64,000 bases of DNA, from NCBI GenBank assembly GCA_009908385.1, contig JAAAPE010000064.1, forward strand, positions 1 to 64,000, given 5' to 3'. Shown here piece after piece: positions 1 to 64,000 of the stretch (position 1 is the first letter of the stretch; each line of letters starts with the position of its first letter). Position numbers and translations under genes: made by a program. A model generated the notes under the pieces. The model searched no databases, was not told the origin of the DNA, and saw only the letters and a list, made by a program, of their open reading frames with translations. This DNA comes from Gammaproteobacteria bacterium. GTDB taxonomy: Bacteria; Pseudomonadota; Gammaproteobacteria; Xanthomonadales; Wenzhouxiangellaceae.

Positions 1-495
1 ATCGTCCGGCGGGTGCGCGAGGCCGACCACAAGTACCCGATTCTCATCCTGACCGCCCGTTCGGATTGGCAGGACAAGGTCGAGGCGCTCGAGCTCGGTG
101 CGGACGATTACGTCACCAAGCCGTTCCGGATCGAGGAGCTCATGGCGCGCGTCCACGCCCTGCTCAGGCGTTCGGCCGGGCATGCCGCACCCGAGGTGCG
201 CACGGGGCCCCTGAGCGTCAACCTGTCCAGCCAGGAAGCCCGCCTCGACGGCGAGAGCCTCGAGCTGACCAGTTTCGAGTACAAGGTGCTGGAGTACTTC
301 ATGCTCCACCCCGGCCAGGTGGTATCGAAGCTGGAACTCAACGAGCACCTCTACGACGAGGACGCCGACCCCGACAGCAACGTCATCGAGGTGATCATCG
401 GGCGATTGCGCAAGAAGCTCGACCCGGCTGGCGACTGGCAGCCCATCGAAACCCTGCGCGGGCGCGGCTACCGCTTTCGCCAGGATGACGACTGA
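1..495 (+). CDS. OmpR/PhoP-family response regulator (5' truncated by window edge)
   Basis: Receiver fragment 'ILILTARSDWQDKVEALELGADDYVTKPF' plus winged-helix 'LTSFEYKVLEYFMLHPGQVVSK...NVIEVIIGRLRKKLD...TLRGRGYRF'; frame open to base 1. Confidence 0.93.
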   Translation: MVRRVREADHKYPILILTARSDWQDKVEALELGADDYVTKPFRIEELMARVHALLRRSAGHAAPEVRTGPLSVNLSSQEARLDGESLELTSFEYKVLEYFMLHPGQVVSKLELNEHLYDEDADPDSNVIEVIIGRLRKKLDPAGDWQPIETLRGRGYRFRQDDD

Positions 496-509
496 CCGGC
501 CCGCCCGCC

Positions 510-1868
510 TTGCGTCCGCTCGGCTCGCCTTCCCTGCTGGTTCGCCTGCTCGTCGGGGCCGGCCTGGCCCTGCTGATCGCGCTGGCGGCGGTCGGCGGCG
601 CGCTCGACCGCGTCTTCACCAACGCCGCCGAAGAGAGCATGCGCGAGCGCCTCGAATCGGTCGTCTACCTGATTCTGTCGACCGTCGAGGTCGACGCCGA
701 CGGGCTGCCGATCGTTCCCGAATCGCTGGCCGAACCGCGGCTCAACCGCCCGGGATCAAGCCTGCACGGCGGCGCCATGACACCGGCCGGTGAATGGCGC
801 TCGCCCTCGCTGGTCGGGGTCGTGCCCCAGCCCAACGCGCGCCTGATCGAGCGCGGCAGCGAGCTGTTCCGGGGGCTGGAGGTGCAGGGCAACTGGAACG
901 TGTTCGCCCTCGGGCTCGGCTGGGAGATGCCCGACGGCGACATCATCGATCTGACGATCTGGGCGGCGGAGGATCCCAACCGCCTGCAGATGGAGCTGTT
1001 CCGGTTTCGCGCCGACCTGTGGCGCTGGCTGGGACTGGCCGGAGCCCTGATCATCGCCGGGCAGGTCGTGCTGCTGATTCTCGTGCTGCGGCCGCTGCGC
1101 CGCGTGGCCGGTGAAGTGGCCCGGATCGAGTCCGGGCGGCTCGAGCGGCTCGAAGGCAGCTATCCGCGCGAGCTCAGGCCGCTGACCGACAATCTCAACG
1201 CGCTGCTGGCGGCCGAGCGCGACAACGCCCGCCGTTATTCCGAGGCCCTGGCCGACCTGGCCCACGCGCTCAAGACGCCGGTGGCGGTGCTGCGCGCTCG
1301 CATCGAGGCCGACTCGCCGGCGAGTCCGGCCGATCTGGCCGGCCACATCGACGACATGGAGCAGATCATCCGCCGACAGCTCGAGCGCGCCCAGCGCTCC
1401 ACGCGCCGGGCCCTCCCCCGTGCGGTGACGGTCCGGCCGATCCTCGACCGGACCGCCGACTCCCTCGAGCGCCTCCACCGCGATACCGGGCTGGTGGCGG
1501 AGGTCGAGGGGGACCCCGGGCTGGTCGCCTACATCGACGAGCGCGATTTGTGGGAAATCTGCGGCAACCTGATGGAGAACGCCGTCAAGTACGGCAACGG
1601 CCGGATTCGCGCGTGCGTGCGCGCCGGCGAGCCCGGCCGCCGGCGCGACGGCGTCGTCATCGAGATCGAAGACGATGGTCCCGGCATCGAAGCGGAGCAG
1701 TTCGACCGGCTCGTCGAGCGCGGACAGCGGGGCGACGAAAGGCGGGAAGGGCAGGGGCTGGGACTGTCCATCGTCAACGAACTGGTCGAGGCCGGCGGCG
1801 GCCGCCTCGAGGCCGCCAGGTCGGGGATCGGCGGCGCAGTGTTCCGGGTTATCCTGCCACCCTCATGA
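510..1868 (+). CDS. Sensor histidine kinase (PhoQ-like), TTG start
   Basis: Two TM segments, 'LADLAHALKTPVAVLRARIE' H-box, 'NLMENAVKYG' N-box, 'IEDDGPGI' and 'GQGLGLSIVNELVEAGGG'; directly after the response regulator. Confidence 0.92.
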   Translation: MRPLGSPSLLVRLLVGAGLALLIALAAVGGALDRVFTNAAEESMRERLESVVYLILSTVEVDADGLPIVPESLAEPRLNRPGSSLHGGAMTPAGEWRSPSLVGVVPQPNARLIERGSELFRGLEVQGNWNVFALGLGWEMPDGDIIDLTIWAAEDPNRLQMELFRFRADLWRWLGLAGALIIAGQVVLLILVLRPLRRVAGEVARIESGRLERLEGSYPRELRPLTDNLNALLAAERDNARRYSEALADLAHALKTPVAVLRARIEADSPASPADLAGHIDDMEQIIRRQLERAQRSTRRALPRAVTVRPILDRTADSLERLHRDTGLVAEVEGDPGLVAYIDERDLWEICGNLMENAVKYGNGRIRACVRAGEPGRRRDGVVIEIEDDGPGIEAEQFDRLVERGQRGDERREGQGLGLSIVNELVEAGGGRLEAARSGIGGAVFRVILPPS

Positions 1869-2665
1869 GCGAACAGACCCCCATAGAGCGCCTGTTGGGC
1901 ATCATGGCGCGGTTGCGCGACCCCGAACGCGGCTGCCCCTGGGACGTCCAGCAGGACTTCCGGACCATCGCGCCCTATACCATCGAGGAAGCGCACGAGG
2001 TGGCCGACGCCATCGAGCGTGGCGACCTCGACGACCTGCGCGACGAACTGGGCGACCTGCTGTTCCAGGTGGTCTTCCATGCGCGCATGGCCGAAGAGCG
2101 CGCGGCGTTCGCTTTCGACGACGTGGTCGAGGCCATCGCCGACAAGCTCGTGCGCCGGCATCCGCACGTGTTCGGCGACGCCCGTTTCGCCGATGCCGAG
2201 GAGCAGACCGCGAACTGGGAGGCCATCAAGGCCGCCGAGCGGGCGCAGAAAGGCGAATCCGACTCCAGCGTCCTGGCCGGCGTCTCGCGCGGGCTGCCGG
2301 CGCTGAGACGGTCGGTCAAGCTGCAGAAACGCGCCGCCCGAGTCGGTTTCGACTGGCCCGAGGCAAGCCCCGTTTTCGACAAGATCCGCGAGGAAGCCGA
2401 AGAGCTCGAGCAGGCCGTCGCGGCCGATGATCCCGACAACATCGAGGAAGAGGTCGGCGACCTGCTGTTCGCCGTGACCAATCTCGCCCGCAAGCTGGCG
2501 GTCGACCCCGGCTCGGCGCTGCGCCGGGCCAACCACAAGTTCGAGCGGCGTTTCCGCGGCATGGAAGCGCTCGCCGCCGAACGGGACATCGACCTGGCCG
2601 CGGCGGATCACGACACGGTCGAAGCCCTCTACGTCGAATCCAAGCGCCGCCTCGGGCAGGCCTGA
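1865..2665 (+). CDS. mazG: Nucleoside triphosphate pyrophosphohydrolase MazG
   Basis: 'MSEQTPIERLLGIMARLRDPERGCPWDVQQDF..IAPYTIEEAHEVADAIERGDLDDLRDELGDLLFQVVFHARMAEE'; ATGA overlap with upstream kinase. Confidence 0.95.
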   Translation: MSEQTPIERLLGIMARLRDPERGCPWDVQQDFRTIAPYTIEEAHEVADAIERGDLDDLRDELGDLLFQVVFHARMAEERAAFAFDDVVEAIADKLVRRHPHVFGDARFADAEEQTANWEAIKAAERAQKGESDSSVLAGVSRGLPALRRSVKLQKRAARVGFDWPEASPVFDKIREEAEELEQAVAADDPDNIEEEVGDLLFAVTNLARKLAVDPGSALRRANHKFERRFRGMEALAAERDIDLAAADHDTVEALYVESKRRLGQA

Positions 2666-2686
2666 GCTCTGGTCCGGCTGGTCCTC

Positions 2687-3052
2687 ATGCTGCTGGTGAC
2701 CGCCTGTCTTGCCAGCCCCGTCGTTTCCGCCGCCGAGCCGGGTCAGGCGCAGGGCCGGATCGATCGGGTCCAGCTGCTGCGGGTCTCCGAGCACGGCGGC
2801 GAGGACATCCTGCTGCTGTCGCTGCGCGACGGTCGCAGCTTCCGCCTGCCAGGTCAACGCCGCCTGGCGGCCGGACCGGGCGTCGAGGTGTCGCTGCGCT
2901 ACCTGCCGGCCGGCGAAGCCGGCGAGATTCCGGTTGCCTGCCGAATCCGGGTGACGGCCGTGCCGATCGAGCGCGACGGCCGCACGCGGCTGAAGCGGGC
3001 CGACCGACCCTTCGTCGTCTATCGCAACAGCCGATCCGAACACGACTGTTGA
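2687..3052 (+). CDS. Hypothetical secreted protein
   Basis: ORF with signal-like N-terminus 'MLLVTACLASPVVSAAEP', immediately after mazG. Confidence 0.6.
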   Translation: MLLVTACLASPVVSAAEPGQAQGRIDRVQLLRVSEHGGEDILLLSLRDGRSFRLPGQRRLAAGPGVEVSLRYLPAGEAGEIPVACRIRVTAVPIERDGRTRLKRADRPFVVYRNSRSEHDC

Positions 3053-3093
3053 GCCCCGGGCGCGGCGGGGGTATCATACGCGGCTTGATTTTC

Positions 3094-3168
3094 GGGCCGT
3101 TAGCTCAATGGTAGAGCAGTAGGCTTTTAACCTATTGGTTGAAGGTTCGAGTCCTTCACGGCCCACCA
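3094..3168 (+). tRNA. tRNA-Lys (anticodon TTT), CCA encoded
   Basis: GGGCCGT...ACGGCCC acceptor stem + A + CCA; anticodon loop CTTTTAA with TTT at 3126-3128; T-arm 'GGTTCGAGTCC'. Confidence 0.95.
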
Positions 3169-3191
3169 TCCTCCTTCCAAGGCCATGCCCC

Positions 3192-3839
3192 ATGGCTGAA
3201 TCGCGCCTTCCCCGGACCTCGCAGCACGGACCGCACCGGCGGCTCGACGAGACGGTCGTGCGCCACCTGCGCCATCCATGGCGCTCGCCGGTCCGGGACT
3301 ACAGCCGCCGCGCGTTCGACGAACTGGCCGCTTCCATGGATTCCGGCTCCCCGCTGGTGCTGGACTCGGGCTGCGGCACCGGCGCGTCCACCGCCGTGCT
3401 GGCGGCCGCTCATCCGGAGTGCGTGGTGATCGGCATCGACAAGAGCGCCGAGCGCCTCGCCCGGGCGCCCCGGCTACCCGGCAACGCCCGCCTGGTCCGC
3501 GCCGAACTCTCCGATATCTGGCGACTCCTGCGCGAGTCCGGCCGGACGTTGGCCAGGCACTACCTGCTCTACCCCAATCCATGGCCGAAGCCCGGTCATC
3601 TCAAGCGGCGCTGGCACGGTCATCCCGCCTTTCCCGAACTGCTCGCGCTGGGCGGACGGCTGGAGCTCAGAAGCAATTTCGAACTGTACGTCGACGAATT
3701 CGCCCGGGCCCTGATGCTGGCGGGAGTCGTTGACGTGAAAGTGGTATCTTTCGGGGCTGACGAGCCGATCAGTCCGTTCGAGCGCAAGTACGCGCTCAGC
3801 GGACATCGACTGTTCCAACTCACCGCAACCGTGGAGTGA
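3192..3839 (+). CDS. TrmB-like SAM-dependent methyltransferase
   Basis: 'LVLDSGCGTGASTAVLAAAHPECVVIGIDKS' SAM motif; 'LLYPNPWPKPGHLKRRWHGHP' resembles the TrmB 'FPDPWPKxRHxKRR' motif. Confidence 0.75.
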   Translation: MAESRLPRTSQHGPHRRLDETVVRHLRHPWRSPVRDYSRRAFDELAASMDSGSPLVLDSGCGTGASTAVLAAAHPECVVIGIDKSAERLARAPRLPGNARLVRAELSDIWRLLRESGRTLARHYLLYPNPWPKPGHLKRRWHGHPAFPELLALGGRLELRSNFELYVDEFARALMLAGVVDVKVVSFGADEPISPFERKYALSGHRLFQLTATVE

Positions 3840-3844
3840 CCACA

Positions 3845-4645
3845 ATGAAAGCACTGCGTGCAGGCTCTCTCGCGATCTCGGCCCTGATTCTGGCCGGACC
3901 GGCCCTGGCCGACGAAAAGCTCAGGGGCGTGATCGACCATCCGGAACGTCCGTCGGCGGAAGCCGCGCGTGATGTCCACCGGCATCCCTACGAAACGCTG
4001 ACGTTCTTCGGTGTCGAGCCGGACATGGCCGTCGTGGAAATCTCGCCCGGCGCCGGCTGGTACACCGAGATTCTGGGTCCCTACCTTGCGGAGGAGGGCC
4101 GGCTGATCGCGGCGCACTGGAACATGGAACAGGACGAACTGCCGAGCTACTACGAGCGGGGCATGACGGCCTACAAGGAGCGCATCGCCGCCGAACGTTT
4201 CGGCAACGTGGAGATCATCGCCTTCGATCCGCCCGGGATGACCTCCCTCGGTGACCCCGGGTCGGCCGACATGGTGCTCACCTTCCGCAATGTGCACAGC
4301 TACGCCGGCGACGACACCTTCCGCGATGTCGCCGAGGCGGCCTTCGAAGTGCTCGAACCGGGCGGTGTCTTCGGTGTGGTGGGTCATCGCCTTCCCGAGG
4401 ATCGCGAGCAGGATCCGTCCACGGGTTACGTCAGGCAGAGCTGGGTCGTGGGCATCGCCGAGTCTTCCGGTTTCGTGCTCGAGGCGGCCTCGGAGATCAA
4501 CGCCAATCCGGATGACAGCGCCGACCATCCCAACGGCGTGTGGACCCTCCCCCCGAGCCTGCGCGTGCCCGAGGGCGAGGACGAGGAGCAGTATCGCGAA
4601 ATCGGCGAGAGCGATCGTTTCACCCTGAAGTTCGTGAAGCGCTAA
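3845..4645 (+). CDS. Predicted secreted/periplasmic class I SAM methyltransferase-like protein
   Basis: Signal peptide 'MKALRAGSLAISALILAGPALA'; 'VVEISPGAGWYTEILGPYL' SAM-like motif. Confidence 0.75.
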   Translation: MKALRAGSLAISALILAGPALADEKLRGVIDHPERPSAEAARDVHRHPYETLTFFGVEPDMAVVEISPGAGWYTEILGPYLAEEGRLIAAHWNMEQDELPSYYERGMTAYKERIAAERFGNVEIIAFDPPGMTSLGDPGSADMVLTFRNVHSYAGDDTFRDVAEAAFEVLEPGGVFGVVGHRLPEDREQDPSTGYVRQSWVVGIAESSGFVLEAASEINANPDDSADHPNGVWTLPPSLRVPEGEDEEQYREIGESDRFTLKFVKR

Positions 4646-4669
4646 GACGCTCGCTACGCGAGCGTCTTA
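4643..4669. repeat. Perfect inverted repeat TAAGACGCTCG-CTACG-CGAGCGTCTTA
   Basis: 11-bp arms, 5-nt loop, contains the stop codon of the preceding CDS; no T-tract. Confidence 0.85.
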
Positions 4670-4913
4670 AAGTCCCGGCCGTAGCGAGGCGAAGAGCCGG
4701 GATCTTTCTCGGGAAGCGATTCCGGTCGATCCAGCCGGGACGGGGGACAGCCCCGTTCCGGAACTTCGCGACGAAGCGGCGCGGGTTCATCGAAGCCGGC
4801 CGCATCAAGCGAAGGGCCGTCGGGACAACTCGCTTGTGCCGCCTTCACCTGCCACCGACCCACGACTCCTTACCCTTTCGGACAACTGCAAACGCTGCAC
4901 AGGGGAAGCGACC

Positions 4914-5471
4914 ATGCCGGATCTGATCGAGCTCGTCTATGCCAGCCGATCCAATGTCACTGGCAATCCGGGCGGTGCCGGGGTCGAGCCGGAAGTCGGC
5001 CGCATCCTCTACCAGTCCAGGCGCAACAATGCTCGGCTTGGTATCGGCGGCGTGCTCTGTTTCGGCAATGACACCTTCTTCCAGTGCCTGGAAGGAGAAC
5101 GCGAAGCGGTCGAGAAAATCTACAACAGGCTCCACGACGACCCGCGTCACCGTGAAGTGACCCTGCTGCGCAAGAGTCCGATCGCGTCTCGCCGTTTCAG
5201 GCTGTGGGCGATGAAATACCTCACGCTCGATCGTCGCCTTCGCGACAAGCTCAAGCGTCACGGCTACGTCCCTTTTGATCCGTTCGGATTCGACGACGCC
5301 AACATTGAAGAGGTGCTGGAGCTTCTGCGCGAATCGACTGAAGCGCCCCTGCCCCGGGACGATCGTCCGCAGCCCGGATCACCGCGCGAGCCCGCCCAGG
5401 TCAAGGCCTACACGGCCGCCGCGGGCACCGCGATGGCGACCTTCGCCGCGATCGGCTGGTTGATTCTCTAG
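4914..5471 (+). CDS. BLUF-domain blue-light sensor protein with C-terminal hydrophobic anchor
   Basis: 'IELVYASR', '[52 protein letters not shown]' (conserved Tyr, Asn, Gln), 'RLWAMKYL'; C-term '[21 protein letters not shown]'. Confidence 0.88.
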
Positions 5472-5535
5472 CGCAACCCGCGCCCTAGCCGACTGCTGTG
5501 GCAAGGTCGCCCATCTTCGGCGACAATTCCCGGCC

Positions 5536-7785
5536 ATGAGCGAAATCAAACCCGTTTCCGGCGACTTCGAACAACAACCCCTGCGCACCTACGCCGAGCG
5601 CGCCTACCTCGACTACGCCATGTACGTGGTGCTCGACCGCGCCCTGCCGCACGTGGGCGACGGGCTCAAGCCCGTGCAGCGGCGTATCGTCTACGCGATG
5701 AGCGAGCTGGGCCTGTCGGCCGCCTCCAAGCACAAGAAATCGGCCCGCACGGTGGGGGACGTGATCGGCAAGTTCCACCCACACGGCGACTCGGCCTGCT
5801 ACGAGGCCATGGTGCTGATGGCCCAGCCCTTCTCCTATCGCTACCCGCTGGTTGACGGGCAGGGCAATTTCGGCTCGCCCGACGATCCCAAGTCCTTCGC
5901 GGCCATGCGCTACACCGAATCGCGCCTGGCGCCGTACGCGAAGACCCTGCTGGCCGAGCTGGGGCAGGGTACGGTGGAGTGGGTGCCCAACTTCGACGGC
6001 ACCCTCAAGGAGCCCAAGCTGCTGCCGGCGCGCCTGCCCAACGTACTGCTCAACGGCGGGCAGGGCATCGCGGTGGGCATGGCCACCGACATCCCGCCGC
6101 ACAACCTGCGTGAAGTAGTCTCGGCCTGCATCCGCCTGCTCGAGGCGCCGAAAAAGACCACCGTGGCCGAGCTGTGCGAGCACATCCCGGCCCCGGATTT
6201 CCCCGGCGGACCCGAGATCGTCAGTTCGAGGGAGGAATTGCTCCATCTCTACGAAACCGGTTCCGGCGGCATCCGCCAGCGGGCGAAGTGGGAGAAGGAA
6301 GGCGAGGAAATCATCGTCACCGCGCTGCCGCACCAGGTCTCGCCGGCCAAGGTGCTCGAGCAGATCGCCGGCCAGATGCAGGCCAAGAAGCTGCCCTGGG
6401 TGACCGACCTCCGGGACGAGTCCGATCACGAGCACCCGACACGCCTGGTGATCGTGCCGCGTTCGAACCGCGTGGACGTCGAGCAGCTGATGGATCACCT
6501 GTTCGCGACCACGGATCTGGAAAAGAGCGCGCGCATGAACCTCAACGTCATCGGGCTGGACGGCCGGCCGGGCGTGCGCAACCTCAAGGACCTGCTCGTC
6601 GAGTGGCTGGAGTTCCGTCGGCAGACCGTCACGAGGCGCCTGGAATTCCGGCTCGACCAGGTGGTCGATCGCCTGCATATTCTCGACGGCCTGCTGATCG
6701 CTTACCTCAATATCGACGAGGTGATCCACATCATCCGCACCGAGGACGAGCCCAAGCCGGTGCTGATGGAGCGTTTCGGCCTGACCGGCACCCAGGCCGA
6801 GGCCATCCTGGAGCTCAAGCTGCGCCACCTGGCGAAGCTCGAGGAGATGAAGATCCAGGGCGAGAAGGACGAGCTCGAGGCCGAGCGCAAGCAGATCGAA
6901 GCGATCCTCGACTCGCCGAAGAAACTCACGCGCCTGATCCGCGACGAACTGCTCGAGGACGCCGAGAAGTACGGCGACGAGAGACGCTCGCAACTGGTCG
7001 AGCGTTCGGCCGCGCAAGCCCTGAAGGAAATCGACCTGGTCCCGTCCGAGCCGGTCACCGTGGTGCTCAGCGAAAACGGCTGGGTACGCGCGGCCAAGGG
7101 GCACGACATCAAGCCCGAGGAGCTCAGCTACCGGGCCGGCGACGCCTACCTGGCCGCCGCTCGCGGCCGAAGCACGCAGATGGCCTGTTTCCTGGACTCC
7201 AGCGGTCGCAGCTACTCGCTCGTGGCCCACGAGCTGCCATCGGCACGCAGCCTGGGCGAGCCGCTGACCGGACGGTTCAGCCCGAAGGCCGATGCCGTCT
7301 TTCGCAGCGTGGCCGTCGGCGCGCCCGAGGCCCGGGTGCTGCTGGCCTCGGATGCCGGCTACGGCTTCATCACGCAGCTCGAGAACCTGCACACCCGCCA
7401 GAAAGCCGGCAAGCAGATGCTCACCGTGCCGGCCGGTTCGGATGTCCTGCCGATCGCGCCGGTGACCGAAGACGAGGAAGCGGTCATCGTCTGCGCCACC
7501 AGCGAGGGTTACCTGCTGGCCTACTACCTGACCGAACTGCCCGAGCTGTCCAAGGGCAAGGGCAACAAGCTTATCAATATCCCGCCCAAGGCGAAGAAGG
7601 CCGGCGAGAAGATGGCCGGCGCCATCGTCATCGCCGCCGGCGAGGACTGCCTGGTCTGGGCGGGGCAGCGTTACCTGCGTCTGAGCTGGGCCGACACGGA
7701 GAACTACTGGGGCGAACGCGCCCAGCGCGGCCGCAAGCTGCCGAGGGGGTTCCAGAAGGTCACCCGCCTGTCGCTCGCCGAGTAG
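5536..7785 (+). CDS. parC: DNA topoisomerase IV subunit A
   Basis: '[38 protein letters not shown]', '[16 protein letters not shown]', '[10 protein letters not shown]'. Confidence 0.97.
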
Positions 7786-7806
7786 CTTCGTCGAGGGAGC
7801 GGGTCT

Positions 7807-8652
7807 TCAGGAGCAGCTCAGCTGCTCGAGGTCCCGTGAGAAATCGGCCAGGTTGTCCCGTAGCCGGTCGATCTGGCGCTCGGGCGCGATGCCGTGTATG
7901 GCCGCAATAGTCTCGATGGTCCGGTCGCGGTTGGTCTCGCGCCGCCGCTCCAGCGCCTCGTTGGTGAACCGGCCGGGTTCGAGAAGCGCGGCGATGGCCG
8001 CTTCGAATCGCCGGGGCTCGTGGCGCATCCGCAGCGCCCCGGCGAATTCGGCCTGCCAGCGGAGCCGTTGTTGCAACGCCATTTCGGCGGTCGGGTCGAG
8101 CGCCCCGGCCCACTGGCGCAGGCGAGCTCGCTGCGTATCGGTCAGGCGGCCGGAGAAGCGGCGCATGCCCTTTTCCATGTTTTCGGCGCGCGCTTCGACG
8201 GCGCTCGCCTCGGCGTAGGATTCGGCCTCCTCCCGCAATTCCCGGTTGCGTTCCTCGAAACTGTCGAGCAAGCGGGTCACCTGCTCGTCGTCCAGGCTGG
8301 CCAGCAGGTCGATCACGGTGGGGCGGATGTGCGCCAGCAGCCGACGGCCGAAGTCCGTGACCTGCGTTTGGTACCGTTCGAGGGTTTCTTCGTCGATTCG
8401 TCCCGCCACGACGTCTCGGTCGACCTGCCGCAGAAAGGCGGCGTAGGCCGGCAGTTCGCTGGCGCAGTGCCACGCGAGGTGTTCGTCGAGCGAAGCGCGC
8501 AGCATTTTGTCCTGTTCGGCCGTCAGGTCGACCCGGTCTTCGACCCAGCGCATCACCAGCCAGTCGGCGTTGTTGTAGACCGTCTTGACGCCGCAGCCGC
8601 CCAGCAGGGCGACCAGCATCAGCAGCGTGACGAGTCGAAGCGAATGGCGCAT
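7807..8652 (-). CDS. Lipoprotein, DUF6279-like
   Basis: Lipobox 'LLGGCGVKTVYNNADWLVMRWVEDRVDLTAEQ'. Confidence 0.75.
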   Translation of the reverse strand: MRHSLRLVTLLMLVALLGGCGVKTVYNNADWLVMRWVEDRVDLTAEQDKMLRASLDEHLAWHCASELPAYAAFLRQVDRDVVAGRIDEETLERYQTQVTDFGRRLLAHIRPTVIDLLASLDDEQVTRLLDSFEERNRELREEAESYAEASAVEARAENMEKGMRRFSGRLTDTQRARLRQWAGALDPTAEMALQQRLRWQAEFAGALRMRHEPRRFEAAIAALLEPGRFTNEALERRRETNRDRTIETIAAIHGIAPERQIDRLRDNLADFSRDLEQLSCS

Positions 8653-8698
8653 TGAAGGAATGTAGACGCGGGGGCGAGAACGGCGTGTCGACGCCGTC

Positions 8699-9589
8699 TC
8701 AGGGCGGCGACGAGGGGCGGTCGGTAGAATCGCCGCCCTGCCGGATGACGGCCCGGCGAAAATCCTCCAGCCACGACAGCACCGAAGCCCGGTGCGCCGG
8801 ACCCATGCGGATCAGCAGCTTGTGTCCCCAGGACTGATCCTGCAGCGACTCGTCCGCGAAATGCAGGCGTCCCTCGTAGGGCAGGACCTCGAAAGGCAGT
8901 CCGACCTCTGGCGTCGCCAGCAGGTGGTCGACGACGTCGATGAGGCGGTCATTGAACCAGGGTTCGGCCTCGCCCAGTTCCTCCCAGGCCTGCTGGAAGA
9001 GCGGATGGTAGCGGGCGTAGATGGCCGCAGCCCGCCGCGCCTGGAGGGCCTCGAGGGTTTCGACCAGCTCGTCGTAACGGTCGGCGTTGGCCGCCGTCCA
9101 GAGGCGGGCGTCGCTAGCGGCCGACCCGATCGCGACCGGGTCGGTGTCCAGGGCCTGCAGAGGCCGGGTCCTGAGCGCCGGGGCAGGTCCGTCGAGGCTG
9201 TGGACCACCGCGACGGCTCGCGGGATGACGAAGTCGGGCTTGACCCAGCGTTCCACGAAGGGGGCGCCGAGCAGCTCGGAAAGGGTCGCCAGCGCCGCCT
9301 CGTCGCTGTTGGTCAGCGCGGGAAGAGGGGTGGCCTCTTCCAGCTCTGCATCGGGCGGCGTGTCGGCTTCGGCGACGGCCTCGACGTCGTCCCCGGCCGG
9401 CTCGATGGCCCCGGATACCTCCGGCTCCCGCTCCGGCGAGGGCAGGGGATAGCGAGGCGCCGGCTGCAAGGGCCGCTCTTCGGCGGCCGGGTCGGGCCGG
9501 GGGACGAGTTCCGCCTGACGGCGCTGCTCGAACCACCACAGACCGGCCACCAGGGCCAGGGCCAGGATGATGCTGATGATCCATCGCAT
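8699..9589 (-). CDS. DUF3014-like membrane-anchored protein
   Basis: N-terminal TM 'MRWIISIILALALVAGLWWFEQRR'; 'PFVERWVKPDFVIPRAVAVVHSLDG'. Confidence 0.75.
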   Translation of the reverse strand: MRWIISIILALALVAGLWWFEQRRQAELVPRPDPAAEERPLQPAPRYPLPSPEREPEVSGAIEPAGDDVEAVAEADTPPDAELEEATPLPALTNSDEAALATLSELLGAPFVERWVKPDFVIPRAVAVVHSLDGPAPALRTRPLQALDTDPVAIGSAASDARLWTAANADRYDELVETLEALQARRAAAIYARYHPLFQQAWEELGEAEPWFNDRLIDVVDHLLATPEVGLPFEVLPYEGRLHFADESLQDQSWGHKLLIRMGPAHRASVLSWLEDFRRAVIRQGGDSTDRPSSPP

Positions 9590-9743
9590 TGCCGCTCTCC
9601 GCGCGGGTCGTACTGATTGTGACCGCGGACGGACCCGCGGGTTCTGAGGGTGCGCGCCGGGCGGGCGACCGGGGCATCGCCGGTTTGTTGCACGCTGTCG
9701 CCTGTGGAACAATGCCGCCAGGTTAGAGAACGGAGCCAGTCGC

Positions 9744-10835
9744 ATGGGAGCGGGACGGGACGATACCCTGCAAGCGCTCTACGCGGCCGCCATGGGCACC
9801 GGCTCCTGGCCGGACGCACTCGAAGCGCTGGCCGGCTTCGCCGACAGCCGTGTCGTGACCCTCGACACCTACGACCTCGACGCACATGCCGGCCGCGTGC
9901 TGGCTGCCAATGTCGTGCCCGATCCGTCGATCGAGGACTACAACCGGGAGTTCGGGCGTGACAACTTCCAGATCGAGGCCGGCGCGCGCTTCTACCGGCC
10001 CGGCAAGGTCATGCGGACCAGCGACTTCATCGCCCAGGACGAACTCCTCGGAAGCGGCATCTACAACCACGTCTATCGTCCCTTGGGCATTCGCTGGGGA
10101 ACGGGCGTCGGCCTGGAAGTGGATGAAAGCCGCATCACCGAATTCACCTTCATGCGGGCGCTCGACGCGGACGATCACTCCGAGCGCGACCTCGAGCGCA
10201 TCCGCTCGCTGGCCCCGCACCTGTTGCAGGCCTGGCAGGGCTACCAGCATCTCGCCCGCGTGGAGGACTCGCTCGAATCGGTCACCCGACTGTGGGATCG
10301 TTTCGACCATGCGGTCGTCGCCATCGACGGCAAGCGCCGCATTCGCTTCGCGAACCGCCTCGCCGAACGTTTTCTCGAGGCCGGGCAGGCCTGGGTCAGC
10401 CGCGCCGGCCGGCTGCACATGCGGCGGCTGCCCGATGATGAGCTTCTGGGTGAACAGCTGCGGGGCGTTCTGGCCAGCGAGGCCGGCATGCTGCGCTTTT
10501 CGGCGGGTGCCTTCGGCAACACACTCGTATCGTCGCTCGTCCGGCTCGACGAGTATTGCGTCGCGCTGATCGTCACAGACCCGGCCCGCAACGATACGGA
10601 TTGGCGGCCCGGCCTGATGATGCGCTTCCATCTCACCCCGGCCGAGGCCGAGACGGTCAACGCGGTCGTGGAGGGTGAGCCGCTCCGGCGCTTCGCCGAG
10701 CGCAGGGCGGTGTCCTACGAAACGGTCCGGTCGCAGCTCAAGGCCGCCATGCGCAAGAACGGCTGGCGGCGACAGGCCGACATGGTGGCCGGGGTGCTCA
10801 AAGCGCTGTTGCCGGCGGAACTTTTCCGGGGCTGA
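9744..10835 (+). CDS. LuxR-family HTH transcriptional regulator with PAS-like region
   Basis: C-terminal 'LTPAEAETVNAVVEGEPLRRFAERRAVSYETVRSQLKAAMRKNGWRRQADMVAGVL'; N-term 'LYAAAMGTGSWPDALEALA'. Confidence 0.85.
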   Translation: MGAGRDDTLQALYAAAMGTGSWPDALEALAGFADSRVVTLDTYDLDAHAGRVLAANVVPDPSIEDYNREFGRDNFQIEAGARFYRPGKVMRTSDFIAQDELLGSGIYNHVYRPLGIRWGTGVGLEVDESRITEFTFMRALDADDHSERDLERIRSLAPHLLQAWQGYQHLARVEDSLESVTRLWDRFDHAVVAIDGKRRIRFANRLAERFLEAGQAWVSRAGRLHMRRLPDDELLGEQLRGVLASEAGMLRFSAGAFGNTLVSSLVRLDEYCVALIVTDPARNDTDWRPGLMMRFHLTPAEAETVNAVVEGEPLRRFAERRAVSYETVRSQLKAAMRKNGWRRQADMVAGVLKALLPAELFRG

Positions 10836-10883
10836 GGGGCGGGCGGGTACAGAGAGCGAAATCCGAGCGTAGTCAGGCAGGCC

Positions 10884-10927
10884 TCACCCAATTGGGGGAT
10901 GTGTCGTCTGGAGCGGGTTGCTAATCT
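10884..10927 (+). promoter_or_regulatory. Candidate LuxR-type operator plus extended -10
   Basis: Palindrome TCaCCCAATTGGGgGA (10884-10899) and TGC-TAATCT (10919-10927); palindrome centre about 42.5 nt upstream of the inferred +1 (10934). Confidence 0.45.
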
Positions 10928-11058
10928 GTGCCTTCGTTCAGAGGGGCTGATGTTGGCAGCCCGGGGGACGCACGTCCGGGCGAGGGCGCGGGAGGCCGGG
11001 GAGACCCTCCTGACGCCCGTCGTCTCTTCCAGCTTTCGCGGGATGGGGTTACCGGTCT

Positions 11059-13383
11059 TCAGCGGCGGGCCTTGGCGAAGGCTTCGGCCAGCGCGCCGCC
11101 CGGCGCCTCGCTCCGGCCCCGCTTCTGTTTCTTCTTGCGCTGGCCCCGAGGCTCGGACGGCTTTTCACGGCGGCCGGAAGAGGACTGATCGGCATCCGGC
11201 AGCGGATCGTCCAGCCGGAGGCTCAGTGCGATGCGCTTGCGGTCGAGATCGACGTTCATCACCTTGACCTTCACGACCTCGCCGGCCTTGACCACCGTGC
11301 GCGGGTCCTTGACGAACTTGTCGCTCATGGCGCTGATGTGGACCAGACCGTCCTGGTGCACGCCCAGGTCCACGAAGGCTCCGAATGCGGCCACGTTGCT
11401 GACCGTGCCCTCCAGGATCATGCCGGGTCGCAGGTCCTTGATGGTTTCCACGCCTTCGGCGAATTTCGCGGTCCGGAACTCCGGACGCGGATCGCGACCC
11501 GGCTTTTCCAGCTCCTGGAGGATGTCCCGGACGGTCGGCAGGCCGAAGCGCTCGTCGGTGAAGCGACTGGCGTCGAGCGAGCGCAGGGTCTTCGCGTCGC
11601 CGATGAGCGCGGTGACCGGCCGGGCCAGGTCGTCGAGGATGCGTTTGACCACGGGGTAGGCTTCGGGATGGACGGCCGAGGCGTCCAGCGGGTCGTCGCC
11701 GTCGGCGATGCGCAGGAAGCCGGCGGCCTGCTCGAAGGTCTTGGCGCCCACGCGCGGCACCTTCAGCAGGTCCTTGCGTCGCCGGAAGGGTCCGTTGTCG
11801 TCGCGGTGGGCGACGATGTTGTCGGCGACCGTCGCGTTGAGCCCGGCCACGCGGGACAGCAGGGCGCTGGAGGCGGTATCGACGTGCACGCCCACGGCAT
11901 TGACGCAGTCCTCGACCCGAGCGTCGAGCGCCCGGGCCAGCTTGTACTGGTCGACGTCGTGCTGGTACTGGCCGACACCGATCGCCCTGGGCTCGATCTT
12001 GACCAGTTCCGCCAGGGGGTCCTGCAGGCGTCGTGCGATCGAGACTGCGCCGCGCAAGCTGACGTCCAGGTTGGGGAATTCCTTCGCCGCCAGCTCCGGG
12101 GCGGAGTAGACGGAGGCGCCGGCCTCCGAGACCACCAGTTTCTGGATGCCGCGCAGGCCCAGCTGCTTCAGCGCACGGGTCACGAACTGGTCGATTTCCC
12201 GCGACGCCGTGCCGTTGCCGATCGCGATCAGTTCGACCTCGTGCTTGCGGCACAGCGCGCCCAGGGTGTCGAGGGCGTCTTCGACGCGTTTCTGCGGCGG
12301 GAGCGGATAGATCGTGGCGGTGTCGAGGAGCTGTCCCGTGGGATCGATGACGACCAGCTTGGTGCCGGTCCGAAGCCCCGGGTCCAGGCCCATGACCGTC
12401 CGTGCGCCCGCCGGTGCCGCCAGCAGCAGGTCGCCCAGGTTGTCGCCGAAGATGCGGATGGCCTCGGCCTCGGCGCGCTCGCGGGCGCCGACCATCAGTT
12501 CCACCTGCAGGTTCATCTGCACGCGGGCTTTCCAGGCCGGGCGTGCGCCCATCATCAGCCAGGCGTCGGCCGGCCGGTTCCGATCCTGGATACCCAGGTG
12601 GCCCGCCACGCGCGCGATGGCATGATCGTGGCCCGATTCGGGATCCTCGCCCGGCTCGAGCTCCATGCTCAGGATGCCTTCGTTGCGGCCCCGCAGCATC
12701 GCCAGCACGCGGTGCGACGGCGCCTTCGCCAGCGGTTCCGAGTATGCGAAATAGTCGCGGTACTTGGCCCCCTCGTGTTCCTTGCCGTCGATCACGCGCG
12801 AGACCAGGCGGGCGCAGCCGGCATACCAGTCGCGCAGCTCGCCGAGCAGGTCGGCGTGCTCGCCGGCACGCTCGATCAGGATCTGACGGGCGCCGTCCAG
12901 CGCCGCGTCGACGTCTTCGATCTTGTGCCCGGCGTTCAGATAAGCGGCCGCGACCGTCTGCGGGTCCTGCGCGGGATCGGCCAGCAGGTCGTCGAGCAGC
13001 GGCTCCAGTCCGGCCTCGCGCGCGATCTGGGCACGCGTGCGGCGTCTGGGCTTGTAGGGCAGGTAGAGGTCTTCCAGGCGCGCCTTGGTGTCGGCGGCCT
13101 CGATGGCCTCCTTCAGTTCGCCGGTGAGCTTGCCCTGCTCGTCGATGGTGGCCAGCACCGTGGCGCGGCGATCCTCGAGCTCGCGCAGATAGGCCAGCCG
13201 CGTTTCCAGATTGCGTAGCTGGGTGTCGTCCAGCCCGCCGGTGGCTTCCTTGCGGTAGCGGGCGACGAACGGCACGGTGGCGCCTTCGTCGAGCAGCTTG
13301 ACGGCAGCGGAAACCTGCCCGGCGCGGGCACCGATTTCCTCGGCGATGCGAAGCGCGATGCGCTCGGCTGTGGCGTGTTTCAT
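11059..13383 (-). CDS. tex: Transcription accessory protein Tex
   Basis: '[26 protein letters not shown]', '[16 protein letters not shown]', C-terminal S1 domain '[26 protein letters not shown]'. Confidence 0.97.
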
Positions 13384-13530
13384 GGGCGGTCGATCAGGCC
13401 TGGTGCGAAGTGAAGCGGGCGATTATCCACGAATGGCGGAGTCGCAACCATCTTGACATTGCAGCCGAGCGGACAGGGTGCCCTGGTTGCTAGAATCCCG
13501 GCAGGCAGTCAGAAGAAGGAGTGTTGGAGG

Positions 13531-13719
13531 ATGAGTTTGTCGATGGGCACGTTGCTGGGGCAGATGGTCTTCGTCCTGGTCGCGTTGGTGTTGACGGTCG
13601 TATTGATGATCGCTGCCATCCGCTTCCTGTTCGCGGCGACGCGGTGGATGAATCGCAAGGCGGATTTGCTCGAGCTCGAGCACGCAGCGTCAAGGCGAGG
13701 CAAGCCGGAAGCCAGATAG
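13531..13719 (+). CDS. Small single-pass membrane protein, hypothetical
   Basis: 62 aa; TM 'VFVLVALVLTVVLMIAAIRFLFA'; ATG preceded by GGAGG. Confidence 0.6.
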   Translation: MSLSMGTLLGQMVFVLVALVLTVVLMIAAIRFLFAATRWMNRKADLLELEHAASRRGKPEAR

Positions 13720-13741
13720 GATTCTCCGGCTGCGTCTGGGT

Positions 13742-15709
13742 TCAAGTGGACTCGATTTCGAGCAGGAACGCGTCGGCCTCGACGACATCTTCATGCCCGA
13801 CGCCGATCTGCGAGACCTGGCCGTCCATCGGCGCCTTGATGGCTAGTTCCATCTTCATCGCCTCCATGATCAGCAGGGTCTCGCCCTCGCTGACCGACTG
13901 GCCGGCCTCGGCGCGGATCTCGAGGATCTTGCCCGGCATGGGGGCGAGCAGGCGGCCGTCACCGGTGCCGGCTTCGACGGCGGCCTCGAAACGCGCGTGG
14001 CGGCTGACCGGCCAGCGGCGGTTGTCGAGGCAGACTTCGAGGCGATGCTCGTCGGCGACGTGAATCTGCAGCCGGCGGCCCTGGCCATCGAGGTTCAGGC
14101 TGAACTCGCTCTCGCCGAGTCGCCGGACCCGCGCGGCGTGGGTTTCGCCGTCGATCAGCAGCCGGTAGTCGCCGTCGAAGCCGCTGGCTTCGACGCTGAG
14201 GCGCAGGCTGCCGGATTCGATATCGAGGCTGCGGGTGGCCGGAGCACCCAGGCGCCAGCTGTCGCAGCTGTCCCAGGGCGTCCGGTCTGTCACGTCGGCC
14301 TCCTGCATCAGCAACCAGCGACCGGCTGCCGCGGCGAGCACCTCGAGCGGCGGTTCGCCGGCGTCCAGAATGGCCGAGAGGTCGCGATCGAGCAATCCGG
14401 TATCGATGGCGGCCTCGGCGAACACCGGAGCGCCAGCCAGTGCCTGGAGAAAGCCGAGGTTGGTGGTCGGGCCGGCCACGAAGCTGGCCGCCAGGGCCTG
14501 CTTCAGGCGCGCCAGGCAGGCTTCCCGCGTGGCGTCGTGCACGACCAGCTTGGCGATCATCGGGTCGTAGTGCATGCTGACCTCGTCGCCCGTCTCGACG
14601 CCCGAGTCGATGCGCACCCGCTCGCTTCCCGGCAGCACAAGCGCGTCGATCCGCCCGGTCGACGGCACGAAGCCATGGTCGGGATCCTCGGCGTAGATGC
14701 GCGCTTCCATCGCGTGGCCGGTGGCCCGGATCTCGTCCTGCCCGAGCGGCAGCCTTTCTCCCGAGGCGACGCGCAGCTGCCACTCCACCAGGTCCAGGCC
14801 CGTGATGCACTCGGTCACCGGGTGTTCGACCTGCAGGCGCGTGTTCATTTCCAGGAAGAAGAACTCCTGGCCGTCGACCAGGAATTCCACGGTGCCCGCG
14901 CCGACGTAGTCCACCGCTTCGGCCGCGCGAACGGCTGCCTTCAAGAGCGCCTGGCGCACCTCGTCATCCAGATGGGCGGCGGGCGCTTCCTCGATGATCT
15001 TCTGGTGACGACGCTGGCTGGAACAGTCGCGCTCGAACAGGTGCACGGTGTTGCCTTGGGTGTCGGCGAAGACCTGTGCTTCGATGTGGCGCGGGGTTTC
15101 CAGGTAGCGCTCGAGAATCATCCGATCGTCGCCGAAGGCGCCCGAGGCTTCGCGTCTCGCGGCCTTTAGCGCCTCTTCGAAATCGTCTTTCGAGTGCACG
15201 ACCCGCATGCCCTTGCCGCCGCCACCGGCCGCGGCCTTGAGCATCAGCGGGAAGCCGACGCGTTCGGCCTCGCGGAGGAGCGTGTCGTCTTCCTGGTCGT
15301 CGCCGTGGTAGCCGGGAATCAGGGGTACCTCGGCGGCTTCCATCTTCGCCTTGGCGGCGGCCTTGGAGCCCATCAGGTCCATCGTCTCGGGCGAGGGGCC
15401 GATCAGGGTCAGGCCGGCATCAAGCAGGGCCCGGGCGAAACCGGCATTTTCGGCCAGGAAGCCGTAGCCGGGATGAATCGCCTGCGCGCCGGTGTCTTTC
15501 GCGGCCTGGATGATGCGATCGATGTCCAGGTAGGACTCGCGCGCCGGCGCGGCGCCGATGTGCACGGCCCGGTCGGCCAGGCGAACGTGGCGGGCGCCGG
15601 CATCGGCATCGGAATAGACGGCCACGGTCTCCACGCCCAGGAGGCGACAGGTGGCGATGATGCGGCAGGCGATTTCACCGCGGTTGGCAATCAGGACGCT
15701 TGTAAACAT
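13742..15709 (-). CDS. liuD: Biotin carboxylase/biotin carrier subunit, probably methylcrotonoyl-CoA carboxylase alpha
   Basis: 'MFTSVLIANRGEIACRIIATCRLLGV', ATP-grasp 'KAAAGGGGKGMRVV', 'FLEMNTRLQVEHPVTE', biotinyl motif 'IMEAMKMELAI'; clustered with carboxyltransferase and enoyl-CoA hydratase. Confidence 0.9.
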   Translation of the reverse strand: MFTSVLIANRGEIACRIIATCRLLGVETVAVYSDADAGARHVRLADRAVHIGAAPARESYLDIDRIIQAAKDTGAQAIHPGYGFLAENAGFARALLDAGLTLIGPSPETMDLMGSKAAAKAKMEAAEVPLIPGYHGDDQEDDTLLREAERVGFPLMLKAAAGGGGKGMRVVHSKDDFEEALKAARREASGAFGDDRMILERYLETPRHIEAQVFADTQGNTVHLFERDCSSQRRHQKIIEEAPAAHLDDEVRQALLKAAVRAAEAVDYVGAGTVEFLVDGQEFFFLEMNTRLQVEHPVTECITGLDLVEWQLRVASGERLPLGQDEIRATGHAMEARIYAEDPDHGFVPSTGRIDALVLPGSERVRIDSGVETGDEVSMHYDPMIAKLVVHDATREACLARLKQALAASFVAGPTTNLGFLQALAGAPVFAEAAIDTGLLDRDLSAILDAGEPPLEVLAAAAGRWLLMQEADVTDRTPWDSCDSWRLGAPATRSLDIESGSLRLSVEASGFDGDYRLLIDGETHAARVRRLGESEFSLNLDGQGRRLQIHVADEHRLEVCLDNRRWPVSRHARFEAAVEAGTGDGRLLAPMPGKILEIRAEAGQSVSEGETLLIMEAMKMELAIKAPMDGQVSQIGVGHEDVVEADAFLLEIEST

Positions 15710-15780
15710 GGCCGCAAGTTTACCGTATCGCCCGGTCGGGATTGCTGCTCCGGTGGTGTGTGGACGCAAGAACGAAGCGG

Positions 15781-17121
15781 TCAGTCCGGTTCGATGAAGG
15801 CGTCCCGGAACAGCGAATCGCCGCTGACTTCGATCGTGCGTTCGACGGGGTCGGCGGGCAGCCAGTTCGAAGTGCCGGGTTGCTCCGCCCGGATCACGAT
15901 CGGTCCGGGTACGCCGTCGAGTGTGAGGACATCGCCGTCGAGCGTGGCCGGGCCCGAGACCAGGACGAAGGCCACCGCCAGCCCCGAGCTCGCGCTGCCC
16001 TCCAGCTGGATGGGGGGCTGTTGGGGGTGTAGCGTGGCCGGCGGCTCGAACGCGATGGATTGCTCGGCCGGCGCGACGACCAGGGTGCCGCTGGACTGCC
16101 CGCTCCAGCCGGATTGCTCGATGCTGGCCACGACCGTGTAGCTGCCGGCATCGACCGGGGCACTGGCCTGACCGTCGTAGCTGATCGAATGGACCAGCCC
16201 GGGCGGCACGGTAGCGGCCGCTACCTGCGCCGGCGTGCCGTCGTAGGTCTGTGCGAGGCCGGTCAGCTCGATGTCGGCTTCCCCGTCCATGCGCGCGGCC
16301 AGGAACTGGTCGACCAGGTTCTGGACGATGACTTCGTAGCCCTCGGGCTTGAGATGGAAGCAGTCGATGGCCAGTCCCCACAGGCGCTCGCGCATCGCCG
16401 CGACCGGGCTGGGCTGCGATATGTCGCCGGGTGGCTCGATGCTGCCCGGCGGAATGCCGTCGTCGGGCCAGCCGTAGTGGTTCTGCATCAGGCCGAAGTG
16501 ATCGACGTAGTGCACGCGCGATTGCTGCGCGGCGATGGCGGCAATCGACTCGATCAGTCCGACAGCCGCCTCGTTGAGTTGCAGCGGCGTGGGCTGGCCC
16601 ATGTCCTGCCAGCGCGGTTCGCAGGCGAACCAGCCGCCCAATCCACCGAGCGTGTCGCGGAAGTTCGGGTAGTCGTAGAGACTCAGCAGGATTTCGATGC
16701 CGGGATCGCGGTCGAGGATATAGTCGATGATCAGGCCTAGGTCGAACAGGATGGCTTCGGTCAGGGTTTCGATCTCGGCTGGCGTCATGCCGGTATGCCA
16801 CACGTCGAGAAAGTCGTTGCCGCCGACGGTCAGTTGGACGGTATCGATGTCGGGGTGGTTTTCGAGCGCGGCGTCGATCAACTGCAGATTCGTCGCCTGC
16901 TTCCAGTCGAAGGCGGTCGAGCCGCTCTCGGTGGTGGAATCGCCGTAGATGCCGTAGTCGGAAAGCCCGTTCTGGGCGAAGACGATGGCATGCGAACCGT
17001 CTTGCCACTGTTCCTCGGCCCAGCTGTCGCCGACGATCAGCAGCCTCGTGGTCGACTGTGCCTCGGCGCTTGCGGCGATCAGCCACAACAGGCCGATGCA
17101 AAGCGGCAGAACCTTGCTCAT
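15781..17121 (-). CDS. Secreted SGNH/GDSL-type hydrolase with C-terminal Ig/MBG-like domain
   Basis: Signal peptide; 'LLIVGDSWAEEQW', 'VGGNDFLD', 'DCFHLKPEGY'; C-terminal 'AQTYDGTPAQVAA..TVPPGLVHSISYDG..APVDAGSYTVVA'. Confidence 0.85.
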   Translation of the reverse strand: MSKVLPLCIGLLWLIAASAEAQSTTRLLIVGDSWAEEQWQDGSHAIVFAQNGLSDYGIYGDSTTESGSTAFDWKQATNLQLIDAALENHPDIDTVQLTVGGNDFLDVWHTGMTPAEIETLTEAILFDLGLIIDYILDRDPGIEILLSLYDYPNFRDTLGGLGGWFACEPRWQDMGQPTPLQLNEAAVGLIESIAAIAAQQSRVHYVDHFGLMQNHYGWPDDGIPPGSIEPPGDISQPSPVAAMRERLWGLAIDCFHLKPEGYEVIVQNLVDQFLAARMDGEADIELTGLAQTYDGTPAQVAAATVPPGLVHSISYDGQASAPVDAGSYTVVASIEQSGWSGQSSGTLVVAPAEQSIAFEPPATLHPQQPPIQLEGSASSGLAVAFVLVSGPATLDGDVLTLDGVPGPIVIRAEQPGTSNWLPADPVERTIEVSGDSLFRDAFIEPD

Positions 17122-17186
17122 GCTTGTGTCCCCGCGGGCTTTCTTGTGTTGTTCTTGCGTACTGGGTCAGGCTTTTCCCCAGAAGT

Positions 17187-17273
17187 CTAGCATGCGGCGA
17201 CTGGCTCGCTCTTTGGCGCCGGGCGACGGCAGGCGATATCGCCTCGGTTGGCAATCAGGACAGTCTTGAACAT
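17187..17273 (-). pseudogene. N-terminal remnant of a biotin-carboxylase (MccA-like) gene
   Basis: Encodes 'MFKTVLIANRGDIACRRPAPKSEPVAAC*', matching the liuD N-terminus 'MFTSVLIANRGEIACR' for 16 codons (17226-17273), then diverging. Confidence 0.8.
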
Positions 17274-17290
17274 GGTCACTTGGACATTGA

Positions 17291-17383
17291 AACCACGGAA
17301 GACACGGAATCGCACGGGAAAAGAAGTTCGATCTCTAAGGAAAGTAGTCTTTGCTTCCGAGTCGTTTCGTGATTTCCGTGGTT
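17291..17383. repeat. Imperfect hairpin element AACCACGGAA...TTCCGTGGTT
   Basis: 10-bp perfect terminal inverted repeats extending to about 27 nt imperfect complementarity. Confidence 0.75.
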
Positions 17384-17391
17384 CCTGGTTT

Positions 17392-18186
17392 TCAGGAATC
17401 GCCCGCAATCCAGGACGGCTTGCGCTTATCGAGGAAGGCGTTGAGGCCTTCCTGCCCTTCACGCGAGACGCGCAGCGCGGCGATCAGCTCGGAGGTGCGG
17501 CGGTCGGTTTCGGCCTCGTCGTGGCGGCCGCCGGCGATCGTGTGGATCAGTTCCTTGCAGTGCGCCTGGGCGTGCGGGCCGCCGGCGAGCAGCAGCTCGA
17601 CCAGGTCGCCGACGTGGCCGTCGAGCTGGCCGGTGGGCACGGTGTCGCTGACCAGGCCGATGCGCACGGCCCGCTCGGCGTCGATGCGCTCGCCGGTCAG
17701 CATGTAATGGCGGGCGTTGTTGACGCCGATGCGCGGAATCACGAAGGGCGCGATGGTCGCCGGCGCCAGTCCCAGTCGCACTTCGGTGAGCCCGAATTTC
17801 GCGGTCTCCAGTGCCACGGCCAGGTCGCAGCAGGCGATCAGCCCGACGCCGCCGCCGAAGGCGTGGCCGTTGACTCGGGCGATGGTCGGGCAGGGCAACT
17901 GGTCGAGCTTGCGCAGCATGGCGGCCAGGCGCTTGGCGTCCTCGCGGTTCTCGGACTCCGACCCCTCGGCCATGGCGCGCATCCAGTTGAGGTCCGCCCC
18001 GGCGGAGAAGCTGTGCCCCTCACCGGTCAGGATCATTGCCCGCGCCGCTTCGTTGGCCACCTTGTCGAAAGTCTCCGACAGCTCGGCGACCAGTTCGGCA
18101 TTGAAGGCGTTGTGTACCTCGGGCCGGTTGAGCGTCACCGTGGCCACGCTGCGATCGTCGATGTTGAGTTTCAGTAGTTCAGTCAT
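17392..18186 (-). CDS. liuC: Enoyl-CoA hydratase/isomerase family, probable methylglutaconyl-CoA hydratase
   Basis: 'VTLNRPEVHNAFNAEL', 'GEGHSFSAGADLNWM', 'NGHAFGGGVGLIACCDLAVA'. Confidence 0.88.
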   Translation of the reverse strand: MTELLKLNIDDRSVATVTLNRPEVHNAFNAELVAELSETFDKVANEAARAMILTGEGHSFSAGADLNWMRAMAEGSESENREDAKRLAAMLRKLDQLPCPTIARVNGHAFGGGVGLIACCDLAVALETAKFGLTEVRLGLAPATIAPFVIPRIGVNNARHYMLTGERIDAERAVRIGLVSDTVPTGQLDGHVGDLVELLLAGGPHAQAHCKELIHTIAGGRHDEAETDRRTSELIAALRVSREGQEGLNAFLDKRKPSWIAGDS

Positions 18187-18194
18187 AAGAAAAC

Positions 18195-18279
18195 AAGGTT
18201 TCAGGTTTCAGTGTTCAGGTTTCAGGGGGAGGCTTCGATCGGGTTTTCCTCAACCCTGAAACCTGAACCCTGAAACCTT
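18195..18279. repeat. Inverted stutter repeat (GGTTTCAG/GGTTCAGG words)
   Basis: AAGGTTTCAGGTTTCAGTGTTCAGGTTTCAGGG versus CCCTGAAACCTGAACCCTGAAACCTT. Confidence 0.8.
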
Positions 18280-18283
18280 CCAA

Positions 18284-19891
18284 TTACATTCGGAACACAC
18301 CGAAGCGCTCGCGCTCGATCGGCGCGTTGGCCGAGGCGGCGATGGCCAGGCCCAGCACTCGGCGCGTGTCGGTCGGGTCGATAATACCGTCGTCCCACAG
18401 CCGCGCGCTGGCGTAGTAGGGGTGTCCCTGGTGCTCGTACTGGTCGCGGATCGGCGCCTTGAATGCTTCTTCTTCGGATTCCGGCCATTCCTCCTCGCGG
18501 CTCTCCAGTGCATCGCGCTTGACGGTGGCCAGCACGCTGGCGGCCTGATCGCCGCCCATCACCGAGATACGCGCGTTCGGCCACATCCACAGGAATCTCG
18601 GCTGGTAAGCCCGGCCGCACATGGCGTAGTTGCCGGCGCCGAAGGAGCCGCCGATGACCACCGTGAACTTCGGCACGTGCGAGCAGGCCACGGCGGTGAC
18701 CATCTTGGCCCCGTCGCGGGCAATGCCCGACTGCTCGTATTTCTTACCCACCATGAAGCCGGTGATGTTCTGCAGGAACACCAGCGGGATGTTGCGCTGG
18801 TTGCACAGTTCGATGAAGTGGGCACCCTTGAGCGCCGACTCGGAAAACAGGATGCCGTTGTTGGCGACGATGCCCACCTTGTAGCCGTGAATCGAGGCGA
18901 AACCGCAGACCAGTGTCGTGCCGTAGCGCGCCTTGAACTCGCTGAACTCCGAGCCGTCGACGATGCGTGCGATGATCTCGCGCACCTCGAATGGATAGCG
19001 CGTGTCGTCGGGCAGGATGCCGTAGAGGTCCTCGGCCGGGTATACCGGCTCGCGTGGTTCATGTTCGGGGTCGAAGGCCGCTTTCGGGCGGTTCAGGTTG
19101 CCGACCAGCTCGCGTGCGATGGCCACGGCATGGGTGTCGTTCTCGGCAAAGTGGTCGGCCACGCCGGACAGGCGCGTGTGGACGTCCGCGCCGCCGAGGG
19201 TCTCGGCGTCGACCTCCTCGCCGGTGGCGGCCTTTACCAGCGGCGGACCGCCGAGAAAGATCGTGCCCTGTTCACGCACGATGATCGCTTCGTCGCACAT
19301 CGCCGGAACGTAGGCGCCGCCGGCGGTGCACGAGCCCATTACCACCGCGATCTGCGGAATGTTCTTCGCCGACAGTCGGGCCTGGTTGTAGAAGATTCGC
19401 CCGAAATGATCCCGGTCGGGAAACACCTCGTCCTGCAGCGGTAGGAAAGCGCCGCCGGAGTCCACCAGGTAGATACAGGGCAGGTTGTTCTCCAGCGCGA
19501 TCTCCTGCGCGCGCAGGTGCTTTTTCACGGTGATGGGGTAGTAGGTGCCGCCCTTCACCGTGGCGTCGTTGGCCACGACCATGCACTCGATGCCGTTGAC
19601 CCGGCCGACGCCGGCGATCACGCCCGCGCCGGGCGCTGCGTCATCGTACATGCCGTTGGCCGCCAGCGGCGCGACTTCCAGGAAGGGGCTGCCGGGATCT
19701 AACAGCGAGCGCACGCGCTCCCTGGGGAGCAGCTTGCCGCGGGCCTCGTGCTTCTTGCGCGACTTCTCCGGCCCGCCCAGCGCCGTCTTCTCGAGTTTCT
19801 CACGCAGGTCGGCGGCCAGTTTCCGGTGGTGCTGGTCGCGGGCGACGAAATCGGCATCCTTGCGATTGACGTGGCTGTCCAGGCGGGGCAT
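18284..19891 (-). CDS. liuB: Methylcrotonoyl-CoA carboxylase beta (carboxyltransferase) subunit
   Basis: '[26 protein letters not shown]', '[56 protein letters not shown]', '[16 protein letters not shown]'. Confidence 0.93.
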
Positions 19892-19929
19892 GCGCGCTCC
19901 AGTCGGTCAAAGCGCTTCATTGTAGCCTG

Positions 19930-20124
19930 TTGGTTCGTTGGTTCGTTGGTTCGTTGGTTCGTTGGTTCGTTGGTTCGTTGGCTGGTTGGCTGGTTGGCTG
20001 GTTGGCTGGTGCGTCAGTGGTCAGTGGTCAGTGGTCAGTGGTCAGTGAGCGGACGCACAGACGCACGGACGAACAGACGCACAGAGGCACAGACGCACAG
20101 ACGCACAGACGCACAGACGCCCGG
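19930..20124. repeat. Three abutting microsatellite arrays: (TTGGTTCG)6(TTGGCTGG)4, (TCAGTGG)4+, (ACGCACAG-like)9
   Basis: Read directly: 19930-20009, 20014-20047, 20053-20124. Confidence 0.95.
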
Positions 20125-20148
20125 CCGGATTTCGCAGAGTAAAACCGC

Positions 20149-20178
20149 TTGCGACCTCCTTTCCGAGACGGTTATAAT
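20149..20178 (+). promoter_or_regulatory. Sigma70-type promoter for rpsO-pnp
   Basis: TTGCGA - 18 nt - TATAAT. Confidence 0.75.
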
Positions 20179-20206
20179 GCTGGGCTTGGTGAAAAACCGG
20201 CGATCG

Positions 20207-20263
20207 GGGCTTTTGCACAAAGCCCGGCCTGGGGTCGGCCCAGGGGGTTTTCTGGAAAAGCCC
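20207..20263 (+). promoter_or_regulatory. Structured rpsO 5' leader
   Basis: Hairpins GGGCTTT/AAAGCCC, CCTGGG/CCCAGG and TTTTC/GAAAA; GGGCTTTT can alternatively pair with AAAAGCCC at 20256-20263. Confidence 0.65.
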
Positions 20264-20300
20264 GGTCGCCCAACATATTGATTTTGGAGATTATTGAAAG

Positions 20301-20570
20301 ATGACTCTGACCGCTGAAAAAAAGAGCCAGGTTGTCAAGGATTACCAGCTCTCCGAGGGTGATACGGGTTCCCCGGAAGTGCAGGTTGCGCTGCTGACCG
20401 CGCGCATCCAGCATCTGACCGGGCATTTCGAGCATCACAAGAAGGACCATCACTCCCGTCGAGGCCTGCTCAAGCTGGTCAATCAGCGTCGCTCGCTGCT
20501 GGATTACGTCAAGAAAAAGGACGTCCAGCGCTACCGCGACCTGATCGAGCGCCTTGGCCTGCGCCGCTAA
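20301..20570 (+). CDS. rpsO: 30S ribosomal protein S15
   Basis: '[54 protein letters not shown]'. Confidence 0.98.
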
Positions 20571-20597
20571 GTCGCGGTTCCGGCCCGATTGAATATG

Positions 20598-20636
20598 ACA
20601 CCCCGGCGGCTCCCGAGCTGTTCCGGGGTGTTTTCT
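20598..20636 (+). terminator. Hairpin with T-tract between rpsO and pnp
   Basis: ACACCCCGG...CCGGGGTGT followed by TTTCT. Confidence 0.7.
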
Positions 20637-20665
20637 ATTGCAAGCGTAAAAGTGGAGTGAGATAA

Positions 20666-22768
20666 GTGAAGAAGTTCAGTAAAACGTTCAAATTCGGCGA
20701 GCACGACGTCACGCTCGAAACGGGGCATGTCGCGCGCCAGGCCGACGGGGCCGTGCTGGTCACGATGGCCGACACCGTGGTTCTGGTCACTGCCGTGGCC
20801 CGCAAGGAGGCCAAGCCGGGTCAGGCGTTCTTCCCCCTGACCGTCAACTACCAGGAAAAATTCTATTCCGCCGGCCGCATTCCCGGCGGCTTCTTCAAGC
20901 GTGAAGGGCGTCCGACCGAAAAGGAAACCCTGACCTCGCGCCTGATCGATCGGCCCATCCGGCCGCTGTTCCCCAAGGGTTTCTTGAACGAAACCCAGGT
21001 GATCGCGACGGTGATGTCGTCGAATCCGGAAGTCGATGCCGACATTCCGGCCATGATCGGTGCTTCTGCCGCGCTGTCGCTGTCCGGCGCCCCCTTCCAG
21101 GGGCCGATCGGCGGCGCCCGCGTCGGTTTCGTCGATGGTGACTACGTGATCAACCCGACCGCCACCCAGCTCGAGGAATCGCGACTGAACCTGGTGGTTG
21201 CCGGCACTTCCGAGGCCGTGCTGATGGTCGAGTCCGAAGCCGACCAGCTCTCTGAAGAGCAGATGCTGGGCGCGGTGACCTTCGGACACGAACAGATGCA
21301 GGTGGCGATCAAGGCCATCGAGGAACTGACCGCCGAAGCCGGCAAGCCCAAGTGGGACTGGCAGGCGCCGGAGCGCCCGGCCGGCCTGGACCAGAAGGTT
21401 GCCGAGCTGGCTTCAGAAAGCCTGGCCAAGGCCTACGAGAATACCGACAAGACCGTTCGTCGCGAGGCCATCAGCGAGCTGCGCGCCAGCGTGGTGGAGA
21501 AGCTTTGCCCGGAAGGCGACGAAGACGCTCCGAGCGAGGACGACGTCAAGGACGAATTCGCCGCACTCGAAAAGAAGTACGTGCGCAACCAGATTCTCGA
21601 CGGCAAGCCGCGGATCGACGGTCGCGACCTGACTACCGTGCGTCCGCTCGACATGCAGGTCGGCGTGTTCCCGCGTACCCACGGCTCGGCCATCTTCACC
21701 CGCGGTGAAACCCAGGCCATGTGCGTCATTACACTGGGCACCGGCCGAGACGCGCAGATCATCGACGCCATCGAGGGAGAGTACAAGGAGCAGTTCATGC
21801 TCCACTACAATTTCCCCCCGTTCTGCGTGGGCGAGACCAGTTTCATGCTCGGTCCCAAGCGCCGCGAGATCGGCCACGGCAAGCTGGCCAAGCGTGCGCT
21901 CGGCGCGGTCGTGCCCAAGGGCGAGGAATTTCCCTACGTGCTGCGCATCGTCTCGGAAGTGACCGAATCCAACGGTTCGAGCTCCATGGCGACCGTGTGT
22001 GGTTCTTCGCTGGCGATGATGGATGCCGGTGTGCCGATCAAGGCGCCGGTGGCCGGTATCGCCATGGGACTGATCAAGGACGGCGACCGCTTCGCGGTGC
22101 TCACCGACATCCTCGGTGACGAAGACCACCTGGGCGACATGGACTTCAAGGTGGCCGGTTCCTCCGAGGGCGTGACTGCCCTGCAGATGGACATCAAGAT
22201 CACCGGCATCACCAAGGAGATCATGGAAGTCGCGCTCAAGCAGGCCAACGCCGGCCGCGGCCACATCCTCGAGCAGATGAACCAGGTCATCGGCAAGCCG
22301 CGCGAGGAAATGAGCGAGTACGCGCCGCGCCTGTTCACCATGAAGGTGCATCCGGACAAGATCCGCGACGTGATCGGCAAGGGTGGCTCCACCATCCGCC
22401 AGATCACCGAGGAAACCGGCACCACGATCGACATCCAGGACGACGGCACGGTCACGATCGCCTCGGTCAACCAGGCGGCCGCCGACGACGCGCGCAAGCG
22501 CATCGAGCAGATCACCGCCGATGTCGAAGTGGGCGCGGTTTACGAGGGCACGGTCACCAAGATCATGAACTTCGGTGCCTTCGTGACGATCCTTCCGGGC
22601 AAGGACGGCCTCGTCCATATCTCCCAGATCTCCGACGAGCGCGTCGAGAACGTCACCGACGAGCTCCAGGAAGGCCAGAAGGTCAAGGTCAAGGTGCTCG
22701 AGGTCGACAAGCAGGGTCGTATCCGCCTGAGCATGAAGGCGCTCAAGGAAGAAGAGACGGAATCCTGA
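20666..22768 (+). CDS. pnp: Polyribonucleotide nucleotidyltransferase, GTG start
   Basis: Two RNase PH domains, KH '[16 protein letters not shown]', S1 '[28 protein letters not shown]'. Confidence 0.97.
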
Positions 22769-22780
22769 TCTGAAACCTGG

Positions 22781-22805
22781 CGGCTGCCCGGACTCCGGGC
22801 AGCCG
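22781..22805 (+). terminator. Strong hairpin after pnp
   Basis: CGGCTGCCCGG-ACT-CCGGGCAGCCG, weak T-tract. Confidence 0.6.
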
Positions 22806-22825
22806 TCCGTTTCGAAAGCGACCAG

Positions 22826-22903
22826 CCGCAAAGAGCGCCAGGAACGCGAAGTGAGGACATCGAACGAAGGTTCATTCACTTTGCGAGCTTCGCGTCTTTG
22901 CGG
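22826..22903. repeat. CGCAAAGA...TCTTTGCG hairpin element
   Basis: CCGCAAAGA / TCTTTGCGG ends with imperfect internal complementarity; same word family as 56003-56159. Confidence 0.7.
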
Positions 22904-22954
22904 TTTTTCTTTACCTGTCATCCAAGCTTCCGGCGTGCTGGCCGAGGATGTCGC

Positions 22955-23344
22955 ATGGAACTGTTGATTCCCGTCTCACCGGGTGAACTGCTGGACAAGC
23001 TCACCATCCTCGAGATCAAGCTCGACCGGATCGCCGATGAGGCCAAGCTGGTCAACATCCGGCGCGAGCATGAACTGCTGATGCGCGTCTGGCGGGACGC
23101 GGCGCTGGACGGGGACGGCATCGCGGCGCTGCGCGCGCAGCTGCGCGACGTCAACGAAGCGCTGTGGGAGATCGAGGATGGCATTCGCGACGAGGAGCGC
23201 GAGAAGCGATTCGGCGAGCGTTTCGTGACGCTGGCCCGTTTGGTCTACCAGCGAAATGACGAGCGTGCCGCGCTGAAACGGCGCATCAACGAGCTGCTCG
23301 GCTCGGCAATCCTCGAAGAGAAGTCCTACCGGGACTACCGCTAG
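22955..23344 (+). CDS. DUF6165-like hypothetical protein
   Basis: 'MELLIPVSPGELLDKLTILEIKLDRI..EAKLVNIRREHELL'. Confidence 0.7.
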   Translation: MELLIPVSPGELLDKLTILEIKLDRIADEAKLVNIRREHELLMRVWRDAALDGDGIAALRAQLRDVNEALWEIEDGIRDEEREKRFGERFVTLARLVYQRNDERAALKRRINELLGSAILEEKSYRDYR

Positions 23345-23531
23345 CAAGGCCTGTGGCCAACCTGGATCGGCGCGGCCTTTCCTTGGCCGCTGATCCGACC
23401 GGGTTGGCGGTTTGACTGTCCTTGTGGCCGAGGTCCTCGACCGCTCGTCCCGCCTTTCGGATTTCGTGGCCTTGTCGCGAACAAGAGAGTAGAATGCCCC
23501 TGTTTTTCAACGCTTAGTGCAGGGGCCTGCG

Positions 23532-25871
23532 ATGCTTCGCAAACTGATTCTCTCCGTCCTGCTCGCCCAGGGTCTGATCACCGTCGCCGTCGCCCAGGAC
23601 GAGGGCGCGACCGCTGCCGGTCAGGCCGGTACCCCGACCTTCCACTTCATTGGTGATCGCTACCGTGTCGGGATCGGTCTCGACAGCGAGTTCGACGTCA
23701 TCGGCGAGTTCCAGGCGGCCCTGTTCGAGAGCGAGCGCTCGAGCTTCATCGGCGACGGCTGGCTGGGCAGCGAGGGTGCCGGGGGCGTCAAGCTCAACTA
23801 CCACTGGCTGATCAACGCGACCTCCGAGGAAGGCCCCGACGGCCCCGTGTACACGGACGGCAACGTCGCCAAGCTCTTCATGGCGGCCGACCAGAACCAG
23901 TTCGAGGACCGCAAGCTGACCTTCGGCGGTGGCTGGGAAGGCCGCCGCTGGGCCTTTTCGGGCTACGGCATGACGGCCCTGTCCGATGAGCGCCTGGTCG
24001 ACCGCACGACCAGCATCGAGGAGCAGCTGGTCACCGGCCAGATCGACGGCCGGAATTTCTCGCGCGTGGACACCATCGAGACGGTCACCGAGTTGTTCGA
24101 GGAACCCTACGAGTGGGGCCTGGGTGCCCGCGCCGAGCGGTTCTTCGAGGACCCCCTGGTTCGCCTGCGTGCCGGGCTCGACTACGAGGAAGGCGACTTC
24201 AGCTCCTCGCAGCTGACCGCGTCCCTGTCGCTCGACAAGCATTTTCACAATTCGCCCCACAGCCTGAGCTTCCGCACCAGCTATGCCCACAAGGATGGCG
24301 ATTTCGTGCTCGACGACAGCGACCTGCGCGGCAGCGTGGTCTACAGCTTCAGCTTCGGCGCGGCAAGCAATTCCTTCCGTCCGTCGCGCCGTTATCGCGA
24401 CATCGAAGTCGAAGTGGCCGGTGAGCCGCGGAGCGAGGAACGGGTGGTGGTCAACGAGGTCACGCTGACCGATCGCACCACCTTCGATTTCGACAGCTCC
24501 GTCCTCAAGCCGGCGGCCGAGAACACGCTCGACGAGATTCTCGCCATGGTCGACGACGGTGGCCTGGTCGGCGACATCCAGATCGTCGGCCATACCTGCG
24601 ACATCGGCACCGAGGCCTACAACCAGGGGCTGAGCGAGCGCCGTGCCCGTTCGGTGGTCGACTACCTGACCGCCCGCGGTGTCGAGTCCGGCCGCATCGA
24701 CTGGCGCGGCGAAGGCGAGACCGAGCCGCGCTTCCCCAACGACGGCGAGGAGAACCGCAGCCGCAATCGCCGCGTCGAGATCAGCTTCGTGACCGAACGC
24801 TCGAGTAGCGAGACGGTGACCGTCGGCCCCGATGAGCCGGCGACGGAAATCCGCCAGGTCGAGGTGCCCGTCGAGGCGCCCTGGATTCGCCGCGCCCTGC
24901 GCAACCCGGTGCAGCACAAGCGCATCGTCGACTACTACCGCTACCAGGAGAGCACCACCAGCGTGACCGAGGGCGAGATCGAGTTCGAGAACGAAGCGCC
25001 CCAGGCCGCCGACGATCAGTTCTCGGTCGACGTCGATTCGGCCGACAACCTGCTCGACGTGCTGGCCAACGACAGCGACGCCGACGGCGACGTACTCACC
25101 ATCATCGGCGTGACGGCGCCGGGCAACGGCTCGGCCAGCGTCAGCGGAGACGCGATCAGCTACACGCCGGCCGGCGGTTTCGTGGGCACCGACTCGTTCA
25201 GCTACACGGTCGAAGACGGTTTCGGCGGCGAATCGACCGCTACCGTGACGGTCACCGTAGACTCGCCCAACCAGGCGCCGAGCGTCGAGAATCTCTCGGT
25301 GTCGACCCTGCTCAACGAGCCCGTCGACGTCGATGTGCTCGCGGCGGCGACCGATCCCGACGGCGATCCGATCGACATCGCGTCTTTCGGCCAGCCGGCC
25401 AACGGCACCGTGACGCGGGTCGGTGACGTCCTGCGCTATCAGCCCGCCGCCGATTTCGTGGGCGAGGACAGCTTCAGCTTCACCATCGCCGACGACCGGG
25501 GCGGCGAGACCACGGGCAGCGTGGCCGTCGAAGTGGTCGCGGAGAACCGGGCGCCGGTCGCCAATCCGGACACCGCGACGACCACGGTCGGCGAGCCGGT
25601 GACCGTCGATGTGCTGGCCAACGATTTCGATCCCGACGGCGATCCGCTCGAGGTGATCGAGATCGTGCAGTGGTACGGCGTGCCGGCCGAGATCACCGAC
25701 AACGGCGACGGCACGATCACGTTCCGGGTCAGCGACACCTGCAACGGCCGCAACGAATTCCGCTACACGATCACCGACCCGCAGGGCCTGACGGCCACGG
25801 CCAATGTGTCGGTCACCCGGGTCAGCGGCGGGGACACCGAAGACGCGTCCCTGGAGTGCCTGCACTACTGA
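23532..25871 (+). CDS. Outer-membrane protein: beta-barrel + OmpA-like domain + three cadherin/Ig-like tandem repeats
   Basis: Signal peptide; OmpA motif 'FDFDSSVLKPAAENTLDEIL..GHTCDIGTEAYNQGLSERRARSVVDYL'; C-term repeats 'NEAPQAADDQFSVD..LANDSDADGD..' x3. Confidence 0.88.
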   Translation: MLRKLILSVLLAQGLITVAVAQDEGATAAGQAGTPTFHFIGDRYRVGIGLDSEFDVIGEFQAALFESERSSFIGDGWLGSEGAGGVKLNYHWLINATSEEGPDGPVYTDGNVAKLFMAADQNQFEDRKLTFGGGWEGRRWAFSGYGMTALSDERLVDRTTSIEEQLVTGQIDGRNFSRVDTIETVTELFEEPYEWGLGARAERFFEDPLVRLRAGLDYEEGDFSSSQLTASLSLDKHFHNSPHSLSFRTSYAHKDGDFVLDDSDLRGSVVYSFSFGAASNSFRPSRRYRDIEVEVAGEPRSEERVVVNEVTLTDRTTFDFDSSVLKPAAENTLDEILAMVDDGGLVGDIQIVGHTCDIGTEAYNQGLSERRARSVVDYLTARGVESGRIDWRGEGETEPRFPNDGEENRSRNRRVEISFVTERSSSETVTVGPDEPATEIRQVEVPVEAPWIRRALRNPVQHKRIVDYYRYQESTTSVTEGEIEFENEAPQAADDQFSVDVDSADNLLDVLANDSDADGDVLTIIGVTAPGNGSASVSGDAISYTPAGGFVGTDSFSYTVEDGFGGESTATVTVTVDSPNQAPSVENLSVSTLLNEPVDVDVLAAATDPDGDPIDIASFGQPANGTVTRVGDVLRYQPAADFVGEDSFSFTIADDRGGETTGSVAVEVVAENRAPVANPDTATTTVGEPVTVDVLANDFDPDGDPLEVIEIVQWYGVPAEITDNGDGTITFRVSDTCNGRNEFRYTITDPQGLTATANVSVTRVSGGDTEDASLECLHY

Positions 25872-26960
25872 TCAGCGCCGGTACAGCAGCGGCTCCAGTC
25901 GCTCGATGACCATCTCCGGCGTGATGAGCGCCATCACGCCGGGGATTTCCAGGCGCTTGCCCCAGCGCAGCTGCTCGGGGGCCTTGCCCGCAAAGCGGCG
26001 GGCCGCGTCGGGGAAACGGTCGACGCAGTGCTCCAGGCTCCCCAGCGGTCCCGACCGGCGCGCCCAGGTGGCTGCGTAGAGGCCGACCACCGGCGTGCCC
26101 ATCGCGTCGGCGAAATGGGCCGGACCGGAGTCGGGCGAAACGACACAGGCGGCGCGCTCGAACATCGCCAGCGCCTGCTTGATCGTATCCCGGCCGATCA
26201 GGTTGACCGGCCGATGCTTCATCCGGCTTTCGATCGCCCGCCCCAGTTCGGCTTCTTCTTCCGAGCGCCCGCCCATGAGGATGACCGGCCGGCCGGTCCG
26301 TTCGATGATCCAGTCGGCCACTTCCGCGTAACCGGGCGCGTGCCAGTTACGGCCCGGGGTGCTCGACGCCGGACTGATGATGACGGCCCGTCCCGCTTCG
26401 GGCTGGTGCTGCAGGGCGTGCTCGCGAGCCGCTTCGGGAACCGGCAGTCGCCGGTCGATGCCCTCGGTGTCGACGCCGAGATGGCGCGCGAATTCGAGCA
26501 GGGCTTCGGCCTGGTGCTGGAAGGGCACGGCCGCGATGCGCTCGTTGACGGCCAGCCCGTGGCCCGGCCTCGAGCGCTGCCGGTCGAAACCGACGCGCCG
26601 GTCGGCCCGCACCAGGGCGGCGGTCAGGGTGGAGCGCTGCGACACCTGCGCCAGAAGGAGGATATCGAACCTCCGGCCGGCCAGGCGTCGCCGGACCGCG
26701 GGCAGGCCCGAAAGTGCGGCCCGCTTGTCGACTACAATGAACTCGGCACCCGGCAGGTCTTCGACCAGCCGCAGTTCCGACTTGCCGATCACCCAGGTGA
26801 GGGCGGTCTTCGGCCAGGCACGCTGAAGCGCGCGGACGAGCGGAACGGTATTGCAGACATCCCCGCGCGCGGAAAGTCGCAGGATGCAGATGGAGCGCGG
26901 CGGCTCGTTAGATGGGGATGCGGACACGGCTTGAACGGAAGAGACCAACGGCGGCGGCAA
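25872..26960 (-). CDS. Glycosyltransferase family 9 (heptosyltransferase-like)
   Basis: 'ICILRLSARGDVCNTVPLVRALQRAWP', 'VVSPDSGPAHFADAMGTPVVGLYAATWARRSGPLG'. Confidence 0.92.
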   Translation of the reverse strand: MPPPLVSSVQAVSASPSNEPPRSICILRLSARGDVCNTVPLVRALQRAWPKTALTWVIGKSELRLVEDLPGAEFIVVDKRAALSGLPAVRRRLAGRRFDILLLAQVSQRSTLTAALVRADRRVGFDRQRSRPGHGLAVNERIAAVPFQHQAEALLEFARHLGVDTEGIDRRLPVPEAAREHALQHQPEAGRAVIISPASSTPGRNWHAPGYAEVADWIIERTGRPVILMGGRSEEEAELGRAIESRMKHRPVNLIGRDTIKQALAMFERAACVVSPDSGPAHFADAMGTPVVGLYAATWARRSGPLGSLEHCVDRFPDAARRFAGKAPEQLRWGKRLEIPGVMALITPEMVIERLEPLLYRR

Positions 26961-26963
26961 GAC

Positions 26964-27650
26964 ATGCCCGAAGCGCAGCTACGAGCAGGCAACACGCGTA
27001 TTCTATACGACCCCGCGGCGCTCGACGTCGTCAGCCCGGAGTGGCTGCTGCCGGCGTTCTGGCGAACCCGGGGCGCGGTGCTGGCGGAATTCGGCGGTCG
27101 GGGCCAGGCCCTGGCCGTGGCGACCGACGCCGGCCCGGCGGTCCTCAGGCGCTATTTTCGCGGCGGCATGATCGCCCGCGTCGTTCGCGAGCACTACCTG
27201 TTCACCGCCTACGACCGCAGTCGCGGCTTTCGCGAATGGCGGCTGCTCGCCCGGCTGCACGGCATGGGCCTGCCGGTACCGCAGCCGCTGATGGCCAGCT
27301 GCGAGCGGCGCGGCCCCGTGTATCGCTGCGCCCTGCTGACCCGACTAGTGGAGAACACGATCAGCCTGCCGCAGGCGGCCGACATCCTGGAACCCGAACA
27401 CTGGCAGCGCCTGGGCCGGGTGCTCGGCCGCTTTTTCCGCGCCGGCGTGGTGCATCCCGACCTCAACGCCAACAACCTGCTGATCGACGGCAACGGCCAC
27501 TGGTCGGTCATCGACTTCGATCGCGCGCATATTCGCGACGCTGCCGTCGACCCGGAGCGGATGCTGCGGCGGCTCGAGCGATCGCTCGACAAGCTGGGCA
27601 TCGGCGGGGAACGCTCGATTCTCCGGCAGGCCGCCCGTTCCGGCGAGTAG
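26964..27650 (+). CDS. kdkA: 3-deoxy-D-manno-octulosonic acid kinase
   Basis: 'RRYFRGGMIARVVREHYLFTAYDRSRGFREWRLLARLHGMGLPVPQP', 'VVHPDLNANNLLID'. Confidence 0.9.
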   Translation: MPEAQLRAGNTRILYDPAALDVVSPEWLLPAFWRTRGAVLAEFGGRGQALAVATDAGPAVLRRYFRGGMIARVVREHYLFTAYDRSRGFREWRLLARLHGMGLPVPQPLMASCERRGPVYRCALLTRLVENTISLPQAADILEPEHWQRLGRVLGRFFRAGVVHPDLNANNLLIDGNGHWSVIDFDRAHIRDAAVDPERMLRRLERSLDKLGIGGERSILRQAARSGE

Positions 27651-27719
27651 GCACGGATGCTGAAACTTTTCCGGCCCCGCTTGTAGAAAAGGGGTAGAAC
27701 CATTCCGGAGCAAGCGCTG

Positions 27720-28478
27720 ATGAACCCTGTGAAATCCCGTCGACTGCTGGTCGGTCTCCTCGTCGCCCTCTCCCTGGCGCTGGTCGGTTGCGAACTCGAC
27801 CGGCCGCCCCGGGCCGACACATCGGCCGAGGAGGCGTCGGTGCTGCGCGTGCACGACGTCTCGGACCTCCAGGTGGAAGGGCTCGAGGGCAAGCTCAACG
27901 AGCTGCTCTCGCGCGAGGACCTGCCGCTTCGCGGGCGGGTGGAGCTGCTCGACGACGGCCGCCTGGCGGTCAACGCCTCGCGCCACCTGCAGGACGAAAT
28001 CGCCGGCATGATCGAGCAGCTGCGCGAGTCGGTGCCTGCCGATATCGTCGAGCGCCCGTTCCGCATCGAGTTCTGGTTCCTGCGCCTGGCGCCGGGCGAG
28101 TCGAGCGGCGACCTGCCGGCCTACCTGGCCGACGAGCTTGCGCCCCTGGTGGCGCAGTACGAGGACTACGGCCTGTCGATCCAGGACTACCTCGAGAGCC
28201 ACCATTCCAGCGCTTCCTCGATGAGGAGCATTTACTCCGGAAGCGGAGCCCTGGTCCGTTTCAGGCGCGTCGTGCCCACCGAGCAGGGTATCTTGCTGAA
28301 CGCAAGCACCCAGTCGGATTCAGCGGCGGGTCGCCGTTCGATCATCTACGAAATCGATCACGTCCTGCAGCCGGGAAAATCGCTCGTGCTGGGACGTGCT
28401 CACGACGGCGGCGACGCCGGCAAGGCGTCCTACCAGCTCCTGGTCGCGCGGGCCGAATGGACCGACGAAGCCGACTGA
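27720..28478 (+). CDS. Hypothetical lipoprotein, possible secretin-N-like fold
   Basis: Lipobox 'LALVGCELD'; 'RVHDVSDLQVEGLEGKLNELL', 'RPFRIEFWFLRL'. Confidence 0.6.
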   Translation: MNPVKSRRLLVGLLVALSLALVGCELDRPPRADTSAEEASVLRVHDVSDLQVEGLEGKLNELLSREDLPLRGRVELLDDGRLAVNASRHLQDEIAGMIEQLRESVPADIVERPFRIEFWFLRLAPGESSGDLPAYLADELAPLVAQYEDYGLSIQDYLESHHSSASSMRSIYSGSGALVRFRRVVPTEQGILLNASTQSDSAAGRRSIIYEIDHVLQPGKSLVLGRAHDGGDAGKASYQLLVARAEWTDEAD

Positions 28479-28487
28479 GCCGGCCGG

Positions 28488-28979
28488 ATGCTGTCCAGAC
28501 CTGCCCTGGAGGCGGCCTACCTGCGGCTGGAGAAACCGCTCTACAACTATCTCTATCGCTGGTTCTGGGACCCGGAAACCTGCCGGGATCTCATACACGA
28601 CGCCTTCGAGCGCATCTGGCGCAAGCGCGAGCGCGTCGACGAAGCGGGCGTCGAGGCGCTCGCCTGGACGGTCGTGATCAACCTGGCGCGCAACCACCAC
28701 CGGCGCGCGCGGCTGGTCGAGTGGATCGGTCTGCCCCTGGGGCTGAGCGGGGGACGCGGGCCCGACGCCGAGGCCGAGCTCGGCGAGCGCGATCGGCGCC
28801 TGCGCGACGCCCTCGAGGCGCTCCCGGCATCGGCGCGCGAGATCCTGCTGCTCGATATCTTCGCCGGTGTGCCGCGGCAGCGCCTGGCCGGCATGCTGGG
28901 CATCCCGGCCGGCACCCTGGCCTCGCGCAAGCACGCGGCGGTGAATCGACTCAAGGAATTGCTCGACGATGAAGATTGA
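28488..28979 (+). CDS. ECF-type RNA polymerase sigma factor
   Basis: 'YRWFWDPETCRDLIHDAFERIWRKR' region 2; 'LEALPASAREILLLDIFAGVPRQRLAGMLGIPAGTLASRKHAAVNRLKELL' region 4. Confidence 0.88.
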   Translation: MLSRPALEAAYLRLEKPLYNYLYRWFWDPETCRDLIHDAFERIWRKRERVDEAGVEALAWTVVINLARNHHRRARLVEWIGLPLGLSGGRGPDAEAELGERDRRLRDALEALPASAREILLLDIFAGVPRQRLAGMLGIPAGTLASRKHAAVNRLKELLDDED

Positions 28980-29313
28980 ACGCTACTTTCCCGAGATCGA
29001 CCCGCCCCCGGGCGGACTGCAGCGCCTGCAGGTGCGCATCGACCGGCGCGAGGCGAGGCGCGCACGAGCGCCGCTGCGGGCTACGGCAGCCCTGGTGATG
29101 CTCGCCGCTCTGGCCGCGGCGCCCTGGCTCTACGACCTGGCCAGGACACAGGGCCAGGCGGCCTCGCAGCTCGACGAGCTTCGACGCACCCTCGCCGAGC
29201 ACCGCCTGGACGAGCTGTCGATCGACGGCCGGCGGCCGCGGGCCGTTGCGCTGGGCTCGGATCGCCTCGAGGTCTTCCTGGTGGCCGGGGATCCCGGGCC
29301 GGACGGCTCCTGA
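28969..29313 (+). CDS. Single-pass membrane protein, candidate anti-sigma-like partner
   Basis: Overlaps the sigma gene end; TM 'TAALVMLAALAAAPWLYDLA'. Confidence 0.55.
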   Translation: MKIERYFPEIDPPPGGLQRLQVRIDRREARRARAPLRATAALVMLAALAAAPWLYDLARTQGQAASQLDELRRTLAEHRLDELSIDGRRPRAVALGSDRLEVFLVAGDPGPDGS

Positions 29314-29315
29314 GC

Positions 29316-31640
29316 TCAGCCTCTGGCCGCCGCTCTGGCCTTGGCCAGCACCGAATCCTCGCTGAATCCGCCGTCCTTCCAGCTGCCGGCGGGCTTGCCG
29401 GTGAGCAGCTCCAGAGTTTCGTGAATGCTCGCCGCGGGGTAGACGCGGAACTGATCGTTGGTGCACGCCCTCACGACGTTCTTGTCGAGCATGAGACGGT
29501 CGCGGGAGGCGGCGGGAATGATGACGCCCTGCTGCCCGTTGAGGCCGGCCCCGCTGCAGGCCTGGAAAAAACCCTCGACACGCTCGTTGACCTGCTCGAC
29601 GTGACCGATCTGGCCGCGTGCGTCGATGCTGCCGATGACCGCGAAATCCTGCCGAACCGACAGGCCGGCCAGGGCGCACAGCAGACCGCTGACCTGTCCC
29701 AGCAGTGAGGCGGCGGCGTCCTCGGCGTCCAGAGCCGGGTCGATGGTGAGCGCGGCGTGCAGCGCGGGCATCGTGTCGAGCTGGAGCAGCTCGGCGATGA
29801 CGGGCCAGAGAAACTGACGGGAAGGCAGCGCTTCGCTGCCGCTCTCGAGCGTCAGCGAAGCCGCCGGCGCGTGCGCCAGGGCGACGCTCAGACGTGCGGG
29901 CAGGCCGAACACCTCGTCGGCGATGCGCATGCGCGTAACGATGTTGACCTGCGAAGCAGTGCGGCCGCGCAGGCGAATGGCGCCGTTATCGACTTCGCGC
30001 CGCATCCTGCTCAGCCAGGGCAAGCCGGCACGACGCCGGATGCGCTCGAAGGCCAGCTCGACGTGCTCGCGGCCGACTTCGCGCTCCTCGTCTTCCTCGG
30101 CGAGGAATGCTGCCTCGCGCGTGATCTCGCTGAGCCGCCCGATTTCCGTCGTCAGTCTTTCAGGCTGGTCGGTCAGGCGGCTGCTGATCTCGACCAGCGC
30201 CGCAAGCGCCGAGCGGGTCAGCGGCGCGAGGCCTTCCTGCTGGACGACCGCCGAAATGAAACGGCAGCTGTAGTCGATGCCTTCGCGATCACGCGCGATG
30301 GAGGTGTCGAGGTCTGCCAGCAATCGAAATCGCCGGGAAAACTCGCTACTGAGTGATTCGAGCCGCCGGTAGGCGTGTTCGTCACCGACCAGGATGACGC
30401 CCACGTCGACCGGCACGGCCTCGGGACGCAGTGACTGGGCCGCCTGGCTCCAGTCGGATGTCGGCGCCGTGATGGCGACCTCGCCGGTGCGCAGGATGCG
30501 CAGCAGCTGGCGGAAAACATCGGGTTCGCTGGCCAGGTCTTCGGCGTCGAGCACCAGGAAACCGCCGTCGGCCTGGATCAGGGTGCCGGAACGGATGCCC
30601 AGGAAGGAGGCGACCGCGCGTTGTCCGCTGCGCCAGGCCGGGTCGACGGTGCCGAACAGGCTGGCGGCGGAGACGGCGTTGGTCGTCACGATCGGGGCGC
30701 CTTCCTCGGAGCCGCCCATGTTGAGCACGTTGACGCCGTACAGAACCGTCGGGTCGGCGAGCTGGCTGGTCTCGTGGCCGATCCGTTTTTCCAGCACGTC
30801 GTCGATGGTCTCGCGCAGGTAGGTGTCGATGCCCGGCGCCTTGAAGCGCTGCGCGACCTCGGCGGTCATTTCACCCAGGATGCGCGCCGTCTCCGTGACG
30901 TCGATCTGCTCGATGTGCTTCTGGGCCTGCTGCCACTTCTGCCGGATCTGGCGCGCGACTTTGTGGAGTTCGTCTTCGTAGGAGCGGATCCGCTGCTCGA
31001 TCTGTTTGCGATCTTCCTCGGTCGCCTGCTTGCGAGCGACCATGTTGCGGAACTCCTCCTGCGACACGGGCTTGCCCATGATCTTGACGGCGACCTGCAG
31101 GCGCGCGTTCGGCCCGGCCTGGCTCCGGATCAGGGCCAGGCCTTCCTCATCGAGCTTCTTTTCCAGCGGACGCAGGAGTACCCGCACGTCTCGCTCGGCG
31201 GCTTCGCGCCTGGCTTCGCGGCGGCCGCGAATGGGATCGTTGGCCAGGATTTCCGGCAGTCGCTCGCGGATGAACAGGGCGATGCGGTGCATCTGCTTCT
31301 GGAACGGCCGGCCCTCACCCCGCGGCAGGAGGATCAGCCGCGGCCGGTCTGGATTGGAAAAATTGTGAACGAAGCAGAAGTCCCTGGACTGCCTGGCCTG
31401 CGGTCGTATGGAACTGAACATGCTGTCGACCAGGCGGCGCCGACCGCTGCCCCGCGGGCCGCGCAGGAACACATGCTGGTTGTGACCCGGGCTGGCGATG
31501 CCGTAGTGCAGCGCTTCGGCGGCCGCGTCCTGCCCGAGCGTGCCGTCGAGCACGGGAATGTCGCGCGTGGAATCGCCGGGAATGGCCTCGAGTTCGGCCT
31601 GCCAGCGCAGCTTTTCGGATGGAATCGCGTGGCGCGCCAT
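29316..31640 (-). CDS. Lon-related AAA+ protein (LonB/YcbZ-like), predicted protease-inactive
   Basis: 'GQDAAAEALHYGIASPGHNQHVFLRGPRGSGRRRLV', 'GGFLVLDAEDL', C-terminal S16-like 'VRQDFAVIGSIDARGQIGHVEQVNERVEGFFQACSGAGLNGQQGVIIPAA..LELLTG'. Confidence 0.88.
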   Translation of the reverse strand: MARHAIPSEKLRWQAELEAIPGDSTRDIPVLDGTLGQDAAAEALHYGIASPGHNQHVFLRGPRGSGRRRLVDSMFSSIRPQARQSRDFCFVHNFSNPDRPRLILLPRGEGRPFQKQMHRIALFIRERLPEILANDPIRGRREARREAAERDVRVLLRPLEKKLDEEGLALIRSQAGPNARLQVAVKIMGKPVSQEEFRNMVARKQATEEDRKQIEQRIRSYEDELHKVARQIRQKWQQAQKHIEQIDVTETARILGEMTAEVAQRFKAPGIDTYLRETIDDVLEKRIGHETSQLADPTVLYGVNVLNMGGSEEGAPIVTTNAVSAASLFGTVDPAWRSGQRAVASFLGIRSGTLIQADGGFLVLDAEDLASEPDVFRQLLRILRTGEVAITAPTSDWSQAAQSLRPEAVPVDVGVILVGDEHAYRRLESLSSEFSRRFRLLADLDTSIARDREGIDYSCRFISAVVQQEGLAPLTRSALAALVEISSRLTDQPERLTTEIGRLSEITREAAFLAEEDEEREVGREHVELAFERIRRRAGLPWLSRMRREVDNGAIRLRGRTASQVNIVTRMRIADEVFGLPARLSVALAHAPAASLTLESGSEALPSRQFLWPVIAELLQLDTMPALHAALTIDPALDAEDAAASLLGQVSGLLCALAGLSVRQDFAVIGSIDARGQIGHVEQVNERVEGFFQACSGAGLNGQQGVIIPAASRDRLMLDKNVVRACTNDQFRVYPAASIHETLELLTGKPAGSWKDGGFSEDSVLAKARAAARG

Positions 31641-31711
31641 GTCACGACCCCCGTTCTTGGATATTCATGATGCCTCCCTGGAAGAATTCTTCCCCCGCAG
31701 GCTTCAATTTA

Positions 31712-32668
31712 CTACACCTGCCTGTTTGGAGGCGAATCGTCGGCGCGGGCCAGCGACTCGGCAAAGCTGATCCAGGATTCCGCCACGGTCCGCGGTCGTT
31801 CGATCATGGGCAGGTGACCTGTGTCGGGCAGGAGCAGCTTGCGTGCCGAAGGCATGCGCTCGGCCAGGATGTCGAGGCCCTCCGGATGCAATACCTGGTC
31901 GGCCTGACCCCAAACGATCAGCGCCGGAACCGCCAGGCCCTCGGCCAGTTGCTCGAGCGGCGTGGAACGGAACCGGATGTCGTCGAAAATAGCCTGCGCG
32001 CGGGAGGCGTTGCGCCCCGCGCGGTCGGCCAGCTCGCGCGCCAGCGGGCCGGGCAGCCAGGGCGGGCGGACAAAGCAGTAGTCCATCAGGCGGACGAAGT
32101 CGCTGCGGTCGCGTACGACCAGCGCGTTGTGGCCGCCCTGGTCGACGATCTCGAACAGCGGAGAGAGGGCCGCGGTTTGCAGCCCGCCCGGGTCGAGCAG
32201 CCACAGGGCACGAACCCGCCCGGGCGCCAGGCGGGCCAGAGCGCAGGCGACATAGCCGCCCATGGAGCTTCCGCCGAGATAGAAGCGATCGATGCCCAAC
32301 TCGTCTAGCAGGTCGAGCACGCGCCGCGCCTGAGATTCCACGTCGAACTCGAGCTCCGAATCGAATCTGGTCTGGCCGAAGCCCGGGAGGTCGGGCGCGA
32401 TCACGCGAAAGTGCTTGCCCAGCGCCCGTGAAACCCGGGCGAAATGGTAGGCGTCGCCATTGAAACCGTGCAGCAGGACCAGCGGTTCGCCGTGACCGCC
32501 TTCCAGGAGATGCCATTCGATCCCGTCGTGTTCGAAGCGTCTGGTGCGCAGCCCCCCGCGACGTCGTTCGGCGGCCATGAAAAGCCGGGCCAGGGGGGCT
32601 GGCCAGGCGAGCCAGAAGAGGGCGCATGCCGCGAGGATTACCAGCAGGGCGATCAGCCAGGTCGTCAT
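31712..32668 (-). CDS. Alpha/beta hydrolase with N-terminal TM
   Basis: 'LVLLHGFNGDAYHFARVSRAL', 'LGGSSMGGYVACALA', 'DTGHLPMIERP'. Confidence 0.88.
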   Translation of the reverse strand: MTTWLIALLVILAACALFWLAWPAPLARLFMAAERRRGGLRTRRFEHDGIEWHLLEGGHGEPLVLLHGFNGDAYHFARVSRALGKHFRVIAPDLPGFGQTRFDSELEFDVESQARRVLDLLDELGIDRFYLGGSSMGGYVACALARLAPGRVRALWLLDPGGLQTAALSPLFEIVDQGGHNALVVRDRSDFVRLMDYCFVRPPWLPGPLARELADRAGRNASRAQAIFDDIRFRSTPLEQLAEGLAVPALIVWGQADQVLHPEGLDILAERMPSARKLLLPDTGHLPMIERPRTVAESWISFAESLARADDSPPNRQV

Positions 32669-32837
32669 GGAAGCTCGTCTTTACGGTCTCGACACTCCAG
32701 CGAGGATACCGCAACTGTGTGGCGCGGGTCGGTCGCTGCCAGCTGACCGGCGTCGGCTCCCTAGGAATTCCTGAGGATGGCAGCGCGCGCGAGAGGGTAG
32801 AATCACGCTCCCGACGGATCGAGCGCGCCGAGTCATC

Positions 32838-33329
32838 ATGCTCTTGCTGGTTGCCGCCATGGTGCTGGTTGTCGCCAGCGCCAACTATCTCGTGCAGTTT
32901 CCGGTCAACGACTGGTTGACCTGGGGTGCGCTGACCTATCCAGTGTCCTATTTCGTCACCGACCTCACCAACCGGCTGCATGGTGCGGTCGCTGCGCGCC
33001 GCGTGGTCTACATCGGATTCGTGCTGGCAGTCGTCGCCTCGATCTGGCTGGCGAGTCCGCGCATCGCGATCGCTTCGGGTACGGCCTTCCTCGTTTCCCA
33101 GCTCATGGACGTGGCCATCTTCAACCGGCTGCGAAAACGAGCCTGGTGGCAGCCGCCCCTGTTCTCGAGCGTGATCGGGTCGGCGGTGGATACGGCGCTG
33201 TTCTTCGCCCTGGCCTTCGCCGGTACCGCCATGCCCTGGGTCACGCTGGCCGTCGGGGACTACGCCGTCAAGGTGGGAATCGCGCTGGCGCTTCTGGTCC
33301 CGTGGCGCGTGGTGGCCCGCCGTGGGTGA
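32838..33329 (+). CDS. VUT-family (queuosine-precursor transporter-like) membrane protein
   Basis: 'ASANYLVQFPVNDWLTWGALTYPVSYFVTDLTNRLHGAVAARRVV', 'VSQLMDVAIFNRLR'. Confidence 0.8.
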   Translation: MLLLVAAMVLVVASANYLVQFPVNDWLTWGALTYPVSYFVTDLTNRLHGAVAARRVVYIGFVLAVVASIWLASPRIAIASGTAFLVSQLMDVAIFNRLRKRAWWQPPLFSSVIGSAVDTALFFALAFAGTAMPWVTLAVGDYAVKVGIALALLVPWRVVARRG

Positions 33330-34197
33330 GTTCTTTTCCGTTGCCTGCGCGGCCTGCTGGGCGCTCGCGGTCGTTCTGTTCCGGCGCTCCGGTGAGAGCC
33401 TGCCGGCATTCGAGCTCAACCTGTTCAAGAACGTGCTCGCTTCGGCCCTGATGGTGCCGACCATCCTGCTGGTCGAAGGAATCAGCTGGCCGGGCTATTC
33501 GTCGATGGAATGGGTCGTGGTGATCGTTTCGGGCCTGATCGGCATTGCCGTGGCCGACACCTGGTACCTGCGCGCGCTCAACCTGATGGGCGCCTCGCGC
33601 ACGGGGGTCGTCGCCAGCCTTTACTCGCCGTTCGTCATCGTGATGTCGATCCTGTTTCTCGGCGAGGTGCTGATCTGGTGGCAGTACTTCGGTTTCGTGC
33701 TGGTGCTCGGCGGCATCCTGCTGGTCACCTGGCGGCAGAACCGGCGGGACGTATCGCTTCGCGCCATTCGCCTCGGTGTGGCCTTCGGAGCCGGGGCGGT
33801 CCTGATGATGGCCGCCGGCATCGTCATGGTCAAACCGGTCCTCGAGACCGAGTCGTTCATGTGGACCATGGGCGTACGCCTGGCCGCGGGAACGACCGGC
33901 ATGTGCCTGTTCCTCTACATGACGCGAGGCTGGTCGCGCGCCATGCTCCACTACCGGTCGAGTCAGCCCTGGACGATCATCGTCATCGGCAGCCTGCTCG
34001 GCAGCTACGTCTCGATGATGTTGTGGCTGGCCGGCTACAAGCTCACCCAGGCCTCGGTCGCGTCCGTCCTGAACGAGACGGCCGCAGCCTTCATCGTGCT
34101 CTTCGCCTGGCTGTTCCTCAAGGAGGAGATGAACTGGCGGCGCGTGGCGGGCATCGGCCTGACGTTTTCGGGCGTTGGATTGATGGTGGCGTTCTAA
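33322..34197 (+). CDS. DMT/EamA family transporter
   Basis: Two five-TM EamA halves, e.g. 'VVALFRRSGESLP', 'FIVLFAWLFLKEEMNWRRVAGIGLTFSGVGLM'. Confidence 0.85.
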   Translation: MGEFFSVACAACWALAVVLFRRSGESLPAFELNLFKNVLASALMVPTILLVEGISWPGYSSMEWVVVIVSGLIGIAVADTWYLRALNLMGASRTGVVASLYSPFVIVMSILFLGEVLIWWQYFGFVLVLGGILLVTWRQNRRDVSLRAIRLGVAFGAGAVLMMAAGIVMVKPVLETESFMWTMGVRLAAGTTGMCLFLYMTRGWSRAMLHYRSSQPWTIIVIGSLLGSYVSMMLWLAGYKLTQASVASVLNETAAAFIVLFAWLFLKEEMNWRRVAGIGLTFSGVGLMVAF

Positions 34198-34208
34198 GAA
34201 AGGGGTCA

Positions 34209-34240
34209 GGGTTCAGGGTTCAGGCAAACCCTGAACGCCT
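34209..34240. repeat. GGGTTCAGG stutter/inverted repeat
   Basis: CAGGGTTCAGGGTTCAGG-CAAA-CCCTGAAC. Confidence 0.7.
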
Positions 34241-34250
34241 GTGCCGGAAA

Positions 34251-35540
34251 TCACTGTTGCTCGGGCTGGGCGACGCCCATGTCGACCAGGTGCTTGCGCG
34301 CGCGTTCTCCGGCCGGGGTCTGGGACTGCGCCGCGACCTTGTAATGCTCGATGGCCTGGCCGCGGTTTCCGGTGGCGCGTTCGACGTTGCCGAGGTGCAG
34401 GTGGCCGTCGGCGGTCTGAAGCCTTTCCAGGCTGGCCTGCAGGTCGGCGCGGGCGCCGGCCCATTCGCTGCGCTCCTCGCGCACCATGCCGCGGCGCAGG
34501 TGATGGTAGAACCAGCTCGGATCGCGCTCCAGCGCCTCGCTGAAGGCTGTCTCGGCCGCGCTGAAATCGCCACGGGTGGCCAGCGCATCGCCTCTGAGAG
34601 CGTGGAAGAGGGCTTCGTCGTCTTCCCTGGCGAGCGCCTCGTCCGCCTTGGCCAGGGCCCGGTCGGTGTCGCCTTCCTGCAGCGCCTTGCGGCCCTCGTC
34701 GTGCGCTTCGTAGGCCGGCTTGAGCTCCTGCAGGTAGGCCATTTGCGACTGGTATTCGTCCTGGCCGATGCGGCCGCCCCGGCCCAGCTCGTTGGCGGTC
34801 TCGCGGTTGCGTTCGACGCGCTCCTGCGACGGCGGGTGCGATGCGAACAGGCCGTCGAGCCAGCCGGTGCGGCGGTTCTCCGACAGACGGACGAAAGTTT
34901 CCTGCAGATCGACCGCGGCGGCCGGGTCGTAGCCGGCGCGCTTCATGTAGTGCATGCCGTAGTAGTCGGACTCGCGCTCGGCGTCGCGCGAGTAGCGCTG
35001 CTGTATGAGCTGGGCCCCGATCATGCCGCCGAGGAGGGCGACCTGCGTGTAGTTCTCGTTCTCGGTGGTCGCGCCCACGGCGGCGCTTCCCAGAATCACC
35101 GCCCCCTGTGCCAGCGCCGCCCGGGAAGCGGACTGAGCGCTGTGGCGGGCTGCGGCGTGGACCACTTCGTGGCCGAGCACCGCGGCCAGCTCGGCTTCCG
35201 ATCCGAGTTCGGTGAGCAGCCCCCGGTTGATGGCGATCTTGCCGGCCGGAAGCGCCCAGGCGTTGGGGACCGAGCTGTTGATCACCTGGAACTCGTAGGG
35301 CAGTTCCCGGTCGGCGTACTGCGCCACGCGCTGGCCCACCGACTGGACGTAGTCGACCACGGAGCGGTCGATGGCCAAGTCGCCGCCCTGGGCCTGTCGC
35401 ATGGGCGCGTACTGCTGCTCACCGACCTGGCGTTCCCAGCCCTCACCGTACAGGCTGAGCTCGCGTTCGCCCGTCACCGGGTTGGTGGCGCAGCCGGCGA
35501 GAAGGAGAAGAACGGCCATGATGCTGGCGAGACGGTGCAT
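34251..35540 (-). CDS. M48-family metalloprotease lipoprotein with TPR-like C-terminus
   Basis: Lipobox 'LLLAGCATNPVTG'; zinc motif 'LGHEVVHAAARHSAQ'; TPR-like 'EALARDDEALFHALRGDALATRGDFSAAETAFSEALERDP'. Confidence 0.9.
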   Translation of the reverse strand: MHRLASIMAVLLLLAGCATNPVTGERELSLYGEGWERQVGEQQYAPMRQAQGGDLAIDRSVVDYVQSVGQRVAQYADRELPYEFQVINSSVPNAWALPAGKIAINRGLLTELGSEAELAAVLGHEVVHAAARHSAQSASRAALAQGAVILGSAAVGATTENENYTQVALLGGMIGAQLIQQRYSRDAERESDYYGMHYMKRAGYDPAAAVDLQETFVRLSENRRTGWLDGLFASHPPSQERVERNRETANELGRGGRIGQDEYQSQMAYLQELKPAYEAHDEGRKALQEGDTDRALAKADEALAREDDEALFHALRGDALATRGDFSAAETAFSEALERDPSWFYHHLRRGMVREERSEWAGARADLQASLERLQTADGHLHLGNVERATGNRGQAIEHYKVAAQSQTPAGERARKHLVDMGVAQPEQQ

Positions 35541-35594
35541 CGGAATCTCCGCGGTGGGTGTGGGGTCGATTATACGGGTGCGACGGCGGCTCGG

Positions 35595-35700
35595 TGCGTC
35601 GGGGGTCTGTGCGTCTGTGCGTCAGTAGTCAGTGCGTCCTCGGTCAGTGGTCAGTTGGTTTGCGTCAGAGGCACAGACCACGGACCACCGACAACAGCCC
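35595..35700. repeat. Low-complexity patch sharing words with the 19930-20124 arrays
   Basis: CTGTGCGTCTGTGCGTC (reverse complement of ACGCACAG units), GGTCAGTGGTCAGT, TTGGTT. Confidence 0.75.
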
Positions 35701-35718
35701 CTTACGCACAGCCCAGAT

Positions 35719-36498
35719 TCAGCATCCGTCCAGCGGCAAGTCAGTGCTCAGTAGCCGGATATCGAGCTTGTCCTTCCCGTCTTCCTGCCGGAGGATGCGC
35801 ACTGGCATCCAGTGGAAGTCGGAGGCGTGCCAGCTCAGGTTGTGCTTGTCCGATCCGGGATTTTCGATGCGGCGGATGCGCACGGTTTCGAAGCATCCGG
35901 CCGGGAGTTCGAGCGTCTCCTCGCCGTCGAAGGTGTATTGCTTTTGCTTGACCTCGTCGCGGTCGAGCAGGGTGAACTCCTGCGTGTCGCGGCGACGGGA
36001 TTCGTCGGCGAGATTGACCGCCAGCTGCAGGCGCAGGCTCAGCGGATCGACCATGTTGTCGACCAGCTCGATGATCTGCGTGCCCTTTTCGGTCCTGACT
36101 TCGGTGGTGCCCGCGTCCCAGTCCGTCCGGTGCTGGAAATAGCGATTGTTGGCCGGTGCGTGCTGGGCGTGATGGTAGGTCAGCATCACGATCCGGTCGC
36201 CGCGCCACGTGAAGTGTGCGGCCTCCTCGGCCGACATGTTCAGCGCGCGAACCCACCAGGCGGTCGCGTGCGTGTCGGAGCGGTAGTGCCAGACGCCGTT
36301 GTCGAGCTGTTCGAGGCTGACCGTCAATTCGCCGACCTTCTTGCCGTGCCGGAGCACCTCGTAGCTCGCCTCGTGCGGCGGCAGCGGCGCCGGCTCAGCC
36401 GCCATCGCGGCGAGCGAGCAGACGGCCGTCAGAAGACAGATCACGTTCGAACTCCAGAGGCGTCTCGAGCGGGTACTCGTCGATGTATATCGTTTCAT
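35719..36498 (-). CDS. DUF3108-like protein
   Basis: 'HEASYEVLRHGKKVGELTVSLEQLDNGVWHYRSDTHATAW'; true start probably GTG near 36444, still overlapping purN. Confidence 0.78.
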   Translation of the reverse strand: MKRYTSTSTRSRRLWSSNVICLLTAVCSLAAMAAEPAPLPPHEASYEVLRHGKKVGELTVSLEQLDNGVWHYRSDTHATAWWVRALNMSAEEAAHFTWRGDRIVMLTYHHAQHAPANNRYFQHRTDWDAGTTEVRTEKGTQIIELVDNMVDPLSLRLQLAVNLADESRRRDTQEFTLLDRDEVKQKQYTFDGEETLELPAGCFETVRIRRIENPGSDKHNLSWHASDFHWMPVRILRQEDGKDKLDIRLLSTDLPLDGC

Positions 36499-37093
36499 GG
36501 CGTAATTCGACCTGGTGTGTCAGCAAAAGTGCCAGTGTCGCGGGATACAGCCGGTGTTCGAGCGGCAGCAGGCGGTCGGCGAGACGATCGGGATCGTCGT
36601 CGGTGGCGACATCGAACTGTACCCGGCTGATCACGGGACCGGCGTCCAGCGCCGGGGTGACGAAATGGACACTGGCGCCGTGTTCGCCCTCTCCCGCTTC
36701 GAGGACGCGTCGGTGCGTGTCGAGGCCGCGATGACGGGGCAGCAGCGATGGGTGGATGTTGACGAGCCGTCCCATGTGGCGGTTGACGAATCGGTCGCCG
36801 AGCACCCGCATGAAGCCGGCCAGCACGATATAGCGCGGCTCGAATCCGGCGATCGCCGTCTCGAGGGCGTGTTCGTAGGCCGCTCGGTCGGGAAAGCGGG
36901 TCCGTTCCAGGCTCACCGTATCGATCCCGGCCTGCTCGGCCAGCGCCAGCCCGTCCGCGCCCGGGCGGTCCGATATCACGGCGGCGATGCGGGCCTCGAG
37001 CCGACCGCCCTCGATGGCGTCCTGAATCGCGCGGAAATTGCTGCCGCGGCCAGACAGCAACACCACCAGGCGCGGAAGCTCGCCGGCCGACAC
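36395..37093 (-). CDS. purN: Phosphoribosylglycinamide formyltransferase
   Basis: 'RLVVLLSGRGSNFRAIQDAI', 'VNIHPSLLPRHRGLDTHRRVLEAGEGEHGASVHFV'. Confidence 0.96.
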   Translation of the reverse strand: MSAGELPRLVVLLSGRGSNFRAIQDAIEGGRLEARIAAVISDRPGADGLALAEQAGIDTVSLERTRFPDRAAYEHALETAIAGFEPRYIVLAGFMRVLGDRFVNRHMGRLVNIHPSLLPRHRGLDTHRRVLEAGEGEHGASVHFVTPALDAGPVISRVQFDVATDDDPDRLADRLLPLEHRLYPATLALLLTHQVELRHETIYIDEYPLETPLEFERDLSSDGRLLARRDGG

Positions 37094-37094
37094 G

Positions 37095-38126
37095 TCAGCG
37101 GTAGCGAATGCGGTGGCCGTCGTCGTGAGGCACGACCCGGCCGATGATCGGTGCCGGCTCGCCGAGCGCCTCGATCACCGATTCGGCCGCCTCCCGCGGG
37201 ACGATCAGTGCGAAGCCGATGCCGAGGTTGAAGGTCCGCCGCATTTCGGCATCCTCGATGCCGCCGGCTTCCTGGAGCCAGTCGAAAACGGCCGGTCGAC
37301 GCCACGCGCCGGTGTCGATCTCCAGGCCGCAGCCTTCAGGCAGGACGCGCACGATGTTTTCCGTGAGACCACCGCCGGTGATGTGCGCCATGCCCCGGAT
37401 GTCGTGGCGTCCCAGCAGCGCGTGGACCTGGGGCACGTAAATGCGCGTCGGGGCGAGCAGCGCTTCGCCCAGCGTCCTGCCCTCGAGCGGGCGATCGAGC
37501 GATTCGCCCCCCACCTCCAGCACCCGTCGGATCAGCGAATAGCCATTGCTGTGCGGACCGGTCGACGCCAGGCCGATCACGACGCAATCGGTGTCGATGG
37601 CGCTGCCGTCGATCATGCCGTCGCGCTCGACCGCGCCCACGGCGAATCCGGCCAGGTCGTACTCCCCGTCGCCGTACATGCCCGGCATTTCCGCGGTTTC
37701 GCCGCCGATCAGCGCGCAGCCGGCCTGCTTGCAGCCTTCTGCGATGCCGGCGACCACGTCCGAGGCCGCGTCGACGTCCAGCTTGCCGCAGGCGAAGTAG
37801 TCGAGAAAGAAGAGTGGCTCGGCCCCGCAGACCAGGATGTCGTTGATGCACATGGCGACCAGATCGATGCCGATCGTGTCGTGGCGGTCGAGCTGGCGGG
37901 CCAGCAGCAGCTTCGTGCCGACGCCGTCCGTTCCCGAAACGAGAACCGGGTCGCGGTACTTGTCGCCCAGGTGGAACAGGCCGCCGAAGCCGCCCAGGCC
38001 GCCGAGCACTTCGGGGCGCGAAGTCGCCGCGACCAGGGGCTTGATGCGGTCGACCAGAGCGTTGCCGGCGTCGATGTCGACGCCCGCGTCGCGGTAACTC
38101 AAGGACGGGGATTTGCGCTCGCTCAT
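37095..38126 (-). CDS. purM: Phosphoribosylformylglycinamidine cyclo-ligase
   Basis: '[23 protein letters not shown]', '[12 protein letters not shown]', '[11 protein letters not shown]', '[17 protein letters not shown]'. Confidence 0.97.
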
Positions 38127-38296
38127 GGCGTGCTGCCGGGTTGATTGGATGACGCTGCGTATTATGACGGATATGGGCGCGGGCCGAAACGCGCGGAACG
38201 GGCCACGTTGAGCCATCGAGGCAGATGCGCTAGGGTTGCCCGGCTGGCGGAAGAGGGAGAGCGCTCCGCCGGCCGCCATTCAGCGGAGAACAAGCA

Positions 38297-40024
38297 TTGA
38301 ATACGAGAGCTGAGCCCGTGGTCCGCCATGGACCTTACCCCGAGTTGACCGTCACGGCCGTACTGGTCGGTTACTTCCTCGGCGCGATCATCGCCGTGTC
38401 CATCGGTTACGCCGCCCTGATCCTCGGCTTTTCCATCGAGGGTTCGGAGCTGGCGGCCATACTCGGCTTCGCCATCCTGCGCGGCCTGCTGCGGCGCAAT
38501 TCCATCATCGAGAACAACATCGTCCAGACGGTCGCCAGCGCGGTCAACGGCGCCGCCTCCGGCCTGATGTTCTCGGTGCCGGCCTTCTTCATACTCGGAG
38601 AGACGAACTTCGACCCGCTGCTGCTGACCTTCGGCTGCATTGCGGGTGCCTTCCTGGGGATTGCCTTCATCATTCCGCTGCGCAAGCAGATGATCGATTA
38701 CGAGCGCCTGACCTATCCGGGCGGCGTGGCCGTGGCCACCATCCTCAAGTCGCCGGGCGCGGGCATGAAGAAGGCCATGTACCTGATCGGTGCGGCCCTG
38801 TTCGCCGCCGCCGTCCACGTCGTCGTGCAGCTCAGCGGCACCAGCTACTACGACCTCGGCAGCCGCATCGGCATGCCCGACTACATGAACGGCGTGTGGT
38901 ACCTGTCGCTGCTGACCGTGGGCGTGGCCTACATCGCCGGAAAGGGTGGCGTGGCCTTCATCATCGGCGGATTCCTGTGCTACTGGATCCTCGCGCCCTT
39001 TCTCGATGTCAGCGGTCTGATGCCGGCCAATCCGGAAACCGGGCAGGCGCTGAGCGACCCCGGCAACCTGCAGGGCATGCTCTACCGCCCGGTGGGCATC
39101 GGCATGCTCATCGGCGGCGCCGTGGCCGGCGTGCTGATGGCGCTGCCGCTGATCGTCACCGCTATCCGCAGCATGCAGAACGCGGCGAAGAGCGAGGCCG
39201 CGCTGGCGCGCGACGAGATGCCGATCAAACTGCTGTATTTCGCCATCGGCGGCGCGGCGCTTCTGCTGGTCTTCATGGCGGTGACCTCGACCGAGCAGAC
39301 CGGCTGGTTACGCGGCATCACCATGGGCGTGGTCGGCACGCTCTGGATCTGGATCGCCGGGGTCATCCTCGCGGAGGCCATCGGCCGCACCAACTGGTCG
39401 CCGCTGTCGGGCATGACCCTGATCGCTGTGACGATACTGATCTTCATCGCCCGCGGGATGGACGACTCGGCCGCGATCATCGCCGCGATCATGGTGGGCG
39501 CGGCGGTCTGCGTGGCCATGAGCCAGGCCACCGACCTGATGCTCGATCTCAAGACGGGCTACCTGATCGGCGCCACGCCCCGCGTACAGCAGATGGGGCA
39601 GTTCCTCGGCGCCTGGCTGGGTCCGATCCTGATCGTGTCGCTGATCTTTATCCTGCACGAGGCTTACGGCCTGGGCAGCGACAAGCTTCCCGCGCCGCAG
39701 GGCCAGGCTCTGGCGAGCATGGTGTCGGGCATCCTCGGCGGTGACGTGCCGATCGACAAGTACCTCGCCGGGGCCGGCCTCGGGGCGCTGCTGAGCGTCG
39801 CCCAGCCCGGCCTGGGCATCACCGTCGGGTTGGGCTTCTACCTGCCCTTCGCCATCGTCCTGACCTATGCCATCGGTACGCTCGTGCGCGTGATCAGCGA
39901 CTGGCGCCTCGGTCACCGTTTCGCCGACGAGGTGGGTATTCCCGTCGCCGCCGGCCTGATTGTCGGCGAGGCACTGGTCGGGGTGGGCTTCGCGCTGGCC
40001 AAGATCTACCAGGGGATGGGCTGA
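38297..40024 (+). CDS. OPT-family (oligopeptide/YSL-like) transporter
   Basis: 'RNSIIENNIVQTVASAVNGAASGLMFSVPAFFIL', polytopic, 'ISDWRLGHRFADEVGIPVAAGLIVGEALVGVGFAL'. Confidence 0.88.
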   Translation: MNTRAEPVVRHGPYPELTVTAVLVGYFLGAIIAVSIGYAALILGFSIEGSELAAILGFAILRGLLRRNSIIENNIVQTVASAVNGAASGLMFSVPAFFILGETNFDPLLLTFGCIAGAFLGIAFIIPLRKQMIDYERLTYPGGVAVATILKSPGAGMKKAMYLIGAALFAAAVHVVVQLSGTSYYDLGSRIGMPDYMNGVWYLSLLTVGVAYIAGKGGVAFIIGGFLCYWILAPFLDVSGLMPANPETGQALSDPGNLQGMLYRPVGIGMLIGGAVAGVLMALPLIVTAIRSMQNAAKSEAALARDEMPIKLLYFAIGGAALLLVFMAVTSTEQTGWLRGITMGVVGTLWIWIAGVILAEAIGRTNWSPLSGMTLIAVTILIFIARGMDDSAAIIAAIMVGAAVCVAMSQATDLMLDLKTGYLIGATPRVQQMGQFLGAWLGPILIVSLIFILHEAYGLGSDKLPAPQGQALASMVSGILGGDVPIDKYLAGAGLGALLSVAQPGLGITVGLGFYLPFAIVLTYAIGTLVRVISDWRLGHRFADEVGIPVAAGLIVGEALVGVGFALAKIYQGMG

Positions 40025-40554
40025 TGAAAGCACTTGCAATCGTTCTGATCATGGCCGGCTTCCTGCTCGGCGCCCTGTTCGCCGTGCTTTCGGTCGAGAC
40101 CGTCGACTGGTTGCCGTACGGGCTGGCGCTGTTCATGGGATTCGCCGGCATCGTGCTTCTCCGCCGAACGCAATTCGCCGGCGCGAGCGACGAACATCAT
40201 GTGGCCGGCAGCATCGGTACGCTCGAAACGGCGCTGGACAATATCTGCCGCAATCTCGACGACCTGGTCGGCCGCCGCGACAGGGTTCCGCCGCACGAAT
40301 TCCGTTTCGAGATCGATCGGCACTTCCGCGAGGATCTGACCGCCTTCGCCGACTCGCGCGAGTCGATGCGGCACGCCTTCGGCCTGCAGGCCTATGCCGA
40401 CATCATGAGCGCGTTCGCTGCCGGCGAGCGATACATCAACCGCGTGTGGACGGCCTCGGCTGACGGCTACATCGATGAAGTCATGGCCTACCTTGAAAAG
40501 GCGCAGAGGCAGTTCGCCGAGGCGCGCGAAGCCTTCGCGCAACAGCGCCGATGA
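40024..40554 (+). CDS. Hypothetical membrane protein coupled to the OPT transporter
   Basis: Start overlaps OPT stop (TGATG); two N-terminal TMs. Confidence 0.75.
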   Translation: MKALAIVLIMAGFLLGALFAVLSVETVDWLPYGLALFMGFAGIVLLRRTQFAGASDEHHVAGSIGTLETALDNICRNLDDLVGRRDRVPPHEFRFEIDRHFREDLTAFADSRESMRHAFGLQAYADIMSAFAAGERYINRVWTASADGYIDEVMAYLEKAQRQFAEAREAFAQQRR

Positions 40555-40587
40555 TTCGTTCCGTGCCTGTGCTATCTTTGCGGCGTG

Positions 40588-41631
40588 ATGCCCCGACGAC
40601 TGCTTTTCCTCGCGTTTTCCTGGCTGCTGCTGTGCACGTCCGCTGCGGCCGCTGAGCTGTATACCGGTGAAGTGCCGGTCGAGCCCGATTCGCGCACCAG
40701 CGCGTCCGAACAACTCGACGCGCTCGACCAGGTGCTCGGGAGACTGACCGGGCGATTCGACACCTCGCTGGTGGCCGAGCTGGGGCTCGGCGCCGGCGAT
40801 CTCGGCAGCCTGGTGCTGTCTCAGCAGCTCGTGCGCCGCGACACCGTCTCCGAAGAAGGTGAGCCTGAAGAGTCGCTGCGCCTGCAGGTCGATTTCGACG
40901 AACCGTCGATCAACGATCTGCTCGACGCCAATGACCTGCCGCGCTGGGGACGCGAGCGGCCGGCGGTGCTGCTCTGGGCCGTGATCGAGGATGAAGCGGG
41001 CACGCGATTCGTCGAGGCCCCGCGGCTGGAGTACTTGATCCGCAACCAGGCGCGCCGGCTGGGTCTGGACGTGGTGCGCCCGCTCGGCGACGTGCTCGAT
41101 CTGACCGAGATTTCCCTGCAGGACGTGCGCGGCGGCTTCCTCGGCTCCGCGGCGGCCAGCGCGCGTCGCTACGGCGCTGGCGTGATCGCCATGCTCGACC
41201 TGAGGCTGGAAGATGCCGAAGCCGATCCGCCGCTGTGGACGGCTCGCTGGCGCTGGCGCGTCGAGGGCCAGGACTCGGGTCTCGACCACAGCGGTGAAGT
41301 GCCAGAGGCCCTGTTGCGCGACGGCCTCGAGCGCGTCGCCGCTTCCCTGGCCGCGCGCTACGCGGTCGTCGACGTCGACGGCGAGCCCGGCCGCTGGCGC
41401 GTCAGCGTGCACGGTATCGTCGACGAGGTCCAGTACGCGGAAGTGCTCGGCTACATCGCCAACCTGAGCGTGGTCGAGGACGTGCGCGTGATGGGCGCGA
41501 ATCGGCGCCGGATCGATTTCGAGCTGATCTCCGGCGGCCAGGACCTCGAGACCTTTCTCGCGCTCGGCGGACTGCTCGAACTCGAGCGTCGCGGCGCCGA
41601 TCGGCAACTGCATTTCAGGTTGGCGCGTTGA
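40588..41631 (+). CDS. DUF2066-like secreted protein
   Basis: Signal peptide; 'ELYTGEVPVEPDSRTSASEQLDALDQVLGRLTG', 'LLWAVIEDE'. Confidence 0.82.
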   Translation: MPRRLLFLAFSWLLLCTSAAAAELYTGEVPVEPDSRTSASEQLDALDQVLGRLTGRFDTSLVAELGLGAGDLGSLVLSQQLVRRDTVSEEGEPEESLRLQVDFDEPSINDLLDANDLPRWGRERPAVLLWAVIEDEAGTRFVEAPRLEYLIRNQARRLGLDVVRPLGDVLDLTEISLQDVRGGFLGSAAASARRYGAGVIAMLDLRLEDAEADPPLWTARWRWRVEGQDSGLDHSGEVPEALLRDGLERVAASLAARYAVVDVDGEPGRWRVSVHGIVDEVQYAEVLGYIANLSVVEDVRVMGANRRRIDFELISGGQDLETFLALGGLLELERRGADRQLHFRLAR

Positions 41632-42209
41632 ATCTGAGTTTCATACCCAACCTGCTGACGATCGGCCGCATGGTGGTCGTGCCGCCCCTGGTATGGCTCC
41701 TGCTGATCGGCCAGTTCCAGTGGGCGCTGGCGCTGGCGGTCTTCGCGGGCGTATCCGACCTGCTCGACGGCTGGCTGGCGCGCCGCTTCTCCTGGCAGTC
41801 GCGCTGGGGCGGCATTTTCGACCCGCTGGCCGACAAGCTGCTGATGGTGGCCGGTTACCTGACACTGGGCTGGCTCGGCGAACTGCCCTGGTGGCTGATC
41901 GGGCTGGTCATCCTGCGCGACCTGGTGATCGTCGCGGGTGGGTACATCTACTACACGCGCTTCGAGCGCTTCAACGCCGAACCCACACAGCTGTCGCGTT
42001 TCAACACCTTCTGCCAGGTCTTCCTGATGTGGTTCGTCCTCGTCCGCCTGGCCGGGTTGCCCCTGCCGCGCGAAGCCCAGATCGGCCTGGTCTGGCTGGT
42101 CGCCGTCATGGCAATGCTGACGCTCGTCCAGTACGTCTGGATCTGGACCGGCCGGGCGGTCCGAGTGACTCGCTCGCGCCGGAAAGGCGATCAAGACTCG
42201 ACATCCTGA
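41628..42209 (+). CDS. CDP-alcohol phosphatidyltransferase
   Basis: Catalytic motif 'SDLLDGWLARRFSWQSRWGGIFDPLADK'. Confidence 0.93.
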   Translation: MNLSFIPNLLTIGRMVVVPPLVWLLLIGQFQWALALAVFAGVSDLLDGWLARRFSWQSRWGGIFDPLADKLLMVAGYLTLGWLGELPWWLIGLVILRDLVIVAGGYIYYTRFERFNAEPTQLSRFNTFCQVFLMWFVLVRLAGLPLPREAQIGLVWLVAVMAMLTLVQYVWIWTGRAVRVTRSRRKGDQDSTS

Positions 42210-42219
42210 GGCCGCTGCC

Positions 42220-42918
42220 GTGAGTCGTGCCCAGCTTCCACTGGCGCTGAAGCCGCCGCGCCGACCCCGCTTCGACAATTTCGTCGTCGGCCCGAACCAG
42301 CCGGTCGTGGCGACGCTGTCCCAGGGGGTCGAACCCGGCGGCTGGTATTTCCTGGCCGGTCCCGCGGGCTCGGGTCGCTCCCACCTGGTGTCCGCCTTCT
42401 TCGCCGATCGTTGCCGCCGAGGCGAAAGCGCGCATTTCATCGCCCTGGGCAAGCCCGAGCAGCGGCGGCTGCTCGAGCACGCGGACGGCGACTGGGTGGT
42501 GATCGACGATGTCGACCTGCTGGCCGGCGACGAGGCCGGCGAAATGGCGCTGTTCAACGCACTCAACCGCTGGCGCGCCGGGCACGCGGGCGTCGTCATG
42601 AGCGGGGCCGGGCGCGACGATTTCGAGCTGCCCGATCTGCGTTCGCGCCTGGGCCAGGCCACGCGATTGACGCTCAGGCCCCTGGAGGAGGCGGAGCTGG
42701 CCGAACTGGTGCGCAGCCTGGCGGCCGAGCACGAGGTCCTGCTGGGCCGGGGCGCGGTCGACTACATTCTCAGCCGTGCGCCGCGCAACGCGGCACGCAT
42801 CGCCGAGCTGGTCGTGGCCGGTGCGCATCGTGCCCTGACCGAGCGGCGCACGCTTTCGCTACCGTTGGTGAGAGAGGTTCTAAGTGGTGTGTCAACGAGG
42901 GGAGGGGAGGACACATAG
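42220..42918 (+). CDS. hda: DnaA regulatory inactivator Hda, GTG start
   Basis: 'QLPLALKPPRRPRFDNFVVGPN', 'FLAGPAGSGRSHLVSA', 'VVIDDVDLLAGD', 'LRSRLGQATRLTLRPL'. Confidence 0.88.
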   Translation: MSRAQLPLALKPPRRPRFDNFVVGPNQPVVATLSQGVEPGGWYFLAGPAGSGRSHLVSAFFADRCRRGESAHFIALGKPEQRRLLEHADGDWVVIDDVDLLAGDEAGEMALFNALNRWRAGHAGVVMSGAGRDDFELPDLRSRLGQATRLTLRPLEEAELAELVRSLAAEHEVLLGRGAVDYILSRAPRNAARIAELVVAGAHRALTERRTLSLPLVREVLSGVSTRGGEDT

Positions 42919-42995
42919 CAAGCGCCAGATTCCAAGTGCCAAATTGTAAGCACCAATTCTCAAACAAATTCCAATTTTCAATTTTCGAATGACCG

Positions 42996-43044
42996 AAACG
43001 GGCGCCGGCTTCGAGCGGAAAGGCTGGGCGCCGGCCCGTTTTAA
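42996..43044. terminator. Candidate bidirectional terminator between convergent hda and asnB
   Basis: AAACGGGCGCCGGC...GCGCCGGCCCGTTTT. Confidence 0.55.
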
Positions 43045-43059
43045 TCATTGATTGCCAAG

Positions 43060-44718
43060 CTAATAGCTCTCCCGATGCACACCCTTCACCGCCCTTCCCG
43101 AAGGATCGGCCGCGTCGGCAAAGTTGACGTCCCAGGCCAGGGCTTCGGGCGTGGAGCAGGCCACGGAGGGTCCGCCGGGGACGGTCGCGGCCGCGGCCGG
43201 CGACGGGAAGTGGCGTTCGAACAGGCGGCGGTAGAGGCAGGCTTCCTTGGTAGCCGGGGCGTTGATCGGGAAGCGGCGCGGCGCCTCGGCCAGTTCGCGG
43301 TCGCTCACCTGGTGTTCGGCAAATGCTTTCAGGGCGTCGATCCAGCCGTATCCCACGCCGTCGGAGAACTGTTCCTTCTGCCGCCACAGGATTTCGTCGG
43401 GCAGCAGGCCGGCGCCGGCTTCGCGCAGGATGGACTTTTCGGGCCGCTCGGGGCCGGCCATCTTGGCGGCCGGGTCGATCGACATCGCCGTATCCATGAA
43501 TTCCAGGTCCAGGAAGGGCACCCGCGCTTCGACGCCCCAGGCGGCCATGGATTTGTTGGCGCGCAGGCAGTCGAACTGGTGCAGCTTGTCGAGCTTGCGC
43601 ACGGTCTCCTCGTGGAAGGCGCGCGCGTTGGGCGCCTTGTGGAAATACAGGTAGCCGCCGAAGATCTCGTCGGCGCCCTCGCCGGAAAGCACCATCTTGA
43701 TGCCCATGGCCTTGATTCGCCGTGCCAGCAGGAACATCGGTGTGGAGGCGCGCACCGTCGTCACGTCGTAGGTCTCGATGTGGGCGATGACGTCGTCGAG
43801 GGCGTCGAGACCTTCCTGGATCGTGTAGTGGAATTCGTGGTGCTGTGTTCCGATCGCTCGAGCAGCGACGCGGGCCGCGGCCAGATCCGGGGAACCTTCC
43901 AGGCCGATGGCGAAGGAATGCAGGCGCGGCCACCATGCTTCCTCGGTGTCGTCGGACTCGACCCGGTGGTCGGCGTAGCGTTTGGCGATGGCCGCGATGA
44001 GTGAGGAATCCAGTCCGCCGGAAAGCAGGACACCATAGGGGACGTCGCCCATCATCTGGCGATGTACGGCGTCTTCCAGGGCCTGGCGTATTCGCGCCGC
44101 GTCGGCGGGCCGGTCGGCGTTGTCGAATTCGCGCCAGGCCGGCTCGTACCAGCGGCGAACGACGCCTTCGTGCGAATCGAGCAGGTGTCCGGGCGGGAAG
44201 ATCTCGACCTGGCGGCACCAGGGTTCGATCGCCTTCATCTCCGAAGCGATCCAGAGCATGCCGTCCTCGTCGCGACCGTGATAAAGCGGCATCACTCCGA
44301 AGGGATCGCGGGCGACAAGGTAGCGGTCCGCCGCTTCGTCGTAGAGCACGAAGGCGAAGATGCCGCTGAGCCGGTGGAGAAAGTCCGCGCCGTGCTGACG
44401 ATAGAGGGCGAGGATCACCTCGCAGTCCGAGCCGGTACGGAACTCGTAGTCGCCGCATTCGGCGCGCAGTTGCCGATGGTTGTAGATTTCGCCGTTGACG
44501 CCGAGCACCTGTCGGGCATCCGGCGACAGCAGGGGCTGGGCGCCGGATTCGATATCGACGATGGCCAGGCGCTCATGGGCGATGATCGCCCGGTCATGGA
44601 CGTAGATGCCGCTCCAGTCCGGCCCGCGGTGGCGCTGCTGGCGCGAAGCCTCCAGGGCAAGACCCCGCAGGCCGCGTCGGCCTGCGGGGATCTCGAATAG
44701 GCCCAGGATCGAGCACAT
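43060..44718 (-). CDS. asnB: Asparagine synthase (glutamine-hydrolysing) B
   Basis: 'MCSILGLFEI..QRHRGPDWSGIYV', 'VNGEIYNHRQLR', 'YGVLLSGGLDSSLIAAIA', 'SGEGADEIFGGYLYFHKAPN'. Confidence 0.97.
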   Translation of the reverse strand: MCSILGLFEIPAGRRGLRGLALEASRQQRHRGPDWSGIYVHDRAIIAHERLAIVDIESGAQPLLSPDARQVLGVNGEIYNHRQLRAECGDYEFRTGSDCEVILALYRQHGADFLHRLSGIFAFVLYDEAADRYLVARDPFGVMPLYHGRDEDGMLWIASEMKAIEPWCRQVEIFPPGHLLDSHEGVVRRWYEPAWREFDNADRPADAARIRQALEDAVHRQMMGDVPYGVLLSGGLDSSLIAAIAKRYADHRVESDDTEEAWWPRLHSFAIGLEGSPDLAAARVAARAIGTQHHEFHYTIQEGLDALDDVIAHIETYDVTTVRASTPMFLLARRIKAMGIKMVLSGEGADEIFGGYLYFHKAPNARAFHEETVRKLDKLHQFDCLRANKSMAAWGVEARVPFLDLEFMDTAMSIDPAAKMAGPERPEKSILREAGAGLLPDEILWRQKEQFSDGVGYGWIDALKAFAEHQVSDRELAEAPRRFPINAPATKEACLYRRLFERHFPSPAAAATVPGGPSVACSTPEALAWDVNFADAADPSGRAVKGVHRESY

Positions 44719-44731
44719 GTGCGCTAGCGGA

Positions 44732-46444
44732 TCACTGGTCCGCCAGGGTCATTACGCTCCTGAGTTCGATGCCCCGATCGGACAGGTAGATGCCCATGTG
44801 CGAGTAATCGTAGAGTTCCGCCAGGGCCGACATCGTTTGCGAAGGATCGGCGGTGCCTTCCTCGCCGAGCGCTTCGAGCTGCTGCTGCATGCCCGAGAAC
44901 AGTCCTTCCATGGCCTGTGCGTAGCCGGCGAAGTCGATGCCGTAGGTCAGCATGGCATTGCCTCCCTCACCGGGTTCGAGCGCGCCGGCCAGCTGGTCGC
45001 GCTGGCTTTCGCCCACGGCCAGGCCCAGGCCGCCCTCGCCGAGGCCGATGAACGCCTGGATACCCGCCGGAAGGTTGGGAATCACGCCGGCAGGAACGGG
45101 CTGGGGCTCGCCACCCGGTTCGAGCTGCAGGGACGCGAGCTCGGGCGAGAACATCTGCGCCATGCCCAGCATCATCTGCGGGTTGCGCATGAACATCGCC
45201 AACGTGGCCTCGGCCGACTCGACGCTGCTGCCTTCGCCCATCTCGATACTGTCGACGCTCAGGCGAAGGCCGTGAAAGTTGGTGACCACCGGCGGGATGG
45301 GCTGGTTGAGCGCCATCTGCCAGTCGGCCGCGTTCTCGCGGATGGCTTTGAACATCTCGCACTGCGGCGGGTTCTCGACCCAGCCGGCGACCAGTTCGCG
45401 GCCGAAGTCGCGCGCTCCGACGATGTTGATCGCCAGTCCGAAGTCGAACACGCCGCCGCGCGTATCGCCCAGCTCGACCGGAGTGTCGACCAGCGCCTGC
45501 AGTCGTTCGGCGAATTCAGCGTTGGTCTCGACCGTCATCATCGAAACCATCGAGCTGTCGCTGATTTCCGTATAGCCCAGGCTGGTGCGCGGGAAGAGGT
45601 CGACCAGGGCGCCGAGCTCTTTGCGGCAGGCGGCGTTCCCGGCGATTTCACCCAGCGGGCTGGATTCACGCGCGGCGGCCAGCATTTCCTCGTCGCCGTC
45701 GAGCAGCTGGTCGACGATGCGGCCGAATTCGATGAAACCGGCTCCGTAGGGAGTGAAGCCGCGGCTGTTGCTGAAATCGGCCAGCTCGGACGCATCGTAG
45801 GCCCGGGCGGGCTGGTCCAGGTTGGCCACGCGCCTCAGCAGGGCGGCATTGTCGGGAATCAGGGCTACAGTGGCGAATTGCTCGTCATAGGCGATGGCGA
45901 CGCCGAAGCCCTCTTCCATGGCTACCCAGAGTACCTGGGCGTCCTCGATGTCGCGCCAGCTCACTTCCTCGCCGGCGTCGGCGGTGACGCGGTCGAGCAT
46001 GGCCCGGAAATCCTCGGCATCGGACAGCTGCCAGTGCGCGAAGGGGTAGAGCGCGACCGAATGGAACGCCCAGTGGCCGTTGGGATGCAGGCCCCGCTCT
46101 GCGAACGCTTCGCGGCTGTCGATCTGGGCGAATTCACGCAGCAACGCGGCCGCCACGGGCGACTCGTCGAGATCCTCGGCGAGATCGTTGTAGGTCGTGC
46201 TGTTGAAATCCGCCATGGACTGAAGGGGTGCCCAGAGCTCCTCGCTGAGATCCTCCGGCACCGGCTCGAGGTTGGCGATCAGGAAAGCCGGCTCCGCATC
46301 GATGCGCGTGAACAGCGCGCTCGAGACGTCGGCCTGGCCGGCGCTTGAGTCGGCCTGCGCCGGCGCCGTGGTTTCCTCCTCGTCCCGGCCGCAGCCGGTG
46401 ACGAGCAGAGCGCAGAAACCGATTAAGGCAATCTTGCGAATCAT
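44732..46444 (-). CDS. Large lipoprotein of unknown function
   Basis: Lipobox 'LLVTGCGRDEEE'; 570 aa with no recognised domain. Confidence 0.75.
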   Translation of the reverse strand: MIRKIALIGFCALLVTGCGRDEEETTAPAQADSSAGQADVSSALFTRIDAEPAFLIANLEPVPEDLSEELWAPLQSMADFNSTTYNDLAEDLDESPVAAALLREFAQIDSREAFAERGLHPNGHWAFHSVALYPFAHWQLSDAEDFRAMLDRVTADAGEEVSWRDIEDAQVLWVAMEEGFGVAIAYDEQFATVALIPDNAALLRRVANLDQPARAYDASELADFSNSRGFTPYGAGFIEFGRIVDQLLDGDEEMLAAARESSPLGEIAGNAACRKELGALVDLFPRTSLGYTEISDSSMVSMMTVETNAEFAERLQALVDTPVELGDTRGGVFDFGLAINIVGARDFGRELVAGWVENPPQCEMFKAIRENAADWQMALNQPIPPVVTNFHGLRLSVDSIEMGEGSSVESAEATLAMFMRNPQMMLGMAQMFSPELASLQLEPGGEPQPVPAGVIPNLPAGIQAFIGLGEGGLGLAVGESQRDQLAGALEPGEGGNAMLTYGIDFAGYAQAMEGLFSGMQQQLEALGEEGTADPSQTMSALAELYDYSHMGIYLSDRGIELRSVMTLADQ

Positions 46445-46483
46445 GATTCAGTTCCCTCCCGGGATGTACGGTCAGTTTGTGGT

Positions 46484-46516
46484 AATAGTGTTATACAACA
46501 CCAACACACTTGTCAA
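46484..46516 (-). promoter_or_regulatory. Promoter with overlapping palindromic operator
   Basis: Minus strand: TTGACA (46511-46516), TATAAC (46490-46495), palindrome GTGTT-GTAT-AACAC (46488-46501). Confidence 0.45.
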
Positions 46517-46739
46517 GTGAAGCCGGTCTTGTCGCATCCTGATGCTTCGTTCACGGAGGGGGTCAAGGCATGTCGCCCCGGCCTATCCTCGAGGCAAATG
46601 GGCCTGCTCTCCTACTGTGCCGAACCCCGCCCACGTGTGGCCGATTCTAGCCTTTCGCGGCCGGCGCGATCAATTGAAGTGAGACCGGATGGTGCCGTTT
46701 GCAACCCCGTCGTCATCGGTATGACTTAGAATTCGGCCC

Positions 46740-48323
46740 ATGACAGCAAGCACTTCTTTCCGACTCTTTTTGATCCTTGCCGCCGTGCTGATGATCGTTC
46801 CGGTCGCCGCCGAAGAGACGCCGGCGCGCTGGTACGAAGCGGGCAAGACCTTGATCAGCGAGCGCCGGGCGGCACTGGAATCGCCCGGCCAGGCCCGCAA
46901 CGTCATCCTGTTCGTGGGCGACGGGCTGAGCCTGGCAACGGTGGCGGCTGCGAGGATTCTCGAAGGCCAGCTACGCGGTGAGAGCGGCGAGGAAAACCTG
47001 CTCCATTTCGAGCGGTTTCGCCATACCGGCCTGTCGAAAACGTACAACACCAACCGCCAGACGCCCGACTCGGCCGGGACCATGACCGCCATGGCAACCG
47101 GCGTGAAGAGCTACGCCGGGGCGATATCCGTCGATGCGAAGGCCATACGCGGCGATTGCGCTTCCATGGCCGGCAACGAGCGCGTCTCGCTGCTGGATCT
47201 CGCCGAGCTGGGCGGACTCAGGACGGGCATCGTGACGACCACGCGCATCACTCACGCCACGCCGGCGACGCTGTTCTCGCGCGCGGTCGATCGCGAGTGG
47301 GAAACCGACCGCGGTATCCCGCCGTCCCAGCGTGACGACGGCTGTCGGGACATCGCGCGCCAGCTGATCGAATACCGACCGGGCACGATCGAAGTGGTCT
47401 TCGGCGGCGGCCGCCGCGCCTTCCTGCCCACGGGCGAGACCGATCCGGAAGATCCGGATCAGCGCGGTCACCGCGGTGACGGTCGCAACCTCATCGCGGA
47501 ATGGCAGGCGATGCACGAAACCGGCCGCTACGTGTGGAGCCGTGAGGGATTCGATGCGCTGCCGGATTCCGTCGACGGGCCGGTGCTGGGCCTTTTCGAA
47601 CCCAGCCACATGAATTACGAGCACGATCGGCCGAACGACGTGGCCGGCGAGCCGTCGCTGGCCGAGATGACGGCCAAGAGCATCGAGTTGCTCGACGCGG
47701 CCGATGCCGGTTTCTTCATGCTCGTCGAAGGCGGCCGGATCGACCATGCCCATCACGCCAACAATGCCTGGCGAGCACTGACCGACGCCATCGCGTTCGC
47801 CGAGGCGGTCGAGCGGGCCGACAAAATGACCGGCGAGGATACGCTGATCATCGTCACCGCAGACCACGGCCACGCGCTGACCTTCGGCGGCTACGGCCGT
47901 CGGGGCAATCCCATCGCGGGACTCGCCGAGCTGCCGCGGGAGGACGGCAGGGGAGGTGGGTTGATGCGCGACGAGAACGATCGGCCCATGACCGTGCTCG
48001 GTTACGCGAACGGGCCCGGCTACCGGGACGGTCGGCGGCCCGATTTCCAAGAGGTCGACCCGCAGGATCCCGACTACTTGCAGGAATCCGCCGTCGGCCT
48101 GTGGTCGGCGACGCACTCCGGCGAGGACGTGCCCGTTTATGCCCAGGGCCCGGGCGCGGCCGCGCTCTACGGTGTCTTCGAGCAGAACGTGCTGTTCCAC
48201 GCCATCGTGCAGGCCGTCGGTCCCATGCGCGAGACGGCCGATTCCCTGGCCGGAGAGGATGGGTTGCCCGATTTCGGAAGACTGATCTGCCGCGTTCAGG
48301 AATCACCCGCGAAGGACTGCTGA
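46740..48323 (+). CDS. Alkaline phosphatase
   Basis: 'ARNVILFVGDGLSLATVAAARIL', 'QTPDSAGTMTAMATGVKSY', 'VEGGRIDHAHHANNAWRALTDAIAF', 'TADHGHALTFGGY'. Confidence 0.95.
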   Translation: MTASTSFRLFLILAAVLMIVPVAAEETPARWYEAGKTLISERRAALESPGQARNVILFVGDGLSLATVAAARILEGQLRGESGEENLLHFERFRHTGLSKTYNTNRQTPDSAGTMTAMATGVKSYAGAISVDAKAIRGDCASMAGNERVSLLDLAELGGLRTGIVTTTRITHATPATLFSRAVDREWETDRGIPPSQRDDGCRDIARQLIEYRPGTIEVVFGGGRRAFLPTGETDPEDPDQRGHRGDGRNLIAEWQAMHETGRYVWSREGFDALPDSVDGPVLGLFEPSHMNYEHDRPNDVAGEPSLAEMTAKSIELLDAADAGFFMLVEGGRIDHAHHANNAWRALTDAIAFAEAVERADKMTGEDTLIIVTADHGHALTFGGYGRRGNPIAGLAELPREDGRGGGLMRDENDRPMTVLGYANGPGYRDGRRPDFQEVDPQDPDYLQESAVGLWSATHSGEDVPVYAQGPGAAALYGVFEQNVLFHAIVQAVGPMRETADSLAGEDGLPDFGRLICRVQESPAKDC

Positions 48324-48967
48324 GCCTCGGCGAGCCGCTGCGGCGTGCCGATGTCCGCCCATCGCCCGCTGTAGTGCTCGCCGGCGACCCGGCCTTCCAG
48401 GATCGCCTGTTCCAGTACCGGCCGCAGGGCGCGCCGGCCCGGCGACAGGCCGGCGAAGAGCGCCGGATCGAACACCGCGATGCCGCTGAAGGTCAGGCAA
48501 TCGGCGCCCTCCCTCCGAACCCTTCCCGAATCCAGCGCGAAATCACCGCCGGGGTGATGCGCCGGGTTGTCGACCAGCACCAGGTGGGCGGCGCCGGTGA
48601 CCTCGCATTGCATGGCCCGCTCGAACGGGTAATCGGTCAGCACGTCGGCGCTGACCGCCAGGAACGGGGCGTCACCGAGCAGGGAGAGTGCATGGACGAT
48701 GCCGCCGGCGGTCTCAAGCGCGCCGGGCGGCTCCTGCGAGTACTGGATATGCAGGCCAAAGGCCTCGCCTTGCCCGAGATGGTCGACGATCCTCTCGCCC
48801 AGCCAGCCCAGGTTGATCACGACTTCCTCGAAACCTGAATCGGCCAGGCGCTCCAGGTGACGGGCAATCAGCGATTTGCCGCCGACCTCGATCAGCGGCT
48901 TGGGCTTGTGGTCGGTCAGCGGCTTGAGCCGCTCTCCGCGGCCGGCCGCCAGGATCATGGCGCGCAT
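48296..48967 (-). CDS. murU: N-acetylmuramate-1-phosphate uridylyltransferase-like nucleotidyltransferase
   Basis: 'MRAMILAAGRGERLKPLTDHKPKPLIEVGGKSLIARHLERLA'; next to amgK-like kinase. Confidence 0.85.
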   Translation of the reverse strand: MRAMILAAGRGERLKPLTDHKPKPLIEVGGKSLIARHLERLADSGFEEVVINLGWLGERIVDHLGQGEAFGLHIQYSQEPPGALETAGGIVHALSLLGDAPFLAVSADVLTDYPFERAMQCEVTGAAHLVLVDNPAHHPGGDFALDSGRVRREGADCLTFSGIAVFDPALFAGLSPGRRALRPVLEQAILEGRVAGEHYSGRWADIGTPQRLAEAQQSFAGDS

Positions 48968-48969
48968 GG

Positions 48970-49959
48970 TCACTGGCTCCGACGCTGTCGCCAGCTGTTC
49001 AGAAGCGAACCAAGCTCACCCAGATCCGGGTTGCGCTCGATGGCCTGCTCCAGGTATCCAAAGAAGCGCGGCGCGTCTTCCAGGTATTTCGGCTTGCCGT
49101 CGCGATAGCGAATTCGGGCGAATATGCCGATGACCTTGAGATGGCGTTGCACGCCCATGAAGTCGCAGGTCCGGCGCCAGAGATCGGGATCCTCGGACGC
49201 CGGCAGGCCAGCGTCGAGGGCCCGGCGACGGTAGTCTTCCAGCCAGCCGTCGATGCGTTCGGGCGCCCAGCTTAGGAAGGCGTCGCGGTAGAGGCAGACC
49301 GGGTCGTAGCTGATCGGGCCGCGTAGGGCGTCCTGGAAGTCGATGATGCCGGGATTGGGGTCGGCGACCATCAGGTTGCGCGGCATGTAGTCGCGGTGAC
49401 AGAAGACCTGCGGCTGATCCAGCGCCCAGCGGAGGAGCGTCGCGCAGACCAGGTCCCAGGCGTCCAGTTCGCCGTCGGTGGCTTCGACCCGCCAGTGCCG
49501 GGCCAGGAACCAGTCGGGGAACAGCGCGAGTTCGCGCATCAGAAGCGCGGGGTCGTAGTCGGACAGGCCGTCGATTCGGGCGTCGCACTGGAAGCGGATC
49601 AGGGCCTCGACGGCGTCGCTGAACAGCGCGTCGGCGTTGTCGTCTTCGAGCACGTGATGGTACGGACGCGATCCGAGGTCCTCGAGCAGCACCAGGCCCT
49701 GGCGAGGATCGTGGGCCAGGATTTCGGGTACGTGGACACCGCTTCCGCCGAGCCGGCTCGCGACATCGACGAAGGTCTGCGTGTTCTCGCGTTCCGGTGG
49801 CGCGTCCATGACCACGCGGGTGTCCTTGCCCCGGCGCAGGCGGAAATATCGCCGAAAGCTGGCGTCGCTGGAAATCGCTTCGCTGTCCCAGTTCGACCAG
49901 CCCAGCTCCCCGGCCGCCCAGGCTTCCGACAGCCGTCTTCGTTCGTCCGCTTCGTTCAA
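48970..49959 (-). CDS. amgK: Aminosugar anomeric kinase (AmgK-like phosphotransferase)
   Basis: 'SSDASFRRYFRLRRGKDTRVVMDAPPERENTQTFVDVASRL..GVHVPEILAHDPRQGLVLLEDLG', 'FCHRDYMPRNLMV'. Confidence 0.87.
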   Translation of the reverse strand: MNEADERRRLSEAWAAGELGWSNWDSEAISSDASFRRYFRLRRGKDTRVVMDAPPERENTQTFVDVASRLGGSGVHVPEILAHDPRQGLVLLEDLGSRPYHHVLEDDNADALFSDAVEALIRFQCDARIDGLSDYDPALLMRELALFPDWFLARHWRVEATDGELDAWDLVCATLLRWALDQPQVFCHRDYMPRNLMVADPNPGIIDFQDALRGPISYDPVCLYRDAFLSWAPERIDGWLEDYRRRALDAGLPASEDPDLWRRTCDFMGVQRHLKVIGIFARIRYRDGKPKYLEDAPRFFGYLEQAIERNPDLGELGSLLNSWRQRRSQ

Positions 49960-51824
49960 GCCCGGTCCTCCAGGACGTTATCGATTCCGGCCGAGCGGCA
50001 GTAGTACCAGCTCGCCGCCCAGTCGGGCAGGGCGGCCGAATAGTCCGCCAGGAAAGCAGGCAGGTTTCGTGCGATTTCGTCGAGCCGTTGCTGGTCGCTA
50101 CCATCGACTCGCCCGTGCCTGGCGAGGACACGCTCGAAGTCGCGGTCCAGCCAGGGCGGTGGCTCGAGCGCTTCGCGCACCGCGGCGACCCGCTCGATGA
50201 ACTGCGATCGCACCTCGAGCAGCTCCTGCCGCAGTTGCCAGCCGAGTTCGTCCGGATGGGTTCGGGCCAGGGCGTCGAACGCGTCGGCCAGCAGTTCGGC
50301 GCGAGAGTTGACGTCGCCTCCCGGCAAGCTCGAGCGCAGGGTGTGAACGCGCGCCGTCAGGAAGCCGCCCCGATTGACGCCTCGCGGCTCATCGAGATCC
50401 GAGGCCTGCCAGCGTCGGGGATCGGGGCGCCTGTGGAGCAGCATGTGGGGCAGGTTGGCGTGGCAGGTGTCGGGGTGCAGGAATCCGACCAGCGCGCCGA
50501 ACAACTGGTCTTCGTTGCTGCCCCGCGGCTGCGTCGGCGCCAGCAGCTCGCGGTTGTCGACGCCCGTCATCGTCGTCGTCATCAGGGCGAAGGCGGTCGT
50601 CACCTCCGGGCGGCCGGAACTGCGGGCCACGCGGCGCTGTTCGACCAGGGCGCGGTAGCGCGCTTCGCTCTCGCACAAGGGCCCGAGGTGTTCGGGCTGC
50701 TCGTGGAAGAGCCACTGGAGGCTGCGGGTCCCGGGGTCCCCCAGCGTTCCGCTGCTGGTGAGGCGAATGCGGCTGGCGCCGGAGAGCTCGGACAGGAGCT
50801 GGGGATCGACGTCGTCGAGCAGGCCGCTCGTGTCGCCTTCGCTCATCGCCACCAGGCGGGCCGGCCCCGCGCCGAGAAATTGCGCGTGAAGCGACACGGG
50901 ATGCGCATCGACGCCGGTATAAGCGCCGCCGGGGAGTTCCGCGCCCGGTTCCGGGAAATGCAGCCGGGCCGACTGCCGCCGCCGTATGGCCGGTCGGGGA
51001 CTGCAGTCGGGAAGCTCGAAGGCATCGATCGAGGCGTCGTCGTCGACCAGGGTGATCAGGCGCCCGGCGCCAAGCATCAGGGCGAAGTTCAGGCTGGCCC
51101 CGTAGGACGGTTCCGCGCTTTCCGGGGCGCCCTCGATGCACCACCGCAGTCGAGACGGGTCGGCACCGGCGCCCTTGGCGATGCGATCGAGGATGCTGCC
51201 CCTGTCGGCACGATCGATCAGAGTCAGCTCGGCCGGGAATCCGTCCCGATGCCGGTCGACGACCGACCTCGCGGCCTGCCTGCCCTGCGCTTCGGCATCG
51301 TCGTCGAGGACGATGACCTGTTCGAGGCCGTCCGGCCGAGCGCGTCGGCGCAGGCTCGAAAGCAGGCGATCGAGCGTTTCCGGTCGGCCGCAGGTTCGGA
51401 CGAACAGGCAACTGATGGCCTGCGACTCTCGTCCCGCTGCATCGCCGGCAGGGCTCTTCAGTCGCGTCAGTACGGCCGCCTCCGTCTGCAGGAGGTTGCG
51501 ACGGGTCAGCTCTTCCAGGGCCTGCCGAATGGCGCCGGTCTGCGGCGGCGGTACGCGCAGTGCCTGTGCGATCGCCCGTTCGTGCTCGTCCAGGGTGCGA
51601 AAACGGTTGCACTGGCCGAATACCTGGACGAGCTGCACGGGCAGGCGGCGGACCTGGGAGTCGCCGTGGATCAACAAGAGCGCCTGGCCCGAGTCGGCCA
51701 CGCGAGCGTCGAATGGCGGTGCCAGGTAACGGGTCCTGTCGTCGGTGGTGGCCGCGCCGCTGCCGGGCGGCATCGAGAAACTGAAGCTGTCCTGGCTCAC
51801 GGAGATCCCGGTGTGTCGGTTCAC
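49956..51824 (-). CDS. Glycosyltransferase-like protein with possible PqqD/RRE-like N-terminal domain
   Basis: GT-A-like 'SCLFVRTCGRPETLDRLLSSLRRR..VIVLDDDAEA', 'SYGASLNFALMLGAGRLITLVDDDA'; N-term 'DARVADSGQALLLIHGDSQVRRLPVQLVQVFGQCNRFRTLDEHERAIAQAL..ALEELTRRNLL'. Confidence 0.6.
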   Translation of the reverse strand: MNRHTGISVSQDSFSFSMPPGSGAATTDDRTRYLAPPFDARVADSGQALLLIHGDSQVRRLPVQLVQVFGQCNRFRTLDEHERAIAQALRVPPPQTGAIRQALEELTRRNLLQTEAAVLTRLKSPAGDAAGRESQAISCLFVRTCGRPETLDRLLSSLRRRARPDGLEQVIVLDDDAEAQGRQAARSVVDRHRDGFPAELTLIDRADRGSILDRIAKGAGADPSRLRWCIEGAPESAEPSYGASLNFALMLGAGRLITLVDDDASIDAFELPDCSPRPAIRRRQSARLHFPEPGAELPGGAYTGVDAHPVSLHAQFLGAGPARLVAMSEGDTSGLLDDVDPQLLSELSGASRIRLTSSGTLGDPGTRSLQWLFHEQPEHLGPLCESEARYRALVEQRRVARSSGRPEVTTAFALMTTTMTGVDNRELLAPTQPRGSNEDQLFGALVGFLHPDTCHANLPHMLLHRRPDPRRWQASDLDEPRGVNRGGFLTARVHTLRSSLPGGDVNSRAELLADAFDALARTHPDELGWQLRQELLEVRSQFIERVAAVREALEPPPWLDRDFERVLARHGRVDGSDQQRLDEIARNLPAFLADYSAALPDWAASWYYCRSAGIDNVLEDRA

Positions 51825-51971
51825 GTCGCCGAGTGTAGCAGTCCGTTAGGATCGCTCCGGTCAAAAAAACGCCTCGCCGGCGGGTGCTTGCGCCGAAACA
51901 ATACCAATTCAGTCTTGTTTTGAAGGCCTTGCGACGCCATAATTGGGAGTGTACGCAGACAGGACCGGCAC

Positions 51972-52433
51972 ATGCTTCGAATCAGCAAACTGACCGACTA
52001 CGCAACGGTCCTGCTGGCGGCCCTGGCGCACCGCCCCGGCGAGTGCGTGCCGGCCAGCCGGCTCGCGGAACTCACCAGGCTGGAGCCGCCAACGGTCGCC
52101 AAGGTGCTCAAGACGCTGGCGCGATCGGGGCTGGTGACCTCGGTGCGCGGCGTCAACGGCGGCTACCGGCTGGCCGAAGCGCCCGAGGATATCTCGGTCG
52201 CAGGCATCCTCAGCGCCATGGAAGGGCCGATCGCCCTGACGGAGTGTGGACTCGAGCCCGGCCTTTGCTCGCACGAGTCCGACTGCAGCCTTCGGGGTAA
52301 CTGGCAGAAGATCGGTCAGGCCGTCGAGGGCGCGTTGGCCGGACTGAGCCTGGCCGACCTGGCCGAGCCCGCATCGCGCCGCATCGCCATCCGCGCAGAA
52401 GCCGCGGTGTCATCGCAACGGGAAATGTCATGA
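51972..52433 (+). CDS. Rrf2-family SUF system regulator
   Basis: '[61 protein letters not shown]', cysteines in '[15 protein letters not shown]'. Confidence 0.92.
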
Positions 52434-53875
52434 GTCAGACCACCGAACAGGTCCAGGAATACATCCAGCAGCGCTACAAGGCCGGCTTCTATACCGACAT
52501 CGACGAGGATCGTGTACCGGCCGGCCTGAACGAAGAGATCATCGCCATGATCTCGGCGAAGAAGAACGAGCCCGAATGGTTGCTGGAGTGGCGGCTGAAG
52601 GCTTTCCAACAGTGGAAGAAAATGGTCGGCCCCAACTGGGCGCACCTGAAACTGCCGCCGATCGACTTCCAGAAGATCCACTATTACGCGGCGCCGAAAC
52701 AGGAGAACCGGCCCAAGAGCCTGGACGAGGTCGACCCGAAGCTGCTCGAAACCTTCGACAAGCTGGGCGTGCCGCTGCACGAGCGCGAGCGCCTGGCCGG
52801 CGTGGCCGTCGATGCCGTGTTCGACTCGGTGTCCGTGGGTACCACGTTCCAGAAGGAACTCAAGGAAGCCGGCGTCATCTTCTGCAGCTTCTCCGAAGCG
52901 GTGCAGGAATACCCCGACCTGGTGCGCGAATACCTGGGATCGGTCGTGCCACACACCGACAATTACTTCGCCGCGCTCAACTCGGCGGTGTTCACCGACG
53001 GCTCTTTCGTCTACATCCCGAAGGACACGCGCTGCCCGATGGAGTTGTCGACCTATTTCCGGATCAACGCCCGTGACACGGGCCAGTTCGAGCGCACGCT
53101 CATCGTCGCCGAGCCGGGCAGCCATGTCAGCTACCTGGAGGGCTGCACTGCGCCGATGCGCGACGAGAACCAGTTGCACGCAGCGGTCGTGGAGCTGGTT
53201 GCGAAGGAGCGCGCTCACATCAAGTACTCGACGGTCCAGAACTGGTACCCGGGCGACGAGAACGGCAAGGGCGGGATCTACAACTTCGTGACCAAGCGCG
53301 GCGACTGCCGCGAGGACGATTCACGCATCACCTGGACGCAGGTCGAAACCGGCTCGGCCATCACCTGGAAGTATCCGTCCTGCATCCTGCGCGGCGACCG
53401 CTCTTCCGGCGAATTCTATTCGGTGGCCCTGACGCGCAACTACCAGCAGGCCGACACCGGTACCAAGATGATCCACCTGGGGAAGAACACCACCAGCAAG
53501 ATCATCGCCAAGGGCATCTCGGCGGGCCACAGCAACAACAGCTATCGCGGCCTGGTCCGCATGGCGCCGCGTGCTGAGAGCGCGCGCAACTACACCCAGT
53601 GTGATTCCCTGCTTATCGGCAAGCAGTGCGGGGCCCATACCTTCCCGTATATCGAATCGTTCAATCCGACGGCAAAGGTCGAACACGAGGCCACTACCTC
53701 GCGCATCGGCGAAGACCAGCTGTTCTACTGCCGCTCGAGAGGGCTGGGCGAAGAGGACGCGGTGGCGCTGATCGTCGATGGCTTCTGCAAGGAAGTCTTC
53801 AAGGAGCTGCCGATGGAGTTCGCGGTGGAAGCCAAGGCATTGCTCGAGATCAGCCTGGAAGGTGCTGTTGGCTAG
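52430..53875 (+). CDS. sufB: Fe-S cluster assembly protein SufB
   Basis: '[58 protein letters not shown]'. Confidence 0.97.
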
Positions 53876-53892
53876 TGCCGAACGAAACCCGC

Positions 53893-54000
53893 GTAGGTCG
53901 GGGTCGCATCCCCGACGGACGAGTTTTCCGACTTGAACACACATAGCTACGCTTGTACAGAACCCGAATGTCGACCATCGGGGATGCGACCCCGACCTAC
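53893..54000. repeat. Paired GTAG-type REP/BIME-like element between sufB and sufC
   Basis: Perfect 23-bp inverted repeat GTAGGTCGGGGTCGCATCCCCGA / TCGGGGATGCGACCCCGACCTAC, 62 bp apart; each arm is itself a hairpin. Confidence 0.88.
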
Positions 54001-54029
54001 AACGATATAGAGACGAGAACGCGATTATC

Positions 54030-54785
54030 ATGCTCAGGATCAACAATCTCCACGTCAGTATCGACGGAAAGGAAATCCTCAAGGGCCTGAACCTCGAGAT
54101 CGGCGCCGGTGAGCTGCACGCCATCATGGGGCCCAACGGTTCGGGCAAGTCGACGCTCGGCTACGTCATGGCGGGCCGGGAAGGCTACGACATCACCGAA
54201 GGCTCGATCGAGTTCGAGGGCAAGGACCTCAACGACATGGAGCCCGAGGATCGGGCCGCCGCCGGCCTGTTCCTGGCCTTCCAGTATCCGGTCGAGATTC
54301 CTGGCGTGAACAACGCTTACTTTCTGCGCTCGGCTCTCAACGCCCAGAAGAAGGCGCGCGGGGAAGAAGAGGTCGACTCGATGACGTTCCTGAAGACAGT
54401 GCGCGAGTCTCTGGGGCAGCTCAAGATGGACGACACGTTGCTCAAGCGCGCCGTCAACGAAGGCTTCTCCGGCGGTGAGAAGAAACGCAATGAGATCGTG
54501 CAGATGGCGATTCTGCAACCGAAGCTGGCCGTCCTCGACGAGACCGACTCCGGGCTGGACATCGACGCGCTCAAGCTGGTGGCCGAAGGCATCAACCGTC
54601 TCAGGAATCCCGAACGCAGCTTCATGGTGATCACCCACTACCAGCGCCTGCTCGAGCACCTCACGCCCGATCACGTGCATGTGCTGTCGGGCGGTCGCAT
54701 CATCGAGTCCGGCGGCAAGGAGCTGGCCGAGCGGCTCGAGCGAGAAGGTTATTCCTACCTGCAGGCCGAAGCGGCCGAAGCTTGA
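54030..54785 (+). CDS. sufC: Fe-S cluster assembly ATPase SufC
   Basis: 'IMGPNGSGKSTLGYVMAGREGYDIT', 'FSGGEKKRNEIVQMAILQPKLAVLDETDSGLDIDALK'. Confidence 0.97.
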   Translation: MLRINNLHVSIDGKEILKGLNLEIGAGELHAIMGPNGSGKSTLGYVMAGREGYDITEGSIEFEGKDLNDMEPEDRAAAGLFLAFQYPVEIPGVNNAYFLRSALNAQKKARGEEEVDSMTFLKTVRESLGQLKMDDTLLKRAVNEGFSGGEKKRNEIVQMAILQPKLAVLDETDSGLDIDALKLVAEGINRLRNPERSFMVITHYQRLLEHLTPDHVHVLSGGRIIESGGKELAERLEREGYSYLQAEAAEA

Positions 54786-54788
54786 GTC

Positions 54789-55991
54789 ATGTCTGAATTG
54801 GCCGAAAAACTCGCTCCCGAATCGGCGCTCGCAGCCGACGACTTCAGCGACCTGCGCGAGGCTGCGCAGCGCGCGCTGATGCAGTACGGATTTCCCGATC
54901 TCAAGACCGAGGCCTGGAAATACACTCCGATCAAGCTGCTCGAGAAGCGCGAATTCCGTTCGGAGGCGGCTACGAGTTCCACTGTGCCCGAACTGCCGTT
55001 CGAAGCTTGCCTGTTGCATTTCGACAACGGCATCCTTGACGCCGAAACGGCTGAGCTGCCCGCTGGCGTGAAGCTCGAGCCGGCCACACGCGAGGACTTC
55101 GAAGGCATCGAGTATGGCGGGCGCGAAGACGCGTTCGCCTGGCTGAACCTGGCACGTTTCGGCCAGGCCTGGAAGATCCGCATCGAAGGCGAGCTGGCCG
55201 AGCCGCTCGTTCTGGGCACCACCACGGCCGACGATTTCGCCGCGGCTGTACACCCGAGGCTGTTCATCGAACTGGCCGACAACGCTCGCGCCACGCTGAT
55301 CGAATGGCACGCTGGCGGAGGCGAAGGAATGGTCAATTGTGTCAGCAACGTCCGGGTGGGGCAGGGCGCGTCTCTCAACCACGTCACGCGGCGATCCGGC
55401 GGCGACACCGTCCGGGTGTCCCGGACCCGGGTGGATGTCGTTCGCGATGCGGAATACCGCAGCTTCGTGCTCGACACCGGTGCGCGCCTGGGACGGCAGG
55501 ACCTGAACGTTTTCCTGAACGAAGCCGGCGCGCTCTGCGAGATCGACGGGACGGTCGTGCTGGATTCGAAGCAACACGTCGACTACCACACGTCCATCGA
55601 CCACTGCACCGGCCATACGAACAGCCGGGAGGCGTTCCGCTTGCTCGCCGACGGCACCGGTGTGGGCGTGTTCAACGGCCGAATTCACATCCACGAGGAT
55701 TCTGATGAGAGCCATTCGGACCTGAACACGGCCAGCCTGTTGCTGGGCGAAAGAGCGCGGATCAACGCCAAACCGGAACTGGAGATCTACTCCGAGGACG
55801 TCACAGCGAGCCATGGCGCCACGATCGGTCAGCTCGACGACGACGCCCTGTTCTACTTGCGCTCGCGCGGCCTGCCGACCGAGCAGGCCAATGCCCTCCT
55901 CAAGTACGGCTTCGCCGCCGCGCCGCTGGAAGGGCAGGCTGACGAGGACGTACGCGATTGGCTGCTGGATCAGTTGCAGGCCGTGCTATGA
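54789..55991 (+). CDS. sufD: Fe-S cluster assembly protein SufD
   Basis: 'EAWKYTPIKLLEKREF', 'ARINAKPELEIYSEDVTASHGATIGQLDDDALFYLRSRGL'. Confidence 0.95.
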   Translation: MSELAEKLAPESALAADDFSDLREAAQRALMQYGFPDLKTEAWKYTPIKLLEKREFRSEAATSSTVPELPFEACLLHFDNGILDAETAELPAGVKLEPATREDFEGIEYGGREDAFAWLNLARFGQAWKIRIEGELAEPLVLGTTTADDFAAAVHPRLFIELADNARATLIEWHAGGGEGMVNCVSNVRVGQGASLNHVTRRSGGDTVRVSRTRVDVVRDAEYRSFVLDTGARLGRQDLNVFLNEAGALCEIDGTVVLDSKQHVDYHTSIDHCTGHTNSREAFRLLADGTGVGVFNGRIHIHEDSDESHSDLNTASLLLGERARINAKPELEIYSEDVTASHGATIGQLDDDALFYLRSRGLPTEQANALLKYGFAAAPLEGQADEDVRDWLLDQLQAVL

Positions 55992-56002
55992 AAGTCTTTA
56001 AA

Positions 56003-56159
56003 AACGCAAAGACGCTAAGCAGCAAAGCACGCGAAGAGAAAAAGGTTCGGTTCCCTGCTTGGTGACGAGATCGATTCAATCGGATACGAATCGTTTTAGA
56101 TGCCTTTTCGTGGAGTTGTTCATCTCTTTGCGTTCTTTGCTGCTTCGCGTCTTTGCGTC
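56003..56159. repeat. CGCAAAGACGC long hairpin element between sufD and sufS
   Basis: 37-nt arms AACGCAAAGACGCTAAGCAGCAAAGCACGCGAAGAGA / TCTCTTTGCGTTCTTTGCTGCTTCGCGTCTTTGCGTC with about 4 mismatches. Confidence 0.88.
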
Positions 56160-56185
56160 AATAAAGGTTTTAAGGGATTTCTGCT

Positions 56186-57433
56186 ATGGAAACGGTTGAA
56201 TCGAAGGTCAAGGACCAACTGGACGTGTTCGCCCTGCGCGAGCAGTTCCCCGTGCTCGCTCGCGAGGTGCACGGCAAGCCGCTGGTCTACTTCGACAACG
56301 CCGCCACGGCCCAGCGACCGCTGAAGGTCATCGAGGCGATGGACGACTTCTATCGCCGCTACAACGCCAATGTGCATCGCGGCGTACACCAGCTTTCCGT
56401 CGAGGCGTCCGAGCAGTTCGAGCTGGCGCGCGATTCCGTTCGTCGCCTGCTCAACGCGAACTCCGTGCGCGAGGTCGTATTCACCCGCGGCACGACGGAA
56501 GCGGTCAACCTGGTCGCGCAAGCCTACCTGCGTCCGCGCCTGAAGTCGGGCGACGAGATCCTGATCACGCACATGGAGCATCACTCCAATATCGTGCCCT
56601 GGCAGCTTTTGTGCGAACAGACCGGCGCGGTGCTCAAGGTCGCGCCGATCAACAAGCAGGGCGAACTGCTGGTCGACGAGCTGGCCTCCATGATCAACGA
56701 GCGTACGAAGCTGATCGGCATGGTGCACGTCTCCAACGCCCTGGGCACGATCAACCCGGTCGAGGAAGTCTGCCGGATCGCCGGAAAGCACGATGTCCCG
56801 GTGCTCGTCGACGGCGCCCAGGCCACGCCGCACATGGCCGTCGACGTCCAGGCCCTGGGCTGCGACTTCTACTGCGTCTCCGCTCACAAGATGTACGGCC
56901 CGACGGGCATCGGCGCGTTGTGGGCGAAAGAATCGGTCCTCGAAGAAATGCCTCCGTGGCAGGGCGGTGGCGAGATGATCACGCGGGTGAGCTTCGACGG
57001 CACCACTTACAACGACCTGCCGCACAAGTTCGAAGCCGGTACGCCGAACATCTCCGGCGCCATAGGTTTCGGCAAGGCCGTCGAGTTTCTCGAGGAGACC
57101 GGATACGAGGGTATCGTCTGGCAGGAAGAGCGGCTCCTCGATTACGCCACCGAGAAGATGCAGGCCATAGAAGGTCTGACGATCATCGGCACGGCGCAAC
57201 ACAAGGGCCCGGTCGTTTCCTTCACGCTGGAAGGCGCTCACCCCAACGACATCGGCACCATCGTCGACCACTACGGTGTGGCGATCCGAACCGGCCATCA
57301 CTGCGCCATGCCGGTCATGCAGTTCTTCGACGTGCCGGCGACCGCGCGCGTCTCCTTCGCGCCCTACAACCTGCGCAACGAAATCGACATCTTCCTCGAG
57401 GCCCTGGACAAGGCCCGGAACATGCTGGCCTGA
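56186..57433 (+). CDS. sufS: Cysteine desulfurase SufS
   Basis: 'KPLVYFDNAATAQRPLKVIEAMDDFYRRYNANVHRGVHQLS', 'CVSAHKMYGPTGIGALW', 'IRTGHHCAMPVMQFF'. Confidence 0.96.
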   Translation: METVESKVKDQLDVFALREQFPVLAREVHGKPLVYFDNAATAQRPLKVIEAMDDFYRRYNANVHRGVHQLSVEASEQFELARDSVRRLLNANSVREVVFTRGTTEAVNLVAQAYLRPRLKSGDEILITHMEHHSNIVPWQLLCEQTGAVLKVAPINKQGELLVDELASMINERTKLIGMVHVSNALGTINPVEEVCRIAGKHDVPVLVDGAQATPHMAVDVQALGCDFYCVSAHKMYGPTGIGALWAKESVLEEMPPWQGGGEMITRVSFDGTTYNDLPHKFEAGTPNISGAIGFGKAVEFLEETGYEGIVWQEERLLDYATEKMQAIEGLTIIGTAQHKGPVVSFTLEGAHPNDIGTIVDHYGVAIRTGHHCAMPVMQFFDVPATARVSFAPYNLRNEIDIFLEALDKARNMLA

Positions 57434-57461
57434 GCGATCCGCTCGGTTAGAATGCCGGGCC

Positions 57462-57911
57462 ATGGGCCTCGATCAGCTCTATCAGCAGGTCATCCTTGAC
57501 CACAACCGTTCGCCCCGTCACTACCGCCGCCTGGAAGGCGCGACCCACAGTGCCCGCGGCCGGGACGCCCTGTGCGGCGACGATATCCTCGTCGAACTGC
57601 GGCTCGTGGAGGGTCTGATCGAGGAGGCCGCTTTCTCCGGCGAAGCCTGCGCCATCACGACCGCGAGTGCGTCGATGCTGATGGACTGGCTGCCGGGCCG
57701 CTGCCCCGAAGCGGTACTGACCGCATACGAGAAATTCCGTGATTTGCTCGATGACCCGGCGTCGGCCGACTGCCCCGAACTGGGGCCGATGAACGGGCTG
57801 CGTGCAGTCAGCGGGTTTCCGGCGCGAGTTCGCAACGCCCTGTTGCCATGGCGGACGGCGATCGAGGGCCTTCAGCGCGCCCGGGGGCCGGCGGAAAGCC
57901 GGTGCGATTGA
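57462..57911 (+). CDS. sufU: SufU/IscU-like scaffold with Cys-to-Asn at third cysteine position
   Basis: 'MGLDQLYQQVILDHNRSPRHYRRLE', 'ALCGDDILVELRL', 'SGEACAITTASASMLMDWLPGR', 'FPARVRNALLPWRTAIEGL'. Confidence 0.88.
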   Translation: MGLDQLYQQVILDHNRSPRHYRRLEGATHSARGRDALCGDDILVELRLVEGLIEEAAFSGEACAITTASASMLMDWLPGRCPEAVLTAYEKFRDLLDDPASADCPELGPMNGLRAVSGFPARVRNALLPWRTAIEGLQRARGPAESRCD

Positions 57912-57989
57912 TGTCGACGGCGGTCGTGGCCGGGTCTTTCCGGCCGATGTATGCTTGGTGCCACTGATTCTGCCTCGAGGTGTCGACCC

Positions 57990-58466
57990 GTGCGACTGCT
58001 TTTTCTGTCTCCTTTCATCGCTTTGCTGCTCGGTGGTTGCGCGACGTTCACCTACAGCGAACCGCCCACGGTCAGCGTGACTTCCCTTTCGTTCGCGCCG
58101 CAATCGGAAGCGGCGTTTCCGGCCATTCAGGTTCAGCTCCGGGTGGTCAACCCCAATCGCGCCAGCTTGCCGCTGGTCGGCATGAGCTACAGCCTGGAGA
58201 TCGAGGATGCCCGAATTCTGACGGGCGCCACGGCCGACCTGCCCGAAGTGCCTGCATACGGCAGCGCCGACGTCATGGTGGAGCTGGCCCCTGATCTGAT
58301 CGGCGGTGCCCGTCTGCTGACCAGCCTGATGAGCGGGCGGCACGACCAACTGGATTTTCGATTCAGTGCGCGTCTCGACGTGGGCGGCTGGCGACCGAAC
58401 ATCCGCATCGAGGAGACCGGGCGCCTCGAACTCGGAGGCAACGATCGGACTTTCCGATTCGATTGA
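57990..58466 (+). CDS. LEA14/WHy-like lipoprotein, GTG start
   Basis: Lipobox 'ALLLGGCATF'; 'PAIQVQLRVVNPNRASLPLVGMSYSLEIE'. Confidence 0.75.
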   Translation: MRLLFLSPFIALLLGGCATFTYSEPPTVSVTSLSFAPQSEAAFPAIQVQLRVVNPNRASLPLVGMSYSLEIEDARILTGATADLPEVPAYGSADVMVELAPDLIGGARLLTSLMSGRHDQLDFRFSARLDVGGWRPNIRIEETGRLELGGNDRTFRFD

Positions 58467-58582
58467 TCTCGTGATGGAAGTGAGTTGCGCTGGTCGGCTT
58501 ACCCTGTTGTGGGGGAGGTGTCCATCCCGACCATGCCGAGCGCCCGCCGCCGGTGGCGGCGGGGCAGCAAACGTGGAGACCT

Positions 58583-59593
58583 TCAGCCCTGTCCGGTCTG
58601 GGGAGCACCGCCCTGCGGCGGTTCGTCCGAAGGCTCGGGCTTGGTGCCCTTCTCGCGGTCCCAGTCCATGGCCTTGGTCTTCATCTCGCCGAATTTCTTG
58701 GAGACGCTGCTGAGCTTGTCGTCCCACTCGGGATTCGGCTGCTGGCCTTCGGTGACCTTGAAGTAGACCTGCATCAGGGCGGTCATGCCGATGGGCTCGA
58801 TGACGGCCTGCTTGATGCCCCATGCGAACACCAGGGCGATGACTAGGGTCAGGACGCCGGCGGTGCCCGGGAACAGGGAAACGAGGCCGGCGACCGGAAG
58901 CAGGACCACCAGGAACACGATGAACGTCAGGCCCCAGATCAAGAAGGCCAGCCAGAAGGCGTTCTTCAGGAAGGTCTTGTAGTTCTGGGCGTAGAGCACC
59001 AGCGCGGTCTGGCCCGAGCGCCAGGGATTGTCGGCCTTGGTGCGCATGTTGTGCGCCAGGATGACCTCGTCGAGGTAGGTCAGCGACAGGTTGATGACCG
59101 TGTTGATGAATTTCACCAGGCCCTGGATGCCGGGAATCGGCAGGAAGGACGTGATGGTGAAGAAGGCCCGATTGAAGGCCTTGAGCACGGCCTTGATCAG
59201 CTGGTCGATGCCGAACAGGACCGAGGACTCGACGAAGCGCTCGCGCACGATTCCCTGGGCGTAGTCGATCTGGCCCTTGCCGCCGGGCAGCTCCCTGCCT
59301 TCCAGCAACTCGACGAGCACGGCGATATGGCCGGCCTTGACCATGTAGAGCAGGTATTCCCGCAGGAAGTAGAGGATGGCCGAGGTGATGCCGAAGCCCA
59401 CCAGGCCGCCCCAGACGCTGAACGCCCCGGGGTCGTCGCCGATATGGCCGAGAAAATACCCGATTCCCGCGCCGACGCCGGTCACGAGCACGTAGGCGAG
59501 CGTAATGCCGAAGTAGATCAGGAATCGAAAGATCAGAAACGGCAGCGTCTTGGCCATCAGGCCGAGCACGTCGCCGATCTTGAAGTCCATCAT
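58583..59593 (-). CDS. Polytopic membrane protein, hypothetical
   Basis: Multiple hydrophobic helices, e.g. 'LIFRFLIYFGITLAYVLVTGVGAGIGYFLG'. Confidence 0.75.
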   Translation of the reverse strand: MMDFKIGDVLGLMAKTLPFLIFRFLIYFGITLAYVLVTGVGAGIGYFLGHIGDDPGAFSVWGGLVGFGITSAILYFLREYLLYMVKAGHIAVLVELLEGRELPGGKGQIDYAQGIVRERFVESSVLFGIDQLIKAVLKAFNRAFFTITSFLPIPGIQGLVKFINTVINLSLTYLDEVILAHNMRTKADNPWRSGQTALVLYAQNYKTFLKNAFWLAFLIWGLTFIVFLVVLLPVAGLVSLFPGTAGVLTLVIALVFAWGIKQAVIEPIGMTALMQVYFKVTEGQQPNPEWDDKLSSVSKKFGEMKTKAMDWDREKGTKPEPSDEPPQGGAPQTGQG

Positions 59594-59754
59594 GGGAAAA
59601 CCCTCTTTTTGCCCGGTTGGTGGTGCCTGATATTACGGGAAACCGGGAGGGATCATGTCATCCGGGGCCGGTTTCCCGGGCATTCGGGGTGTCGCCCAGC
59701 CGTCGCGCGCGGGCCGGCCGAAACGGCCGGGAGAGACTGACCAGTCGTCTCGGG

Positions 59755-60900
59755 TCACCTTCGGCGACCGAGCAGCAGTGCGTGCAGATGCGCTGCCAGA
59801 ACGTCCGCCTCGAAGCGGGCGTTGGCGCTGGCGATGTAGACCATGATGTCGGGTTCGGTGAACCAGGAGAGGTCGGTGGCGAAGACCCGATCGCCACCGC
59901 GATGTCCGATGACCGGGCCCCAGGGGCTGTCGCGGAAATGCAGGCCGTAGCCGTAGCCGCTGCCGTCGGCTTCGGTCACGCGGGGCTGCAGCCAGCGTTC
60001 CAGCCAGGGGGCGGGCAGCCAGGCGCCACTGCGGATGGCACGAAACCACTTGATGATCGCCCGCGGCCGGGCGAGCAGGTCGCCGGCGCCCCGGAGGTTG
60101 TAACCGAGCCCGTCTTCGAGTCTCGAGCGATCGAGGTAGTGGCCCCGGTCTTCGCCGCCGGCGCGCCCGCGAACCATTTGGTTCGGCGACCAGTCGGGCT
60201 CGAGCAGGCCGATGCCCGTGATGCCGGCCGGATGCAGCAGCCTCTCCTCGAGGAAACTCTCCCAGGGCTGGCCGCTGACGCGCTCGACCACCGATGCGAG
60301 CAGGTTGTAGGTGACGTTGCTGTAGTTGTAGCCCGTTCCGGGCGCGTGGTCGGGCCGGAACCGGTTGACCCGGCGGATCAGTTCCTCGCGGTCGATCGGC
60401 TCGAAGCGTGGATCACCGTCCCAGTTGCGGTTGTGGATTTCGGCCGGCAGGCCCGCCGAGTGGGTGAGCAGGTGTTCGAGGGGGACGGCTTCCCATGCGC
60501 TGTGCAGGCCGACGAGGTGGCGGCCGACCGGATCGTCGAGGGTCAGGCGGCCGTCGGCGGCCAGGGCCAGCACCGCGCTGGCGGTAAAGGGCTTGGTCAG
60601 GGAGGCCAGCGGCATGACGGCACTGGGTGTGACAGGGCGCGGATCGTCGACACCCATCGTGCCGTAGCCCGAGAGCAGCAGCACTTCGCCCGCATGAACC
60701 ACCGCGACCTGACCGACCAGGCCGTTTGCTTCCATTCGAGCCAGCTCGGCTTCGAGTCGGTCGAGGCCGGTTTCGAGTGTGTCGGAAAGCGGCAGGCTTG
60801 CGCAGGCCGCCAGCGACAGGATCAGGGACGCGAGTAGCAAGGCCCGAAGGCGCCGGCAGGTGGCGGCGAGCCACTGCGCCGGCGTCGTCGGGCCAGTCAC
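59755..60900 (-). CDS. Serine hydrolase (class C beta-lactamase-like/penicillin-binding protein family)
   Basis: 'PLASLTKPFTASAVLALA' (SxxK), 'YNYSNVTYNLLA' (YxN), 'GHRGGD'; lipobox 'LSLAACAS'. Confidence 0.88.
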   Translation of the reverse strand: MTGPTTPAQWLAATCRRLRALLLASLILSLAACASLPLSDTLETGLDRLEAELARMEANGLVGQVAVVHAGEVLLLSGYGTMGVDDPRPVTPSAVMPLASLTKPFTASAVLALAADGRLTLDDPVGRHLVGLHSAWEAVPLEHLLTHSAGLPAEIHNRNWDGDPRFEPIDREELIRRVNRFRPDHAPGTGYNYSNVTYNLLASVVERVSGQPWESFLEERLLHPAGITGIGLLEPDWSPNQMVRGRAGGEDRGHYLDRSRLEDGLGYNLRGAGDLLARPRAIIKWFRAIRSGAWLPAPWLERWLQPRVTEADGSGYGYGLHFRDSPWGPVIGHRGGDRVFATDLSWFTEPDIMVYIASANARFEADVLAAHLHALLLGRRR

Positions 60901-60904
60901 GGCG

Positions 60905-61618
60905 CTACAGGTTGCGAATGTCGACGAAATCCCCGGACTCGTGGTTCTCCTTCAGGTCGTCGAGCAGGTCGAGGATGCTGTCGGCCGCCTCGCGCGGCGA
61001 TGGCATGCGCTCGGTGCCGCGTGCGTCCTTGAGCTTCTGGACCGACGGAAACTCCTCGCTGTCGACTTCGCCGCACAGGTAATCCTGCATGCCGGTCTCG
61101 ACCAGACCGGGCGCGAAGCTGACCAGGTGCGAGTCCGGCATTTCGGGCGCGTAAAGCCTGACGAGGTTGTTCAGTGCTGCTTTCGACAGCGAATAGCCGC
61201 CCCAGCCGTAGTTCATGTTGACCGCCGCCCCCGAGGAGATCGCCACGACCTGGTCGATCGGAATCTGACGTTCGATGAACCAGTCGAGGATGATCTTGTT
61301 GGCCCAGACGTTGACGCGCATCATGTGCTCGAGGTCGTGCACGTCGGTGTGAGAGATTTCCTGGATTCTGCCCAGCATGCCGGCGTTGAGCACCACCAGG
61401 TCGAGGCGCAGGCAGTCCGACAGCAGGCGGTCGAGGCCTTCTTCGAGGTGATTGAGGTTGCCGATGTCCTGCTTGCGGTCGCGAATCCCGTCGTCCTGGT
61501 GATCGGCCAGGGGACAGCCGCGTCGGCTCATACCCCAGACGATGGCGTCGCGATCGAGCAGCGCTTCGGTCAGCCCCAGGCCCAGGCCGCTGCTGTTACC
61601 CGTAATAAAGACGTTCAT
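60905..61618 (-). CDS. SDR-family NAD(P)-dependent oxidoreductase
   Basis: 'MNVFITGNSSGLGLGLTEALLDRDAIVWGMSRR', 'LNAGML', 'YSLSKAALNNLVRLYA'. Confidence 0.9.
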   Translation of the reverse strand: MNVFITGNSSGLGLGLTEALLDRDAIVWGMSRRGCPLADHQDDGIRDRKQDIGNLNHLEEGLDRLLSDCLRLDLVVLNAGMLGRIQEISHTDVHDLEHMMRVNVWANKIILDWFIERQIPIDQVVAISSGAAVNMNYGWGGYSLSKAALNNLVRLYAPEMPDSHLVSFAPGLVETGMQDYLCGEVDSEEFPSVQKLKDARGTERMPSPREAADSILDLLDDLKENHESGDFVDIRNL

Positions 61619-61624
61619 TGCTGT

Positions 61625-63991
61625 TTATTCCCTCCCGATGGTGCGTTCGAACAGGTTCAGGATACGCCAGTACTCGTCCCGCCAGCTATCCGGGCGGGTG
61701 AATCCGTGCCCTTCCATGGGGTACGAGGCCATTTCCCAGTGGTTCTTCTCCAGTTCAATCAGGCGCTGGGCGAGCCGCACCGAGTCCTGGTAGAAGACGT
61801 TGGAATCGAGCATGCCGTGGGCGATCAGCAGGTGCCCCGCGAGCCCTTCGGCGAACTCGATCGGCGAACTGCGCTTGTAGGATTCCGGATCGACCTGCGG
61901 CGTATTGAGGATGTTCGACGTGTAGAAATGGTTGTAGTGCGCCCAGTCGGTGACCGGCCTGAGTGCCGCGCCGGCTTCGAATACCTCGGGTGCCTTGAAC
62001 ATCGCCATGAAGGCCATGAATCCGCCGTAGGAGCCGCCGTAGACGCCGACGCGTTCGGGGTCGGCGTCGTGATTTTCCACCAGCCAGTCGACGCCGTCGA
62101 TCAGGTCCTCGAGCTCCGGGGTGCCCATCTGCCGGTAGATGGCGGTGCGCCAGTCCCGACCGTAGCCGGCGCTGGCACGGAAGTCCATGTCGAGGACGTG
62201 GTAGCCGCGCTCGGTGAGGAGGTTGTGGAACATCTGTTCGCGGAAGTAGTTTGGATAGCGCAGCCAGGTGTTCTGCAGGTAGCCGGCGCCATGCACGAAC
62301 AGCACCACGGGGTGACGGTCGCCGCCATGGGGCGGTTCGGACCGTGCCGGGTAGAACTTCGACCAGACGGGTCGGTCGACGTGGCTGGAGGGCACGCCGA
62401 CGATTCGCGGCTGTTGCCATTCGACGGCCTTGTACTGCTCGGTTCGCGTGTCGGTCAGCGCTTCGAGCTCGCCCGAGTCGAGCTGGACCAGGGCGGCCTG
62501 CGGCGGCAGATAGGACCCGGAGTAGCGCACCAGGACGCGTCCGTTCCCGCCCGGCAGGACGGCGAAAGACTCAATGCCGCCATGATCGGTGATGCGTTGC
62601 AGTTCGTCGCTGCCCAGGTACAGGCGGTAGAGGTCGTATTCGGTGGGATGCGAGCGGTTGGTCAGCATCAGCACCGACTCGCCGTCGGGATCGACGACCG
62701 GATCGAAGACCTCGAAGTCGCCCCGCGTGTGCTGCCGGGAATCGCCCGAGCGCGCATCGACGGTGTGGAAATGGCCGTAGCCGGACTCCTCCGACAACAG
62801 CCAGAGGGATTCGGAGTCCGGCAGCCAGCCGAAGTCGTTGAAGTACCAGTTGATCCATGCCGGGTCGGTCAGGCGATGCCGATTGTCGAGGCCCGGCTCG
62901 TCGTCGCCCGTATCGACCACGCTCAGCCAGCGGTCCTTGTTGTCGATGGCGCGGATCTGAACCGCTGCGAGACTGCCCGAGGGGTGCCACTCGATCCCGC
63001 TGATGCTCACCTCGCGCAGCTCGTCTTCGCCCAGGGGCTCGATGTCCTGTTCTTTCTTGAGCTCGGCCAGAGGGTCGGTGTCGATGCCGGGCAGGCCATC
63101 GAAGCCGAGCTCGTGCTTCACGCGGCTTTCGAGGTCGAGCAACCAGAGTTTGCTCGGGGCGGGATGGTCGCGTCCCACCCGCGTGCGCACGTCCTCGACG
63201 TCGATGTAGCCGGACTCGGTGACGTACTCCGGCATCCGGCCGTTTTGCCCGCGTTCGTGGCCGGTCGGTCGGACGGCGACCAGCAGCCAGCGGCCGTCGG
63301 GCGAAAGCGCGGAGGTCACCGCCTCCATGCCCTTGCCAAGGTACCAGGGCGCGACCGAACGGCTGGGGTCCTCGCTGGCAGCCCTTTCCATTTCCTGGCG
63401 TGCTTCCCGCTCGTCCTCGCGCTGGTCGCGCAGGCTCTCGAACAGTCGCAGCTGCATTTCGGCCAGGTCGTCTTCTGGTTCGGCGTCGGGCGCTTCCTCG
63501 AAGCGCAGGTCGGTCGCTGGCCAGGCAATACGGTCGACCAGGTCGTATATCCACCACTGGTCGCCGCGGCGGAAGATGACGCGGTCGCCCTCCGGGCTGA
63601 AGCCCGGATCGGTGTCGGCCTCGGTATTGCGCGTCAGCTGGAGGAGCTCATCGCGTCCGGGCAGGCGGGCGAACAGGTTGCCGTCGCGCAGAAACACGAT
63701 GCGCATCGTCTCGTGGTGGACGATGGGATCGGTGCCGTCGATGCCGGCCTGTGCGGCGTATTCGACGACCTCGTCGGCGCCGCTGTCGAGATCGATGCGC
63801 CGGATGTCGAACAGCTCGCTGTCTTGCCGTTCGATGCGGTAGTAGACGGCCTCACCGCCGAGTTCCCACCAGGCCGCCTCGACGGGTGGGCCGATCCACT
63901 GCGGGTCTGCCATGATCTGCTCGAGATCGGGCGTCTGGGCCAGCGTGTTGCCGGCCAGCAGCACAGAGGCTGCGAAAAGAAATCGCTTCAT
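61625..63991 (-). CDS. S9-family peptidase (prolyl oligopeptidase/DPP-IV-like), secreted
   Basis: Signal peptide; catalytic 'RVGVYGGSYGGFMAFMAMFKAPEVFEAGAALRPVTDW', 'MLDSNVFYQDSVRLAQRL', 'EGHGFTRPDSW'. Confidence 0.93.
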   Translation of the reverse strand: MKRFLFAASVLLAGNTLAQTPDLEQIMADPQWIGPPVEAAWWELGGEAVYYRIERQDSELFDIRRIDLDSGADEVVEYAAQAGIDGTDPIVHHETMRIVFLRDGNLFARLPGRDELLQLTRNTEADTDPGFSPEGDRVIFRRGDQWWIYDLVDRIAWPATDLRFEEAPDAEPEDDLAEMQLRLFESLRDQREDEREARQEMERAASEDPSRSVAPWYLGKGMEAVTSALSPDGRWLLVAVRPTGHERGQNGRMPEYVTESGYIDVEDVRTRVGRDHPAPSKLWLLDLESRVKHELGFDGLPGIDTDPLAELKKEQDIEPLGEDELREVSISGIEWHPSGSLAAVQIRAIDNKDRWLSVVDTGDDEPGLDNRHRLTDPAWINWYFNDFGWLPDSESLWLLSEESGYGHFHTVDARSGDSRQHTRGDFEVFDPVVDPDGESVLMLTNRSHPTEYDLYRLYLGSDELQRITDHGGIESFAVLPGGNGRVLVRYSGSYLPPQAALVQLDSGELEALTDTRTEQYKAVEWQQPRIVGVPSSHVDRPVWSKFYPARSEPPHGGDRHPVVLFVHGAGYLQNTWLRYPNYFREQMFHNLLTERGYHVLDMDFRASAGYGRDWRTAIYRQMGTPELEDLIDGVDWLVENHDADPERVGVYGGSYGGFMAFMAMFKAPEVFEAGAALRPVTDWAHYNHFYTSNILNTPQVDPESYKRSSPIEFAEGLAGHLLIAHGMLDSNVFYQDSVRLAQRLIELEKNHWEMASYPMEGHGFTRPDSWRDEYWRILNLFERTIGRE

Positions 63992-64000
63992 CGGATGTGT

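Follow-up and report, generated by a model that had tools for sequence, protein, structure and literature searches.

The closest described systems are the LonC proteases, of which MtaLonC and TTC1975 have been characterised; neither has ATPase activity, MtaLonC still binds nucleotide, and the action of LonC on unfolded proteins needs no ATP (PMC3391209). MEROPS also lists non-peptidase Lon homologues (PMC9569914), and those that are understood mechanistically (RadA, ComM and BrxL) retain a working ATPase. Here we describe a Lon-like protein from which both activities are apparently gone, yet which is still selected.

The protein (774 residues) is encoded on the reverse strand of the window, by which we mean the whole stretch of 64,000 nucleotides that was analysed. 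It is the LonC-type (MEROPS S16.007-like) product of a Wenzhouxiangella-group genome; the closest named relatives of the host are Wenzhouxiangella records, some of them from soda-lake or other sediment, and the genome also encodes a LonA and a second LonC-like protein whose active site is intact (the paralogue L002, 28% identity). Pfam matches above cut-off were AAA_32, LonB_AAA-LID and LonC_helical, and the LonC helical, LonB-like AAA and LID domains lie in the order that characterises the LonC subfamily. Lon_C (PF05362), a family that protease-intact relatives do match, gave no hit in this reading frame even at E = 1. Judged by its active-site residues, the protein is a non-peptidase homologue of LonC and not a LonC peptidase. 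The reading frame, coordinates, strand and residues quoted in the earlier note were all recovered, and the features are as follows.

29316..31640, reverse strand: dyad-lost LonC-type protein of 774 residues, supported by Pfam domains and an AlphaFold2 model
31440..31460, reverse strand: degenerate Walker A motif GPRGSGR, with R67 (CGG) at the Lys position
30741..31382, reverse strand: helical or N domain (residues 87-300), the most conserved part within the clade, with an acidic-to-basic switch
30291..30740, reverse strand: AAA-like core (residues 301-450), with a Walker B-like GGFLVLDAED lacking the catalytic Glu
30006..30290, reverse strand: LID domain (residues 451-545), Pfam LonB_AAA-LID
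29406..30005, reverse strand: S16-like protease domain (residues 546-745), predicted fold intact and constraint relaxed
29709..29711, reverse strand: Ala644 at the catalytic Ser position, codon GCC
29706-29708, reverse strand: S645, codon TCA, next to the catalytic Ser position
29634..29636, reverse strand: Ile669 at the active-site Thr position
29580..29582, reverse strand: Arg687 at the catalytic Lys position, codon CGT
31712..32668, reverse strand: alpha/beta hydrolase, a conserved neighbour, whose Ser/Asp/His motifs are intact and which has a hydrophobic segment at its N terminus

The earlier note had placed Ala at the catalytic Ser and Arg (CGT) at the catalytic Lys in an ungapped register, and two further alignments agree with it. 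Alignment to the solved MtaLonC pairs S582 with A644 and K625 with R687, and profile-profile comparison with L019, the closest relative that is intact, gives the same register (100% probability) with no gap between 644 and 687; A644 and R687 are also equally spaced from common anchors (e.g., Q664, N685 and E689). A single-sequence phmmer alignment to MtaLonC puts Val opposite the catalytic Ser, which is still not Ser. The neighbouring Ser that had been described as one residue off register is S645, which adjoins A644. The GDS motif has become AAA, with the active-site Asp also gone, and the active-site Thr of the AVTG motif is replaced by Ile669. In place of the Ser-Lys catalytic dyad of LonC, the aligned sequence has A644 and R687, and we infer that proteolysis by the 774-residue protein is absent.

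The survey of relatives that the earlier note had proposed covered close relatives, all 43 genomes of the family and 250 genomes drawn evenly from the order, and further copies were added; Wenzhouxiangella sediminis is among the carriers of the gene (L033). All 24 orthologues, from three Wenzhouxiangellaceae genera (g1, g6 and g7), lack the catalytic Lys and Thr; the Lys column holds Arg in 21 of them and Gln, Cys or Ser in one each. The catalytic Ser is missing from most of these copies and present in a few, standing exactly in the catalytic column in four close sisters (L003-L005 and L007), so that loss of the Ser is not uniform. The complete Asp-Ser-Thr-Lys set is kept in 33 of 33 intact A-lineage copies examined, including L019 from the same family, and in 13 of 13 paralogues examined. 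When the active-site columns are left out, a short tree search, with L027 as a long branch, unites the dyad-lost copies in a single clade (SH-aLRT 99) that requires one change. These sequences show that a common ancestor within the Wenzhouxiangellaceae lost the dyad and the helper Thr in a single event, so that the cutting residues are missing throughout a family of salt-loving bacteria. A sequencing error or single-genome oddity is ruled out by the 23 further orthologues. A protease that is still active through other residues could draw on S645 beside the site and on the Ser in the catalytic column of the four sisters, but we give this very little credence: Lys and Thr are gone throughout, the protease domain is the fastest-evolving part of the protein and holds no new conserved Ser, Thr or Cys, and its invariant C695 is not new, being present in intact relatives as well.

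The gene is retained under purifying selection. Whole-gene Nei-Gojobori dN/dS was 0.06-0.25 in most close pairs and 0.06-0.22 in those within the genus, where the helical domain gave 0.00-0.10; these values are rough, since some pairs are almost saturated at synonymous sites. Pairs within genus g6 gave 0.17 in one case and 0.46 in another (L029/L055); in the latter the protease domain reached about 0.88, near no constraint, and the adjoining hydrolase is well conserved. There are no internal stops, and the reading frame is intact in all copies searched.

Constraint is distributed very differently along the dyad-lost and intact proteins. Mean pairwise identity among dyad-lost members of the genus is 66% in residues 87-300 and 39% in the protease domain, whereas in intact relatives it is 36% in residues 87-300 (the least conserved part) and 73% in the protease domain (the most conserved). 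To obtain rate ratios, branch lengths were fitted with the tree held fixed, and the dyad-lost protein and the paralogue were taken from one set of five genomes. Relative to this intact paralogue, the protease domain evolves 4.34 times as fast (bootstrap 3.6-5.7) and the helical domain 1.07 times as fast (bootstrap 0.82-1.26); the AAA and LID domains are also faster (about 2.4-2.5 times), so that the ring itself may be loosened. Relative to intact relatives, the ratios are 2.60 for the protease domain and 0.22 for residues 87-300. Of 93 sites that lost constraint, 61 fall within the protease domain. Residues 87-300 contain none of the 93 but hold 14 of the 20 newly fixed sites, including Arg at 111, 138, 140, 153, 172 and 253. 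The net charge of residues 87-300 is +4.0 in the genus, against -6.9 for intact relatives and -13.8 for the same-genus paralogue, and this last value means that no genome-wide bias accounts for the shift. Taken together, the comparisons show that the helical domain has replaced the protease domain as the conserved part and has become basic.

These data also bear on whether the gene is simply in decay and functionless. Where the Lon-like gene is missing, its flanking genes remain in place, so it has been cleanly lost, and since it is cleanly missing from some genomes it is not essential; at least two and up to four losses are counted on a mixed-gene tree with incomplete data. These clean absences and the relaxed protease domain are what decay would leave behind. 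The intact frames, low dN/dS, newly fixed sites and a helical domain as conserved as that of the active paralogue speak against it, and we regard decay as highly unlikely; a pseudogene was rejected on the low dN/dS and intact frames.

An AlphaFold2 model computed from 20 sequences had a mean pLDDT of 88, and the protease domain for the most part reached roughly 90 or more. Its best PDB match was LonC 8k8v (TM 0.71/0.76), and its ten best matches were all LonC structures, so the predicted monomer keeps the LonC-type fold. The matches include S582A MtaLonC in complex with lysozyme (8k91) or a peptide substrate (7ev4), and S582A/D581A substrate-bound entries.

The ATPase motifs are degenerate, as is typical of the LonC subfamily. 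Walker A reads GPRGSGRR, with Arg at both the Lys position (Arg67) and the Ser/Thr position, and Walker B reads FLVLDAED, without the Glu needed for hydrolysis, an absence likewise described for MtaLonC (PMC3391209). Neither motif is canonical as in the ATP-dependent LonA and LonB, nor do these degenerate motifs amount to the working ATPase of a DNA-acting ring of the RadA, ComM or BrxL type. Both defects also occur in protease-intact relatives of the same lineage, and the aligned copies show that degeneration of the motifs predates the dyad loss. The earlier proposal thus divides: loss of Ser-Lys dyad proteolysis holds, as an ancient and clade-wide event, whereas persistence of the ATPase/unfoldase is not supported, since a persisting ATPase is unlikely given the degenerate Walker motifs, their likeness in intact relatives and the lack of ATPase activity in characterised LonC. 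We infer that ATP hydrolysis is absent, and it is more likely that the protein has neither protease nor ATPase activity; it may still bind nucleotide. Across the whole LonC A-lineage of this order, protease-intact members included (L020-L028 and L060-L070), the Walker A Lys has become Arg, and it is kept in the outgroup members L044-L049.

We favour a binding role with the partner left unspecified, to which the basic helical domain and the switch in constraint point; the former protein-cutting machine is now probably a binding protein instead of an enzyme. The more specific reading we put first, with confidence somewhat short of even, is that a LonC-type protein turned into a non-enzymatic binding ring with an anionic client, either unfolded protein or nucleic acid. 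The ATPase motifs degenerated first in the lineage, and the dyad and Thr were then lost once. The protein would still assemble as a LonC-type chambered ring, with the protease domain kept as scaffold, and the helical domain at the ring entrance would capture the anionic client without cutting or ATP-driven unfolding. An unfolded or exposed acidic polypeptide, held in a holdase or sequestering role, would be the most likely client, because LonC needs no ATP to act on unfolded substrates and structures exist of engineered Ser-to-Ala MtaLonC with substrate bound; nucleic acid would come second, in view of the fixed arginines and the precedents of RadA, ComM and BrxL. Positive charge does not discriminate between the two. 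A literature search for inactive Lon holdases returned none, and the main text of the proteomics paper on Wenzhouxiangella AB-CW3 makes no mention of Lon.

A distinct proposal is a dedicated nucleic-acid-binding ring, in which DNA or RNA would be bound through the basic helical domain, with the dead Lon domain as a scaffold for assembly, as in RadA and ComM. The six fixed arginines and the swing to net positive charge fit it, as do the non-proteolytic Lon-like domains of the DNA-acting rings RadA and ComM (PMC11612176) and BrxL (PMC10164562). The ATPases of those proteins work, however, and that of the 774-residue protein probably does not; it carries no known nucleic-acid-binding domain and no PADLOC match, and its neighbours (the hydrolase, a glycosyltransferase and transporters) are not DNA-repair genes. 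We consider this proposal rather unlikely.

The hydrolase gene lies 71 nt upstream of the Lon-like gene on the same strand, and it adjoins every dyad-lost locus whose flank reaches it. The adjacency is shared by L019 and nearly all relatives in family f8 and is absent in f5, f9 and f10; the hydrolase thus adjoins LonC genes in two bacterial families. This conserved same-strand arrangement, with the catalytic motifs of the hydrolase intact, would suit a regulatory or chaperone partner of the hydrolase, but such a role is improbable: the adjacency is older than the dyad loss and cannot explain it, and cross-genus identity is 57-60% for the hydrolase against 32-35% for the Lon-like protein. The hydrolase is present in 40 of the 43 family genomes, including genomes without the Lon-like gene, and its persistence there weakens the partnership as a reason for retention.

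PADLOC gave no defence-system match at the locus, and a defence system was set aside on that ground; a promoter scan found no site. An ECF-type sigma factor gene and, after it, a short ORF that overlaps it and may encode an anti-sigma factor lie tail to tail with the Lon-like gene (28488-29313, forward strand), a pair found elsewhere only in L032 among the loci compared. A lipoprotein-like ORF of 252 residues with no Pfam family (27720-28478, forward strand) is likewise present in L032. Farther away, an ordinary Tex-family transcription accessory protein is encoded at 11059-13383 on the reverse strand.

Other families offer examples of mixed proteolytic rings that include inactive subunits. 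With that precedent, and with an intact LonC paralogue and a LonA in the same genome, the dead protein could be a pseudo-subunit that mixes into the active paralogue (L002 type) and modulates it. The two are only 28% identical, and several nearly complete genomes (G027, a single contig, G063 and G034) have the dead protein and no paralogue hit, which disfavours an obligate partnership; we hold the pseudo-subunit to be very improbable.

Returning to the binding ring, its most pointed form, in which a doubly inactive LonC ring serves as a passive nucleic-acid or acidic-protein cage via its recharged entrance domain, is possible but on balance doubtful; if true, it would be a new use of Lon architecture. 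A shift from enzyme to binder is directly testable here, because the loss is single on the tree and two intact controls are at hand, a sister lineage and the paralogue that shares the cell.

Compared with known systems, the protein shares with RadA and ComM Lon-like domains and with the BrxL C-terminal domain a non-proteolytic Lon fold in a ring protein (the ring here being presumed); those proteins have working ATPases of their own, act on DNA and are not close homologues. It shares the domain set with paralogue L002, which differs in its intact GDS..K site and acidic helical domain. The intact A-lineage LonC proteins of the same order (L019, L020, L021 and others) are orthologues, 30-36% identical, with the same Walker A Arg and, in L019 and most f8 members, the same hydrolase neighbour, but they keep Asp-Ser-Thr-Lys, and in them conservation is highest in the protease domain and lowest in the helical domain. 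With LonC itself (MtaLonC/TTC1975, MEROPS S16.007) the protein has in common the domain order, the helical domain, the degenerate ATPase motifs and the predicted fold; it differs in having lost the Ser, Lys, Thr and GDS, and in its basic helical domain and relaxed protease domain.
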